Positions 1-47,961 of a DNA stretch of 47,961 nt are shown in pieces. This stretch comes from Bacteroidales bacterium (GTDB taxonomy: Bacteria; Bacteroidota; Bacteroidia; Bacteroidales; UBA7960): NCBI GenBank assembly GCA_019429365.1, contig JAHYJD010000015.1, forward strand, positions 1-47,961, in the 5' to 3' direction. Numbering within the stretch: the first letter of the stretch is position 1; every line of letters begins with the position of its first letter. A program made the translations under genes and the position numbers. The notes beneath the pieces are model-generated. The model was not told the DNA's origin. It made no database searches and worked only from the letters and a program-made list of their open reading frames with translations.

Positions 1-633
1 TACCAGGTTCACAATTTTTTTGTTTTGGTAAAAATAGGCGGTGGCAGCATCGAAAAACAACAGGTCAGTTTCGTATTTTGCCCTGGTGGTAATGCCTTTG
101 AAATCGTCCCAGGCAAGATAATCTGGAATTTCAAAATACGCCACCTTGGGTTGTGCCTGGTCCAGGTACATGTCTTCGCCAACCGGCTCAAGGTAAAAGA
201 ACTTTTGCAGGCGGATCAGCACCATTTCCTCTTTCAGATTGGAAAAGTGTTTTTTGAACTTGACTCCCTCATTTTGATAAAGCTCCTGAAGATGGCTGAT
301 CTGACAATACCTTTTTACTTGCTTAACCCTGATAACCTGGCAGGTGCGGTTATTCATGCTGGTGCTGCCGGGAGTGGCATCGAAAGGGTAGTTTACCTTT
401 TTTCTCACATTGTGGGTGGCCCGCAAAATGGTCTCAAAAGGGTGGTGCCCATCAAGCACAAAATAAAGATAGGCATTGGTCTCAATCTCTGGTCCATCGT
501 TGTAATAGCCGAAAAAGGGCGTTTTTGACTCCATTACCTGTGTGTTGGCCATTACCAGGTCGCTGCTCAGGGTGGTCAAGGGTTCCTCCTTGGTGACCCC
601 GCCGTACCTTTCAATTATCTCTGCTTTTTCCAT
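1..633 (-). CDS. Conserved-looking hypothetical protein, C-terminus cut by window edge
   Basis: An open frame of 211 codons runs from an ATG at 631-633 off the left edge with no stop, so the 3' end is missing. The translation begins MEKAEIIERYGGVTKEEPLT and is soluble, with many aromatic and charged residues. There is no signal peptide or membrane segment, and the visible cysteines (in NNRTCQV and KRYCQI) form no metal-binding pattern. I do not recognise the family. Codon use matches the flanking genes, and the frame is open throughout while the other frames are broken, so I take it as real. It lies 109 nt downstream of the small membrane-protein gene on the same strand. A TAccTTTa sequence about 25 nt upstream of the ATG could be a weak -7 element. 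Confidence 0.75.
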   Translation of the reverse strand, partial: MEKAEIIERYGGVTKEEPLTTLSSDLVMANTQVMESKTPFFGYYNDGPEIETNAYLYFVLDGHHPFETILRATHNVRKKVNYPFDATPGSTSMNNRTCQVIRVKQVKRYCQISHLQELYQNEGVKFKKHFSNLKEEMVLIRLQKFFYLEPVGEDMYLDQAQPKVAYFEIPDYLAWDDFKGITTRAKYETDLLFFDAATAYFYQNKKIVNLV

Positions 634-742
634 AGTGTTATGTTTTGGGTGCTGCAACCTTAAAGGTACAAAAAAATAAATCCCAAAGCAATGGCTTGGA
701 AAAATGAAAGGAAAAACAGCTAAATGGTTGATGGTTAACCTA

Positions 743-946
743 CTACCGGACGGTCACCTCAAGGGCGTTGTCGCACTCTTCGGGTGCGTCTGAATGGCAG
801 CTGCAGGCAAGGGCTTTACCAGTCTTGGGGTCGAATTTCGACCCGCAGGTTTTCTTAAAGCTTTCGCCGGGAATGAAGAACATTTTTATGGCAATGCCGC
901 CAATGGCAAGCGCAAGAAGTACTATGGCGAGAAGAAAGACTTGCAT
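743..946 (-). CDS. Small single-pass membrane protein with cysteine-rich tail
   Basis: This 67-residue protein has one hydrophobic segment at about residues 3-25. A short hydrophilic tail follows, holding four cysteines (in KKTCGSK, LACSCHS and EECDN). Small proteins of this shape, often annotated 'membrane or secreted protein', are common in Bacteroidota; that family link is from memory and no function is known. The CSCH and CGSK groups could bind metal or form disulfides, which is inference. It lies 62 nt downstream of the TrmH-type methyltransferase gene on the same strand. An AAGCAT/ATGCTT inverted repeat (986-1010) sits between them, over the upstream gene's stop codon. A TAactTTa sequence at 979-986 (minus) may provide a weak promoter. 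Confidence 0.7.
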   Translation of the reverse strand: MQVFLLAIVLLALAIGGIAIKMFFIPGESFKKTCGSKFDPKTGKALACSCHSDAPEECDNALEVTVR

Positions 947-1008
947 TTTTATATACGGTTAAATTAGTTTTATACATATAAAGTTAAGCATTTTTTTCGA
1001 AAGGATGC

Positions 1009-1773
1009 TTATTTTTTGGTCATCCAGGCCATTAAAATTCCAGCTGCCACCGAGGCGTTGAGTGATTCGGCCGAGTTCAGGCTGTTTGACTGCCTGCCAC
1101 CGGGAATGCGTAATTTTTTTCCCACGAAAGTGGCCACCTTATACGATATGCCTTTCGATTCGTTGCCAATAACCATCAATCCCTGGCCGGAAGGATTTAC
1201 TTCAAAGAGGTTCTCGCCTTCGAGAAAAGCCCCGTAAACGGGTGTGCCTGCCTTGGTTTTTTCGAAAAATGGCTCCAGTTCAGTGTAAGAAACCTTAACG
1301 CGCAAAAAAGAACCCATGGTGGCCTGCACCACTTTGGGGCTGAACACCTCGGCCGTATCGGGCGAGCAAATAATCTGTCGGATACCAAACCAGTCGGCCG
1401 TACGTATGATGGTGCCCAGATTGCCTGGATCCTGCACCTTGTCGAGCACCAGCGAGAGGCTACCGGCCATGTGCTCCGGTTCGTTTCCCGGCTCCGGCGT
1501 TTTTACCACCGCCATTACCTTATTGGGCGTTTTTAGCCCACTGATGCGGCCCAGGTCTTTTTCACTCAACTCATAAATGTCCACCCCAGGCCGGATTTCG
1601 TGACGATGGGCTTCGAGCCAGCCCGAAAGGGCGTAAATCCCTTCCACACCAAAGTTGCTGGCCCATAGTTCGCTGACAATCTTTTCGCCTTCGGCCACAA
1701 AAACGCCGTATTGCCGCCTGAACTTTTTCTGCTGCAGGCTCTGAATGTATTTTATTTGCGAATGGCTTAGCAT
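1009..1773 (-). CDS. TrmH/SpoU-family RNA 2'-O-methyltransferase
   Basis: This is a SAM-dependent SPOUT methyltransferase predicted to 2'-O-methylate a ribose in rRNA or tRNA. The N-terminal ~100 residues are a substrate-binding domain starting LSHSQIKYIQSL, with the VAEGEK motif typical of the family. The C-terminal SpoU domain shows the three classic motifs: DKVQDPGNLGTIIRTADWFG, VIGNESKGIS and IPGGRQSNSLNSAESLN, which form the trefoil-knot cofactor site. I start at 1773 because homology begins there; the frame is open for 22 more upstream codons, but those run through the rplI terminator. Length is about 254 residues, normal for the group. The exact target nucleotide (for example 23S G2251, as for RlmB) cannot be read from the sequence. 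Confidence 0.9.
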   Translation of the reverse strand: MLSHSQIKYIQSLQQKKFRRQYGVFVAEGEKIVSELWASNFGVEGIYALSGWLEAHRHEIRPGVDIYELSEKDLGRISGLKTPNKVMAVVKTPEPGNEPEHMAGSLSLVLDKVQDPGNLGTIIRTADWFGIRQIICSPDTAEVFSPKVVQATMGSFLRVKVSYTELEPFFEKTKAGTPVYGAFLEGENLFEVNPSGQGLMVIGNESKGISYKVATFVGKKLRIPGGRQSNSLNSAESLNASVAAGILMAWMTKK

Positions 1774-1800
1774 CGTTGCAGGTTTTGTTTGCAATATTAC

Positions 1801-1831
1801 AAAAAAACCTGTCCCCGCAATGGAGGACAGG
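1801..1831 (-). terminator. Intrinsic terminator downstream of rplI
   Basis: On the minus strand a 7-bp stem CCTGTCC/GGACAGG with a 10-nt loop is followed by seven T residues (A run at 1801-1807 on the plus strand). It lies 30 nt after the rplI stop and before the methyltransferase start at 1773. It therefore ends the ribosomal protein operon and argues against a longer methyltransferase ORF. Confidence 0.85.
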
Positions 1832-1861
1832 CTTTTCATTTGCTGTTTGAGCAGCGGAGGC

Positions 1862-2311
1862 TTATTCGGCTACCACTTCAAATTTGATGTCGAAACGCAC
1901 TTCTTTGTGCAGGTTGATCTTGGCAGTGTAAACGCCCAGTTCTTTCACGGCGTCGCCGTCAACCACGATGCGCTTGCGGTCCACCTCAATGTCGAACTGC
2001 TCCTTAATGGCTTCTGCGATCTGCAAAGCATTTACTGAACCGAAGATTTTTCCGGAAGTACCTACCTTGGCGCCAATCTTCACTTCAATGTCGCGCAGTT
2101 TCTCAGCCAGTTTCTCGGCATCCTTCTTCACTTTCTCCTCTTTATAAGCGCGCTGCTTCATGGTTTCGGCGAGTTTCTTCTTCTCAGAAGGAAGGGCGAG
2201 AATGGCCAGTCCTTTGGGAATCAAATAATTGGCGCCGTATCCGTCTTTTACGGTTAAGATATCGTCTTTAAATCCCAGGTTGGGAACATCTTGAATCAGA
2301 ATAATTTCCAT
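1862..2311 (-). CDS. rplI: 50S ribosomal protein L9
   Basis: L9 binds 23S rRNA near the base of the L1 stalk and helps maintain reading frame. The 149-residue length and the N-terminal signature (MEIILIQDVPNLGFKDDILT, then VKDGYGANYLIPKGLA) are diagnostic. The lysine-rich connecting helix follows at residues ~45-75. The C-terminal domain ends in the VRFDIKFEVV strand. It is the last gene of the rpsF-rpsR-rplI operon, 12 nt after rpsR, and is followed by a clear terminator. No anomalies are seen. Confidence 0.98.
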   Translation of the reverse strand: MEIILIQDVPNLGFKDDILTVKDGYGANYLIPKGLAILALPSEKKKLAETMKQRAYKEEKVKKDAEKLAEKLRDIEVKIGAKVGTSGKIFGSVNALQIAEAIKEQFDIEVDRKRIVVDGDAVKELGVYTAKINLHKEVRFDIKFEVVAE

Positions 2312-2323
2312 CGTTTTATCTCC

Positions 2324-2596
2324 TTATTTTAAAAGATCAGCTACATAAGGCATAAGAGAAAGGTGGCGGGCACGCTTGATGGCGCGGGCCACTTTGCGCT
2401 GGTATTTCACCGAAGTACCGGTAAGTCGCCTGGGAAGAATCTTCCCCTGCTCATTCACAAACTTCAGCAGGAAGTTCGCGTCTTTGTAGTCGATGTATTT
2501 GATGCCGGATTTCTTGAAGCGGCAGTATTTTTTCTTCTTGATATCAACGGCAATGGGAGCCAGATACCTTATTTCTGAATTCTGCTGGTTAGCCAT
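2324..2596 (-). CDS. rpsR: 30S ribosomal protein S18
   Basis: S18 is a small basic protein of the 30S platform that forms a heterodimer with S6. The 90-residue sequence carries the [19 protein letters not shown] core and the [20 protein letters not shown] motif that define the family, ending in [11 protein letters not shown] short extra N-terminal stretch ([15 protein letters not shown]) is as in other Bacteroidota. The gene is 33 nt downstream of rpsF and 12 nt upstream of rplI on the same strand, so S6 and S18 are made from one transcript. The lone cysteine of YCRF suggests no zinc site. Confidence 0.98.
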
Positions 2597-2629
2597 GTTT
2601 TAATGTCTTTGTTTCGTTAAACTACCTGT

Positions 2630-2986
2630 TTATTCTTTTTCCGTTACTTTCGAAACGTCCTTGTCGGCGCGCCTCTTTTCGTTATAGGCCACGGCAAATT
2701 TGTCGAGGCTTACGGTAAGGAATCGGATAATGCGCTCATCCCTTTTCATTGCCAGCTCAAGCTCGGCAACTAAGGTGGGCTCGGCTTTAAACTCTATCAG
2801 ATGATAGAAGCCGGTCGATTTTTTCTGAATAGGATAAGCGAGTTTGCGCAGGCCCCAGTGATTTTCATACACGATCTCGGCACCTTTGCTTCTCAGGAAG
2901 TCCTGAAACTTACTTACCGCTTCCTTCATCTGTTCATCAGACAAAACGGGAGTCATAATGAAAACGGTTTCGTACTGTCTAAGCAT
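2630..2986 (-). CDS. rpsF: 30S ribosomal protein S6
   Basis: S6 binds 16S rRNA together with S18 in the central domain. The 118-residue sequence starts [20 protein letters not shown] and contains the [20 protein letters not shown] core and the [11 protein letters not shown] strand. The acidic and basic C-terminal tail ([10 protein letters not shown]) is variable in the family. It is first in the operon with rpsR and rplI. A strong Bacteroidota promoter lies about 60 nt upstream, leaving a leader of roughly 50 nt. Autoregulation through an S6:S18 leader structure is known in other bacteria, but I could not identify that motif here. Confidence 0.98.
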
Positions 2987-3046
2987 TTTTGTTTGTGTTT
3001 TTAAATGATTGATTTACTTTGCTTTTTCGTTTCGTGAAACGAGTTG

Positions 3047-3075
3047 CAAAGGTAATAAAAGTTTTTGGAAATCAA
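3047..3075 (-). promoter_or_regulatory. Promoter of rpsF-rpsR-rplI operon
   Basis: On the minus strand a perfect TAnnTTTG box (TACCTTTG, 3047-3054) follows a TTG (-33 element, 3073-3075) with an 18-nt spacer. This fits the primary sigma-factor consensus of Bacteroidota. It lies 61 nt before the rpsF start codon. Confidence 0.8.
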
Positions 3076-3077
3076 TG

Positions 3078-3106
3078 CCTGCCCTGAAAAGAGATTTTTG
3101 GGCAGG
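3078..3106. repeat. Inverted repeat upstream of rpsF promoter
   Basis: A 7-bp perfect stem, CCTGCCC/GGGCAGG, encloses a 15-nt loop. It lies between the end of the fibronectin gene and the rpsF promoter and nearly abuts the -33 element. It could end the upstream transcript, but no T run follows on either strand, so a factor-independent terminator is not supported. Confidence 0.45.
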
Positions 3107-3192
3107 GAAGGGGCTTGCAGGAAATTCTTTTGAAAAATAATTTTCTGCGGAAAAATAGTGAAGTGGCCTTATTGACGAATAGTCCGTTTAGT

Positions 3193-4704
3193 TTAGAACC
3201 GGCTAAAAGGAACTCCATTATTGACCATGATGAGACGGCCATCGGTCATTTCGGCAATTACGTAGTAAACATAAGCAGTTTCCGGAGTGGTACGATTGTC
3301 CGTATAAGTTCCTCTTTCGTTTGCAACAGTGGTAAGCAGTGCGGGTTCATCATCGTTGGTTTGCCTCATAATGCGCAGGTTTTTGACTCCCTCAAGGCTC
3401 AACGGAACCCATTGAAGCAAAATGTTGTTTCCGGCATGGCTGCAAGAAAGCACCAGGCGGGTTTGCCTTAATTGGTTTTCCAGGCTTACTTCCGTTCGTC
3501 TTGCCGAGGGTTTCCCAGCCAGGTTGAGTGCTTCTACCTGGTAAGTGATTTCGCCTTGCTCCTTTATTTTGGTGTCAAGGAAAGTGTTTTCCCATATAGG
3601 CTCCGTATTAATTTTTTCAGGTGGGTTGCCGTTTACTTTTCTGTAAACATTATAGCCACTAGCTCCTTGTATTGGATCATCAGTGGTCCAGAAAAGTCGG
3701 ATTTGCCCTTCGTTCTCAAAACTAAAATCCACTTCGGCTGGTGATGAAGCCAGGATATTCTCGGGAAAGAAAACTAATGTGGTATCGCTGGGTACGCTCT
3801 CGAGGTAACCATCGCTTATGGAAACACAATAATACTCCAAGGTGATAACCGAGTCAGAAACGGGGAGGCTGTCCGTTGCACTTATGAACTCTCCGGGTAA
3901 ATAAAAGGGTGCACCGAGCGGAGAAAAGTCTCCCGTGTTGTTTTCCCGGCGATAAAGCTGGTATCCGAATATATTGTCGCCCATTTTTCTCCAGTTGAGG
4001 TTTATGTGTTGGCCCTGGCGCCGGGCTGAAAACTCAAGGGGGCGCAAAGGGGTTTCTGCGTGGGTGCTGAAACCATGCACCCGGACACTGGGCGGCTGGT
4101 AACCAAAGAAATCATGAATTAGAATGAAGTAAAACCAGGGTTCGTTGGCCCGGGAAACCTGATCCACATAGCTTCGGGCTTCTGCCGGAAGGCGGGTTAC
4201 CAGTTCAAAGCCTTCATCAAAGTTCCTGCTGCGAAAAATGGCTTGGGTGACAACAGTGGCCGGATTGCGTAACTCCCAGGTGAGTTCAATGGCCTTTTCT
4301 CCACGCACTGGCTTGGTGCTTAGATTAAAAACCTCCGGAGGTGCCAAATGGCCAAAGTTGTGGGCAAATAAAATTTCTGAGTTCCTGGAAGTGCCTTCTG
4401 GAGTCTGAATTTGAATGTAATATTGCCAAATACCTTTGGTTGTTAGCGTGGTATCAATAACGCCTAAGGTCAGGGTGTCTCCCAGATGATTAAAAAACTG
4501 GGAGGTTTTAATTTGTTCGAAGGCATCTTGGTTGTGAGGAGACCTGAAAATCTTAAAGTCAAGGATGGTGTCCTGATTGCCCGGTATTTCCCATTGCAAG
4601 GCTGGGGTGTTGGTTTGGCTGTTGCTGCTTTTTGCCCCGATCACCTGCGCTTGCATTGCGGCCGGCAAAAAAATGAACCAGCAGATTATCCATAGTTTTT
4701 TCAT
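3193..4704 (-). CDS. Secreted fibronectin type III repeat protein
   Basis: This 503-residue protein has a signal peptide (MKKLWIICWFIFLPAAMQAQ) and about five tandem FnIII-like modules of roughly 95 residues. Typical features recur: AIELTWELRNPATVV, HINLNWRKMGDNIFGYQLYR, IRLFWTTDDPIQGASGYNVY and ILLQWVPLSLEGVKNLRIMR, each with the W and the YxVYR strand of FnIII folds. There is no catalytic domain, and no obvious type IX sorting domain at the C-terminus (ends VPFSRF). It starts 25 nt after the giant TANFOR-like gene and is last in the three-gene operon. It is probably an exported adhesion or scaffolding protein working with that protein. Surface location is inferred. Confidence 0.85.
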   Translation of the reverse strand: MKKLWIICWFIFLPAAMQAQVIGAKSSNSQTNTPALQWEIPGNQDTILDFKIFRSPHNQDAFEQIKTSQFFNHLGDTLTLGVIDTTLTTKGIWQYYIQIQTPEGTSRNSEILFAHNFGHLAPPEVFNLSTKPVRGEKAIELTWELRNPATVVTQAIFRSRNFDEGFELVTRLPAEARSYVDQVSRANEPWFYFILIHDFFGYQPPSVRVHGFSTHAETPLRPLEFSARRQGQHINLNWRKMGDNIFGYQLYRRENNTGDFSPLGAPFYLPGEFISATDSLPVSDSVITLEYYCVSISDGYLESVPSDTTLVFFPENILASSPAEVDFSFENEGQIRLFWTTDDPIQGASGYNVYRKVNGNPPEKINTEPIWENTFLDTKIKEQGEITYQVEALNLAGKPSARRTEVSLENQLRQTRLVLSCSHAGNNILLQWVPLSLEGVKNLRIMRQTNDDEPALLTTVANERGTYTDNRTTPETAYVYYVIAEMTDGRLIMVNNGVPFSRF

Positions 4705-4729
4705 GACTTGTCAAAAAAGTTTGAATGAA

Positions 4730-7700
4730 TTAATGCGGACTTGCTTGTGGACACTCTGAAAAAGCCTCAACGCTCAAATCCCATTTTAAATTTGACACAT
4801 TAAACTCCGATTCTACCTTAACGCTTATCAGCTTTGAAAACTGCTCTAATAGATAGCTGACTTGTAAAATTTCAAAAACCGGTGCACAATCTCCAGCCAG
4901 AATTGGATTTACTTCTCCTGAGCCACAGGTGTTAATTTTAAATTCTCCATTTTCATAACCACCTTGTATGTCAAACCACAATGAACCCCGGCCACCCACC
5001 AGGCAACTTGGGCCAAATTCAATAGGCGAAAGGTTTTTGGTTCCTGTGATCCACGCATATCCGTATCCGCCAATGCCGTAATTTGATGACCCGAAATCGA
5101 CGTTTACGAACATGCCCAAGCCTGCCACGGCAGAAACATCAAGTAATTGCGAAAAAGGAATTTTGCTATTGAATAGCTCTTTCTCACCAATGACGTAAAG
5201 GCCAGCAAAATTATTGAATTCGGGCAGGTTGTGTTTAAAGTTTGCTCTAACACGAAAAAGGTCCATTTCCTGGATTACATCGGATGCCCCTACCAGCAAA
5301 GCACCTTTGAAACCCGGCATTCCGCCGCCAGGCCCCAGGCCAAAATGCTTCAGGTCGAGCAAAAAATAGTATCCGTTCTTATCGAATCGTACTGTAGCAT
5401 CGCCCTCGTAAATGGTTGCATATCCAAGATTCAGAAAGTTAACGCCTATTTTCCCTAAAAGACTGCCTTCAGTAAAGTTGTAGGTCATGCTCAAATCGCC
5501 AAAAGGGGTGTTAATGTTGCTGACGCTGATTGATTCACCACTGACATCAACCAGCCCGTAAACTTTAAAATCAAGAAGTTTGTCATTCAGCCCGTCAATA
5601 TCTCTTGTGTAGGCATGGTAAGTGAGGGTGTCCCATTTTGCACCTATAACAGACATGATGCCCCCCTCAACCGGCATTTTGTTCTTTCCTGCCGGCATCA
5701 GTTGCATGGTGTTGCCTTTGAAGCCTCTTGAATCAACCTTGATGATTTCAATGTTGCAGGTAGTCGGTGTTTTTGTCAGAAACCCTGTAAATTTAACAGG
5801 GGCTCCGCTTTCATCAGGCGCGGGCTTTATATACAGGTCACCATAGGTGGTGAAAAGATTAGGTGCAAACACCTGGCGGGCGGTATCCTGCATCAGGGCA
5901 AAGTCCACATTGCCATGGGCCCTCACCACATCCTGCAGCGGCTCTATTTTTGGCACCAATTTATTTTTCACTCTCGTGAAATTTATGATGGCATTGGGTG
6001 GACTATATCCCGGAATGCCAAGCTCAGGTCTTCCCTTTAAGGAGAAAAATCCCGGACCGGTCATAATACTTTGAACAGGCACATCCACAATGTTGTAAAA
6101 ACGCAATGTCTGGTTTATGGTTATAGCCTCGGTTTGATTGCTTAAAATCCCAATTGATTCGAACCTGATTTCGGGTGGAACTGTGTACTCGAGGTTTCTT
6201 ACCCTGCCGGCTGCCGTATTGGTGCTTCCAACCAGGCTTATCCGGTAGTGACCTATGCCTTCATCGAAGTTAAACATAGGCTCCAAGGTCCCGGAAAGTT
6301 CCAGGTCGGCAACGCCTCCAAGCGTAAGGCCTCCCTGGAGGTCAATTTGGCCTTCGTTGAGGGATTTGGGCCTTACCCTCATGTTTTTCACCCTGGCATC
6401 TACGCCTCGTCCAGTCACAATTAGCACTTCTTCCAGTACAATGGCATCTTCATTTATGTCGAAGCGCCATGGTTTGGTGGTATTTACCTTCCATTTTTCA
6501 AGTTCGAACGAAAGTTCTCCTCCAGGCGTTTCTTCTATGTTTATGTCGGTATTGTTAATTACCAGGTACCCAACCGGAATTTTCAGGTCGAGCGTTTGGT
6601 TGGGTCCTCCTCCCGGAACCTGCGTGTGTAAAATGGTTTGTAACCGGATGATGCCATTCTCCAGGTAACTATTGCTTAAACTGGCACTCGCCTCAAAATT
6701 AAAGACTTTATAATTCCTTACGGGTCTGGTGCGTAATAGGTTGTTGATGCTAAAGACCTGGTAACGTCTTCCTTGGTTGACAAACGGAATACTGGAATTA
6801 AACACGGTTGCTTTTCCCGAAAGGGTATCCATGCCAATGAAAAGCTGCCCCGAAAACTGTTGGGCAATTTCAAAACTGGCAAGGTCGAGCTTTACCTGTC
6901 CTTCCATTCGTCCCCCGCCACTTCCAAAGGTGACCTTTGTTATGGTGAGTTTCTTTTTTGGCATAAGGCCATAAAACTGGCTGATCCCATAATTATACAA
7001 GGTGCCAGTGTAGTGAGGTCCCACACGAAGCGGAATTTCAAGCGCTTCGGTTTCCAGGTTTTCATTGACAGGCTCAGGGCGATTGTTTGCTCCTTTATAA
7101 ACGTAAAGGTTTTTAAAAGGTATCTTGAGATCGGGATGCAATAGTGAAAATGCGTCTGTAGGTTTGGGGCTGATGAAATACCCACTTAGAATAATGGAAG
7201 GATAAGTATTGCCCGGAAAGATTTTCTCCGTAAAGGAAGTAACGGCAACAGGAAAGCCCCAAATGGAGGAAAAGTCCCAGCCGGTCAGTGGCCTTATGGT
7301 GAAATTTTGGGTCATAGGGCCTATGGGACTCGTCTGTGGATAGCTCACGGTTTGAGTGGTTCCAATGTAGCTTGGATTGTTGCCTTCTTTAATTACCTGA
7401 ACAACAAGCTGGGTGAGGTCATTGGGGATTCCCAACAGCATGTAGTAGCCCTGGGCGTTGGTGGTGGCTTCAATATACAAAGGCATCCCATCGGTATTAA
7501 CCAGTTCTGAAAACACCAGTGCACCTTCCACTGGTTCGCTGGTCCCCTGGGCTGTAACATGCCCATGAATGCTTTTTGCCCTTTTGAGGGTGTAGGCCGG
7601 AAGTTCGTTCCACAAAGGAGTAACCGGAATTTGGACTGGCTCTTGCAATGGCGCATATCCTGCAGGTGGGGTAATTTTTAAAATGAACTGGTCGGCAGCC

Positions 7701-10700
7701 GCAGCAAATTGAAGGCGAGCCTTCCCCTGGGCATCGGTGGTGGCTTCAAAACCGCCAATATTAACTGTTGCACCCTGTATGGCCTGTCCCTGCGGGTTCC
7801 TGATTGTAACTACCGGACGGTGTAAACGGCGGTAAACCTTTATCCTGGCCATCCCTTCCGGTGGGTAAAATGTGGTATCCAACGGAAAATACTGGCTGGA
7901 CAAGGGTTTAACCTCCAACTCCACATTGGCAAGCGGTTGTGCAGGTACCGTGAACACCTGACGAACCACGCTGGCTGCCGGATTTATTGGATTATACTGA
8001 ATGACTTTGAGTTCGGTTTTATAATAAGGCGATTGACCAGACCTTACATAAGCTATCACTGGTTTTCCTTCTTCATCTTCTACATAGCCTGCCATCGTGC
8101 TCAGGGGCTCAAGATTTACGTCCTTGAGGTCCACCAACTCACCAAGTACCAGCTTATAGGGTTTTTGGCCCGTTTCTCCTGCCCCTCCAATTGGAGGGAA
8201 TATGCGAGGTTTGTACAACGGATGTTTTACCATGATTCGCCGGTATATGTGGTTTCCGTTGGCGTCTTTTACAGGCAGATTCGGGAAACGAAAAAAGCCA
8301 TTGTCGAGCCCCGGAGTGGAAGACTCCTGTTTTGAGCACTTCATTAAAAAGCCAGCAAAACTGTTAATTACATTGTCATCGGTCTGGTTTAACAAAGTGA
8401 CCGTTACTCCTGGCAGACCAACGTTTTCGAGATTCGACATGGCCATAGCCCGCCCTTTGATTTCCGGAGGGAGGGGCATAAGCTTATATTCCCTGGTTAT
8501 GGTTGGGATGGTGTATTCGTGATTATAGGTAACCCAACCGATGAAATTTTGCATGGCGCCAACCTGATCATCTGGAAGCCATTCGAACCGGTTCTGGTAA
8601 TTGAAAAAAGTGTTTTCGTAATCCGTATTCAGGAGCTCAACATCGCGAGTTGAAATATCAATATAGTATTGGGGATTGAAATAGGCATGCCTGACCAGGT
8701 TGTAAAGGACTACTTTTCCATTGGTTTCGGTAGTGTCAATGCAAACGTTCTTATACTCCTTGTAATTCATGAAAGTACGCGAGTCAAGACGCTGGCCTTC
8801 GTAATCAATGATTTGTGGAATTTCCATGTCAAGCTTTTCCATGTCTCTGAAAATGCTTACCCTTACCCCTTGTATGCCCGAGTTTGGAGATTTGATTTGA
8901 TCTGGGGTGTCATCGCTTTTCACCTCCACGATCATATTGTAAGTCTTTAATTTGGCCATTTGTACAGGCAACTGAATATTGTCGCCAGGCATGGCAAAAA
9001 TGTCAATATCGGGACTGGCGAATTTCTCGTTTGCAATTTCAATTTTCAGGCATAAATAACCAAAGACTCCTTCGGTCATTAAGGCGCCGCCCAAACTCAT
9101 AACCTGTTGCGGTTGTTGCCCTGGAGTGCTTACAGCATTGTTCCCAACCCCCTGGATACCAGACTGTATGTTTTGCAGGTTTACCCCCGGGAAAACCACT
9201 GCTCCGAAAATGTCTGCCAGCGGATTCTGTGTTTCAACAGCAGGGGGAGCATGCTCCAATTGCTGAATAAAAATGGGGCCTGTCCAGAAGGGTTGAGAAA
9301 AATCAAAAGTGTAATTTCCGCTATCATCGGTGGTGGTTTCATAGATCATTACATTGGCATACTTGCGCCCGTCGCCCCGATATTTCCTGTTCAGATCAAT
9401 GCCGTGAACAAGGGGACCAGTAGTGCCGTAATCAGGAAATTCCACCCCAAAGTCATCATTCATTGCTGCAATCCTTGCCACCAGCCTGACCTTTACGTTG
9501 GCCAGGGGTTTGGTATGTGTAAGGGTTTCGGTGTTCTCAAAAATAAACTTACGGGCGTTCATTTGAGTGATCATTGGCATGCCTCTTTGAAAAAGTTCTT
9601 CGAGCCCCGGCATTGCCTCATAACTTTCTCCGGGAATTATCGCACCATTAGAAATCTGGTGGTAGTTTATGTTGTTGCTTTGTGTTGAAGCTATTTGATT
9701 AATCGCATTGAAACTGAAGCCCCAGCTTCCACTAATGGCTGTTGAAGTCAGGGTGCTTGTGCCAGATGTTGTTCCTCCTGAGGGGATTGAAATGGGTGTT
9801 GTTGGGAAGTTTGCAGAGCCGAAACCTGGCAGGTTGTTGAGGTCAATGGGATCGTGCGGGCTTGTGGGGTATTTTGCCATGAGTTTTCCACTTATTCTTG
9901 TGGGCAGGGCAAATTCAAAATCCTCAGGCAGGAGGTTGGGCGGGTAAAATTGTTCCTGTACTATGGGTGTTTTAATAATCGGGTCGCTGCCATATTTAAA
10001 ACTGCACACCTCGCTCATGCCCTGGTTTCGAAAATTGTATCGCCCCCGAGGGTCGAAGGCTGTTACTGCAAAGGCAAAGGTTCTGCCCGGGGTCAGGGCA
10101 GGCTGGGCAGGGCCGTACAGAAACACATTGCCGGTTACCGTGGTTTCGAAAAAGATGGGCGAACTGGCCGATTTAAAGGCATCGTAAATGTTGTGGCCAT
10201 CGGGTATGACTTCCACTATTTTTAAGCGGTACTGAGTTAAGGGGGATGCCCCTGCCGGCATGGTCCATGAAAAAACGATATTCTGGGGAGTCATTGGGGT
10301 GATTTCTTCGTGGCATAATGGCTGGAGAATAATGGGCGCTTCGAGGCTGGATACTCTGAATACAGGGCTGCACCCAAAGGGTTCTCCCTGCGAAACCATT
10401 TGGCCGTCTTCATAAGAATAGGCCACAAAACAAATCTGGTAATCATCCTCGGGCAAGCCACTCCCGTAAAACGCCTCATTGGGGGTTATCCCCAGAAAAT
10501 TTAAATTGTTCTCGTTAAATAATTCCTGAAGCTGGCTAAGATTTAGCCTTTGTATCGTGCCCGGAGTGAGTCTTATGGGATTGGCTGGCCGGAACTCTGG
10601 CTTTGATTGAATTGTGATTTCATTGGCACCCGATATGGTGGCATGCAGATAAATATCGAGGTTTATTAAATCAATAAGACTGGTCTGAATCGTTACAATC

Positions 10701-10894
10701 AGTTTATTTGGGTTGCTGGTATAATCGCTGAGCCTGGGCGAGTATGGCGGGGCCACCATCACATTTACCTGCACCGGATAGAATTGGGCATAAACCCCGT
10801 TGCCAGTTAGCAAGTTTAAGAAGAGGAAAAGCAAAAAATACCTGGTTGTGGTTGCTGATAAACCGCTGGCTATTTGTTTAAAATGTGAAAACAT
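4730..10894 (-). CDS. Giant secreted TANFOR-like multidomain protein
   Basis: This 2054-residue exported protein has a signal peptide ending GNGVYAQ at about residue 36. Residues ~37-180 (starting FYPVQVNVMVAPPYSPRLSD) resemble the TANFOR domain found at the N-terminus of very large Bacteroidota proteins; I recognise this from memory. An FnIII-like domain follows at ~183-300 (IVFSWTMPAGASP). Residues ~460-1170 hold a series of carboxypeptidase-regulatory/Cna-B-like beta domains (GVRVSIFRDM, LPGVTVTLLNQ, EATTDAQGKARL, ATTNAQGYYML). The last ~800 residues are beta-rich and glycine-rich, ending with a cysteine-containing tail. No protease or glycosidase signature and no clear type IX sorting domain were seen. 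Its ATG overlaps the upstream barrel gene by 17 nt, indicating translational coupling. Function unknown; a surface adhesin or filament is a guess. Confidence 0.88.
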   Translation of the reverse strand: MFSHFKQIASGLSATTTRYFLLFLFLNLLTGNGVYAQFYPVQVNVMVAPPYSPRLSDYTSNPNKLIVTIQTSLIDLINLDIYLHATISGANEITIQSKPEFRPANPIRLTPGTIQRLNLSQLQELFNENNLNFLGITPNEAFYGSGLPEDDYQICFVAYSYEDGQMVSQGEPFGCSPVFRVSSLEAPIILQPLCHEEITPMTPQNIVFSWTMPAGASPLTQYRLKIVEVIPDGHNIYDAFKSASSPIFFETTVTGNVFLYGPAQPALTPGRTFAFAVTAFDPRGRYNFRNQGMSEVCSFKYGSDPIIKTPIVQEQFYPPNLLPEDFEFALPTRISGKLMAKYPTSPHDPIDLNNLPGFGSANFPTTPISIPSGGTTSGTSTLTSTAISGSWGFSFNAINQIASTQSNNINYHQISNGAIIPGESYEAMPGLEELFQRGMPMITQMNARKFIFENTETLTHTKPLANVKVRLVARIAAMNDDFGVEFPDYGTTGPLVHGIDLNRKYRGDGRKYANVMIYETTTDDSGNYTFDFSQPFWTGPIFIQQLEHAPPAVETQNPLADIFGAVVFPGVNLQNIQSGIQGVGNNAVSTPGQQPQQVMSLGGALMTEGVFGYLCLKIEIANEKFASPDIDIFAMPGDNIQLPVQMAKLKTYNMIVEVKSDDTPDQIKSPNSGIQGVRVSIFRDMEKLDMEIPQIIDYEGQRLDSRTFMNYKEYKNVCIDTTETNGKVVLYNLVRHAYFNPQYYIDISTRDVELLNTDYENTFFNYQNRFEWLPDDQVGAMQNFIGWVTYNHEYTIPTITREYKLMPLPPEIKGRAMAMSNLENVGLPGVTVTLLNQTDDNVINSFAGFLMKCSKQESSTPGLDNGFFRFPNLPVKDANGNHIYRRIMVKHPLYKPRIFPPIGGAGETGQKPYKLVLGELVDLKDVNLEPLSTMAGYVEDEEGKPVIAYVRSGQSPYYKTELKVIQYNPINPAASVVRQVFTVPAQPLANVELEVKPLSSQYFPLDTTFYPPEGMARIKVYRRLHRPVVTIRNPQGQAIQGATVNIGGFEATTDAQGKARLQFAAAADQFILKITPPAGYAPLQEPVQIPVTPLWNELPAYTLKRAKSIHGHVTAQGTSEPVEGALVFSELVNTDGMPLYIEATTNAQGYYMLLGIPNDLTQLVVQVIKEGNNPSYIGTTQTVSYPQTSPIGPMTQNFTIRPLTGWDFSSIWGFPVAVTSFTEKIFPGNTYPSIILSGYFISPKPTDAFSLLHPDLKIPFKNLYVYKGANNRPEPVNENLETEALEIPLRVGPHYTGTLYNYGISQFYGLMPKKKLTITKVTFGSGGGRMEGQVKLDLASFEIAQQFSGQLFIGMDTLSGKATVFNSSIPFVNQGRRYQVFSINNLLRTRPVRNYKVFNFEASASLSNSYLENGIIRLQTILHTQVPGGGPNQTLDLKIPVGYLVINNTDINIEETPGGELSFELEKWKVNTTKPWRFDINEDAIVLEEVLIVTGRGVDARVKNMRVRPKSLNEGQIDLQGGLTLGGVADLELSGTLEPMFNFDEGIGHYRISLVGSTNTAAGRVRNLEYTVPPEIRFESIGILSNQTEAITINQTLRFYNIVDVPVQSIMTGPGFFSLKGRPELGIPGYSPPNAIINFTRVKNKLVPKIEPLQDVVRAHGNVDFALMQDTARQVFAPNLFTTYGDLYIKPAPDESGAPVKFTGFLTKTPTTCNIEIIKVDSRGFKGNTMQLMPAGKNKMPVEGGIMSVIGAKWDTLTYHAYTRDIDGLNDKLLDFKVYGLVDVSGESISVSNINTPFGDLSMTYNFTEGSLLGKIGVNFLNLGYATIYEGDATVRFDKNGYYFLLDLKHFGLGPGGGMPGFKGALLVGASDVIQEMDLFRVRANFKHNLPEFNNFAGLYVIGEKELFNSKIPFSQLLDVSAVAGLGMFVNVDFGSSNYGIGGYGYAWITGTKNLSPIEFGPSCLVGGRGSLWFDIQGGYENGEFKINTCGSGEVNPILAGDCAPVFEILQVSYLLEQFSKLISVKVESEFNVSNLKWDLSVEAFSECPQASPH

Positions 10895-12569
10895 AGGTCA
10901 TGTCTCCTTTTGTTTCGTTGAATTTTTGGGTGGTAATACCATCAGGATTCGAAGAATTGATGTAGTAGAGGTTAAACCTTAAAGCATGGTTTCGCGCAAC
11001 CTGGTAGGTCGAATTTACCGAGCTGTTGATTACCCGGCCTTTTCCAAGGTCTTGATCGGTTTGTATATAACTGTTGTTCCAGCCAAGCATTAATTTACCT
11101 TCCAGGAATGATTTGGAAGCACCAAACGTAAACCCGATGGCTTCGCTTGAAACAAGGGCGTTTTTAAGCTCGTTGTAATTGGCCCCGATCAGAAACGAAA
11201 GACCATGCTGGAGCAGGCTGAAGTTGTAATTAAAGTTTGCCAGCAGGGCCTGGTTTTCAGTAAATTGACTTGTAAATACATTATTGTCCCTTAGTTCCAT
11301 TCGGCCCACCATCAGCATGAACATGTGATTGTATTTCATGCCGGAAAACATCAACCTGGGCATAATGCTTAAGTTGTGGGTGGTTTGAAATAGTTTAAGG
11401 GAGTCGATAAGGGGAACCCTGCCTGCGCGTTGGTTGCTGGCATAATTGCTGTAATTAAGGTCGATGCCGAAAATGTGTGAAGGATTGTAGGATGCATTCA
11501 GCGAGGAAATGGTGCGCAGGGAGGTGGCTTTTTTGGTATTTTGAAGGTTGTCGCGCTGAAGGCCAATGCTTCCCCTTAAGTTCAGCTTACGGTTCATTAG
11601 AGATAAACCGGGTGCAATGGTAATGTTTTCAATATCGTTGTTCAGGTAATAGGTGCCCATGGATCGGTACCCCGGATCAACGCGGCGGTATTCGAGCCGG
11701 GTGTTGAAATTTTTCTGGGTGTAATTCACCGAAGAGCGAATGGCTGTTAGCAGATCCGTTGATTGGTTTACCGCCATGAACCGCTCAGCTTCCTTATAGA
11801 TTTTCCTGTTCTCTAAACTATCAAAGTTTTCAATTGGCACTGCTGATACATCAGTTGTATACACACTCAATGCCATTTCACTTTCAAAGGAAAAATTTTC
11901 TGAAAGCTGAATACGGGTATTAAAGCCCGTTACCAGGTTTTCTTCGGCCGGTGTATACTGGCCGCTTGGCTGCAGCACGGTTGTGCTGTCGTCTTTGATT
12001 TTCAGCATAATTAAATCGAAAAAGGTCTTTTCAGAGCCTATTCCAATTTTGGTGGCAAACCCTTTACGAGTAAGGGTGCTGGTGGTGTCGATGGCTTGCT
12101 CAAAGGCAGTGGTGGCCTTTTTGAAACGGCCATAAACGAGTCCAAAGCGGAATTTTCCCGGATTGAGCTCTAACCCGCCCCCGAGAAACTTGTGCCCGCC
12201 CATGGTGTAGTTGCTGAAATTTACACTGCTGTAGCCAATATGGGCTTTGGCCCATTTGTAGGTAGGTCTCAGACCAAATTGATTGAAGGGTTGGCTGTAA
12301 TCAGCCCGTTTATTGCTGAAACGAAAACTGAAAGGCATGGAAATGCCGTAAAAGGAGGCTGTGGCATTGGCCGAAAGCATCAGCGAGAAGGGGTCGCCCC
12401 GTGCAACTATTCCGTTTGCATTGTAGCCTATAAGGTTGGCCGAGAAGTTGCCGTGAAAGGAAAACGCCTGCTGGCTGCCCAGCCCTTCCAGCTGCTGCCC
12501 TGCAGCCAAAGCCGGACATAAAACCCACAATGCCAGCAATAAAGAACACGTTCGATAGCTGTGTTTCAT
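10878..12569 (-). CDS. Outer-membrane beta-barrel protein of the TANFOR operon
   Basis: I place the start at 12569, giving 563 residues with a clean signal peptide (MKHSYRTCSLLLALWVLCPA, cut near LAAGQ). The frame extends 47 codons further upstream, but that part has no signal-like or coding character. The mature chain has alternating amphipathic strands rich in Tyr, Phe, Asn and Ser (SFHGNFSANLIGYNANG, FGLVYGRFKKATTAF, RGSIGLQRDNLQN, HALRFNLYYINSS). It ends in a terminal aromatic, YVFTF, typical of barrels recognised by the BAM complex. It is the first gene of the operon and overlaps the giant secreted protein gene by 17 nt. It may be the translocon or membrane anchor for that protein (inference); the family is uncharacterised as far as I know. 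Confidence 0.85.
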   Translation of the reverse strand: MKHSYRTCSLLLALWVLCPALAAGQQLEGLGSQQAFSFHGNFSANLIGYNANGIVARGDPFSLMLSANATASFYGISMPFSFRFSNKRADYSQPFNQFGLRPTYKWAKAHIGYSSVNFSNYTMGGHKFLGGGLELNPGKFRFGLVYGRFKKATTAFEQAIDTTSTLTRKGFATKIGIGSEKTFFDLIMLKIKDDSTTVLQPSGQYTPAEENLVTGFNTRIQLSENFSFESEMALSVYTTDVSAVPIENFDSLENRKIYKEAERFMAVNQSTDLLTAIRSSVNYTQKNFNTRLEYRRVDPGYRSMGTYYLNNDIENITIAPGLSLMNRKLNLRGSIGLQRDNLQNTKKATSLRTISSLNASYNPSHIFGIDLNYSNYASNQRAGRVPLIDSLKLFQTTHNLSIMPRLMFSGMKYNHMFMLMVGRMELRDNNVFTSQFTENQALLANFNYNFSLLQHGLSFLIGANYNELKNALVSSEAIGFTFGASKSFLEGKLMLGWNNSYIQTDQDLGKGRVINSSVNSTYQVARNHALRFNLYYINSSNPDGITTQKFNETKGDMTYVFTF

Positions 12570-12783
12570 TTTGGGAGATTTGTCACAAAACGCTTCTCCG
12601 GGAGGGAGCGGAAGCCATCTTGTTGTTAAAAAAATCTGTTTAATCAAATTTGCGACATATACACTTTTGCCGCAATGATGAATTAGTAAACAAGCCTTCT
12701 GAATGAGCAATCGGTGTGCTTTTTTTAATCTGTGCCCTGGTGTGAAAAAACTGGTGAAGTTTAGCGCTCTCAGCCTCTATCCA

Positions 12784-13506
12784 TTAATCCTTTATGCAGC
12801 GAACAGCGTGCCCTGCAATTTTCCCCTGTCTTTCAATATAGGCGTTGCTGTTATTGGCTATCAGTGTCAAAATCCATGAATCCTCGGGGCTTTCAGGCGT
12901 TGCACTCCACCAAATGGCATAGAAGCTGGGAGGGTTAAAAGCCTCGGTCCGGAAACCACCCGGAAGTGCTGTAAACCCGTAGTTATCAGATGCCCCGGTA
13001 TTTGGCCCATTCCAATGGACCGTTCCTTTTTCTTTCAACCTGTTCCCTGCCTCATTTTCTCCGCCAGCAAAATTCACCAGTGTGTTCCATTCATTTTTTG
13101 TGGGGACGTGCCAGCCTGTGGGGCATAGTTGTCGGGAATCATTCACTGCAAACCAGTTGTACAGAAGCCCGTAAGTATCCGTCCAGGAAGCCATGTTCTC
13201 ATAATGGCAAAAAGCGCCTTCCGTGGCAATGAGCCAGGGAGTCCAGAGGGTTACATTGGGTATTGGATCTCCGTTACGGTATTTTGTGGTTTTGAGGTTT
13301 TCTTTCATCCAAACTTGCGTACCGATCTTAACGGTCTCGTAAACATTGCCATCGATGTCTGTTACACTTGGCTGGGGGTCTTCATCCTGGTCTTTTTTGC
13401 AAGCATGGTTGCCCAAGAGCAGAAAAGCTGCAAAAAGTATTGTGAGCAATAGGCGGAAGGTTTTTTTGGGAGCACTCATGGTAAAAGATTTTATGTTTTT
13501 CAGCAT
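12784..13506 (-). CDS. FISUMP-domain lipoprotein
   Basis: This 240-residue predicted lipoprotein has a basic n-region, a hydrophobic stretch (FRLLLTILFAAFLLLGN) and a cysteine followed by KKDQDED, a likely lipidation site although the -3 to -1 residues (NHA) are not a textbook lipobox. The rest is one FISUMP domain (Fibrobacter succinogenes major paralogous domain): GNVYETVKIGTQVWMKENLK, YGLLYNWFAV, CPTGWHVPT, WWSAT and the closing AVRCIKD. These domains are related to the C-lectin/SUMF fold and their role is unknown. Two starts are possible, 13506 or 13479; I keep the first because AGGAA precedes it. It lies 6 nt after the DNRLRE-type lipoprotein gene and is probably cotranscribed with it. 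Confidence 0.88.
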   Translation of the reverse strand: MLKNIKSFTMSAPKKTFRLLLTILFAAFLLLGNHACKKDQDEDPQPSVTDIDGNVYETVKIGTQVWMKENLKTTKYRNGDPIPNVTLWTPWLIATEGAFCHYENMASWTDTYGLLYNWFAVNDSRQLCPTGWHVPTKNEWNTLVNFAGGENEAGNRLKEKGTVHWNGPNTGASDNYGFTALPGGFRTEAFNPPSFYAIWWSATPESPEDSWILTLIANNSNAYIERQGKIAGHAVRCIKD

Positions 13507-13512
13507 GCCGAA

Positions 13513-14214
13513 TTATTCCTTGTTCTTATAATGATATTTAATGGTCAGTTGTGGGCGGTAGTCTGGCCTGGCGGTTTCATCGCCCGAGAAAATGGCCCAG
13601 ATGCCGCTTGAAAGGGGGGAGGGGAGATTTACATTGCCATCTGGAATGAATTGCAGCCTGAATTGGAATTTGGTGAAGGTCGGGTAAGTCTTAAGGAAGT
13701 TATTTAATGTTGTGGTGAGGTTCAAAGGGTACTCCTTCAATACATTATAACCCCAGGTGGCAATGGTTCCGCAGTCAGCCAGGGGAATAAGGTCGTAAGC
13801 AGAAGCATCGAGCGAACCATACATGACCATAAAACAGTTCACAACTCTTGTGCCCGCGCCATCAAAGGGGTGCATATTGGTGTTAGATTCGTATACTTTC
13901 AGAATGGCTTCATCAATAATGAGTTCCCGGTTAGACCCGGGCATAATGTCCGAAACATCAAAGCTGATGAAGCTGCGCATGCTATGACCGGTGGCGTTCC
14001 AGCCTATCAGCAGCGATTTTCCCTGTGAGTGGCTGTAGAAATCGTGCACCACCCGGTTCGATAAATTTTCAATGTAGCCATCGTCTCCTCCCAGCGAAAC
14101 GAAGGTTTCAATTTTGGTTGCCACTATGCTGCCATCATCCGACTCGCACGCAGCTAAAAGCATCATGCTGAAAATGGCAAGTGATACAAGAAGTGCAATT
14201 GGTTTTGTTTTCAT
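13513..14214 (-). CDS. DNRLRE-type lipoprotein
   Basis: This 233-residue lipoprotein has an N-terminus MKTKPIALLVSLAIFSMMLL followed by AAC, a good lipobox, and then an acidic ESDDGS linker. The body resembles DNRLRE/CBM96-like beta-sandwich domains: RSFISFDVSDIMPG, then a strand reading IIDEAILKVYESN, and a closing RPDYRPQLTIKYHYK. That assignment rests on motif resemblance. I start at 14214 rather than four codons upstream because the signal peptide begins there. It is upstream of the FISUMP gene with a 6-nt gap, so the two surface lipoproteins are likely made together. The response regulator gene lies upstream on the same strand with a 112-nt gap. Confidence 0.82.
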   Translation of the reverse strand: MKTKPIALLVSLAIFSMMLLAACESDDGSIVATKIETFVSLGGDDGYIENLSNRVVHDFYSHSQGKSLLIGWNATGHSMRSFISFDVSDIMPGSNRELIIDEAILKVYESNTNMHPFDGAGTRVVNCFMVMYGSLDASAYDLIPLADCGTIATWGYNVLKEYPLNLTTTLNNFLKTYPTFTKFQFRLQFIPDGNVNLPSPLSSGIWAIFSGDETARPDYRPQLTIKYHYKNKE

Positions 14215-14326
14215 AATACCCGGCATTTATGATTAAACTGACAAAATCAAATATCAGCCAACTTTTTATGCCGGGCAATGATGAATGAGTAAAAAGGGGG
14301 TTTGGGTTAGCAAACAGCGAATGAAC

Positions 14327-15091
14327 TCAGGCTCTCAATATGGTCATTAGCTCCGCCTTTTTGTTTTTCGAAACGCACAGCTCCCTGCCATCCGACATGA
14401 CCACCGAGCCGCCGTCGCCTTTGTTGTACCTGACAATTTCGTGAATATTGACAAGGAAAGAGTGATGAATCCGGAAGAAATAATGGGCGTGCAGGCGTTC
14501 TTCCACGTATTTTATGGTTTTCGAAACCAACAATTTTTTTCCGCCTCTCAGGTGAAGATGCACATAATTGCTGTCACCTATCAGGTATAAGATGTCTTGT
14601 TCGTTCAAAATTTCCAATCCATTGTTGGTGGGTAAGGCTATTTTTGCAAAGTGGTTGTTGCCCTGCTGCAGGTTTTCAAGAAGTACATTTAAATATTCGG
14701 TGTTGGAGTGAATGGCCTGGGAGTTTTTTTTCATTTTAATGCGCTCTTCAACGGTTTTAACCGCCTGAACAAGCTCAGTGCGGTCGATGGGTTTCAGCAA
14801 ATAATCGGCAGCGCTTACCTTAAAAGCTTTGATGGCGTAATTGTCGTAGGCAGTGGTAAATATAATCTCGAAATTCACCTCTTCCAGCATGCTGAGCAAA
14901 TCGAAGCCGTTCATCTTGGGCATGGCGATGTCCAGAAAAATGAGTTCGGGCTGATGAATGTGGATGGATTTCAAGCCACATTCGCCGCTCAGGCAGGTGT
15001 CGGTAACGGTAACCTGGGGGCAATATTTCTTAATCAAAATCGATAAGGCATCAATACAATGTTGCTCATCATCTATAATCAGGGCTTTCAT
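14327..15091 (-). CDS. LytTR-family response regulator
   Basis: This 254-residue regulator has an N-terminal receiver (residues 1-120) with acidic pocket D7/D8, phosphoacceptor D54 in LIFLDIAMPKMNG, a Thr near 80 in IIFTTAYDN, and K100 in DYLLKP. The C-terminal LytTR DNA-binding domain (~150-250) includes ILYLIGDSNYVHLHLRG, FFRIHHSFLVNIHEI and a closing LCVSKNKKAELM. It is the partner of the sensor kinase 5 nt upstream; this LytS-like kinase/LytTR pairing is usual in Bacteroidota. Its targets are unknown. The lipoprotein pair directly downstream is the nearest candidate, though LytTR sites could not be assigned confidently. Confidence 0.95.
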   Translation of the reverse strand: MKALIIDDEQHCIDALSILIKKYCPQVTVTDTCLSGECGLKSIHIHQPELIFLDIAMPKMNGFDLLSMLEEVNFEIIFTTAYDNYAIKAFKVSAADYLLKPIDRTELVQAVKTVEERIKMKKNSQAIHSNTEYLNVLLENLQQGNNHFAKIALPTNNGLEILNEQDILYLIGDSNYVHLHLRGGKKLLVSKTIKYVEERLHAHYFFRIHHSFLVNIHEIVRYNKGDGGSVVMSDGRELCVSKNKKAELMTILRA

Positions 15092-15096
15092 GGCAG

Positions 15097-18000
15097 TTAA
15101 ATTGTGGTTATCAAGGGCAGCATGATGGTGATCTTCGTTCCTGCAGGCTGGTGATGGTGATCGTGCAAATCGGTGATCGATATTTTTGCATCGCTGCTGT
15201 ACAAGCTTTTAATGATGGCAATCCGGTCGGCGGTAATCGACATTCCTACCGATTTGTTTTCCGGAGTGAATTGGCTTTTGAATTCGGCAGCTTTTTTTCT
15301 TCCCACCCCATTGTCCTGGATTTTAAAAATGATGTGCTGCCCGTTTTTTTGTGCCGAAACCTCAATTTTGCCCCTGGTCTCCTTGTGAAGCAGGCCGTGC
15401 CAGACGGCATTCTCCACATAGGGTTGAAGCAGCAGCGGGGGCACATACACCCGGTTGGTGTCAAGAAACTTGTCGGTCTTAATTGAAAAATCAAACCGGT
15501 TGTCAAACCTGAGTTGTTCCAGCTCCAGGTAAATCTTCAGGGCATCCAACTCATCTTCAAGGCAAACCAGCTTGTGCTTGGCGTTATTCAAAACCGCGCG
15601 TATCAGTCGGGCAAATTTATTCAGGTAATCCGAGGCAGCTTCGGTCTTGTTTTTTAAAATAAAGGTGTTGATGCTGTTGAGCGAGTTGAAAATGAAATGC
15701 GGGTTCATTTGCGCCCTGAGCGACTGCATTTCCACTTCGGCAATCTTTTTCTCGAAGTCTGATTTGATCTTTTCCTGACTTCTTATTCTGCTTACCCTGT
15801 AGCGGAAAACCCCAAATATTATCAGTAAGCCCACTAAAAAAGCAGCAATATAAAACCAGGCCGTTTGATAGAAAAAGGGCTTTATGGTAAATTCCACTCC
15901 CGCTTCTTGATCAAACCATAAACCCCTGTGAGCCGCCTTCACCACAAAGCGGTATTTTCCCGGAGGCAGATTGGTGTAATTGGCCATGCCTGGTGCCGTG
16001 GTTATGCTTTTTTGATCGTCATAACCCAACAGCTGGTATTCATACTGAATACGGTCGGCATCCTGAAAACAAATGGCAGTAAAACGCAACCTGACATTTC
16101 TTTCGGAAGGCTTCAATATGAAAGAGGCATTGTGCCGCCCAGGACCAAGTTGGATGATTCTTTCGCCATTCACCTCAATGTCCTCAATAATGAGGTTTAT
16201 AATATTTTTCGAAACATTCAGGGCGGAAATATTTTGGCTTTCGTAAGCACCGGTGCCGGTAAGGTAAATATTGTCTTCCCAGTCGATAAAAATCCGGTCG
16301 TCATGCGATTTCAACTCATGCAAGCCGTTTCTTTTATCAAAGGCATTAAACTGCTCGGTGTAAGGGTTGAAAAAGAGGAGGCCTTCGTTTATTATCCAGA
16401 AATTATGGTTTAAGTCTTGTGCAATTCGCGAAACATTGGGGTCGTTGAGACCATGCACGGTGTGAAACAGTTTAAATGAAATTTCATCCTCGACTTCTGT
16501 GATTCGAAGCAGCCCCTTGCCGGCAATACAAGCCCAGATTCTTCCCAAGCTGTCGGAGGCAAACCCCTGGACGGTTTGGTCCCTGATGCCCAAGTTTTTC
16601 AACCCATTGGGGAATTCCGTAATAAACCTTTCGGCCTCAATGTCATAAACCCCGAAGCCGTCGTATGAACCAATCCAGAGCCGGTTTTTGGGGTCCACCA
16701 TCAGGTCGTTGTAAAACCTGCTTTTGAATAAACTGCCTGGATCGCCCGGATCATGTTGCAGGTAACGCACCGTTTTCCGGTCTTTGTCAATTCGAATCAG
16801 ACCATAGCGCGGGGCCGAAATCCAAAGGTTGTGGTTTTGGTCTTCCACGATCTCGCGCAGAAAGGTAGTGGTGTCATTAAAGGAGATGAATTGGTTGTCG
16901 CCGTCATGAAACACCCTTAAAGACTGGCTTGCCGGGTCAAGATACAATAAATGGTTTCTAAGGCTGGTGGCCCAGATCACGCCCTTGTGGTCGCGGAAAA
17001 TGGAATAAATTCTTGCATTCGGTTTTACACCCTCCGAATCTTTTATAAAACCCCAATCGCCGGTTTTTACATCTTTAAAAATGATGTTGTGCCTGCTGTC
17101 AGTACCCAGGTAAAGCATGTCTTCACTTTCGGCCCGAAAAATGCTGCGTATGGTTTCAATTCCGTAAGGCAAAACCTGCCTTTGAAACGAGCGGTAGGCG
17201 TTGTCCAGAAAATTCAGGCCTTCCTTGCCACCCACCCACAAATTGCCATTCTTGTCAATTAAAATATTGCATTGCAGGTAGTTCGACAGCAGTGACCTGG
17301 GGTTGGTGTCGGATTTCGGATATGCCCGGAATGTCCTGGTTTCTTTGTTGAAAACCACCAGGCCTTCACCAACCGTGGCAAGCCAAAGCTCCTCATCGTT
17401 TTTCCTTTCAATAAAAAGTATGGTGAGAAGGTCTTTTTCAGACGTAGTAAATATTTCCCATTCCATGGTTACCAGGTTCAGTTTTTTTAGTCCCGTGCCC
17501 CATTCGCCAGTCCAAAGCACTGAGTCACCATCGAAAAAAAGCGACTGTGAAGCGGGTCGGTGACCGGCATCCTTTTCCGGTTCCATAACAACCGAATGCG
17601 TTTTCTTATCAATGAATAAAATGCCTCCCTGGGTGCTTGCCACGATCTGATCCTTGTTGCGCGGGTGGGCATCGACCTGGTAAACCCATGAAAGGAGGCT
17701 TTCGCCTGGGAGGCTTTTTTCATCTGCCTGAAGCATCCAGGTAATTCTGTCGCTTTTTCGGTCAAAATGTGCCAGACCGTTGGAAGTGGCAATCCAAATG
17801 CTGCCATCGGTATCCTCAAAAAAGTAATGAACCTCTACCGCCGGAAATTGATGTTTATGGCTGGCAAATGGATAGTAATTGGTAAAAACATCCAAAACAG
17901 GATCATAGATGGAAAAGCCATTGTTGGTGCCAACCCACAGCAAGGAATCATGGCTTTCGAAGATGGTAAGGACCATGTTGTCAGAAAGTGAAAACGGATC

Positions 18001-18261
18001 TTCAGGATTGTGATTGAAAACCTTCATAGAATGCCCGTCGTACCTGGCCAGCCCGTTGTCGGTGGCTATCCAAATATAACCTGAAGCATCCTGGGTAACC
18101 CATCGAACCACATCCGATGGCAACCCATCCTCCTTGGTGAAATGCCTGAAATAAAGGGTTCCTGCCGCACCGTGAGCCATATCCGGCACTTGCGAAAAAA
18201 TCTTGGTTGCCAGCAATAACAAAAGCAAAGCAATCGGAACTGCTGTGGAATTCCTTTTCAC
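15097..18261 (-). CDS. Periplasmic-propeller sensor histidine kinase (Reg_prop, Y_Y_Y, HisKA_7TM-like/LytS-type)
   Basis: This 1054-residue sensor begins with GTG at 18259-18261; no in-frame ATG precedes a signal peptide ending KIFSQ at about residue 24. Repeated Reg_prop propeller blades follow (GLPSDVVRWVTQDASGYIWI, LLWVGTNNGFSIYD, NLWVGGKEGLNFL) to about residue 700, then a Y_Y_Y domain (~720-795). One membrane helix is at ~802-822. The cytoplasmic LytS-type kinase has the phosphorylated H855 in QMNPHFIFNSLNSI, an N-box PYVENAVWHGL and a G-box QDNGVGR. It probably senses a periplasmic ligand, often a glycan for propeller sensors, and phosphorylates the LytTR regulator next door. Unlike hybrid two-component systems, receiver and DNA-binding parts are on a separate protein. 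Confidence 0.95.
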   Translation of the reverse strand: MKRNSTAVPIALLLLLLATKIFSQVPDMAHGAAGTLYFRHFTKEDGLPSDVVRWVTQDASGYIWIATDNGLARYDGHSMKVFNHNPEDPFSLSDNMVLTIFESHDSLLWVGTNNGFSIYDPVLDVFTNYYPFASHKHQFPAVEVHYFFEDTDGSIWIATSNGLAHFDRKSDRITWMLQADEKSLPGESLLSWVYQVDAHPRNKDQIVASTQGGILFIDKKTHSVVMEPEKDAGHRPASQSLFFDGDSVLWTGEWGTGLKKLNLVTMEWEIFTTSEKDLLTILFIERKNDEELWLATVGEGLVVFNKETRTFRAYPKSDTNPRSLLSNYLQCNILIDKNGNLWVGGKEGLNFLDNAYRSFQRQVLPYGIETIRSIFRAESEDMLYLGTDSRHNIIFKDVKTGDWGFIKDSEGVKPNARIYSIFRDHKGVIWATSLRNHLLYLDPASQSLRVFHDGDNQFISFNDTTTFLREIVEDQNHNLWISAPRYGLIRIDKDRKTVRYLQHDPGDPGSLFKSRFYNDLMVDPKNRLWIGSYDGFGVYDIEAERFITEFPNGLKNLGIRDQTVQGFASDSLGRIWACIAGKGLLRITEVEDEISFKLFHTVHGLNDPNVSRIAQDLNHNFWIINEGLLFFNPYTEQFNAFDKRNGLHELKSHDDRIFIDWEDNIYLTGTGAYESQNISALNVSKNIINLIIEDIEVNGERIIQLGPGRHNASFILKPSERNVRLRFTAICFQDADRIQYEYQLLGYDDQKSITTAPGMANYTNLPPGKYRFVVKAAHRGLWFDQEAGVEFTIKPFFYQTAWFYIAAFLVGLLIIFGVFRYRVSRIRSQEKIKSDFEKKIAEVEMQSLRAQMNPHFIFNSLNSINTFILKNKTEAASDYLNKFARLIRAVLNNAKHKLVCLEDELDALKIYLELEQLRFDNRFDFSIKTDKFLDTNRVYVPPLLLQPYVENAVWHGLLHKETRGKIEVSAQKNGQHIIFKIQDNGVGRKKAAEFKSQFTPENKSVGMSITADRIAIIKSLYSSDAKISITDLHDHHHQPAGTKITIMLPLITTI

Positions 18262-18509
18262 TTTATAGCCCTTTAATTTTTTCTAAATTTAGGAAATTAT
18301 TGATATTGAGAATACAATAATGAGTAAAGGTGCTGTTTGAATTAGCAAAAAAGCAGTTGAATAAAAAATTGTCTTGATTTGACGGTCAAAATTTATCAAA
18401 CCTTTTAGCTTTTATTTTTTTTTGAAAAAAAAGCAAAAAAAATCTTGTTTTTTTATTTTATTTTTTTTTTGCCATGACATTGTATTAGTTATAATTAAAA
18501 ACAAAAGCT
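18262..18509. other. AT-rich divergent intergenic region at island edge
   Basis: This 248-nt spacer separates the kinase gene (minus) from the lipoprotein gene (plus). It is dominated by long A and T homopolymers around 18410-18475 and marks a sharp shift from the GC-richer left side to the AT-rich island. It must hold promoters for both directions, but I found no convincing TAnnTTTG box. No repeat or tRNA remnant is visible at this boundary. Confidence 0.6.
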
Positions 18510-19109
18510 ATGAAAAAAAATCTATTTTTTGTTTTGTTTTCGTTTATTTTTGCTTTTGGTTGCCAAAAGGAAAATAACGAGATTGATTTACAAAATCAAG
18601 AATCCCTTGAAAGGATTACGAATGTCGATTTGCTGGAATTATTTGAATTTTTTAATGTTCAGAATTCTGGTAGCTTAGCCCTAAGGGAAATTGAATCGAA
18701 TGACAAGTCCGAAATGTCTTCGATTATTATTGTGGTGGAGGCTCAATATGCTGAAAACCCGGAAGATGCCAAGAAAGCTGCGTATTTGGACGTCTCAAAT
18801 GATGATTGGGTTTTAACTCATGTTTTTGAAAAAAAGGAAGAAATAGGGAAATATTCTACAATTGAAATTGCATTAGGTTTTAATGTTTCACCAATTTATA
18901 TAATAGAATACGATTTAAATGAAGAGTATTTTTCCTTAATTACGTCTAAGAGTTTTGAGAATTGTTTTGATGATTGTATGTATGATCAAATGGATGCTAT
19001 CGCTAATAGCAACTGGATTAGAAAAGCAAGGTTTATCCTAAGTGCCCCGGTTGAGGTGGGCTGGATGGTTGCAGAGTGCCTTTGGGATTGCTCGGGAATT
19101 GAAAATTAA
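18510..19109 (+). CDS. Lipoprotein with C-terminal twin CX3C motif
   Basis: This 199-residue protein has a signal peptide with a lipobox-like FAFGC (C18 lipidated) after MKKNLFFVLFSFI. The middle region is acidic and has no family I recognise. The C-terminal 50 residues contain two CX3C motifs: C152-FDD-C156 and C190-LWD-C194, separated by 33 residues of helix-forming, partly hydrophobic sequence (IRKARFILSAPVEVGWMV). Two such motifs commonly staple a helical hairpin by disulfides, which would form in the periplasm. It is AT-rich and lies 11 nt upstream of an ABC transporter pair. It may be a substrate, maturation partner or immunity-type accessory of that transporter; all of these are inference. 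Confidence 0.8.
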   Translation: MKKNLFFVLFSFIFAFGCQKENNEIDLQNQESLERITNVDLLELFEFFNVQNSGSLALREIESNDKSEMSSIIIVVEAQYAENPEDAKKAAYLDVSNDDWVLTHVFEKKEEIGKYSTIEIALGFNVSPIYIIEYDLNEEYFSLITSKSFENCFDDCMYDQMDAIANSNWIRKARFILSAPVEVGWMVAECLWDCSGIEN

Positions 19110-19120
19110 ATTTCTTTTTT

Positions 19121-19828
19121 ATGAAGGGTGATATTATTAGATTTAGTTCTTTATCAAAAAAGTTTCGTGAGTTTAATGTGCTCAAAAATGTCACCCTTTC
19201 AGTTGATCATGGTGAAGTTTTCTGTCTGCTTGGGCCAAATGGCAGTGGAAAAACCACCATGATCAACTGCTTGTTGTCTTTGCTAAACCCCGAATCTGGC
19301 AGTATTGAGGTTTTTGGAAGTGAAAACATTCAGGAAGGGAAAAGAAGAATTGGTGTTTTACTTGAAGATGATGGTTTTTATAGGGATATGAATGCTGAAA
19401 ATAATTTAAAAGTTATATGTTTAATAAAAGGTGCAGATTTTAGTATTATTCCAGAAATACTTAAGAAATTTGGTTTGTACGAGCATCGAAAAAAGAAAGT
19501 TAATAAGCTTTCTCAAGGAATGCGAAAAAGGTTAGCTTTAGCTTCAAGTTTAATTGGGGATCCTGAACTAATTATTTGGGATGAACCTTACAACGGACTT
19601 GACCCTTCAGGGTTTAATTTTTTACGTGGGTTAATAAAAGAATTAAATGAGAAAGGGAAAACCCTTTTTATCTCAACCCACTTGTTATCCGAGGTTGAGA
19701 AGACATCATCCAAGATTGGTCTTATTTTTCAGGGTGAGATGAAAGAAACCCTTACTGTTAATGAAATTATAAAAAAACATGAATCAATAGAGGGATTCTA
19801 TTTTAACCATATTAAAAACTCTTACTAG
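19121..19828 (+). CDS. ABC transporter ATP-binding subunit (NatA/BcrA-like)
   Basis: This 235-residue nucleotide-binding subunit powers the adjacent ABC-2 permease. Walker A is GPNGSGKTT (38-46). The signature LSQGM lies at ~130, Walker B/D-loop LIIWDEPYNGLDPSG at ~149-163, and the switch histidine in FISTHLLSE at ~185. It is of the short single-domain DRA/NatA type used for lipid-active compounds, Na+ or peptide export and immunity. There is no peptidase or membrane domain, so it is not a PCAT-type exporter. It is 11 nt after the lipoprotein gene and 7 nt before the permease gene, all AT-rich and unlike the flanks. Confidence 0.95.
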   Translation: MKGDIIRFSSLSKKFREFNVLKNVTLSVDHGEVFCLLGPNGSGKTTMINCLLSLLNPESGSIEVFGSENIQEGKRRIGVLLEDDGFYRDMNAENNLKVICLIKGADFSIIPEILKKFGLYEHRKKKVNKLSQGMRKRLALASSLIGDPELIIWDEPYNGLDPSGFNFLRGLIKELNEKGKTLFISTHLLSEVEKTSSKIGLIFQGEMKETLTVNEIIKKHESIEGFYFNHIKNSY

Positions 19829-19835
19829 TCCCGAT

Positions 19836-20579
19836 ATGAATTTCCCCGCCCTATTTAAGATCGAATTACTCAAACTCTTCAGAAAGTCTAATGTCATATT
19901 TTTCTTTTTATCAATTTATTTATTTGTAACTCCCATTTCAAGAGGCTTAGACGAAATCAGTAAAGAAAAAGTAGTATTGGCTGGGGATTTTTATCTTTCT
20001 ATTGTAAATTCTTTTTCAATTTTTGGCATGCTTTTATTAGCTCTTTTTATAGTAAATAGTGTTGGAAATGAGATAAATGAGGGATCATTCCGAAAAGCCT
20101 TAGCAGTTGGTGTTACGAAATATGAGTATTTAAAAGGAAAACTTATTTTAATTGTTGTCATTTCTTTATTTGTTGTTTTTTGTGCCCTTTTGGTTTTTTT
20201 TCTTTTTGGTTTTTTTTCTTTCAAAATTCCTTTTGATGGCCTACTTAAAGGAGTTATTGGTTTAAGTATCCTTAAGCAATTTCTTAGCCTTTTTTATGCT
20301 GGACTTTTTGGTTTGTTTTTAATCTTGACCTTTCGTAACAGAACAATAGGTTTGGTTTTTTTCCCATTTTGGTTGATTACTGAGTTTTTCGTTTATTTGT
20401 TTGGATACTCTGGTGAAATAAAAACTTTTTATGAATTTTTTCCAGGAATAGCAGGATGGCTGTTCTATACGAGTCCAATTTTCAGTATTGAACAATTTTT
20501 AATTGTAATAATTTATTCCACCATTTTTGTTACATCGAGTTGGTACGGATTGGTTTTAAGAGAAGAGAAATCTTTATGA
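19836..20579 (+). CDS. ABC-2 type transporter permease
   Basis: This 247-residue integral membrane protein has about six hydrophobic helices (for example FFFLSIYLFVTPIS, MLLLALFIVNSV, ILIVVISLFVVFCALLVFFL, LGLVFFPFWLITEFFVYLF-like segments). It carries the early cytoplasmic motif NEINEGSFRKALAVGVTKYEYLKGK, characteristic of ABC-2 family permeases that pair with NatA/BcrA-like ATPases. It is expected to form a dimer with two ATPase subunits. Substrate unknown. The coding region is extremely T-rich with several homopolymer runs near 20188-20219, further evidence that the island has a different base composition from the rest. Confidence 0.9.
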   Translation: MNFPALFKIELLKLFRKSNVIFFFLSIYLFVTPISRGLDEISKEKVVLAGDFYLSIVNSFSIFGMLLLALFIVNSVGNEINEGSFRKALAVGVTKYEYLKGKLILIVVISLFVVFCALLVFFLFGFFSFKIPFDGLLKGVIGLSILKQFLSLFYAGLFGLFLILTFRNRTIGLVFFPFWLITEFFVYLFGYSGEIKTFYEFFPGIAGWLFYTSPIFSIEQFLIVIIYSTIFVTSSWYGLVLREEKSL

Positions 20580-20594
20580 AATATTAGCATAAAG
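20572..20594 (+). terminator. Weak hairpin at the end of the ABC permease gene
   Basis: CTTTATG/CATAAAG forms a 7-bp stem with a 9-nt loop over the permease stop codon. No T run follows, so it is at best a weak terminator or an mRNA-stabilising end. Confidence 0.3.
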
Positions 20595-20720
20595 GAGACA
20601 GTAAGTATATTCGTAGAATTTCTTTCCTTCGGGTTTTTCAAAAAGTTGTTTTGATAATTTAGTTTCTTGACATTTCAGCCCCTTATTTTATTCTGTTTTT
20701 AGGCCTTTAAACTTCTGGCA

Positions 20721-20756
20721 TTTGCCTATCTTAAAGAAGCTTTTTTCTTACCTTTG
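20721..20756 (+). promoter_or_regulatory. Promoter of the EamA transporter gene
   Basis: A perfect TAnnTTTG box (TACCTTTG, 20749-20756) lies 23 nt before the ATG. A TTTG at 20721-20724 could be the -33 element, but the spacer of 24 nt is longer than usual, so only the -7 box is firm. Confidence 0.6.
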
Positions 20757-20779
20757 CCCGCAAAAATTTCCGTGTAACT

Positions 20780-21727
20780 ATGCAAGAAGAAACCAAGCCC
20801 GGCCTGTCCGAGTGGATGGCGCTGGTGCTGCTTATGCTCATTTGGGGCAGCTCCTTTATTTTGATCAAGAGAGGGTTGGTTTCCTTTTCGAGCATGGAGT
20901 TGGGTGCCTTGCGCATCAGCATTTCTTTTGCCGTGCTGGTGCCTTTCGTTTTTAAACGCATAAAAAAAGTCCCCCTGCACAAACTAAAATATTTTGCTCT
21001 GGCAGGAGTGGTAGGCAATGGCATTCCGCCCTTTTTGTTTGCCATTGCGCAAACACGTATCGACAGCTACCTTGCCGGGGTGCTGAATTCTTTAACCCCG
21101 CTGTTTACTCTGCTGGCCGGTGTACTTTTCTTTGGCACAAAAACCCGCTGGCTCAATGTGCTGGGGGTGATTGTGGGTCTGGTGGGCGCCGTGGGCCTGC
21201 TTACCGCCGTGCACAACCCCAGTTTGGGCAATGGTGCCCTGTATGGGCTCATTGTGGTGGCCGCCACCATTTTCTATGCCTTCAACATGAATATTATCAA
21301 GAAGTTCCTGGTGGGCTTCGATGCACTTACCATTACCTCGGTGGTCTTCACAATTATTGGGATACCTGCGGTAATTTATTTGTTTGCAGGCACTGGTTTC
21401 GTTGAAACCATGGCCGCCGGGCCCAAAAGCTGGGAGAGTCTTGGCTATATTGCCATTTTGGCGGTTTTTGGCACAGCCATTAGTATGGTGGTGCATAATT
21501 GGCTCATAAGGCGCACTTCGGCACTGTTTGCTTCCACCGTAACTTATATGATGCCTATTGTAAGCATTTTCTGGGGATTTATTGATGGCGAAGCTTTCCT
21601 GGTGATTTATCTGCTGTGGATTGCCCTCATACTGGCCGGGGTATACATGGCCAATCGTCCATCGGGTCTTTTAAAGAAGCTGAAATCGAGGGTGCAAGCA
21701 AAAAGAAGGGAAAAAATCGGGGTTTGA
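20780..21727 (+). CDS. EamA/DMT-family transporter
   Basis: This 315-residue membrane protein has ten predicted helices arranged as two EamA repeats. The first begins ALVLLMLIWGSSFILIKRGL with FSSMELGALRISISF; the second begins YGLIVVAATIFYAFNMNIIKK. The WGSSF and LxALR-type patterns are characteristic of the drug/metabolite transporter superfamily. Members export or import small metabolites such as amino acids; the substrate here cannot be assigned. The C-terminus is basic (SRVQAKRREKIGV), consistent with a cytoplasmic end. It is monocistronic in appearance, with its own -7 box, followed by the rplU promoter. Confidence 0.92.
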   Translation: MQEETKPGLSEWMALVLLMLIWGSSFILIKRGLVSFSSMELGALRISISFAVLVPFVFKRIKKVPLHKLKYFALAGVVGNGIPPFLFAIAQTRIDSYLAGVLNSLTPLFTLLAGVLFFGTKTRWLNVLGVIVGLVGAVGLLTAVHNPSLGNGALYGLIVVAATIFYAFNMNIIKKFLVGFDALTITSVVFTIIGIPAVIYLFAGTGFVETMAAGPKSWESLGYIAILAVFGTAISMVVHNWLIRRTSALFASTVTYMMPIVSIFWGFIDGEAFLVIYLLWIALILAGVYMANRPSGLLKKLKSRVQAKRREKIGV

Positions 21728-21748
21728 AAATTTATTGATAAAAAGGCA

Positions 21749-21779
21749 TTGTTGATTGAGAAAAAAATTCCTATCTTTG
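21749..21779 (+). promoter_or_regulatory. Promoter of rplU-rpmA
   Basis: A TATCTTTG box (21772-21779) matches TAnnTTTG exactly. TTG triplets at 21749 and 21752 give spacers of 20 or 17 nt. The leader to the rplU ATG is about 35 nt. Confidence 0.75.
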
Positions 21780-21819
21780 CACCCCAATATTCGAAGTAAA
21801 CATTCAAATCAATATAAAA

Positions 21820-22131
21820 ATGTACGCAATTGTTGAGATAGGCGGGCAGCAATTCAAGATCGCCAAAGATCAGAAGCTCTATGTAAACCTTATTCATGAA
21901 GAAGAAGGCGCAGAACTTGAATTTGACAATGTGTTGTTGTTTGCCGATGGCGATAAGGTGCAGGTTGGCACCCCCGTGCTTGACGGCGCCAAGGTAAAAG
22001 CCAAGGTGCTGGCCCATGTGAAAGCCGACAAGATCCTCGTTTTCAAAAAGAAAAGGAGAAAAGGCTATCAGAAAATGAATGGCCACCGTCAGCCCCTTAC
22101 CCAGATTCAGATCGAAGAGATCGTCGCTTAA
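21820..22131 (+). CDS. rplU: 50S ribosomal protein L21
   Basis: L21 binds 23S rRNA domains II and VI region of the large subunit. The 103-residue sequence begins MYAIVEIGGQQFKIAKDQKL and carries the conserved VLLFADGDKVQVGTP strand pair. The C-terminal KKKRRKGYQKMNGHRQPLTQ signature is that of the L21 family. rpmA follows after 30 nt, the usual order. A consensus promoter lies just upstream. Confidence 0.98.
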   Translation: MYAIVEIGGQQFKIAKDQKLYVNLIHEEEGAELEFDNVLLFADGDKVQVGTPVLDGAKVKAKVLAHVKADKILVFKKKRRKGYQKMNGHRQPLTQIQIEEIVA

Positions 22132-22161
22132 TTTTTTTGCTAACAGAAAAAACAAAATATC

Positions 22162-22428
22162 ATGGCACACAAGAAAGGAGTTGGTAGCTCACGTAACGGT
22201 CGCGAATCGCATAGCAAGCGCCTTGGCGTTAAGATATTTGGTGGTCAGTTAGCCACTGCCGGCAATATTATTGTAAGGCAAAGAGGCACCACCCACAACC
22301 CCGGCAACAACGTAGGAATGGGAAAAGACCATACCTTGTTTGCGCTGGTTGATGGCAAAGTGGTTTTCAAAAAGAAAGCCGGCCAGAAGTCATTTGTATA
22401 CGTTGAGCCTGTAGCCGCTGCAGAATAA
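22162..22428 (+). CDS. rpmA: 50S ribosomal protein L27
   Basis: L27 reaches toward the peptidyl transferase centre. The 88-residue sequence begins [20 protein letters not shown] and continues [20 protein letters not shown] and [20 protein letters not shown], all diagnostic. There is no cleavable N-terminal extension as found in Firmicutes, so the mature lysine-rich N-terminus is encoded directly. It is the second gene of the rplU operon and ends at a strong terminator. Confidence 0.98.
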
Positions 22429-22448
22429 AGCGCAACGCAAGAACGCTA

Positions 22449-22475
22449 AATCCTGCAGCCGCAGGATTTTTTTTT
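22449..22475 (+). terminator. Terminator of rplU-rpmA
   Basis: An 8-bp stem AATCCTGC/GCAGGATT with an AGCC loop is followed by a run of T residues. It lies 20 nt after the rpmA stop and 28 nt before tRNA-Ser. Confidence 0.92.
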
Positions 22476-22502
22476 AGGGCGTATATTTGCCCTGAATAAA
22501 AT

Positions 22503-22592
22503 GGAGAGATGCCAGAGCGGTCGAATGGGGCGGTCTCGAAAACCGTTGTTCGCGTAAGCGGACCCAGGGTTCGAATCCCTGTCTCTCCGCCA
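22503..22592 (+). tRNA. tRNA-Ser (anticodon CGA)
   Basis: A 90-nt cloverleaf fits: acceptor GGAGAGA pairs with TCTCTCC, discriminator G, and encoded CCA at 22590-22592. The anticodon loop CTCGAAA places CGA at 34-36, reading UCG codons. A long variable arm (around 22545-22563) is the class II feature of serine tRNAs. The T-arm has GGGTTCGAATCCC. It lies directly upstream of serS, which charges it, and is followed by its own terminator. Confidence 0.96.
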
Positions 22593-22655
22593 ATAAAAGG
22601 GTTCCCGTCGAAAGACGGGAATTCTTTTTTATGGGGTTTTCCCAAACTTTGTTTG
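22574..22655 (+). repeat. 82-bp direct repeat, copy 1 (tRNA-Ser 3' end and terminator)
   Basis: This copy includes the last 19 nt of tRNA-Ser, the terminator hairpin and the following sequence to GTTTG. It matches 22738-22819 at 81 of 82 positions, the one difference being T22608 versus A22772. The layout resembles attachment-site duplications made by tRNA-targeting integrases. Confidence 0.9.
22602..22630 (+). terminator. Terminator of tRNA-Ser
   Basis: An 8-bp perfect stem TTCCCGTC/GACGGGAA with a GAAA tetraloop is followed by TTCTTTTTT. It begins 9 nt after the tRNA CCA end. Confidence 0.92.
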
Positions 22656-22737
22656 AGGAAAATTCCATAAAAAAATACCTGAGCGAAGCGAAATAACCCT
22701 TTGATTGGGCCTACCCCTTGTTGGGATCACTTTTTGT

Positions 22738-22819
22738 AATCCCTGTCTCTCCGCCAATAAAAGGGTTCCCGACGAAAGACGGGAATTCTTTTTTATGGGG
22801 TTTTCCCAAACTTTGTTTG
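22738..22819 (+). repeat. 82-bp direct repeat, copy 2 (orphan tRNA-Ser 3' end)
   Basis: This copy starts with the final 19 nt of tRNA-Ser including CCA but has no upstream tRNA body. The terminator stem has an A-A mismatch at 22772. The preceding 16 nt form GGGAT/ATCCC (22723-22743), imitating a T-arm. The inner spacer between copies is 82 nt with no gene. A CCCAAAC/GTTTGGG hairpin closes this copy. Confidence 0.9.
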
Positions 22820-22900
22820 GGAATAGCCACGAAAACTAAATACCAATGGTTGCTGAATTCTTTTTAATTTTGATGTTTCTTAAAAAATGCCCTTCCTGCT

Positions 22901-24175
22901 ATGATAGAGATAAATGTAATTCGCAGCCAGGCCGCAGAAGTGATTGAACGCCTGAAGATAAAAAACTTTGATGCGGCTGCTATTGTTGAACGTATTGTTG
23001 AAGTGGATACCGAACGCCGCAAGACCCAGAAAGCCCTGGATGATAGTCTGGCCGAGAGCAACCAGCTGGCCCGCGACATTGGTGCCCTGTATAAAGCTGG
23101 CAAGCGCGATGAAGCCGAGGCCATGAAAGAACGCAGCAGCCTGCTCAAGCAAGAGGTCAAATCATTGCAGGAACAGCTCGAGACCCTGACGGCCGAACAG
23201 GATGAACTGTTGGTGCAGCTTCCCAACATGCCCCATGCCAGCGTGCCCAAAGGGAAAATGCCCGAGGATAATGAAATTGTAAACGCTGAAGGCGAAGTGC
23301 CTGGATTGATGGCAAATGCCCTGCCGCACTGGGAGCTGGCAAAAAAATACGATCTGATCGATTTTGAATGCGGCACCCGCATTACCGGTGCCGGTTTTCC
23401 TGTTTACAAAGGCAAGGGTGCACGTCTGCAACGGGCACTTATTGGTTTCTTTCTTGATAATGCCGTGGAGGCCGGCTATACCGAATACCAGCCCCCGCTG
23501 CTGGTTAATGAGGCTTCGGCCTATGCCACAGGCCAGCTTCCCGACAAGGAAGGCCAAATGTATCATGTGCAGATCGATAACCTTTACCTGATTCCTACTG
23601 CCGAAGTACCCGTTACCAACTTTTTCCGAGAAATGATTCTCCGGCAGGAGGAGTTGCCAGTAAAAAGTACCGCCTATTCTGCTTGCTTCCGTCGCGAGGC
23701 GGGTTCGTATGGCAAGGATGTTCGCGGTCTCAATCGCCTTCACCAGTTCGATAAGGTGGAAATCGTGCAGATTACTCATCCTGAAAACAGCTATAAGACA
23801 CTCGAAGAAATGGTGCAGTATGTTTCCGGTCTGCTTCGCAAGCTGGAATTGCCATTTAGGGTGGCCAGACTTTGCGGCGGCGATATGAGCTTTGCCTCGG
23901 CACTTACCTTCGACATGGAGGTTTACTCTGCCGCTCAGCAACGCTGGCTCGAAGTAAGCTCCATTTCCAATTTCGAAACCTTTCAGTCGAACCGAATGAA
24001 ACTGCGTTTCCGCAGCGACGATGGTAAGACTAGTCTGGCGCATACCCTCAACGGAAGCGCCCTTGCCCTGCCACGCATTGTGGCCGCTCTGCTCGAAAAC
24101 AACCAGACTGAAGAAGGTATTCGCATACCCAAAGCCCTGCAGCCATATACGGGTTTTGAGATGATTAGCCAATAA
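22901..24175 (+). CDS. serS: Seryl-tRNA synthetase
   Basis: This class II synthetase activates serine with ATP and charges tRNA-Ser (and tRNA-Sec where present) in the cytoplasm. The 424-residue length is typical. Residues ~30-105 form the long antiparallel coiled-coil arm that grips the tRNA variable arm (RRKTQKALDDSLAESNQLAR, then KQEVKSLQEQLETL). Motif 2 is CFRREAGSYGKDVRGLNRLH with the FDKVEI strand. Motif 3 covers LEVSSISNFETFQSNRMKLR and the later NGSALALPRIVAALLEN. Position after rplU-rpmA is common in the phylum. Here the cognate tRNA-Ser also lies just upstream. A TAATTTTG at 22865-22872 may be its promoter, without a good -33. Confidence 0.98.
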   Translation: MIEINVIRSQAAEVIERLKIKNFDAAAIVERIVEVDTERRKTQKALDDSLAESNQLARDIGALYKAGKRDEAEAMKERSSLLKQEVKSLQEQLETLTAEQDELLVQLPNMPHASVPKGKMPEDNEIVNAEGEVPGLMANALPHWELAKKYDLIDFECGTRITGAGFPVYKGKGARLQRALIGFFLDNAVEAGYTEYQPPLLVNEASAYATGQLPDKEGQMYHVQIDNLYLIPTAEVPVTNFFREMILRQEELPVKSTAYSACFRREAGSYGKDVRGLNRLHQFDKVEIVQITHPENSYKTLEEMVQYVSGLLRKLELPFRVARLCGGDMSFASALTFDMEVYSAAQQRWLEVSSISNFETFQSNRMKLRFRSDDGKTSLAHTLNGSALALPRIVAALLENNQTEEGIRIPKALQPYTGFEMISQ

Positions 24176-24243
24176 CTGGCGGCCGGGGGGCAAAACATTT
24201 GCCCATGCCGGGCGTTTATCAGTTAATGCAATCACTGTTTGTT

Positions 24244-26070
24244 ATGAAGAAGCTGTTGTTTTTGCTTCCGGTGTTTTTCTCCTTGCTGTTGTCCGGGCCA
24301 CTTACCGCCCAGGATACCACCGATGAGTTGCTTGCCGCCCAGTATTTTCGCGATGGCGACTATGAAAAGGCTGCGGCAATTTATGAAACGCTGATTGACA
24401 AGAACCCCAGTCAGGTGGTATATCAAAACTACCTCGAAAGTCTTTTTGCCTTGGGCGAGTTTCGCAAGGCAGAGCGTACGGTGAGAAACCGCCTTCGAGA
24501 AAATCCTGATAATCTTGGTTTTGAAGTGGATCTTGGCTGGGTGTACGATCGCTCGGGCAACGACCGCAACGCCCGCAGGCAGTTCGATGGTCTGCTCAGG
24601 GGCTTGCAGGCCAGTCCCCGGCAGGTAGTGGCCCTCGCCGAAGCCTTCGAAGCCCGGGGATATGTCGACCTGGCCATTGAAACCTATCAGCGGGGCCGGC
24701 GACTGCTGGGAAACAGCCATTCGCTGCATCTGCAGCTTGCACCGCTATTCGAACGTAAGGGCGACTATAATGCCATGATGAACGAGTACATCGACTATGT
24801 GGAAGGCAATGCCTCGGCCACCGAGCAGGTGAGGGGCATTTTGCAGGATGCCATTACCAATGATCCCGATTATTCGCGCAACGACGCCCTCAGGCAGGTG
24901 CTGCTTACCCGGACGCAGCAAAGCCCCAATAATACGCTTTATTCAGAAATGTTGCTCTGGCTGTCACTTCAGCAGAAAGACTTCCGTATTGCCTTTATGC
25001 AGGCACGCGCCCTCGACCGCCGCCTCAGGCAGGAGGGTGAGCTGGTGCTTGAAGTGGCGCAGCTGTCTGCCTCCAACCAGGATTATGGCATTGCCAGCCA
25101 GGGCTTTCAGTATTTGCTCGACAAGGGGCCCATGAGTTTGCTTTATATGGAAGCCCTTACCGGATTTCTCGATGTCAGGTTCAGGCAGGTAACTTCTTCA
25201 TACGGCTACAGCCAGACCGATCTGCTTGAAGTGGAAAAAGAATACCAGCAGGCACTTGAAGAGCTGGGAACCAATGCGCAAACGGTGAAACTCATTCGCA
25301 ACCTGGCCAATCTTCAGGCATTTTACCTCGGAAAGACCGATCAGGCCATTGAGCTGCTCAACAGCATACTCAGCATTCAGGGCGTTTCCAACCGCATTCA
25401 GGCAGAATGCCGCATTGAACTGGCCGACATTCTGCTGCTTTCCGGGCAGGTGTGGGATGCTACCCTGCTTTATTCGCAGGTCGACAAAACCTTCAGAGAC
25501 GACCCCCTGGCACATGAGGCTAAATTCAAAAATGCACGCCTTTCGTTCTATATCGGAGAGTTCGACTGGGCCAAAGCACAGCTCGATGTGCTTAAAGCAG
25601 GTACCTCCCGACTCATTGCCAATGATGCCATGCAGCTTTCGCTTCGCATTCAGGATAATGTAGGTTTTGATGGAAACACCCGCCCCCTGCAGATGTACGC
25701 CCGGGCCGAGATGCTTACCTTTATGAACCGCTTCGACGATGCCATGCTTGTGCTTGATTCCATTGCACGGCTTTTTCCAACCCACGATATCAACGACGAT
25801 GTGCTGATGGCACGCGCGCAAATCATGCTTACCCGCGGCAATTATCAAGAGGCCGACAGCCTGCTGGCTCGCATTGTAGAGGTTTACCCTCAGGGCCTTC
25901 TAGCCGACGAAGCGCTCTTTAAGCGGGCTGATTTGCATGAGAACCTTTTCCGCAACAGCGAAAAAGCCATGACATTGTATCAGCAATTGCTGGTGGCCTA
26001 CCCTGGAAGCCTCAACAGCGTAGCTGCCCGAAACCGTTTCAGGGCACTCAGAGATGGAATGGTAAACTGA
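24244..26070 (+). CDS. Secreted/periplasmic TPR-repeat protein
   Basis: This 608-residue protein starts at the MKKLLFLLP of a signal peptide (cleaved near LTAQ at ~22). The frame is open 15 codons upstream, but those residues precede a second methionine at the natural signal start. The rest is helical with many TPR-like repeats, such as AAQYFRDGDYEKAAAIYETL near the N-terminus and SLLARIVEVYPQGLLADEAL near the end. There is no catalytic domain. It is likely a periplasmic or outer-membrane-associated scaffold for protein complexes; specific role unknown. It lies between serS (68 nt) and rsmA (6 nt) on the same strand, so rsmA is probably cotranscribed with it. Confidence 0.85.
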   Translation: MKKLLFLLPVFFSLLLSGPLTAQDTTDELLAAQYFRDGDYEKAAAIYETLIDKNPSQVVYQNYLESLFALGEFRKAERTVRNRLRENPDNLGFEVDLGWVYDRSGNDRNARRQFDGLLRGLQASPRQVVALAEAFEARGYVDLAIETYQRGRRLLGNSHSLHLQLAPLFERKGDYNAMMNEYIDYVEGNASATEQVRGILQDAITNDPDYSRNDALRQVLLTRTQQSPNNTLYSEMLLWLSLQQKDFRIAFMQARALDRRLRQEGELVLEVAQLSASNQDYGIASQGFQYLLDKGPMSLLYMEALTGFLDVRFRQVTSSYGYSQTDLLEVEKEYQQALEELGTNAQTVKLIRNLANLQAFYLGKTDQAIELLNSILSIQGVSNRIQAECRIELADILLLSGQVWDATLLYSQVDKTFRDDPLAHEAKFKNARLSFYIGEFDWAKAQLDVLKAGTSRLIANDAMQLSLRIQDNVGFDGNTRPLQMYARAEMLTFMNRFDDAMLVLDSIARLFPTHDINDDVLMARAQIMLTRGNYQEADSLLARIVEVYPQGLLADEALFKRADLHENLFRNSEKAMTLYQQLLVAYPGSLNSVAARNRFRALRDGMVN

Positions 26071-26076
26071 ACAAAT

Positions 26077-26847
26077 ATGGCCAATCCCGTCAGACCCAAA
26101 AAGTTTCTTGGTCAGCATTTTTTGCGCGACGAAAATATTGCACGAAAAATTGCATCCAGCCTCACCGGATTTGGCGATTATAAACAAGTGCTGGAGATCG
26201 GACCCGGAACCGGGGTGTTGACAAAATTTCTTATCGGAAATCCTGCATTCCAGTGGAATGGGGTGGAGCTTGACCGCGATGCTATTGCCTACCTCCAGTT
26301 ACACTACCCTGAAATTGCCGGCCACCTTCATGAAGAAGATTTTTTGAAAATGTCCCTTCCGGGGATTTCATCTGGAGCCCAAATGGCCATTATCGGGAAT
26401 TTTCCCTATAATATTTCCTCGCAAATCGTTTTTAAGATGCTCGAGCATCATGAGTTGGTGCCCGAGCTGGTAGGCATGTTCCAAAAGGAAATGGCCCAGC
26501 GCATCGCCGCACCTTCGGGTAACAAAACCTATGGCATCATGAGCGTGCTTGCCCAGGCTTTTTACCACGTGGAATATCTTTTTCAGGTCGATGAGCATGT
26601 TTTTCATCCGCCGCCCAAAGTAAAATCAGCTGTAATAAGGATGCAGCGCAAGGACGAGGAGTTGCCCTGCGAGACCCGAAAATTATTCATGGTCGTAAAA
26701 GCGGCCTTTAACCAGCGCCGTAAAACCTTGCGAAACTCGCTCAAAGGTATTGACATGAAATGGGATGAACTGCCGGCCGATTTCCCCGGACGCAGACCAG
26801 AGCAATTGAAGCTCGAAGAATTTTTACTTTTGGCGCAGCACACTTAG
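26077..26847 (+). CDS. rsmA: 16S rRNA dimethyladenosine transferase
   Basis: RsmA (KsgA) dimethylates the two adjacent adenosines A1518 and A1519 (E. coli numbers) in helix 45 of 16S rRNA, a late 30S assembly step. The 256-residue sequence starts with the KFLGQHFLRDENIARKI motif. The SAM-binding motif I is LEIGPGTGVLTKFL. The catalytic NFPYN tetrapeptide motif is present in IGNFPYNISSQIVFKMLEHH, and the C-terminal helical part has RRKTLRNSLKG. It begins 6 nt after the TPR gene. Confidence 0.97.
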   Translation: MANPVRPKKFLGQHFLRDENIARKIASSLTGFGDYKQVLEIGPGTGVLTKFLIGNPAFQWNGVELDRDAIAYLQLHYPEIAGHLHEEDFLKMSLPGISSGAQMAIIGNFPYNISSQIVFKMLEHHELVPELVGMFQKEMAQRIAAPSGNKTYGIMSVLAQAFYHVEYLFQVDEHVFHPPPKVKSAVIRMQRKDEELPCETRKLFMVVKAAFNQRRKTLRNSLKGIDMKWDELPADFPGRRPEQLKLEEFLLLAQHT

Positions 26848-26946
26848 TGGTTTATTCCGTTTGTCCGTAAATTTTTTATATATTGGCAAACAAAGTAGTT
26901 TTGATGTCCATTTTCTGTTTTTTTCAGAAAATACAATGATTCAATT

Positions 26947-28242
26947 ATGGCAACCAGGAAGTTAAAAAATTTTGAATTTGCCGGGCTTCAGAATGCTGAA
27001 GCAGGAAGCGTGGACGCACTTCATACGTTTAATGCATTTGAAACCCCCAATGGTTTTGTGTTTTTGGTTTCGGGTTCCTCCCAGCCAGTGGAAGAAGCGC
27101 AGCAAGTGGGCAGCATTATTAATGAAAGAATTCGCTATTATCTTGAAAATGAGGTGTTGGCTGATCCCAAAGAGGCGGTTCGCAATGCCCTGGTTTATGC
27201 CAATGGTTTTATTTTTGAAAAAAGGCGCAAGGAGCCGGAGTTTACGCCAGGGGAAGCCAGCGTGCTTTGCCTGCTGGTTCGCGACGAAAAGGTATATTAT
27301 GCCTGGATGGGCGACGTTTCGCTTTACCTCTACACCGGCAAGCGACGTTTTACTCTCACCTGGCCTCTGGAGACTGCTGCAGAACATGATGCGGAAAGTG
27401 AACAAAAGCAGATGCTGTTCCTTGGAGCGCATCAGCTGGCCGAACCTGCCGTTTGCGACAAGGCCCTGGTTCCGGTTGATAACGACATGTTGTTCATGGC
27501 AACCGGCAGCGGATGGCAAAGCCTGCGCGAGAAAGCTTTTTGCGGGGTGCTGGCCGATTCTATGCCTTCCCACACAAAGGTGCAGCGACTGGTAAAGATA
27601 GTTACAGAGCAAGAACCCGATAGGCCCGTGGCTGCCCAGCTTATTGCTTTTTATAATCTGGCTCAGAACGAAAGAAGTTTTGTGGCAGGCAAAAGCGCCC
27701 CGGTAAAATCCGTAATCGAAAAAATTCAGTCGAAAATTGAAGACAAGCCCAAAAGTACCCTGGTGAAGTCATTGCTGATTGCCATTGGCATAATTATTCT
27801 TGGCTATATGTTTTGGGATATTTTCCTCAACAATCCGCAACGACCAGTTAATGTCGAGATCAGCAGAACAGCTGTGGAAGAGGCCGACTCCCTGGCCCTT
27901 GACACCATCGAGGCTGCACCTGAAAGGGCCGCTCAGGCTACTTTGCCCGCAGATGTTGAGTATGTGGTGCGAAGTGGCGATACCTGGGGAAGTATTTACC
28001 GTCAATATGAGGTTTGTTCGTGGTTTATTCGCAACCACCCGTCCAATGCAGGGAGGTTCGATGCCGACGATAATCCTGTTTTCAATACCACGCTGGTTAT
28101 CCCTGTAAAGTATTCGGCCAGCAGCAGGCTCAATCCCTCTTATTACCGGGAGTTTACCACCGACAAGGTGGGCAATGCCTGTCAGAATGTCAATGAAACT
28201 TTCAAAAGAAGGGCTGACCAGAAATTGGTTTCTCCCCATTAG
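26947..28242 (+). CDS. PP2C-like domain fused to a membrane helix and LysM domain
   Basis: Residues 1-~250 resemble a PPM/PP2C-type phosphatase: the YYAWMGDVSLYLYTGK strand matches the internal GDSR motif and LFMATGSGWQSLREKAF the later D(G/A)W motif. The first metal-binding DGMGG motif is replaced by VSGSSQP, so metal coordination is probably lost. A membrane helix lies at ~271-294 (LLIAIGIIILGYMFW). A LysM domain at ~337-390 begins VEYVVRSGDTWGSIYRQYEV. Expected topology is cytoplasmic sensor domain and periplasmic peptidoglycan-binding LysM. Ends overlap the convergent aspartokinase gene by 4 nt. The pseudo-phosphatase reading is inference; the fold assignment is moderately sure. Confidence 0.75.
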   Translation: MATRKLKNFEFAGLQNAEAGSVDALHTFNAFETPNGFVFLVSGSSQPVEEAQQVGSIINERIRYYLENEVLADPKEAVRNALVYANGFIFEKRRKEPEFTPGEASVLCLLVRDEKVYYAWMGDVSLYLYTGKRRFTLTWPLETAAEHDAESEQKQMLFLGAHQLAEPAVCDKALVPVDNDMLFMATGSGWQSLREKAFCGVLADSMPSHTKVQRLVKIVTEQEPDRPVAAQLIAFYNLAQNERSFVAGKSAPVKSVIEKIQSKIEDKPKSTLVKSLLIAIGIIILGYMFWDIFLNNPQRPVNVEISRTAVEEADSLALDTIEAAPERAAQATLPADVEYVVRSGDTWGSIYRQYEVCSWFIRNHPSNAGRFDADDNPVFNTTLVIPVKYSASSRLNPSYYREFTTDKVGNACQNVNETFKRRADQKLVSPH

Positions 28243-29537
28243 TTTTGGATAACATCCTTGACTACCATTTGAAGGGTCGTTCGGCTTTTTTGCTCAAGCA
28301 GCACTTCTCCGCCTCCAATAAGTGAGTCAATCATGGCTTTTTCGTAATGCCTTACGGTAATCAGCTTCAGGTCGAAGTTGTATTTTACATTGAAATTCTT
28401 TTCCAGGTCCCTTAAAAGGGCAGGTGTATTAATTCGGTCTCGGTCGAAACAAACCGAAAAACTAATGGCCGAATTCTGCATCAGGTTGATCTTCACCCCA
28501 TTTTTTGCAAAATCGGAAAAAATTCTGGAAAGGTTATGCTCTGCAATAAAGCTGAAATCCTTCGGAAAAATGGAGACCAGCACCTGGTTAAACTTGAAGA
28601 TGTAGCTGGGTACCTGGTTGTCGTTTTCGCTGTTTTCGTTAATAATGGTGCCGGGCTCAGCGGGCTGGAAGAAAGACCTGACCTTTAACGGGATGTTGCG
28701 GCTAAGCAAAGGTTTCAGCGTTTTCGGGTGTATAACTGTGGCTCCATAGTACGAGAGTTCAATGGCTTCCTGGTAACTGATGTTGGGCAAGAGTAATGTC
28801 TGGTCGAAAAGCTTTGGATCAGCATTGAGCAGTCCTGGCACATCCTTCCAAATTACCACTTCAGAAGCCCGCAGCGAATAGGCAAATATGGCCGCAGAGT
28901 AGTCTGAACCTTCGCGCCCCAACGTAGTGGTGAAGCCCTGCGCAGTAGCCCCCAGGAACCCCTGGGTAAGCACTATGCCGGGCTTGTTAGTGTTTTTGGC
29001 TGGGTTGAGGTACGGCAGCAGGGATTTCTTCACCGCTTGAGATGTCAGAATCCAGTCCACACGCGCATCGCGAAAGTTGGCATCGGTTATGATCAGCTTG
29101 CGGGAATCGAACCATTGATTGCGCACCCCGGAATAATTAAGGTAATGGCTAACGATCTGTGTCGAAACAATTTCGCCGGTCGAAACAATGCGGTCGTATT
29201 CATAATTATAATTGGCCGAAGGCTTCTCTTCAATATATCGAAGCAAATGAAAGAAGGTCTGCTCCACATGAAAAAAGGCTGCATGCTTTGGGTCATCAAA
29301 CAGGCCACTGGTCAGGTCGAGGTGAAACTGCCGCACTTCTTCGTACACCTTCATCATCTTTTCAAACGCCCCTTCCATATAATGCTGTGTCAGTTTTTCA
29401 AGCGTATTGGTGGTCTTTGCCATGGCCGAAATGACCACCACAAGCGACTTTTCTCCGTGCTGCCGGATAATGGAAGCTACATTGCGGACGGCTTCCGGAT
29501 CTTTAACGCTGGCCCCACCAAATTTGAATACGCGCAT
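28239..29537 (-). CDS. lysC: Aspartate kinase
   Basis: This enzyme phosphorylates L-aspartate, the first step to lysine/diaminopimelate, threonine, methionine and isoleucine. The 432-residue form starts MRVFKFGGASVKDPEAVRNV, the universal K-F-G-G motif; ten upstream in-frame codons are ignored because they precede it. Further kinase motifs are the GREGSDYSAAIFAYSLRASE loop, then VVIWKDVPGLLNADPK, and SYQEAIELSYYGATVIHPKT. The C-terminus carries ACT-type regulatory sequence (QVLVSIFPKDFSFIAEHNLS, VKINLMQNSAISFSVCFD). It lacks a homoserine dehydrogenase domain, unlike ThrA. Its promoter abuts the sigma-factor terminator, and it ends within the 3' end of the PP2C-like gene. Confidence 0.96.
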   Translation of the reverse strand: MRVFKFGGASVKDPEAVRNVASIIRQHGEKSLVVVISAMAKTTNTLEKLTQHYMEGAFEKMMKVYEEVRQFHLDLTSGLFDDPKHAAFFHVEQTFFHLLRYIEEKPSANYNYEYDRIVSTGEIVSTQIVSHYLNYSGVRNQWFDSRKLIITDANFRDARVDWILTSQAVKKSLLPYLNPAKNTNKPGIVLTQGFLGATAQGFTTTLGREGSDYSAAIFAYSLRASEVVIWKDVPGLLNADPKLFDQTLLLPNISYQEAIELSYYGATVIHPKTLKPLLSRNIPLKVRSFFQPAEPGTIINENSENDNQVPSYIFKFNQVLVSIFPKDFSFIAEHNLSRIFSDFAKNGVKINLMQNSAISFSVCFDRDRINTPALLRDLEKNFNVKYNFDLKLITVRHYEKAMIDSLIGGGEVLLEQKSRTTLQMVVKDVIQN

Positions 29538-29564
29538 AGCAGTTGGTTGTGCAAAAAATAAACA

Positions 29565-29592
29565 CAAATTTAGTAAATATTAATGAGGCCAA
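29565..29592 (-). promoter_or_regulatory. Promoter of aspartate kinase gene
   Basis: On the minus strand a TAAATTTG box (29565-29572) matches TAnnTTTG and a TTG (29590-29592) lies 17 nt upstream. This overlaps the T-run side of the upstream sigma-factor terminator. Confidence 0.65.
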
Positions 29593-29623
29593 AAAAGAAA
29601 CCCCGGTCATTGCTGAACCGGGG
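29591..29623 (-). terminator. Terminator of the ECF sigma gene
   Basis: On the minus strand a 7-bp stem CCCCGGT/ACCGGGG (29601-29607 and 29617-29623) with a 9-nt loop is followed by TTTCTTTTTT. It begins 36 nt after the sigma-factor stop. Confidence 0.88.
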
Positions 29624-29658
29624 CTTCCTGGGAATTATACCGGGATTGAAATTTCGGC

Positions 29659-30159
29659 TTACTGTTCGTTAATTGCTTCCATCAGTTTCTTGCGGGTAAA
29701 GAAAATGCGGCTTTTTACGGTTCCAATGGAAAGATTCAGCTTATCAGCAATTTCCTTGTATTTGTAACCATCATTGTACATCTCAAAAGGCTTGCGCTGG
29801 TCTTTGTCAATGCGCTTGATTTCCTTGTGGATTTCCTTGGTGGCATAAGCTGAATCGGGCATTCCATCATTGCTTTCTTTCGAAAGGTTCAGGTAGTAAA
29901 GGTCATCAGTCTTGTCGAGTATGGTATTGTTTCTGACACTCTGACGATAATTGTTAATGAAGGTATTTTTCATGATCGTGAAAGTCCACGCTTTGAGGTT
30001 AGTGTCCTCGGTAAACTTGTCGCGATTGGTGAGTGCTTTCAAAAAAGTTTCCTGAACAAGGTCCTGCGCATCCTCGTAATTCGAAGTCAGGGTGTAGGCA
30101 AAATATTTCAGGTTTTTCTGAAGACCCAGGAGCTTATAGTTGAATTCCATTGCTGTCAT
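29659..30159 (-). CDS. ECF-family RNA polymerase sigma factor
   Basis: This 166-residue extracytoplasmic-function sigma factor has region 2 at ~15-80 (YEDAQDLVQETFLKAL, LKAWTFTIMKNTFINNYRQS) and region 4 at ~110-160. Region 4 has a helix-turn-helix YKEIADKLNLSIGTVKSRIF. There is no region 3. No anti-sigma gene follows; the gene ends in a strong terminator. Two in-frame ATGs (30159, 30150) are possible starts. It has its own consensus promoter and is separated by 439 nt from the upstream B12-type MerR regulator on the same strand, an arrangement reminiscent of LitR-LitS. Its regulon is unknown. Confidence 0.93.
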   Translation of the reverse strand: MTAMEFNYKLLGLQKNLKYFAYTLTSNYEDAQDLVQETFLKALTNRDKFTEDTNLKAWTFTIMKNTFINNYRQSVRNNTILDKTDDLYYLNLSKESNDGMPDSAYATKEIHKEIKRIDKDQRKPFEMYNDGYKYKEIADKLNLSIGTVKSRIFFTRKKLMEAINEQ

Positions 30160-30199
30160 GACTGTTCGGTTTTTTGGGTTTGTTTAATATTATTTATAT

Positions 30200-30230
30200 C
30201 AAAGTTAAACAAAAAAATATTACCTCCAAA
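30200..30230 (-). promoter_or_regulatory. Consensus promoter of ECF sigma gene
   Basis: The minus strand has TTTG (30227-30230), a 19-nt spacer and TAACTTTG (30200-30207), an exact match to the primary Bacteroidota consensus. The inverted repeat TGTTTAA/TTAAACA overlaps the -7 and start region. Confidence 0.8.
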
Positions 30231-30530
30231 TTTTTTTTAACTTTTTAACATATTAAATTCATTATAAAACTTGTCTTAGTTGCTGATTTGGAGCTTTAGT
30301 AGTATAAATTTAGGCTTTTCCGGCGACATGGTCAAGTGTTGCTTGTTGAATTTATTGTTAAATATTCTTAATGAAAACCGGAACAAGAAAGTTAATCACG
30401 CAATTGGATACCCAATTGCCAATCAATTAGGATTTTACAGAATGCGGCGCATTATAACAGGAATAACCTGATGCTTTACAGGAAAAAGAAAATGCCCCGA
30501 CCTTTTTGTATAATTCCAGAAAGTGGGGCA

Positions 30531-30558
30531 AAATGAAAATGCCGGCTGTTGGCCGGCA
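30531..30558 (-). terminator. Terminator of the MerR-type regulator gene
   Basis: On the minus strand a 7-bp stem TGCCGGC/GCCGGCA with a 5-nt loop is followed by ATTTTCATTT. It lies 41 nt after the regulator stop. Confidence 0.75.
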
Positions 30559-30598
30559 AAAAAATAAATTACTGGTTTAATAAACTACCAGACTGGTT

Positions 30599-31483
30599 TT
30601 ATGTAAGTGCTTTCAGATAGTCTTTAAATTCTTCTGCACTTTTAAGGGAAATCATGTTTTTGGGCAGTTTAGGTTCAAGTTCACGCACCTGGTAACCCGA
30701 AGTGAAAATTTTCTTGTCTTTGAGAGCCTCTGACAGGTTGTTTATGTAATCGGGGAGTTCCTTGGGCGGAATGGCAGCCACAAAGTAAGTGAGCACATAG
30801 TCGGCATTTCGAATTTTCACCACTTCTACCATATCTTTAAACGGAACATTCTGCCCCAGGTAAATGACCTTGTGTCCGTGTTTCTTTATCAGAAAGTTGT
30901 AAAACAAGAGTCCCAGTTCATGAAACTCCATTTCAGGAAGATACAACAAGAAGGTTTTGGCATTGGGCGACAGGGGATTGTTTTGCCCGTCGATAGCCAC
31001 GATCATTTTCTGCCTGATGAGGTTGGTGAGAAAGTGCTCCTGTGCCGGATTTATGGTGCCAATCTGCCATAGCACCCCAATTTTTTCGAGCAAAGGATAA
31101 AGCACATGTGTAACCGTTTTTTCAAAACCAATTTTTAATATAGTGCTCGACAATACTTTTTCGAAGGCATCCTCATTGAGCTCTATCATGGCCACGGTGA
31201 GGCTGTTGATCTGGCTTTCGAAATCAGTGGAGGAGCGCGATATATCTGTAATTTTCTCACAAATCTCCTCGGTGGGCATACTTACAATGTCCGAAATCTT
31301 AAACCCATGCTTATTGAGCGTGCTAATGTTGAGCAGCTTCAAAAGGTCCTCATCGTTGTAGTACCTTATATTGGTGGGTGTGCGCTTTGGCGAAACCACA
31401 TTATACCTCTTTTCCCATATACGTATGGTATGGGCTTTAATGCCGGTAATTTTTTCGAGGTCGTTTATAGAGTAACGGATCAT
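30599..31483 (-). CDS. MerR-family regulator with cobalamin-binding domain (CarH/LitR-like)
   Basis: Residues 1-~70 are a MerR winged helix (YSINDLEKITGIKAHTIRIW, EKRYNVVSPKRT). Residues ~85-165 form the four-helix B12 cap and ~175-290 the Rossmann-like cobalamin-binding domain. The cap motif W139-x9-E149-H150 (W of VLWQIG, EH of PAQEH) and the lower-ligand motif E186-F-H188-E-L-G191 are both intact. In CarH and LitR these bind adenosylcobalamin and make DNA release light-dependent, which would make this a candidate photoreceptor. Length 294 is typical. It is divergent from siaC across a 333-nt spacer with candidate operators, and upstream of an ECF sigma gene. Actual light sensing is inference. 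Confidence 0.9.
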   Translation of the reverse strand: MIRYSINDLEKITGIKAHTIRIWEKRYNVVSPKRTPTNIRYYNDEDLLKLLNISTLNKHGFKISDIVSMPTEEICEKITDISRSSTDFESQINSLTVAMIELNEDAFEKVLSSTILKIGFEKTVTHVLYPLLEKIGVLWQIGTINPAQEHFLTNLIRQKMIVAIDGQNNPLSPNAKTFLLYLPEMEFHELGLLFYNFLIKKHGHKVIYLGQNVPFKDMVEVVKIRNADYVLTYFVAAIPPKELPDYINNLSEALKDKKIFTSGYQVRELEPKLPKNMISLKSAEEFKDYLKALT

Positions 31484-31644
31484 GGCTTGCCGCTTTGTTT
31501 AATCTTTTTTTAAAAATGTGGGTCAAAAGTGAGGAAAAATCACAGAAGTTATTTTCTTACGAAGGATTTAATTAATCAACAATAACAGTATGTAAAAGTT
31601 CAAAATCCTATGAAAGGAATGCTTTGGCCTGTTTAATATAAGAT

Positions 31645-31677
31645 AACTGCATGAAAACTGTTTATTGTTTGTTTAAT
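31645..31677 (+). promoter_or_regulatory. Candidate CarH-type operator with 11-bp direct repeats
   Basis: Three consecutive 11-mers (31645-31655, 31656-31666, 31667-31677) align on nnnTGTnnAnn: the second and third match fully (TGTTTA at 31659 and 31670, exactly 11 bp apart) and the first partly (TGCATG). The Thermus CarH operator is described as three 11-bp direct repeats of nnTnnACAnnn, the reverse complement of this pattern. Binding by the adjacent regulator is inferred. Confidence 0.5.
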
Positions 31678-31684
31678 GTTTTTC

Positions 31685-31717
31685 CAATTTGTTTTTAACT
31701 CTTTTTAAAACAAATTG
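31685..31717. repeat. Perfect 11-bp inverted repeat
   Basis: CAATTTGTTTT (31685-31695) and AAAACAAATTG (31707-31717) are perfect inverted arms around an 11-nt spacer. It lies just downstream of the TGTTTA repeats, about 100 nt before siaC. It may be an operator; no T run makes it a terminator on the plus side. Confidence 0.6.
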
Positions 31718-31816
31718 TTCAATAAAAAAATGAGTGCAGCGGGCAAGCAAACAACATAAAAAATTCGTACCTTGCCAAGCCCCTGAGTAGGGGTTAAGTA
31801 ATGGTTTTTTGCGGAT

Positions 31817-32212
31817 ATGAAAAGGAAAGCGCCGGTTTCGAAAGATTTGATTATTGAAGCCACCCGTACCACCCTTGGCGTAGAATATCTTTATTCTAAA
31901 GGGGTGTTGCGTTTGTTGGGCGATTCTTACCCGGAGAATGCTGCAGACTTTTTTCAGCCGCTTTTGCAATGGGTAAATGAGTATGTGCGGGTTCCGCATG
32001 AGCAAACTACCGTCGAATTCAGGGTTAAATACTTTAACACCAGTTCTTCCCGCTATATTTTCCAGATTATGGAAATTCTGCATGTCTTCGAGGCCCAGGG
32101 CAATACGGTTCAAGTTGTTTGGAGGAGCCAGGGGCAGGATGATGACATGCTCGAAACCTGGCGTGAGCTCATGGATGAGCTGGAAATGGTTTATACCGTG
32201 GAGAGCGAATAA
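31817..32212 (+). CDS. SiaC-family regulatory phosphoprotein (DUF1987)
   Basis: This 131-residue protein matches DUF1987, now named for SiaC, which in Pseudomonas is phosphorylated on a threonine by SiaB, dephosphorylated by the PP2C SiaA, and activates the diguanylate cyclase SiaD. Family hallmarks are GVLRLLGDSYPENAADFFQP, the FRVKYFNTSSSRYIF strand with the conserved Thr-Ser-Ser-Ser, and the acidic QDDDMLETW segment. No SiaA, SiaB or SiaD gene is next to it; it stands 78 nt upstream of a DnaB-like ATPase gene on the same strand. Its partner and role here are unknown. Confidence 0.85.
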   Translation: MKRKAPVSKDLIIEATRTTLGVEYLYSKGVLRLLGDSYPENAADFFQPLLQWVNEYVRVPHEQTTVEFRVKYFNTSSSRYIFQIMEILHVFEAQGNTVQVVWRSQGQDDDMLETWRELMDELEMVYTVESE

Positions 32213-32251
32213 TTTAACGGTTTTTAGTATCGCTTTCCTGTTATTTTTGAC

Positions 32252-32259
32252 TATATTTG
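32252..32259 (+). promoter_or_regulatory. -7 element upstream of DnaB-like gene
   Basis: TATATTTG matches TAnnTTTG exactly and lies 31 nt before the ATG. No TTTG is seen at the proper upstream distance, so the promoter is tentative. Confidence 0.4.
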
Positions 32260-32290
32260 AAACAGATGTCGTTCTTTAAAACTTATTGTC

Positions 32291-33181
32291 ATGGAACAAA
32301 ACACTTTAGAAATCACAGAGCAGTCAGAGGTGTTTGAGTTTGCCAGTATCCGCGAGCTGGTAAACCAGGCACTTAAAAAAGACTTTGACGAGCAAGCCTC
32401 TCCAGCCGGACTTACAACCGGTTTCAGAATGCTCGATAATGTAATTGGCGGATTTCAGAAAGGACAGCTTTATACAGTAGCGGTGAAACCCGGTATGGGA
32501 AAAACCGCATTTTTATTGTCTGTTGCCAACAACCTGGCCATTAAGAACAATCATTCCGTTGCCATCTTTTCCTCCGAAAGGTCGAACCTGAAAATTACCA
32601 ACCGGCTTATTGAAAGTGAAACCGGCATGTCGCTCGAGAAGCTTCGCAAAGGCACCATGAAAGCCAGCGAACGCGATCACATGAATTCCCTTATCAGTAG
32701 TATTGCCAAGGCCAAAATTTTTCTCGATGATACCCCTTCGCTGTCGGCCGAGGAGTTGATAAAAAGATCAAGGCAGCTAAAGATCGTTCATAATGTCGAC
32801 CTGGTTATCATTGACTACCTGGAGTTGCTGTCAACCAGTATCACCGACACCGACAGCAGGAGCGAACAGTTGAATAAAATTGTGCTGACGGTAAAAGAAA
32901 TTGCACGTGAATTGAATTTGCCCATTTTGCTGTTCTCGCAAATCGGCTCCCCATTCAACTTTATGCAAAAGCCCACCATTAAGGATCTTCCGGTGTTTCT
33001 GAGTGAACTTTCAGATTCGGTCATGTTTTTGCACCGCAGTGATTTGTTCCCCTCCGCAAAAAACGGAATTAACAAGGATATAGTAGAAGTAATCGTGGCC
33101 AAGCACCCACAACTCTACGAACCCGTGGTAGTGCCACTTACCTATATTGAGAGCATAGCAAAGTTTGCAGATTTTTCATAG
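32291..33181 (+). CDS. Stand-alone DnaB C-terminal (RecA-like) ATPase
   Basis: This 296-residue protein equals the C-terminal ATPase half of replicative helicase DnaB with no N-terminal primase-interaction domain. TTGFRMLDNVIGGFQKGQLY aligns with the domain start. Walker A is KPGMGKTA (66-73), SSERSNLKITNRLIESETGM matches the motif II region, Walker B is LVIIDYLELL (~170-178), and LPILLFSQIGSP stands where DnaB has the SQLNR motif. The arginine after SQL is replaced, so helicase activity may be altered. It is preceded by siaC and followed by a terminator. Since it lacks the collar domain it is unlikely to be the main replicative helicase; role unknown. Confidence 0.88.
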   Translation: MEQNTLEITEQSEVFEFASIRELVNQALKKDFDEQASPAGLTTGFRMLDNVIGGFQKGQLYTVAVKPGMGKTAFLLSVANNLAIKNNHSVAIFSSERSNLKITNRLIESETGMSLEKLRKGTMKASERDHMNSLISSIAKAKIFLDDTPSLSAEELIKRSRQLKIVHNVDLVIIDYLELLSTSITDTDSRSEQLNKIVLTVKEIARELNLPILLFSQIGSPFNFMQKPTIKDLPVFLSELSDSVMFLHRSDLFPSAKNGINKDIVEVIVAKHPQLYEPVVVPLTYIESIAKFADFS

Positions 33182-33200
33182 TCTGTGCCTGAATAATTTT

Positions 33201-33231
33201 GCCCGGTGTTTTAAAAATGCCGGGCTTTTTT
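33201..33231 (+). terminator. Terminator of siaC/DnaB-like unit
   Basis: A 6-bp stem GCCCGG/CCGGGC with a 13-nt loop is followed by six T residues. It begins 20 nt after the DnaB-like stop and shows that the next gene starts at 33259 rather than further upstream. Confidence 0.88.
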
Positions 33232-33258
33232 ATAAAAAATCATGTAAATCATAATATT

Positions 33259-33798
33259 ATGGCTATTATTCGGGAAGAAGTTTTTAGAAAAGAAGTTTTG
33301 CTCGAGGTGGCAAAAAAAATGGTTGTTGCGGCGCGCACCGCGCCCAAAGCCCGTGGAATAGATAACCTGGCCATGGCCATTGTTACGGATGGGGAGCTGC
33401 AGCAACTTTGCAAAAAAACTAAGGAAATTGGCGACCGCGAAGATTATGACATTTTCCTTCGCGATGCCGTTAATGTACTCAACTCGGCCGATGTGTTGGT
33501 ACTTATTGGAACCCGGTTCAAATCGCTGGAGCTGAAGTTTTGTGGGTATTGTGGTTTTAATGATTGTGCCACCAAAGAGAAACACCCAGATGTTCCATGC
33601 GCTTTTAATACCAGTGATCTGGGTATTGCCGTTGGCTCAGCCGTGGCCCTGGCTGCAGACCACCGCGTGGACTCACGGGTAATGTACACTATTGGCCTGG
33701 CTGCCCGCGAATTAAATTTGCTGGGCGAAGAATACAAGATCGTTTATGGCATTCCATTAAGTGCTACTTCAAAGAATCCCTTCTTCGATAGAAAATAA
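33259..33798 (+). CDS. DUF2148 ferredoxin-like domain protein
   Basis: This 179-residue protein starts at MAIIREEVFRKEVLLEVAKK; 20 upstream in-frame codons lie inside the preceding terminator and are excluded. AARTAPKARGIDNL is reminiscent of nitroreductase-like folds. A four-cysteine cluster C95-x2-C98-x4-C103-x10-C114 (CGYCGFNDC, then VPC) could bind an iron-sulfur cluster, as in DUF2148 proteins. The C-terminal half (GIAVGSAVALAADHRVDSRV, MYTIGLAARELNLLGEEYKI) is conserved in this family. Function is uncharacterised; a redox role is inferred. It is convergent with dnaK across a shared terminator. Confidence 0.88.
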   Translation: MAIIREEVFRKEVLLEVAKKMVVAARTAPKARGIDNLAMAIVTDGELQQLCKKTKEIGDREDYDIFLRDAVNVLNSADVLVLIGTRFKSLELKFCGYCGFNDCATKEKHPDVPCAFNTSDLGIAVGSAVALAADHRVDSRVMYTIGLAARELNLLGEEYKIVYGIPLSATSKNPFFDRK

Positions 33799-33831
33799 AA
33801 AAAGGGTTGAGCCGCAGCTCAACCCTTTTTT
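33797..33831. terminator. Bidirectional terminator between DUF2148 gene and dnaK
   Basis: A perfect 9-bp stem GGGTTGAGC/GCTCAACCC with a CGCA loop is flanked by seven A residues on the left and six T residues on the right. It can stop transcripts from both convergent genes. Confidence 0.93.
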
Positions 33832-33845
33832 ATATTACAAAATGC

Positions 33846-35747
33846 TTACTTAACTTCTTCGAAGTCTACGTCGGTTACTTCTCCGTCGTTTTTGCCCTGG
33901 TCGCCTGGGGCTGATTGCTCCGGGCCTGCACCGGGCTGTTCCTGCTGGGTTGCCTGGTACATTTCGGCGCTGGCAGCCTGCCATGCATTGTTCAGGGTAG
34001 CCATGGCAGCGTCAATGGCTGCAATGTCCTTGTTTTTGTGGGCCTCTTTCAGTTCTTCCAGGGCCTTTTCGATCGGTGCCTTCTTGTCGGCAGGCACCTT
34101 GTCGCCAAACTCTTTTAACTGCTTTTCAGTCTGAAATACAAGGCTGTCGGCGGCATTCAGCTTGTCGATCTCCTCCTTGAGCTTGCGGTCTTTCTCTGCA
34201 TTTTCTTCCGCCTCCTTCTTCATGCGTTCAATTTCGCTGTCGCTAAGGCCGCTGGACGCTTCAATACGTATTTGCTGCGACTTTCCGGTGGCTTTATCTT
34301 TGGCTGAAACGTTCAGAATACCATTGGCATCAATATCGAAAGTAACTTCAATCTGCGGAAGACCCCTGGGTGCTGGTGGCAAACCATCGAGGTGGAAGCG
34401 GCCGATGGTGCGGTTGTCGCGGGCCATGGGGCGCTCGCCCTGCAGAATATGAATTTCAACAGAGGTCTGGTTGTCGGATGCTGTCGAGAAGGTTTCGGTT
34501 TTCTTAGTCGGAATGGTGGTGTTGGCATCAATCAGCTTGGTCATAACACCGCCAAGGGTTTCGATACCCAGCGACAGGGGTGTCACGTCGAGCAGCAGCA
34601 CATCCTTGATCTCGCCGGTAAGCACGGCGCCCTGAATGGCAGCACCAACAGCCACAACCTCGTCGGGGTTTACGCCTTTCGAAGGCTTCTTGCCAAAGAA
34701 CTTCTCAACGACTTCCTGAATTTTCGGGATACGGGTTGAACCACCTACAAGAATAACTTCATCAATATCGTTGTTGGTATAACCGGCGTCTTTCAGCGCA
34801 AGCTTGCAAGGCTCAAGGGTGGCCTGCACATACTTGTCGATGAGTTGCTCAAAATGGCTGCGCGAAAGGGTGCGAACCAGGTGCTTGGGAATACCATCGA
34901 CGGGCATAATATAAGGCAGGTTAATTTCTGAAGAAGAAGAACTGGAAAGTTCAATCTTAGCCTTCTCAGCCGCTTCCTTAAGGCGTTGCAGGGCCATGGG
35001 ATCTTTGCGCAGGTCAATACCTTCATCTTTCTTAAATTCATCGGCCAGCCAGTCGATAATGGCGTTGTCGAAATCGTCGCCACCAAGGTGGGTATCACCA
35101 TGTGTCGATTTTACTTCAAACACGCCGTCACCCAGTTCCAGGATAGAAATATCGAATGTACCACCGCCAAGGTCAAATACGGCAATGCGCATGTCTTTGT
35201 TTTTCTTGTCGAGGCCATAGGCCAGCGAGGCAGCTGTAGGCTCGTTGATGATACGACGGACCTTCAGACCGGCAATTTCACCGGCTTCCTTGGTGGCCTG
35301 GCGCTGCGAGTCGTTAAAATAAGCAGGAACAGTGATCACTGCTTCGGTAACTTCCTGCCCGAGGTAATCTTCGGCGGTTTTCTTCATTTTCTGAAGTACC
35401 ATGGCCGAAATCTCCTGGGGAGTGTACAGGCGATCGTCAATTTTTACGCGGGGAGTATTGTTGTCGCCCTTTTCTACTTTAAAAGTTGCACGTTTCCATT
35501 CCTTTGCAGAAGAGTCATAGGTCTCGCCCATGAAACGCTTAATGGAGGAAATGGTTTTGGTGGGATTTATGATAGCCTGCCTTTTGGCAGGATCGCCTAC
35601 TTTTCTTTCGCCATTTTCGGTAAATGCCACAATTGAAGGCGTTGTGCGGCGTCCTTCGCTGTTGGGGATCACCACAGGCTCGTTCCCTTCCATTACGGCT
35701 ACACAGGAGTTGGTTGTACCTAAGTCAATACCAATAATTTTTGCCAT
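33846..35747 (-). CDS. dnaK: Hsp70 chaperone DnaK
   Basis: DnaK folds and disaggregates proteins with DnaJ and GrpE. I start at 35747, giving 633 residues, because [20 protein letters not shown] is the invariant N-terminus; 23 upstream codons are excluded. The nucleotide-binding domain has [29 protein letters not shown] and [20 protein letters not shown]. The substrate domain has [20 protein letters not shown], and the lid ends in the [13 protein letters not shown] tail typical of bacterial DnaK. No dnaJ or grpE is nearby, unlike many genomes. An inverted repeat unlike CIRCE lies 44 nt upstream and may regulate expression. Confidence 0.98.
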
Positions 35748-35790
35748 TTTTATAATGTTTTGAATGTTCTCTGATAAAAAATTTTCGTGA

Positions 35791-35819
35791 CCATTGGCAT
35801 TCAATGATTGTGCCAATGG
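35791..35819. promoter_or_regulatory. Inverted repeat upstream of dnaK
   Basis: CCATTGGCA (35791-35799) and TGCCAATGG (35811-35819) are perfect 9-bp arms around an 11-nt spacer. It lies 44 nt upstream of the dnaK ATG. It differs from the CIRCE element (TTAGCACTC-N9-GAGTGCTAA). On the minus strand TTGACA-N15-TCCATTT lies just upstream of it, loosely like a heat-shock promoter. Confidence 0.55.
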
Positions 35820-35900
35820 CCCGAAATGGACTGTTTTGGAAATAATGTCAACTTATTAGGGGGTAAAGGCTGTCAGTAAGGTGACAAAAAGGCAGAAAGC

Positions 35901-38345
35901 TCAGAATCGGGCCACCAACTTCACATTGATCAGCCGGCTGGTAAGGTAATTTGGCACGGCAAAAAGTCGGTTCTCCACGTCCCTGATCCAAAGATAGGAG
36001 ATGGTGTTGTTCATCTCGAGCAAATTAAACACCTCGGCCGAAATCCACATATTGTTAAAGTGCTTCAGCGGGTTTCTGTCAGACAAACTGCTGGTTTCGC
36101 TTATCAGTTGTTTGGAGAAGCCGATATCGACCCTGCGGTAGGCAGGCATGCGCAGGGTGTCGCGCTGACGTTCATAGGTGGGTGGTCCAAAAGGAAGGCC
36201 CGTGCCGAAAATAAATCCGACCTGTACTTTATAAGAAGGGTTACGTGGCAGAAAATCCTGGAAGAAAAGGCTGAAATTCATGCGCTGGTCTGTGGGGCGG
36301 GGAATATAGCCCGCAGGGGTCTGATTTCCTTCGGCATCAGTGTAAAAAGCCCCCTCGATTTTTTCGGCTGTTTTCATAAACGAAAGACTGGCCCACGACT
36401 CCACTCCTGGCACAAACTCTCCGTTTACCTTCATATCGAGCCCGGTGGCATAGCCCGAGGCAATATTTTCAGCATAATACCTGATCCTTACATTATCCAT
36501 TTCGTAAGGAATCAAATTGTTGAGCTGCTTGAAATAAATTTCGGAAGTGTATTTAAATGGACGCTCCCAGGCCGTAAAGTTGTATTCTGAGCCCAGGACA
36601 AAATGGATGGACTCCTGCGCCTTTATGTTGCGGTTTAGCTCTCCCTGGAAATTTCTTAACTCGCGGTAAAAGGGTGGCTGGTGGTAATAGCCCGCTGAGG
36701 CGCGAAACGCCCAGCGAGGAAGGTCCAGGGGCTTGTAAAGCAGGGTGCCACGGGGGCTGACAACGGTTTGTTCGTTAAAATCCCAGTAGCTGATCCGGGC
36801 TCCGGCAGTAAGCAAAAATCGGCCATGATTTCGGTCGATATTCCAGGTGTTTTGAAAAAATCCCGAAAGACGGTTCGACCGGGTGCTGATCCTTGCGAAA
36901 AGAGTATCCTGTAAAATGATCTGCTCATTAGGTGGTCGGGGCAGCGAATAACCCGAAGAGTCGATCATGGTCCACTCCTGCAGGCGGTCGAAAATGTCTT
37001 CGTGCTGAAACTTGATTCCCCAGCGCAGGGTTTGGTTGCCCAATTCCACATCGCCACGGTGCTCGGCATTCCATACAATGGCATTGAGGTAATTGCGGGC
37101 ATGGTTAAGAAAGGAGCCCACACCCAAAGCTTCCCCGGTTGGCTGCCCGAAGTTATCCTGGCTCATGTCGGTCTGCACCCGGTAAAGCCAGTACTGCCCA
37201 AGGATGTCGAAATTCTCGGTTTCGTCACTCTGGAAAATACTGAAGGTCCAGCGCAAGCTTGTCTGATCGCTGGGTTTGTATTGGGCCGATAAGGCTCCCA
37301 TGGCTGTGACAAATTTGTCCACTTCCTGCCCGTCAAAATAAACGGTTAATTGCCTCACCTCGGTGGCGGTGCCAAAGCGGGTATTTTGTACCACCGGCTG
37401 AAATAAATAACGATTATTGCTGAAGTTGCCCAGGAAACTCAGTTCGAGCCGGCTGTTTACCTGGTGTGCAACAAGGGTCTGAATGTCAGAAAAGGACGGC
37501 CGATAGTCGCCTTTGGTGTCGAGCGTGCCCAGCAGATACTGGTTCGATTTGTGGCGAAGACCCAGCAAAAATGTGGTTTTTTGGTTTTTTGTCAGGCCTT
37601 CGAGGTGCAACGAACCTTCGAGCAGGCTCATGGAGAAAGACCCGGCAAAGGTTTCGGGTTTGCGGTATTCGATGTCGAGCACCGACGACATTTTGTCGCC
37701 GAACTTTGCATCGAATCCTCCTGCGGAAAAGTTTATGCCGCTGATCAGGTCGCTGTTCAGGAAGCTGAGGCCTTCCTGTTGTCCCGAACGAACCAAAAAC
37801 GGACGGTAAATCTCAATGCCGTTGACATACACCAGATTTTCGTCGAAGTTGCCGCCCCTTACCGAATATTGTGAGGTGAGTTCAGAGGTGGAAGAAACTC
37901 CGGGCAGGGTTTTTACCAGTCCTTCCACGCCGCTGGAGGGTCCGGGCAAAACCGCCACCAGCTTTGGATCCAGGCGAATAATGTCGGTTGAAAGGATTTG
38001 CCGTTCGCGCACCTCCACATCGGGCAGGTCGGTGGTTGCCAGCAACAGGGTAATGTTCAGCTCGCGGGTTTCGCCCACAGGCACATTCAGGGTAATGCGG
38101 CGGGAGATGTATCCCAGGTGCGATACCAGCAGGCTGGCTGGCCCGCCGGGTACGCGCAATCTGAAGAATCCGGCTTCGTTGGTGGTAGTGCCTGCGCTGG
38201 TGCCTTCCAGTGCAAGGTTAACAAATTCGAGGGGCTGCCCCTGTTCGTTGCGAATAAAACCTTCCACCCACGACTGCTGTGCTGCAGCCGCAGAGCAGCT
38301 TAGGCCAAGCAGCAATGCCAGAAAAATGTTTCGGAGGTTCTTCAC
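35901..38345 (-). CDS. TonB-dependent receptor with regulatory-like N-terminal domain
   Basis: This 814-residue outer-membrane receptor starts with GTG at 38343-38345, right before a signal peptide (MKNLRNIFLALLLGLSCSAA, cut after AAAAQ). Residues ~25-110 are a carboxypeptidase-regulatory-like domain (VEGFIRNEQGQPLEFVNLAL). The plug (~115-230) has TLPGVSSTSELTSQYSVRGG and LVYVNGIEIYRPFL. The remainder is a 22-strand barrel ending in VKLVARF with a terminal Phe. Such receptors import siderophores, glycans or peptides with energy from TonB; no SusD partner is adjacent, so the substrate is open. The upstream gene carries a similar regulatory domain and lies 113 nt away. Confidence 0.95.
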   Translation of the reverse strand: MKNLRNIFLALLLGLSCSAAAAQQSWVEGFIRNEQGQPLEFVNLALEGTSAGTTTNEAGFFRLRVPGGPASLLVSHLGYISRRITLNVPVGETRELNITLLLATTDLPDVEVRERQILSTDIIRLDPKLVAVLPGPSSGVEGLVKTLPGVSSTSELTSQYSVRGGNFDENLVYVNGIEIYRPFLVRSGQQEGLSFLNSDLISGINFSAGGFDAKFGDKMSSVLDIEYRKPETFAGSFSMSLLEGSLHLEGLTKNQKTTFLLGLRHKSNQYLLGTLDTKGDYRPSFSDIQTLVAHQVNSRLELSFLGNFSNNRYLFQPVVQNTRFGTATEVRQLTVYFDGQEVDKFVTAMGALSAQYKPSDQTSLRWTFSIFQSDETENFDILGQYWLYRVQTDMSQDNFGQPTGEALGVGSFLNHARNYLNAIVWNAEHRGDVELGNQTLRWGIKFQHEDIFDRLQEWTMIDSSGYSLPRPPNEQIILQDTLFARISTRSNRLSGFFQNTWNIDRNHGRFLLTAGARISYWDFNEQTVVSPRGTLLYKPLDLPRWAFRASAGYYHQPPFYRELRNFQGELNRNIKAQESIHFVLGSEYNFTAWERPFKYTSEIYFKQLNNLIPYEMDNVRIRYYAENIASGYATGLDMKVNGEFVPGVESWASLSFMKTAEKIEGAFYTDAEGNQTPAGYIPRPTDQRMNFSLFFQDFLPRNPSYKVQVGFIFGTGLPFGPPTYERQRDTLRMPAYRRVDIGFSKQLISETSSLSDRNPLKHFNNMWISAEVFNLLEMNNTISYLWIRDVENRLFAVPNYLTSRLINVKLVARF

Positions 38346-38458
38346 CCGGCAAATTTAGTAAAAAGCCCTGATGGATTTCCTGCGGTTTGCACGCAGTATT
38401 CAGGGAATTTATGAAATAATAACAGCAGGGAAAAAGAAATATTGCTTTCGCAGAAGTA

Positions 38459-39115
38459 TTAATCGCTGCGTCTGAAGCGGCCTTCGCGCCAAGCCTTGAA
38501 AAATTCTGACCAGGCAAAGGGATCGAAAATGCGCATGGGAGGGGCCTGCCCGGCATAATACAGGCGGTTGGCTTGCTGTTGCATGGCATAGCGGTAGTTC
38601 ATGCCCCCATCCATGGGCAGGTTCTGCATGCGTTCCTTCATCTCGGCACGCGCCAGGTTGCGCATGGCACGGTCGTAATCGTCGTCAGGAATTTCGGTGT
38701 GAATAAAGGCATGGCGAAACTGCTCGCGCGTGGGCCAGGGGTAGATCACTGTTTCAGTAAGGTAAATGGTGTCGCGGCTCATAATCTGAATAGCCGAATA
38801 GCGCGGTTGGCTTAGGGTGTCGGGTACCACATAGGTTACATCCTTAAAACCAACGGAGGTAAACCGCAGGGTGTCGCGCTCGTAAACCGCAATGCTGAAA
38901 AAGCCGTAAAAGTCGGTAATGGTGCCGCGTCGGGTGTTCTTTACCCAAACGGTGGTGTAAGGCACCGGGGCAAGGCTGTCGCCAGTTACTACCAGGCCCG
39001 AAAACTGAATGACCCTGCGCGGACGCACTTCCTGCCCCTGACTGTAATTGGCTGCTGCAAAAACAAAAAGTCCGGCAAACAAAATTAAGAGAGGAAGGAA
39101 TTTGCGAAAGGTCAT
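38459..39115 (-). CDS. Exported protein with carboxypeptidase-regulatory-like domain
   Basis: This 218-residue protein has a signal peptide (FLPLLILFAGLFVFAAANYS) and one carboxypeptidase-regulatory-like beta sandwich at ~35-110 (VIQFSGLVVTGDSLAPVPYT, then RGTITDFYGFFSIAVYERDT). A ~100-residue C-terminal tail follows, helical and rich in Arg, Met and Gln, ending EGRFRRSD. Proteins of this layout are widespread in Bacteroidota but have no assigned function. It is 113 nt upstream of the TonB receptor gene on the same strand. A shared transcript is possible. Confidence 0.85.
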   Translation of the reverse strand: MTFRKFLPLLILFAGLFVFAAANYSQGQEVRPRRVIQFSGLVVTGDSLAPVPYTTVWVKNTRRGTITDFYGFFSIAVYERDTLRFTSVGFKDVTYVVPDTLSQPRYSAIQIMSRDTIYLTETVIYPWPTREQFRHAFIHTEIPDDDYDRAMRNLARAEMKERMQNLPMDGGMNYRYAMQQQANRLYYAGQAPPMRIFDPFAWSEFFKAWREGRFRRSD

Positions 39116-39232
39116 GGGTGCTTTTTGAAACTGGCGTTAAAATTAAAGATAAAATGCAAACAGGACAAATGCTTTAAGTTTGCTGCAGGCATTTTACATA
39201 ATTTTAACACGAAGCCCAGTAGTATTGTTTTC

Positions 39233-39263
39233 AAAAAAAAAGCTGTCGTTTTGAAGCGACAGC
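39233..39263 (-). terminator. Terminator of rpmB
   Basis: On the minus strand a 7-bp stem GCTGTCG/CGACAGC with an 8-nt loop is followed by nine T residues. It begins 28 nt after the rpmB stop. Confidence 0.92.
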
Positions 39264-39291
39264 CTGGTTTTGTTTTCTTTTAAAAAAAATG

Positions 39292-39528
39292 CTATTGCAT
39301 GAAACCTTTTTTTCTGGCTTCCTGGATGCAGGCATAAATCCCTTTTTTGTTGATGATCCTGATTCCTTTCGCAGATACCTTCAAGGTTACCCAGCGATTT
39401 TCTTCTGTTACGAAAAATTTCTTCTCCTGGATGTTGGGGTAAAACCACCTTTTGGTTTTAATATTGGAGTGCGAAACGTTATGACCAACAATGGGCTTCT
39501 TCCCGGTTATCTGACAAATTCGTGACAT
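39292..39528 (-). CDS. rpmB: 50S ribosomal protein L28
   Basis: L28 is a small basic protein of the large subunit. The 78-residue sequence starts [20 protein letters not shown] and continues with [14 protein letters not shown] and [20 protein letters not shown], all diagnostic. It has only one cysteine of the old zinc ribbon, a zinc-free form. In many Bacteroidota rpmB is followed by rpmG and a DUF4295 gene before ftsY (from memory); here a terminator follows directly and those genes are absent. A GTACTTTG at 39580-39587 (minus) is a partial -7 element. Confidence 0.97.
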
Positions 39529-39756
39529 CTCTGAAATATTTTATGTTCTGAAAGTAATATGCGCTTTTTTAAGGGAGTGCAAAGTACGGAATTTTTTTTC
39601 TTTTAGACAAATGTTTCTGATTTTTTATTTTGGCCGCCCGGATTTGGTGCCTGATATTGTCTTTTCAGGCTGGCAAAAGTAATCTTCTTTAAGGTTTTTT
39701 GGAATGTTTTAGTTGAAAAAAGTCAGATATTTGTGCCATAAATAAAAACAGGTGCC

Positions 39757-41058
39757 ATGAGCCTTCTAATGATTGACTTTCTGGAGCGTTTTTCAGAGAA
39801 TGTGCTTTCCGCAACAGGGTTTTCGGTTGAAATGACCCACCCATTTAAAGCCGTCTTTTATTTGCTGGTGATCATATTATTCAGCTGGATTGCCAACTGG
39901 ATTGCCAAGCAGGGTATCCTTGTGATTTTGGGCAAGGCCATTAAACGGACTTCGAGCAAATGGGATGATGTTTTCTTTGAGAAGAAAGTTTTTTCGCGTA
40001 TGTCGCACCTGGCGCCGGTTATCGTCATTTTCTGGTTTGGCCGTGCCCTGATGTCCGAATACCCAAAGCTGATTGAGGGCATTAATATGCTTACCAACGT
40101 ATATATTATTATAGTGGTAACCATGGTGTTGTTTGCCATAATCAATGCGGTAGGTACCATTTACGAAGGCTACGATATTTCAAAATCAAAGCCGATAAAA
40201 GGTTTCCTGCAAATTCTGAAGATTTTTATTGGTTTCCTGGTTGCCATACTTATTCTGGCCATGATCATGGGAAGATCGCCCCTGTATTATCTCACGGGGC
40301 TGGGTGCCGCCTCGGCCATTTTGCTGCTTATTTTCAAGGATACCATTCTGAACTTTGTCGGGGGTGTGCAGGTTACGGCAAATAATATGGTGCAGATTGG
40401 CGACTGGATTGAAATGCCCAAATACGGCGCCGATGGCGATGTGATAGAAATTAACCTGTACACGGTAGTGGTGCAAAACTGGGATCGTACCATAACCACC
40501 ATACCTACCTACGCGCTGATCTCCGATTCATTCAAAAACTGGCGCGGTATGGTAGAGTCGGGTGGCCGTCGCATTAAAAGAGCCATAAATATTGATGCAA
40601 GAAGCATTAAAATTTGTGATGATGCAATGATTCAGAATTTCGAAAAGGTATACCTGTTAAAGGATTACATAAAGCAGAAGAAGGAAGAAATTGCAAGTTA
40701 TAATCAGGAACATGATTTTGATGAAAGCCTGGCGGTTAACGGTCGCAGGCTCACCAATATAGGTACTTTCAGAGCTTACATAAAAAACTACCTGGCCAAT
40801 CATCCAAATATCCACAAAGAGATGATTTTTATGGTGCGGCAAATGGCTCCCAGCGAAAAGGGGATACCGCTTGAGATATATGCATTTACCAACGATATTG
40901 CTTGGGTAAACTATGAAAGCATACAAAGCGATATTTTCGACCATATCCTGTCGAGGATTTCTTTCTTTGAACTAAAAGTTTTTCAGGATCCTTCGGAAAT
41001 TACTGTTTCTATTGGGAATGGTGGAGGCTTAAACCAGCCAGAACAGGATAAAAAGTAG
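39757..41058 (+). CDS. MscS-family mechanosensitive channel (YbdG-like)
   Basis: This 433-residue membrane protein has about five helices, followed by the MscS pore helix and beta domain. LTGLGAASAILLLIFKDTIL is the pore-lining TM3 region with its Gly/Ala pattern. FVGGVQVTANNMVQIGDWIE and VVVQNWDRTITTIPTYALIS are the conserved beta-domain signatures of the YbdG/MscM subgroup. The cytoplasmic domain includes KNWRGMVESGGRRIKRAI. It likely opens under hypoosmotic stress to release solutes. It sits alone on the plus strand with a J-domain gene 58 nt downstream. Confidence 0.94.
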   Translation: MSLLMIDFLERFSENVLSATGFSVEMTHPFKAVFYLLVIILFSWIANWIAKQGILVILGKAIKRTSSKWDDVFFEKKVFSRMSHLAPVIVIFWFGRALMSEYPKLIEGINMLTNVYIIIVVTMVLFAIINAVGTIYEGYDISKSKPIKGFLQILKIFIGFLVAILILAMIMGRSPLYYLTGLGAASAILLLIFKDTILNFVGGVQVTANNMVQIGDWIEMPKYGADGDVIEINLYTVVVQNWDRTITTIPTYALISDSFKNWRGMVESGGRRIKRAINIDARSIKICDDAMIQNFEKVYLLKDYIKQKKEEIASYNQEHDFDESLAVNGRRLTNIGTFRAYIKNYLANHPNIHKEMIFMVRQMAPSEKGIPLEIYAFTNDIAWVNYESIQSDIFDHILSRISFFELKVFQDPSEITVSIGNGGGLNQPEQDKK

Positions 41059-41116
41059 GCGGGTTTCTTGATTTTCAGCGGCCGAAGTCGTAAATTTATG
41101 TAATAAAAAACCAACA

Positions 41117-41623
41117 TTGGCTGATTATTACCAGATACTGGGTGTTTCCCATGATGCTTCTAATGCAAGCATTCGCAAGGCTTTTCGCTGCAAGGCCAAG
41201 GTGTTGCATCCTGATATTAACCATGATGTCTCCTCTTCCGATTTTCTAAAGATAAATGAAGCCTACCATGTGCTCTCTGATGAGGAGAAGCGCCGCATCT
41301 ACGATCAGCGGCTCCGAAGCGGTAACTTCAGCCAGCGGGTTTATTACCGGCCCGGACCTGTCAGAAACCCCTACCAGGCCTATTACGAAGCCCGCCGCAG
41401 GCAGGAAGAGGAGGAGCCGGTCAGCAAGTTCGAACAAATCCTCGATCAGTTCCTTTTTTTATCTTTGTTTTTGGTGGGGCTTTTTGCCATTGGCTACGGG
41501 GTTTTCCGGCTGTGGCAGGAACCCATTGAGGGCGTAAATCCGGTAAACGGCATTGTATTGGGCGTGGTGCTTACCAGCCTGCTGCTAGCCGGCTGGGTAA
41601 AATGGAACAAGGTTTCAAATTAA
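41117..41623 (+). CDS. J-domain membrane protein
   Basis: This 168-residue protein begins with TTG at 41117-41119; upstream the frame has a TGA at 41069-41071 and no ATG or GTG between them. The J domain covers residues ~3-70, with DYYQILGVSHDASNASIRKA, the HPD motif in KVLHPDINHD, and INEAYHVLSDEEKRRIYDQR. The C-terminal part has two hydrophobic helices (~112-130 and ~145-162), so it is membrane-anchored. It lacks the G/F and zinc domains of DnaJ. It probably stimulates a DnaK at the membrane; the only DnaK in this window is 5 kb away on the other strand. Confidence 0.92.
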   Translation: MADYYQILGVSHDASNASIRKAFRCKAKVLHPDINHDVSSSDFLKINEAYHVLSDEEKRRIYDQRLRSGNFSQRVYYRPGPVRNPYQAYYEARRRQEEEEPVSKFEQILDQFLFLSLFLVGLFAIGYGVFRLWQEPIEGVNPVNGIVLGVVLTSLLLAGWVKWNKVSN

Positions 41624-41633
41624 TTTTCGGGGC

Positions 41634-42380
41634 TTAGCGGTTCCAGATTTCCCAGGCCTTGATGGCCTGCCCGGTGAGCATGCCGCTGCCATTCACCGTT
41701 TTACAACCCATTTCTTTTCCCTTTTTCAGGAATAGCGTTTCTGCAGGATTGTACACCAGGTCGAAGAGGGTGTGCCCGCTGCCAAGGTATTGATAAGGAA
41801 TATACGGACAAGTATCGATATTGGGCACCATTCCGAGGGGAGTGGTGTTAATGATCAGGGTGTGTTCCTGAATGATGGATGCTGACAGATCGTCGTATCC
41901 AATGGTGTTTTCACCGGAGGGCCTTCGCGAAACCAGCAAGAAGTCGCAGCCATGCTTCTTCAGCACCCAGGTCACCGCTTTGGAAGCGCCGCCTGTGCCC
42001 AGCACCAAGGCTTTCTGCGGAAGCGAAATGCTTTCATCAAGGAGGCTTTGTTCAAAACCTGCCACATCCGTGTTGTGGCCAGTCAATTTAAGTTTTGATC
42101 CGCTGCGGTCGAAACCAATGACATTCACCGCCCGGTTTTCGGCTGCGGCACCCTCCAGCCCGTCGAGAAAGGGGATTACTTGCTCCTTGTATGGAATGGT
42201 AACGTTCAGACCAACAAGGTCAGGTTCGGCTTCGAGCAGCTTGGGGAAATCGGCAATGCTTTCCAAGGGAAACATTTTATACACGGCATCGTGAATGCCT
42301 TCGCGCTGAAATTTTTCTGCGAAATATTTTGCCGACCACGAATGGCCCAGCGGATAGCCAATAATGCCAAAGACGCGCAT
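41634..42380 (-). CDS. aroE: Shikimate dehydrogenase
   Basis: AroE reduces 3-dehydroshikimate to shikimate with NADPH in aromatic amino acid synthesis. I start at 42380, because MRVFGIIGYPLGHSWSAKYF is the family N-terminus; 26 upstream codons overlap the preceding gene. Other motifs are LNVTIPYKEQVIPFLD with catalytic Lys, TGHNTDVAGFEQSL with the substrate-binding Asp, and LGTGGASKAVTWVLKKHG for NADPH. The 248-residue length is on the short side but normal. It is 5 nt downstream of the DUF368 gene and convergent with the J-domain gene (10 nt apart). Confidence 0.96.
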   Translation of the reverse strand: MRVFGIIGYPLGHSWSAKYFAEKFQREGIHDAVYKMFPLESIADFPKLLEAEPDLVGLNVTIPYKEQVIPFLDGLEGAAAENRAVNVIGFDRSGSKLKLTGHNTDVAGFEQSLLDESISLPQKALVLGTGGASKAVTWVLKKHGCDFLLVSRRPSGENTIGYDDLSASIIQEHTLIINTTPLGMVPNIDTCPYIPYQYLGSGHTLFDLVYNPAETLFLKKGKEMGCKTVNGSGMLTGQAIKAWEIWNR

Positions 42381-42385
42381 GCTGT

Positions 42386-43327
42386 TTATGCTTTTTCGCC
42401 CACACCGTGGGTGAGTTTTTCGAACACAAAAATAAGCAACAGTCCCGCAATCGCACAAAGCACTATGGGAAGCATCATGGTGCTTTCGCCTGTAATCTCA
42501 GCAAAACGGGCGGGAGCAATGCTTTTTTCAAGGAAGGGTACAAGCTCGCCCTTGCTGTTCAAGCGCGATTCGATCACCTCTTTCCATGGCCAAAGCTTGT
42601 TTAATGATCCTACCATAAAGCCGGTAAGCAATGCCAGGGTGGCATTGTGGAACCTCTTGAATAGCCAGGAAATCAGGTTGGAGAAAACTACAATACCCAC
42701 AGCGCAGCCAATGCCGAAAATCAGCAATACGCTGATCTTGAAATCTTTAACCGCATTGAGGATGTATTCGTATTTGCCCATCAGCAACAGGATGAAACTT
42801 CCTGAGATGCCCGGCAATATCATGGCACTAATGGCAATGGCGCCTGAAATAAAAATAAACCATAGGCCTTCAGGGGAGGTAGCAGGTGTGGCAACAGTAA
42901 TGTAATAAGCGATTGCCGAACCAGCCACCAGCATTATAATTGCCATGGCATTCCATTGCTTAATCTTTCTTCCTACAAAAATGGCCGAACCCACAATGAG
43001 CCCGAAAAAGAAAGCCCACACCAGCATTTGGTGGTTGGCCAGCAGCCAGGAGATGAGGCGAGCCAGCGAGAAGATGCTGAGCAGAATGCCCGTGAGGACA
43101 GACACCAGGAAGTTTCCGTTAACCTGTTTCCAGGCTGCAGCAATGCCTTCCCTGAAAAGGGTTTTGAAAAGAGAGGCGTTGATAGACTTGATGCTGTTGA
43201 TCAGCTCTTCGTAAATGCCTGTGATAAATGCGATGGTGCCGCCCGAAACGCCGGGAATCACATCTGCAGCGCCCATGCCCATCCCCTTTAGGCCAACGAC
43301 CAGGTAATCCGTTAGTTTTCTTTTCAT
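42386..43327 (-). CDS. DUF368 membrane protein, PopT-type polyprenyl-phosphate transporter
   Basis: This 313-residue protein starts at MKRKLTDYLVVGLKGMG; 20 upstream in-frame codons are excluded. It has about eight to ten helices with two related re-entrant motifs, AADVIPGVSGGTIAFITGIY near the start and SAMILPGISGSFILLLMGKY later. DUF368 (PopT) proteins were recently proposed to recycle undecaprenyl phosphate across the inner membrane for cell-wall and capsule building; that is recalled literature. It is 5 nt upstream of aroE in a likely operon. No DedA-type alternative transporter is in this window. Confidence 0.9.
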   Translation of the reverse strand: MKRKLTDYLVVGLKGMGMGAADVIPGVSGGTIAFITGIYEELINSIKSINASLFKTLFREGIAAAWKQVNGNFLVSVLTGILLSIFSLARLISWLLANHQMLVWAFFFGLIVGSAIFVGRKIKQWNAMAIIMLVAGSAIAYYITVATPATSPEGLWFIFISGAIAISAMILPGISGSFILLLMGKYEYILNAVKDFKISVLLIFGIGCAVGIVVFSNLISWLFKRFHNATLALLTGFMVGSLNKLWPWKEVIESRLNSKGELVPFLEKSIAPARFAEITGESTMMLPIVLCAIAGLLLIFVFEKLTHGVGEKA

Positions 43328-43456
43328 TAATTTCTGTAAAATAAAAGAAGCTGATTCAAAGATATTTTCTTGCCACCAAGACACCAAGGCACTAAAAATT
43401 CACAAAGAGTATTTTTTAAAACTTAATGCTTTTGTGAACCTTTGGGTTTTTGAGAC

Positions 43457-43476
43457 CCTGCCTGCCGTCAGGCAGG
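43457..43476. repeat. CCTGCC palindrome, copy 1
   Basis: CCTGCCTG/CAGGCAGG are perfect 8-bp arms with a CCGT loop, in the spacer between the DUF368 and phosphosulfolactate synthase genes. A closely related hairpin lies after ffh. The short palindrome recurs in intergenic regions and looks like a dispersed element. Confidence 0.6.
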
Positions 43477-43537
43477 TTTGTTGTTGAATAGGTAATTTTC
43501 GACTTTGGAATCAGTTTCCTTGGGAAAACTTTGCTTT

Positions 43538-44323
43538 TTATTTGGAAGTAAGCTTAAACTTGCTGAACGAATCGGGCAGGAAGTCGAAGAAGGTATCGCC
43601 CCGCAGGCCCATACGCAATGTTTCAAGCGGAATGATGTCGGCCGGGGCAATATTACCGAGGTTTACGTTGTGTCCGAGCAGTTTAAGGAACCACACCTGT
43701 TGTGGCTTTAAAGGGGCTTCCCAGATCACCTTTTCTGGTGGGATGGCACCCAGGATGTCGTCAATCAGTTCTGTGTCGGCCTTGCCTTTGTTGTCGTAGA
43801 TTCCCACGGTGCCGCTTTCGCGTGCTTCGGCAATCACATAGCTGCTGCCAGCCTCCAGCTCGGCTTTCATTTCAACGATCCAGGTAGTATTGTCGTAAAC
43901 CACATCGGCTTCCTTGGCACCGACTTCGGAGAGCACGGTGCGGTCTTTGGCAAGCATGGAGATATACTTGCACTTATCGGCATGGTTCATAAGCATAGAT
44001 CCATCCGACACTTCCGCTGCATCCACGCCCAGGTGGTCAATCCAGCGGAGGTAACCATCGATCTGGTTGCGCACGGCATAGGCCTCGAAAAGGGTGCCGC
44101 CCACATATACCTTGGTGCCTGCCTGACGGTAAATCTTCACTTTTTCTTTCACGTTTTTGCTGAAAACCGAGGTACCGAAGCCCAGCTTTAAAAAATCGAT
44201 CAGGTGTCCGGCCGTATCCATCAGGTCTTCGGCTTCGCGCAGGCTCAGGCCCTTGTCCATAACCATGGTAATGCCCGTTGTACGAGGTTTTGATTCTCTG
44301 TAAGGCAAAGGATTCAATTCCAT
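43538..44323 (-). CDS. comA: Phosphosulfolactate synthase (ComA)
   Basis: This enzyme adds sulfite to phosphoenolpyruvate to give (R)-2-phospho-3-sulfolactate, known as the first step of coenzyme M synthesis in methanogens. The 261-residue TIM-barrel sequence has PRTTGITMVMDKGLSLREAE, FLKLGFGTSVFS, VYVGGTLFEAYAV and VIAEARESGTVGIYD, as in the ComA family. Bacteroidota do not make coenzyme M, so here it more likely feeds sulfolactate, cysteate or sulfonolipid pathways (inference). It follows the TPR gene by 24 nt on the same strand. No ComB or ComC homologue is nearby. Confidence 0.92.
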   Translation of the reverse strand: MELNPLPYRESKPRTTGITMVMDKGLSLREAEDLMDTAGHLIDFLKLGFGTSVFSKNVKEKVKIYRQAGTKVYVGGTLFEAYAVRNQIDGYLRWIDHLGVDAAEVSDGSMLMNHADKCKYISMLAKDRTVLSEVGAKEADVVYDNTTWIVEMKAELEAGSSYVIAEARESGTVGIYDNKGKADTELIDDILGAIPPEKVIWEAPLKPQQVWFLKLLGHNVNLGNIAPADIIPLETLRMGLRGDTFFDFLPDSFSKFKLTSK

Positions 44324-44347
44324 AAAAAGAGATTAAGTAGTTTGGAT

Positions 44348-45748
44348 TTACTGGTTGCGGTAAAGGTCAACCAGGTTCATAAATGAGCTGTTTTCGGCCA
44401 GTGCCGGGAAGGTTTCCAATAGCTGTGCGTGCCCTTCGAAATTTTTTACAAGGGCTTCTTCCATGAAGAAAGTGGCCTGGTTGGCTTTCCCGCTTAGGAA
44501 AAGATAGGCTGCCAGACGATAACGCAGGGTGTTGTTGTCGGGCAGGGCGTCGAGCGCACGGATGGCCACCAGTATGGCTTCTTCGCGCTTCTCGGAATGC
44601 CATTGTGCCTCGGCATACTCAAACCAGGTTTCTTCATCGCTGGGGTCGGATTCCAATGCTTTTTCGAAAGTGGCCATGCCCTTGTCCATATCGCCGGATG
44701 TAATATAGGCATCGGCCAGCAGGCACAAATATCCGGGGTTTTCAGGGTCGAGTTCAATGCCGCGTTCAAGATAGCGCAGGGCTTTGCGCGGGTTGCCGGT
44801 TTCGAGTTCGCAAACCCCAATGCCCATCCAGGCATCGACCACGGTAGGATCGAGGCGGGTGGCCTTGTGATAGTAATCGGAAGCATTCGTGTAGTCTTCC
44901 ATTTTTTCGTAGCACTCGCCTATGTAATAGAACTTCATGGCGTCGGTTTCATTCTCGGCAAGCGACTGCTTATAGGCCTCCAGGGCTTCATTGAACCGGT
45001 TGAGCAGACTCAGAGCATAGCCTTTGTGGAAATAGGAATGCTCATGGTCTTCATCTATGGCCAGGGAATAATCAAACGCTTCGAGCGCCTTTTCGTACAG
45101 CCCGGCATTGATATACGACACGCCAAGGTTGAACCATGCTTCGATGCTGTAAGGATGACGATCGATCAGTTTCTGAAAGAAAGCAATGCTTTCCTCGGTA
45201 AGCGACAGCAGATCGAAACAATAGGCCGCTTCGTATATGGCCAGGTCGTTGTCGGGGTTCAGCTCCAGGGCTTTGCCGAGATACTCAATGGTCTTGCTGA
45301 AGTTGCCCAGGTTCTCGTATTCGAAGGCAATGTTTATGTAAACAAAGTCGGGCTCTTCGGCATCCTCCAAAGCCTTTTTATATTCTTCAATGGCCTTTTC
45401 GTAATTGCGCAATTGCGAATAAATGGCCCCTTTGGTAAGAAAAATATCTGAGTTGGATGGCTCCATCCCTTCCACTTCGGCAAGTAGCTCCAGGGCACGG
45501 TCTTCGCGGTTGAGGGTTGCAAGCAGCTGGGCCTTTTTCAATAAAAGCGGCAAAGCGCCTTCGTGTACCCTCAGGGCGTAATCCGAAACCTTTAGTGCAC
45601 GATTGTATTTGCCACGGTAAACGTAAAAGTCGATGACCTCTTCGAAGTCATCCACATCAAAATAGACTGACCGGCTGAGCTTTTCCTGTTCTTCGAACTT
45701 CTCAACCTGCCAGGGAATATTTATGTTGTCTTCAATCTGATTCTTCAT
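44348..45748 (-). CDS. Cytoplasmic TPR-repeat protein
   Basis: This 466-residue protein has no signal peptide and consists of roughly ten to eleven TPR repeats, for example PDFVYINIAFEYENLGNFSK, SYFHKGYALSLLNRFNEALE and AWMGIGVCELETGNPRKALR. It starts with MKNQIEDNINIPWQVEKFEE, and residues ~30-60 form an N-terminal non-TPR helix pair (FDVDDFEEVIDFYVYRGKYN). It is conserved-looking in Bacteroidota, with no known function. The gene is 24 nt upstream of comA; the two may be cotranscribed. A TACCTTTG box is found upstream. Confidence 0.88.
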   Translation of the reverse strand: MKNQIEDNINIPWQVEKFEEQEKLSRSVYFDVDDFEEVIDFYVYRGKYNRALKVSDYALRVHEGALPLLLKKAQLLATLNREDRALELLAEVEGMEPSNSDIFLTKGAIYSQLRNYEKAIEEYKKALEDAEEPDFVYINIAFEYENLGNFSKTIEYLGKALELNPDNDLAIYEAAYCFDLLSLTEESIAFFQKLIDRHPYSIEAWFNLGVSYINAGLYEKALEAFDYSLAIDEDHEHSYFHKGYALSLLNRFNEALEAYKQSLAENETDAMKFYYIGECYEKMEDYTNASDYYHKATRLDPTVVDAWMGIGVCELETGNPRKALRYLERGIELDPENPGYLCLLADAYITSGDMDKGMATFEKALESDPSDEETWFEYAEAQWHSEKREEAILVAIRALDALPDNNTLRYRLAAYLFLSGKANQATFFMEEALVKNFEGHAQLLETFPALAENSSFMNLVDLYRNQ

Positions 45749-45818
45749 GCTTGCAAGGATGGTAGTTGTTCACTTTTGCAGAAGCTTTCCACAAATAACC
45801 TGCCATCAATTTTCACTG

Positions 45819-45826
45819 CAAAGGTA
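45819..45826 (-). promoter_or_regulatory. -7 element of the TPR/comA transcript
   Basis: On the minus strand TACCTTTG matches TAnnTTTG exactly, 70 nt before the TPR start codon. No clear TTG at the -33 distance, so only this half is supported. Confidence 0.55.
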
Positions 45827-45976
45827 ATAAAAAAACACGTCGGCATTTTTGACCCGGGGTGGCAGTCATTCAGGGTAAATTTATCAGATAAATGGGTAAT
45901 GCCCGACAGTATTTCCACCGAATTTTCCAAATGTTTTCAACAATGCCGGTGCCGCCGAGGTGCAGCTTGGCAGGGA

Positions 45977-46010
45977 TTTGAGGTTTTTACGGATAAAAAT
46001 GGTAATTTTG
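45977..46010 (+). promoter_or_regulatory. Promoter of ffh
   Basis: TAATTTTG (46003-46010) is an exact TAnnTTTG match, 19 nt before the ATG. A TTTG at 45977-45980 lies 22 nt upstream, slightly long spacing. The leader would be very short. Confidence 0.6.
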
Positions 46011-46029
46011 CAAAAATTTTTACAATACT

Positions 46030-47370
46030 ATGTTTGAAAGTTTAAGTGATAAGCTCGACAGGGCGTTTAAGCTGCTCAAGGGGCAGGGACATATTTCTGA
46101 GATCAACGTAGCCGAAACCCTCAAGGATGTGAGGCGGGCCTTGCTCGATGCCGACGTGAACTTCAAGATTGCCAAATCTTTTACTGATACTGTGAAGGAA
46201 AAGGCGTTGGGTCAGAATGTGCTTACCGCCGTATCGCCCAGTCAGCTCATGGTTAAAATTGTGCATGAGGAGTTAACCGCCCTCATGGGCAGCACCAGCG
46301 AAGAAATCAACATAAAGGGCAGTCCGGCCATTATTCTTATTGCTGGCTTGCAGGGTAGTGGTAAAACCACCTTCTCCGCCAAGCTGGCCAATTACCTCAA
46401 ATCGAAGAAAAGCAAAAAGGTGCTGTTGGTTGCCGGCGACGTGTACCGCCCTGCTGCCATCGATCAGCTGAAAGTACTTGGCGAACAGGTTGGGGTAGAG
46501 GTGTTTACCGAAGAAGGCAGTAAAGACCCGGTGGGGATTGCCAAAAAAGCCATTACCCATGCTAAGAACATGGGTCACCAGGTGGTAATAATCGATACCG
46601 CCGGCCGCCTGGCCATCGACCAGCAGATGATGAACGAGATTTCTTCCCTGAAGCAAAGTCTCAACCCGCAGGAAACCCTGTTTGTGGTCGACGCCATGAC
46701 GGGTCAGGATGCCGTAAACACTGCCAAAGCTTTTAACGACCGCCTTGATTTTGACGGGGTGGTGCTGACCAAACTCGATGGCGACACCCGTGGTGGTGCT
46801 GCGCTGACCATTCGTTCGGTAGTGAATAAGCCCATTAAGTTCGTGGGTATTGGCGAAAAGATGGAAGCCATCGACCTGTTTTACCCGCGCCGTATGGCCG
46901 ACCGTATACTGGGCATGGGCGACATTGTATCGCTGGTTGAGAAAGCCCAGGAACAGTTCGATGAGGAGGAAGCCCGTAAGCTCCAGAAAAAACTGGCAAA
47001 GAACCAGTTTAATTTCGACGATTTTCTGTCGCAGTTGCAGCAGATCAAAAAAATGGGTAATGTGAAAGACCTGATGGGAATGATCCCAGGTATGGGAAAA
47101 GCCCTGAAAGATATCGACATTGAAGATGACGCTTTCAAGAGTATTGAAGCGATCATTCATTCCATGACACCGGCCGAACGCAACGACCCCGCTTTGCTCA
47201 ATGGCAGTCGCCGAAAGCGCATTGCCGAAGGCAGTGGCACCACCATAGTGGATGTGAACCGCCTGGTTAAGCAGTTTGAAGATACCCGCAAAATGATGCG
47301 CATGGTGTCGACCGGCGGCGGAAACAAACTAATGAATATGATGAAGGGCAGGCCGGGAATGAGGAGATAA
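46030..47370 (+). CDS. ffh: Signal recognition particle GTPase (Ffh)
   Basis: Ffh binds signal sequences on the ribosome and, with 4.5S RNA and FtsY, targets membrane proteins. The 446-residue protein has an N domain (FESLSDKLDRAFKLLKGQGH), a G domain with LIAGLQGSGKTTFSAKLANY (G1), VIIDTAGRLAIDQQMM (G3) and VVLTKLDGDTRGGAALTIRS (G4/G5). A methionine-rich M domain (~300-446) includes MIPGMGKALKDIDIED and ends KLMNMMKGRPGMRR. No 4.5S RNA gene was found in this window. It is divergent from the TPR/comA transcript. Confidence 0.98.
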   Translation: MFESLSDKLDRAFKLLKGQGHISEINVAETLKDVRRALLDADVNFKIAKSFTDTVKEKALGQNVLTAVSPSQLMVKIVHEELTALMGSTSEEINIKGSPAIILIAGLQGSGKTTFSAKLANYLKSKKSKKVLLVAGDVYRPAAIDQLKVLGEQVGVEVFTEEGSKDPVGIAKKAITHAKNMGHQVVIIDTAGRLAIDQQMMNEISSLKQSLNPQETLFVVDAMTGQDAVNTAKAFNDRLDFDGVVLTKLDGDTRGGAALTIRSVVNKPIKFVGIGEKMEAIDLFYPRRMADRILGMGDIVSLVEKAQEQFDEEEARKLQKKLAKNQFNFDDFLSQLQQIKKMGNVKDLMGMIPGMGKALKDIDIEDDAFKSIEAIIHSMTPAERNDPALLNGSRRKRIAEGSGTTIVDVNRLVKQFEDTRKMMRMVSTGGGNKLMNMMKGRPGMRR

Positions 47371-47396
47371 GGTTTGGGGTTTGAGGTTCAAGGTTA

Positions 47397-47416
47397 AGCC
47401 TGCCTGCCGGCAGGCT
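47397..47416. repeat. CCTGCC palindrome, copy 2
   Basis: AGCCTGCC/GGCAGGCT are perfect 8-bp arms with a TGCC loop, 27 nt after the ffh stop. Only GGGTTTAG follows, so it is a weak terminator at best. It shares the CCTGCC/GGCAGG core with 43457-43476. Confidence 0.6.
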
Positions 47417-47547
47417 GGGTTTAGTTTAAGTTCATTGGCTGCTGCGCTGGATTGATGATTGCGGATTTATGATTTATGAATTTTGTTGGACTTGAACTTG
47501 TAGCAGGGATTTGTTGTTAGGGTTTTGTAAATATAAATACCAGCATT

Positions 47548-47961
47548 ATGGAACTGATCGACGGAAAAAAGATTGCCGAAAGCATTAAGAAAGAGATTGC
47601 CATTGAGGTTGAACGCATGAAGGACAAAGGTGGGAAGGTACCCCATTTGGCTGCCATCCTGGTGGGCGAAGATCCGGCCAGCCAAACCTACGTAAACAGC
47701 AAATCAAAGGCTTGCCATGAAGTGGGCTTCGATTCTTCAACTTACCGGTTTCCTGCCGATGTGTCGGAAAAAGAACTCCTGGAAACCGTTGAGTTCATTA
47801 ACAACGATCCTGAAATTGACGGTCTGATTGTTCAGTTGCCCCTGCCAAAACACATCGACCCGCAAAAAGTTATCCAGCAAATCCGCCCCGAAAAGGATGT
47901 TGATGGGTTCCACCCGGTAAACGTAGGCCGCATGACCATTGGCCTGCCGGCATATATTTCG
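47548..47961 (+). CDS. folD: Methylenetetrahydrofolate dehydrogenase/cyclohydrolase (5' part)
   Basis: FolD interconverts 5,10-methylene-, methenyl- and 10-formyl-tetrahydrofolate for one-carbon metabolism. The frame runs from ATG at 47548 off the right edge, 138 residues visible of about 290. Visible motifs: [17 protein letters not shown], the [20 protein letters not shown] segment with catalytic Tyr and Lys, [13 protein letters not shown] and [15 protein letters not shown]. The NADP-binding half is beyond the window. It is on the same strand as ffh, 177 nt downstream, with a palindrome between. Confidence 0.96.

What the first reader, a model, noticed from the sequence alone, without database searches (positions are those of the whole stretch)
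3193..12569. Three-gene operon of barrel, 2054-residue TANFOR-like protein and FnIII protein
An outer-membrane barrel gene overlaps by 17 nt a gene for a signal-peptide-bearing giant protein, followed 25 nt later by a secreted FnIII protein. Tight coupling of a barrel with a ~220 kDa beta-rich exported protein suggests a dedicated surface assembly or secretion unit. No enzymatic domain and no type IX sorting domain is evident, so how the large protein crosses the outer membrane is open. I recall similar gene sets in other Bacteroidota, but no described function.
Basis: partly seen in the sequence, partly recalled or inferred. Interest (0 to 1): 0.65.

Follow-up and report, generated by a model that had tools for sequence, protein, structure and literature searches.

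The report
Outer-membrane barrel paired with giant protein
Many Bacteroidota bacteria carry a three-gene unit in which a wide outer-membrane barrel is paired with a giant exported protein whose front domain (TANFOR) sometimes occurs fused to the barrel itself, which suggests that this domain docks on the barrel and that the barrel helps put the giant on the cell surface.

Summary
The three genes are real and as described: barrel (B), 2054-aa TANFOR protein (T), FnIII protein (F). They form a widespread Bacteroidota cassette. The genome has a second copy in the same order; in all 80 named relatives fetched, a TANFOR gene directly follows B. In 395 phylum genomes, all 87 with a strong barrel match also have TANFOR. 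In eight genomes one ORF runs signal peptide-TANFOR-barrel, so the two very probably belong together physically. B models as a plugless barrel of about 25 strands, nearest to MtrB. TANFOR proteins were described in 2020 as polymorphic toxins and possible type IX substrates (PMC7073777); its main text never uses the word 'barrel'. This T shows no toxin domain or immunity gene; its last 750 residues hold a module found in 52 of 159 distinct T ORFs. No T (135 scanned) or F (54) has a type IX sorting domain, though 100 of 101 TANFOR genomes have SprA. Best reading: T docks through TANFOR in B and is displayed outward. Whether it crosses through B or the type IX translocon is open but testable.

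The parts
10878..12569 (-). B: outer-membrane barrel gene, 563 aa, about 25 predicted strands, no plug domain; ends in Phe
   Evidence: family alignments A1, A3, A6
10878..10894 (-). 17-nt overlap of B stop and T start (translational coupling inferred)
   Evidence: over 131 distinct B-T pairs the median gap is -4 nt and 126 are <=100 nt (longest-ORF gene caller, so overlaps are somewhat overstated)
4730..10894 (-). T: giant exported TANFOR protein, 2054 aa
10352..10774 (-). TANFOR domain of T (aa 41-181), the domain found fused to the barrel elsewhere
10040..10303 (-). FnIII-like domain directly after TANFOR (aa 198-285); part of the conserved N-terminal module
   Evidence: fn3 E 0.015, below cut-off; alignment A2
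7397..7573 (-). CarboxypepD_reg-like domain of T (aa 1108-1166); a second, weaker one near aa 1034-1083
   Evidence: VIA-align Z 9.8 to a carboxypeptidase D chain, 80 aligned, rmsd 1.8
4895..6997 (-). C-terminal beta module of T (aa 1300-2000), found to its end in 52 of 159 distinct TANFOR ORFs, with a long antiparallel meander at its end; 54 residues follow it
3193..4704 (-). F: secreted FnIII protein, 503 aa
   Evidence: F recognised after T in 69 of 80 named loci, 8 others end in or just after T
14327..15091 (-). LytTR response regulator upstream; possible regulator, link statistical only
15097..18261 (-). Reg_prop/Y_Y_Y/His_kinase sensor kinase upstream; possible regulator, link statistical only

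Best explanation
A conserved barrel-TANFOR-FnIII cassette for putting a giant protein on the cell surface. All three products enter the periplasm by Sec (inferred from signal peptides read by eye). B folds into a wide plugless barrel in the outer membrane (predicted). The TANFOR-FnIII module at the N-terminus of T docks in or at the periplasmic mouth of B (inferred from gene fusions, co-occurrence and correlated divergence). The rest of T, C-terminal to the dock, points outward through or beside B, so that B is conduit and anchor (inferred). F is a secreted accessory of the exposed part (guess). In this genome T ends in a shared beta module rather than a recognised toxin, so it most likely serves as a structural or adhesive surface protein; in a few relatives the C-terminus carries a nuclease toxin domain.
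For: Second copy B-T-F in the same genome, F cut by the contig end. 80 of 80 named loci (the best 80 of 356 relatives) have T directly after B; in one (L205) T is a short contig-end fragment with a weaker match and in a few T is split into two ORFs. 87 of 87 genomes with a strong barrel match have TANFOR. Eight single ORFs of signal peptide-TANFOR(-Fn)-barrel, seven of them beside a recognised T or F (the first also). B and T N-terminus divergence correlates at r 0.88 over 80 loci (maximum of 999 permutations 0.08), against 0.47 for B and F over 69 loci. B model pLDDT 83.9, no plug; nearest solved fold MtrB, Z 18.8, 442 residues aligned, rmsd 5.5, next AlgE 15.9. Nuclease toxin domains at the C-terminus of a few T (Pfam AHH, LHH, colicin-type DNase, one each in 135) would place that end outward if they act as toxins. 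No type IX CTD in 135 T or 54 F.
Against: No complex, surface location or secretion was measured; no two-protein model could be run. The N-terminus of an even-stranded barrel is normally periplasmic (general knowledge), so TANFOR in the fusions could be a purely periplasmic domain. B has no recognised translocation domain or energy source. 100 of 101 TANFOR genomes have SprA, which fits type IX export at least as well. Five fetched barrels have no recognised T or F beside them on their strand (L083, L095, L110, L114, L122), though their genomes have TANFOR elsewhere. TANFOR genes of L064, L065 and L069 adjoin other large genes, not a barrel, and 14 of 101 TANFOR genomes lack a strong barrel match. 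At the looser threshold 1e-6, 161 genomes match the barrel profile and at least 60 of the 74 extra ones have no TANFOR match; I took these weaker, often partial matches for other barrels, and drew the 1e-45 line after seeing the list. F is not recognised in 3 named loci where sequence continues (L151, L176, L196). Correlated divergence is also expected from joint vertical descent.
Confidence: 0.47

Rival explanations
1. T is a type IX secretion substrate with a signal other than the known CTDs; it crosses through SprA, and B only holds it at the surface afterwards, as PorP and SprF are thought to do for type B CTD proteins.
For: 100 of 101 TANFOR-positive genomes have SprA against 302 of 395 overall; PMC7073777 reports the same trend (>95%) and hypothesises type IX export; PorP-PG1035 and SprF-SprB complexes (PMC9143113, abstract read); own genome has 67 CTD matches.
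Against: No CTD in 135 T or 54 F. Of the 93 SprA-negative genomes 20 are listed and 13 of these are of one family, f19, so the correlation may be largely phylogenetic. SprA was not found in the window's own draft genome, which has two cassettes, but warns that its search rang in no control, and an incomplete assembly explains it as well. TANFOR sits at the N-terminus, not the C-terminus.
Confidence: 0.35
2. T stays in the periplasm as a long beta bridge docked on an outer-membrane barrel, like TamB on TamA (recalled), and serves envelope or lipid transport.
For: T C-half is one long nearly all-beta run (pLDDT 82.6); its Foldseek hits under 0.001 are mostly LptD chains, after a teneurin, and ApoB follows, all at very low TM-score; in the fusions TANFOR precedes the barrel and so would be periplasmic.
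Against: T has a cleavable-looking signal peptide and no evident inner-membrane anchor; a few relatives end in nuclease domains, others run to more than 6000 aa; whole-model TM-scores are 0.13 or less.
Confidence: 0.1
3. T is a polymorphic toxin, as proposed for TANFOR proteins, with an unrecognised toxin at its end and F or a neighbour as immunity partner.
For: TANFOR homology; the 2020 paper found many toxin C-termini (PMC7073777).
Against: No toxin family in the last 300 aa; the C-terminal module is shared, with a median of 49 and at most 222 residues beyond it in 53 T ORFs (the profile was built from 39 of these sequences); no cytoplasmic small gene follows, F has a signal-peptide-like start.
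Confidence: 0.04
4. Three neighbouring envelope genes with no functional link.
For: None beyond the absence of experiments and the few loci in which the partners are not adjacent.
Against: Conserved order, co-occurrence and fusions.
Confidence: 0.02

Closest known systems
TANFOR (TIGR02542) polymorphic toxins of Bacteroidetes, Jana, Salomon and Bosis 2020 (PMC7073777)
   Same: N-terminal TANFOR domain after a signal peptide, large size, FnIII genes nearby, occurrence in genomes with type IX secretion
   Different: This T shows no toxin domain and no immunity gene, ends in a shared beta module, and belongs with a barrel; the word 'barrel' does not occur in the main text of that paper (supplements not readable here)
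PorP/SprF outer-membrane proteins with type B CTD partners (PG1035, SprB)
   Same: Outer-membrane barrel bound to a large surface protein (PMC9143113, abstract); works-like comparison
   Different: SprF has 14 strands (PMC12611786, passage), B about 25; no PorP/SprF model was listed for B and no CTD for T
MtrB of the Mtr complex (PDB 6r2q chain B)
   Same: Nearest solved fold to B; a wide barrel that holds another protein in its lumen (its 26 strands and cytochrome content are recalled)
   Different: 12% identity over the match, no MtrB/PioB family hit, no cytochrome gene seen in the cassette
Two-partner secretion and chaperone-usher pores (TpsB, FimD/PapC)
   Same: Outer-membrane pore paired with a large beta-rich exported partner (recalled for TpsB); FimD and PapC chains are among the following fold matches (Z 13.8-15.4)
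   Different: No POTRA or usher domain listed for B; TANFOR is not a known TPS domain

Membership tests
TANFOR domain TIGR02542 | Score over the curated cut-off (67 bits) | tested here: not met
   51.9 bits, E 7.5e-14; none of 395 phylum genomes passes it either. Treated as a divergent homologue, not a formal member.
TANFOR domain TIGR02542 | Full-length domain near the N-terminus of a large protein | tested here: met
   Residues 41-181 cover model positions 4-144 of 145; alignment A2
TANFOR polymorphic toxins | C-terminal toxin domain | tested here: not met
   No family in the last 300 aa; shared module instead. A toxin of an undescribed family cannot be excluded by such scans.
TANFOR polymorphic toxins | Downstream immunity gene (for antibacterial members) | tested here: not met
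   The next gene is the FnIII protein F with a signal-peptide-like start
Type IX secretion substrates | Type A or type B C-terminal domain | tested here: not met
   No TIGR04183 or TIGR04131 listed for window T and F or for 135 T C-termini and 54 F
Type IX secretion substrates | Secretion depends on SprA/PorV | not testable with these tools
   Needs mutants
PorP/SprF family | Match to its family model | tested here: inconclusive
   No PorP/SprF model listed for the window barrel or for 67 barrels; that NCBIfam holds such a model is recalled, not checked
PorP/SprF family | 14 strands | tested here: not met
   25 strands of 8 or more residues in the model; prediction only
MtrB/PioB barrels | Same fold: plugless barrel of about 26 strands | tested here: inconclusive
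   Best match Z 18.8, TMq 0.52, rmsd 5.5 over 442 residues; strand number uncertain by one or two
MtrB/PioB barrels | Sequence family match and multihaem cytochrome partner | tested here: not met
   No such Pfam hit listed at E <= 1 (presence of the model in Pfam recalled); no haem-binding partner seen by reading the cassette translations
Two-partner secretion | POTRA domains on the pore, TPS domain on the partner | tested here: not met
   No such Pfam hit listed for B or T at E <= 1 (presence of the models in Pfam recalled)

The most novel reading that the evidence does not exclude
An undescribed outer-membrane export and display system of Bacteroidota: a wide plugless barrel carries a dedicated giant protein whose N-terminal TANFOR domain is both address label and plug, independently of the type IX translocon, and TANFOR toxins are one special use of it.
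Probability: 0.25. Interest if true: 0.88.

Novelty: new variant of a known kind. Interest (0 to 1): 0.66.

Why it matters
TANFOR proteins were found in 101 of 395 sampled Bacteroidota genomes (89 of them at E <= 1e-20), and the named loci range from Tannerella to Pedobacter and Spirosoma, yet how these proteins leave the cell is unknown; the one paper found on them hypothesises type IX export without a known signal. A near-constant, unnamed barrel partner with natural TANFOR-barrel fusions gives a concrete candidate for the exit or anchor and turns the question into a simple gene-deletion experiment. It also separates a toxin-free group of TANFOR proteins from the described toxins.

Tried and rejected
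TANFOR as toxin in this window: rejected on the C-terminus. Type IX CTD on T or F: not found. Genes between T and F as immunity genes: 17 such genes after 16 T ORFs, some of them long or probable gene-caller artefacts; of the 12 translations printed, 11 begin with a signal-peptide-like stretch by eye (the exception is L112), and 10 scanned gave one Pfam hit, far below its cut-off, so classical cytoplasmic immunity is unlikely for most. A solved-structure relative by sequence: none convincing for B or TANFOR; for the T C-half only weak matches of its CarboxypepD_reg stretch. Whole-fold match for the T C-half: none; the porin-like Z of about 11 covers only its last 280 residues and I read it as a long antiparallel sheet, not as proof of a second barrel, since T has four cysteines there and no terminal aromatic residue. 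TIGR02542 itself as a survey probe: insensitive (10 of 395 genomes at 1e-5, against 101 at 1e-6 with profile A2).

Dropped or limited rows: phylum barrel matches weaker than 1e-45 (74 of 161 genomes) left out of the co-occurrence count. One search covers 80 named loci and 84 barrel ORFs of the unnamed loci plus window: of the 84, 54 are followed by T, 1 by F, 7 end at a contig edge (one of them preceded by F) and 22 have another gene next (7 preceded by F; L070 and L118 preceded by T; L111 and L124 with one gene between F and B; L115 and L136 in the order B-x-F-T; L053-L055 at a contig start; L097 a second barrel fragment; L083, L095, L110, L114, L122 without a recognised partner beside them). 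Three unnamed barrels (L042, L062, L084) are the same as named ones, so 162 T ORFs are 159 distinct, the 135 scanned T C-termini 131 distinct, the 54 F 53 distinct. T C-termini scanned: ORFs over 800 aa with an intact 3' end. F scanned: 53 of 107 complete ones of 450-780 aa, plus the window's. A6 used 66 of 80 named barrels plus the window; A5 38 named T C-halves plus the window. The 80 named loci are the best of 356 and were found with motifs chosen from window-like barrels, so they lean towards close relatives.
Full report
What is there. On the minus strand lie a barrel gene B (10878-12569), a 2054-aa giant T (4730-10894) that overlaps it by 17 nt, and an FnIII gene F (3193-4704) 25 nt further on. 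T matches the TANFOR model over its full length but below the curated cut-off (51.9 against 67 bits) and has CarboxypepD_reg domains; B has no family; F has fn3 just over its cut-off. Downstream lie what read by eye as ribosomal protein genes; upstream are two further exported-looking proteins, a LytTR response regulator and a sensor kinase.

It is a widespread cassette. The same genome has a second copy on another contig, barrel 577 aa, TANFOR giant 2185 aa and an FnIII gene cut by the contig end, in the same order. In the family, 14 of 47 genomes match the barrel. Of the 20 family loci fetched, 8 show T after B, 3 show F before B, and the other nine end at a contig edge on the side where a partner would be expected; in three of these (L053-L055) the gene on the open side is neither T nor F. 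In the phylum, a barrel profile matches 161 and a TANFOR profile 101 of 395 genomes at E <= 1e-6; the TIGR02542 model alone finds 10 at 1e-5. Keeping barrel matches of E <= 1e-45, 87 genomes remain and all 87 have TANFOR. Fourteen TANFOR genomes lack such a barrel; 12 of these have TANFOR matches weaker than 1e-20, one (G242) has the barrel in fused form, one (G356) has none. The 1e-45 line was drawn after seeing the list. Among the 80 named loci (the best of 356 relatives; Pedobacter, Mucilaginibacter, Sphingobacterium, Spirosoma, Hymenobacter, Runella, Chryseolinea, Tannerella and many Bacteroidales) 80 have T directly after B and 69 a recognised F after T; 8 of the other 11 end in or just after T. 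Among 84 barrel ORFs of the unnamed loci and the window, 54 are followed by T; other orders are T-F-B (e.g. L056, L125, L126, L133, L135, L141) and B-x-F-T (L115, L136), and five have no recognised partner beside them (L083, L095, L110, L114, L122). B-T gaps have a median of -4 nt over 131 distinct pairs; F follows T directly in 105 of 123 T-F pairs found.

TANFOR and barrel belong together. Eight genomes from five family labels carry one ORF that runs signal peptide, TANFOR(-Fn), barrel: L134, L225, L226, L227, L228, L229, L230, L231 (863 to 1016 aa; L134; signal peptides by eye). Beside it a separate T was recognised in six and an F in five; L227 shows F only and L231 neither. Whether the fusions arose once or several times was not tested. 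Divergence of B and of the N-terminal part of T correlates at r 0.88 over 80 loci (78 named, the window and its paralogue; permutation maximum 0.08), more than B with F (0.47, 69 loci); common descent contributes, and FnIII repeats align less well.

Structure. B models at pLDDT 83.9, pTM 0.72, with 25 strands of 8 or more residues and no plug. Foldseek and VIA-align put MtrB first (TMq 0.52; Z 18.8, 442 aligned, rmsd 5.5), then AlgE, a 2191-residue chain of a type IX complex (8gl6_A) and PapC, within a crowd of other barrels. A pore of this size without its own plug would leak, so something should fill it; TANFOR is the obvious candidate (inference). The T C-half (aa 1090-2054) models at pLDDT 82.6, pTM 0.52, as one nearly all-beta run ending in long antiparallel strands with no whole-fold match.

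Two kinds of TANFOR proteins. The N-terminal module is in all 162 T ORFs by construction; the middle varies; the C-terminal module of the window T is reached to its end in 53 of 162 ORFs (52 of 159 distinct; 51 of 131 distinct ORFs over 1000 aa with an intact 3' end), with a median of 49 and at most 222 residues beyond it. The profile was built from 39 of these sequences. Only a few of 135 T C-termini carry a recognised nuclease toxin (Pfam AHH 1, LHH 1, colicin-type DNase 1; NCBIfam T6SS-type DNase 1, perhaps one of the same proteins); toxins of undescribed families would be missed. So the 2020 description of TANFOR proteins as polymorphic toxins (PMC7073777; abstract, introduction, first results section, type IX section and search passages read) may cover a minority of what the wider profile finds. 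The main text of that paper never uses the word barrel; its neighbourhood test counted known conserved domains, and B has none. 'TANFOR domain' occurs in one paper of the library; the wider word search is swamped by the name Tanford (20 of 1,070 listed). The listings showed no paper on a barrel partner of TANFOR proteins; the library holds open-licence papers only, and supplements were not readable here.

Type IX link. 100 of 101 TANFOR genomes have SprA against 302 of 395 overall; the exception is the window's own draft genome, where a second model also found none, in a search that rang in no control, although it has 67 CTD matches. Of the 93 SprA-negative genomes 20 are listed, 13 of them from one family, so this is weak as independent evidence. 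No T (0 of 135) or F (0 of 54) has a CTD. Precedent for a barrel holding a large surface protein is PorP/SprF with type B CTD proteins (PMC9143113, abstract), but SprF has 14 strands (PMC12611786, passage) and no PorP/SprF model was listed for 67 barrels.

Regulation. In 38 of 81 cassette loci a response-regulator- or kinase-like gene lies within four genes upstream of B; such genes make up 49 of 218 (22%) of the three nearest upstream genes, 39 of 326 (12%) further upstream and 5 of 106 (4.7%) downstream.

Reading. Shown: the cassette, its conservation, co-occurrence, fusions, lack of CTD, lack of a recognised toxin in this T. Predicted: barrel fold and size, beta-rich T. Inferred: TANFOR docks on B; T faces outward; F is an accessory. 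Open: whether T crosses through B or through the type IX translocon.

Noticed in passing
window 14327-18261: LytTR response regulator and Reg_prop/Y_Y_Y sensor kinase upstream; in 38 of 81 cassette loci such a gene lies within four genes upstream of B: 22% of the three nearest upstream genes, 12% further upstream, 4.7% downstream.
   Followed up: partly
window 12784-14226: FISUMP-domain lipoprotein-like gene and a DNRLRE-like exported protein between the regulator and B; genes of that size and strand are not seen upstream of B in the nearest relative L142.
   Followed up: no
L084, L150, L165, L171, L173, L200, L202, L208, L209, L221: A gene of 174-359 aa with a signal-peptide-like start sits between T and F; no convincing Pfam family in the eight of these ten that were scanned.
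   Followed up: partly
L115 2289-15066 and L136 2227-15864: Variant order B, 1093-1104 aa protein, F, T; T of L136 shows an AHH motif near its end.
   Followed up: no
L112 13608-16067, L116 2416-4866: Barrels with a C-terminal extension of about 270 aa; no Pfam match in L112, L116 not scanned.
   Followed up: no
L130 1341-19901: TANFOR protein of more than 6100 aa, cut by the stretch end (open frame 6423 aa).
   Followed up: no
L233 1975-6321 and L234 6998-8167: Short TANFOR-like proteins of 366 and 389 aa in distant relatives, the first near a weakly matching 798-aa barrel.
   Followed up: no
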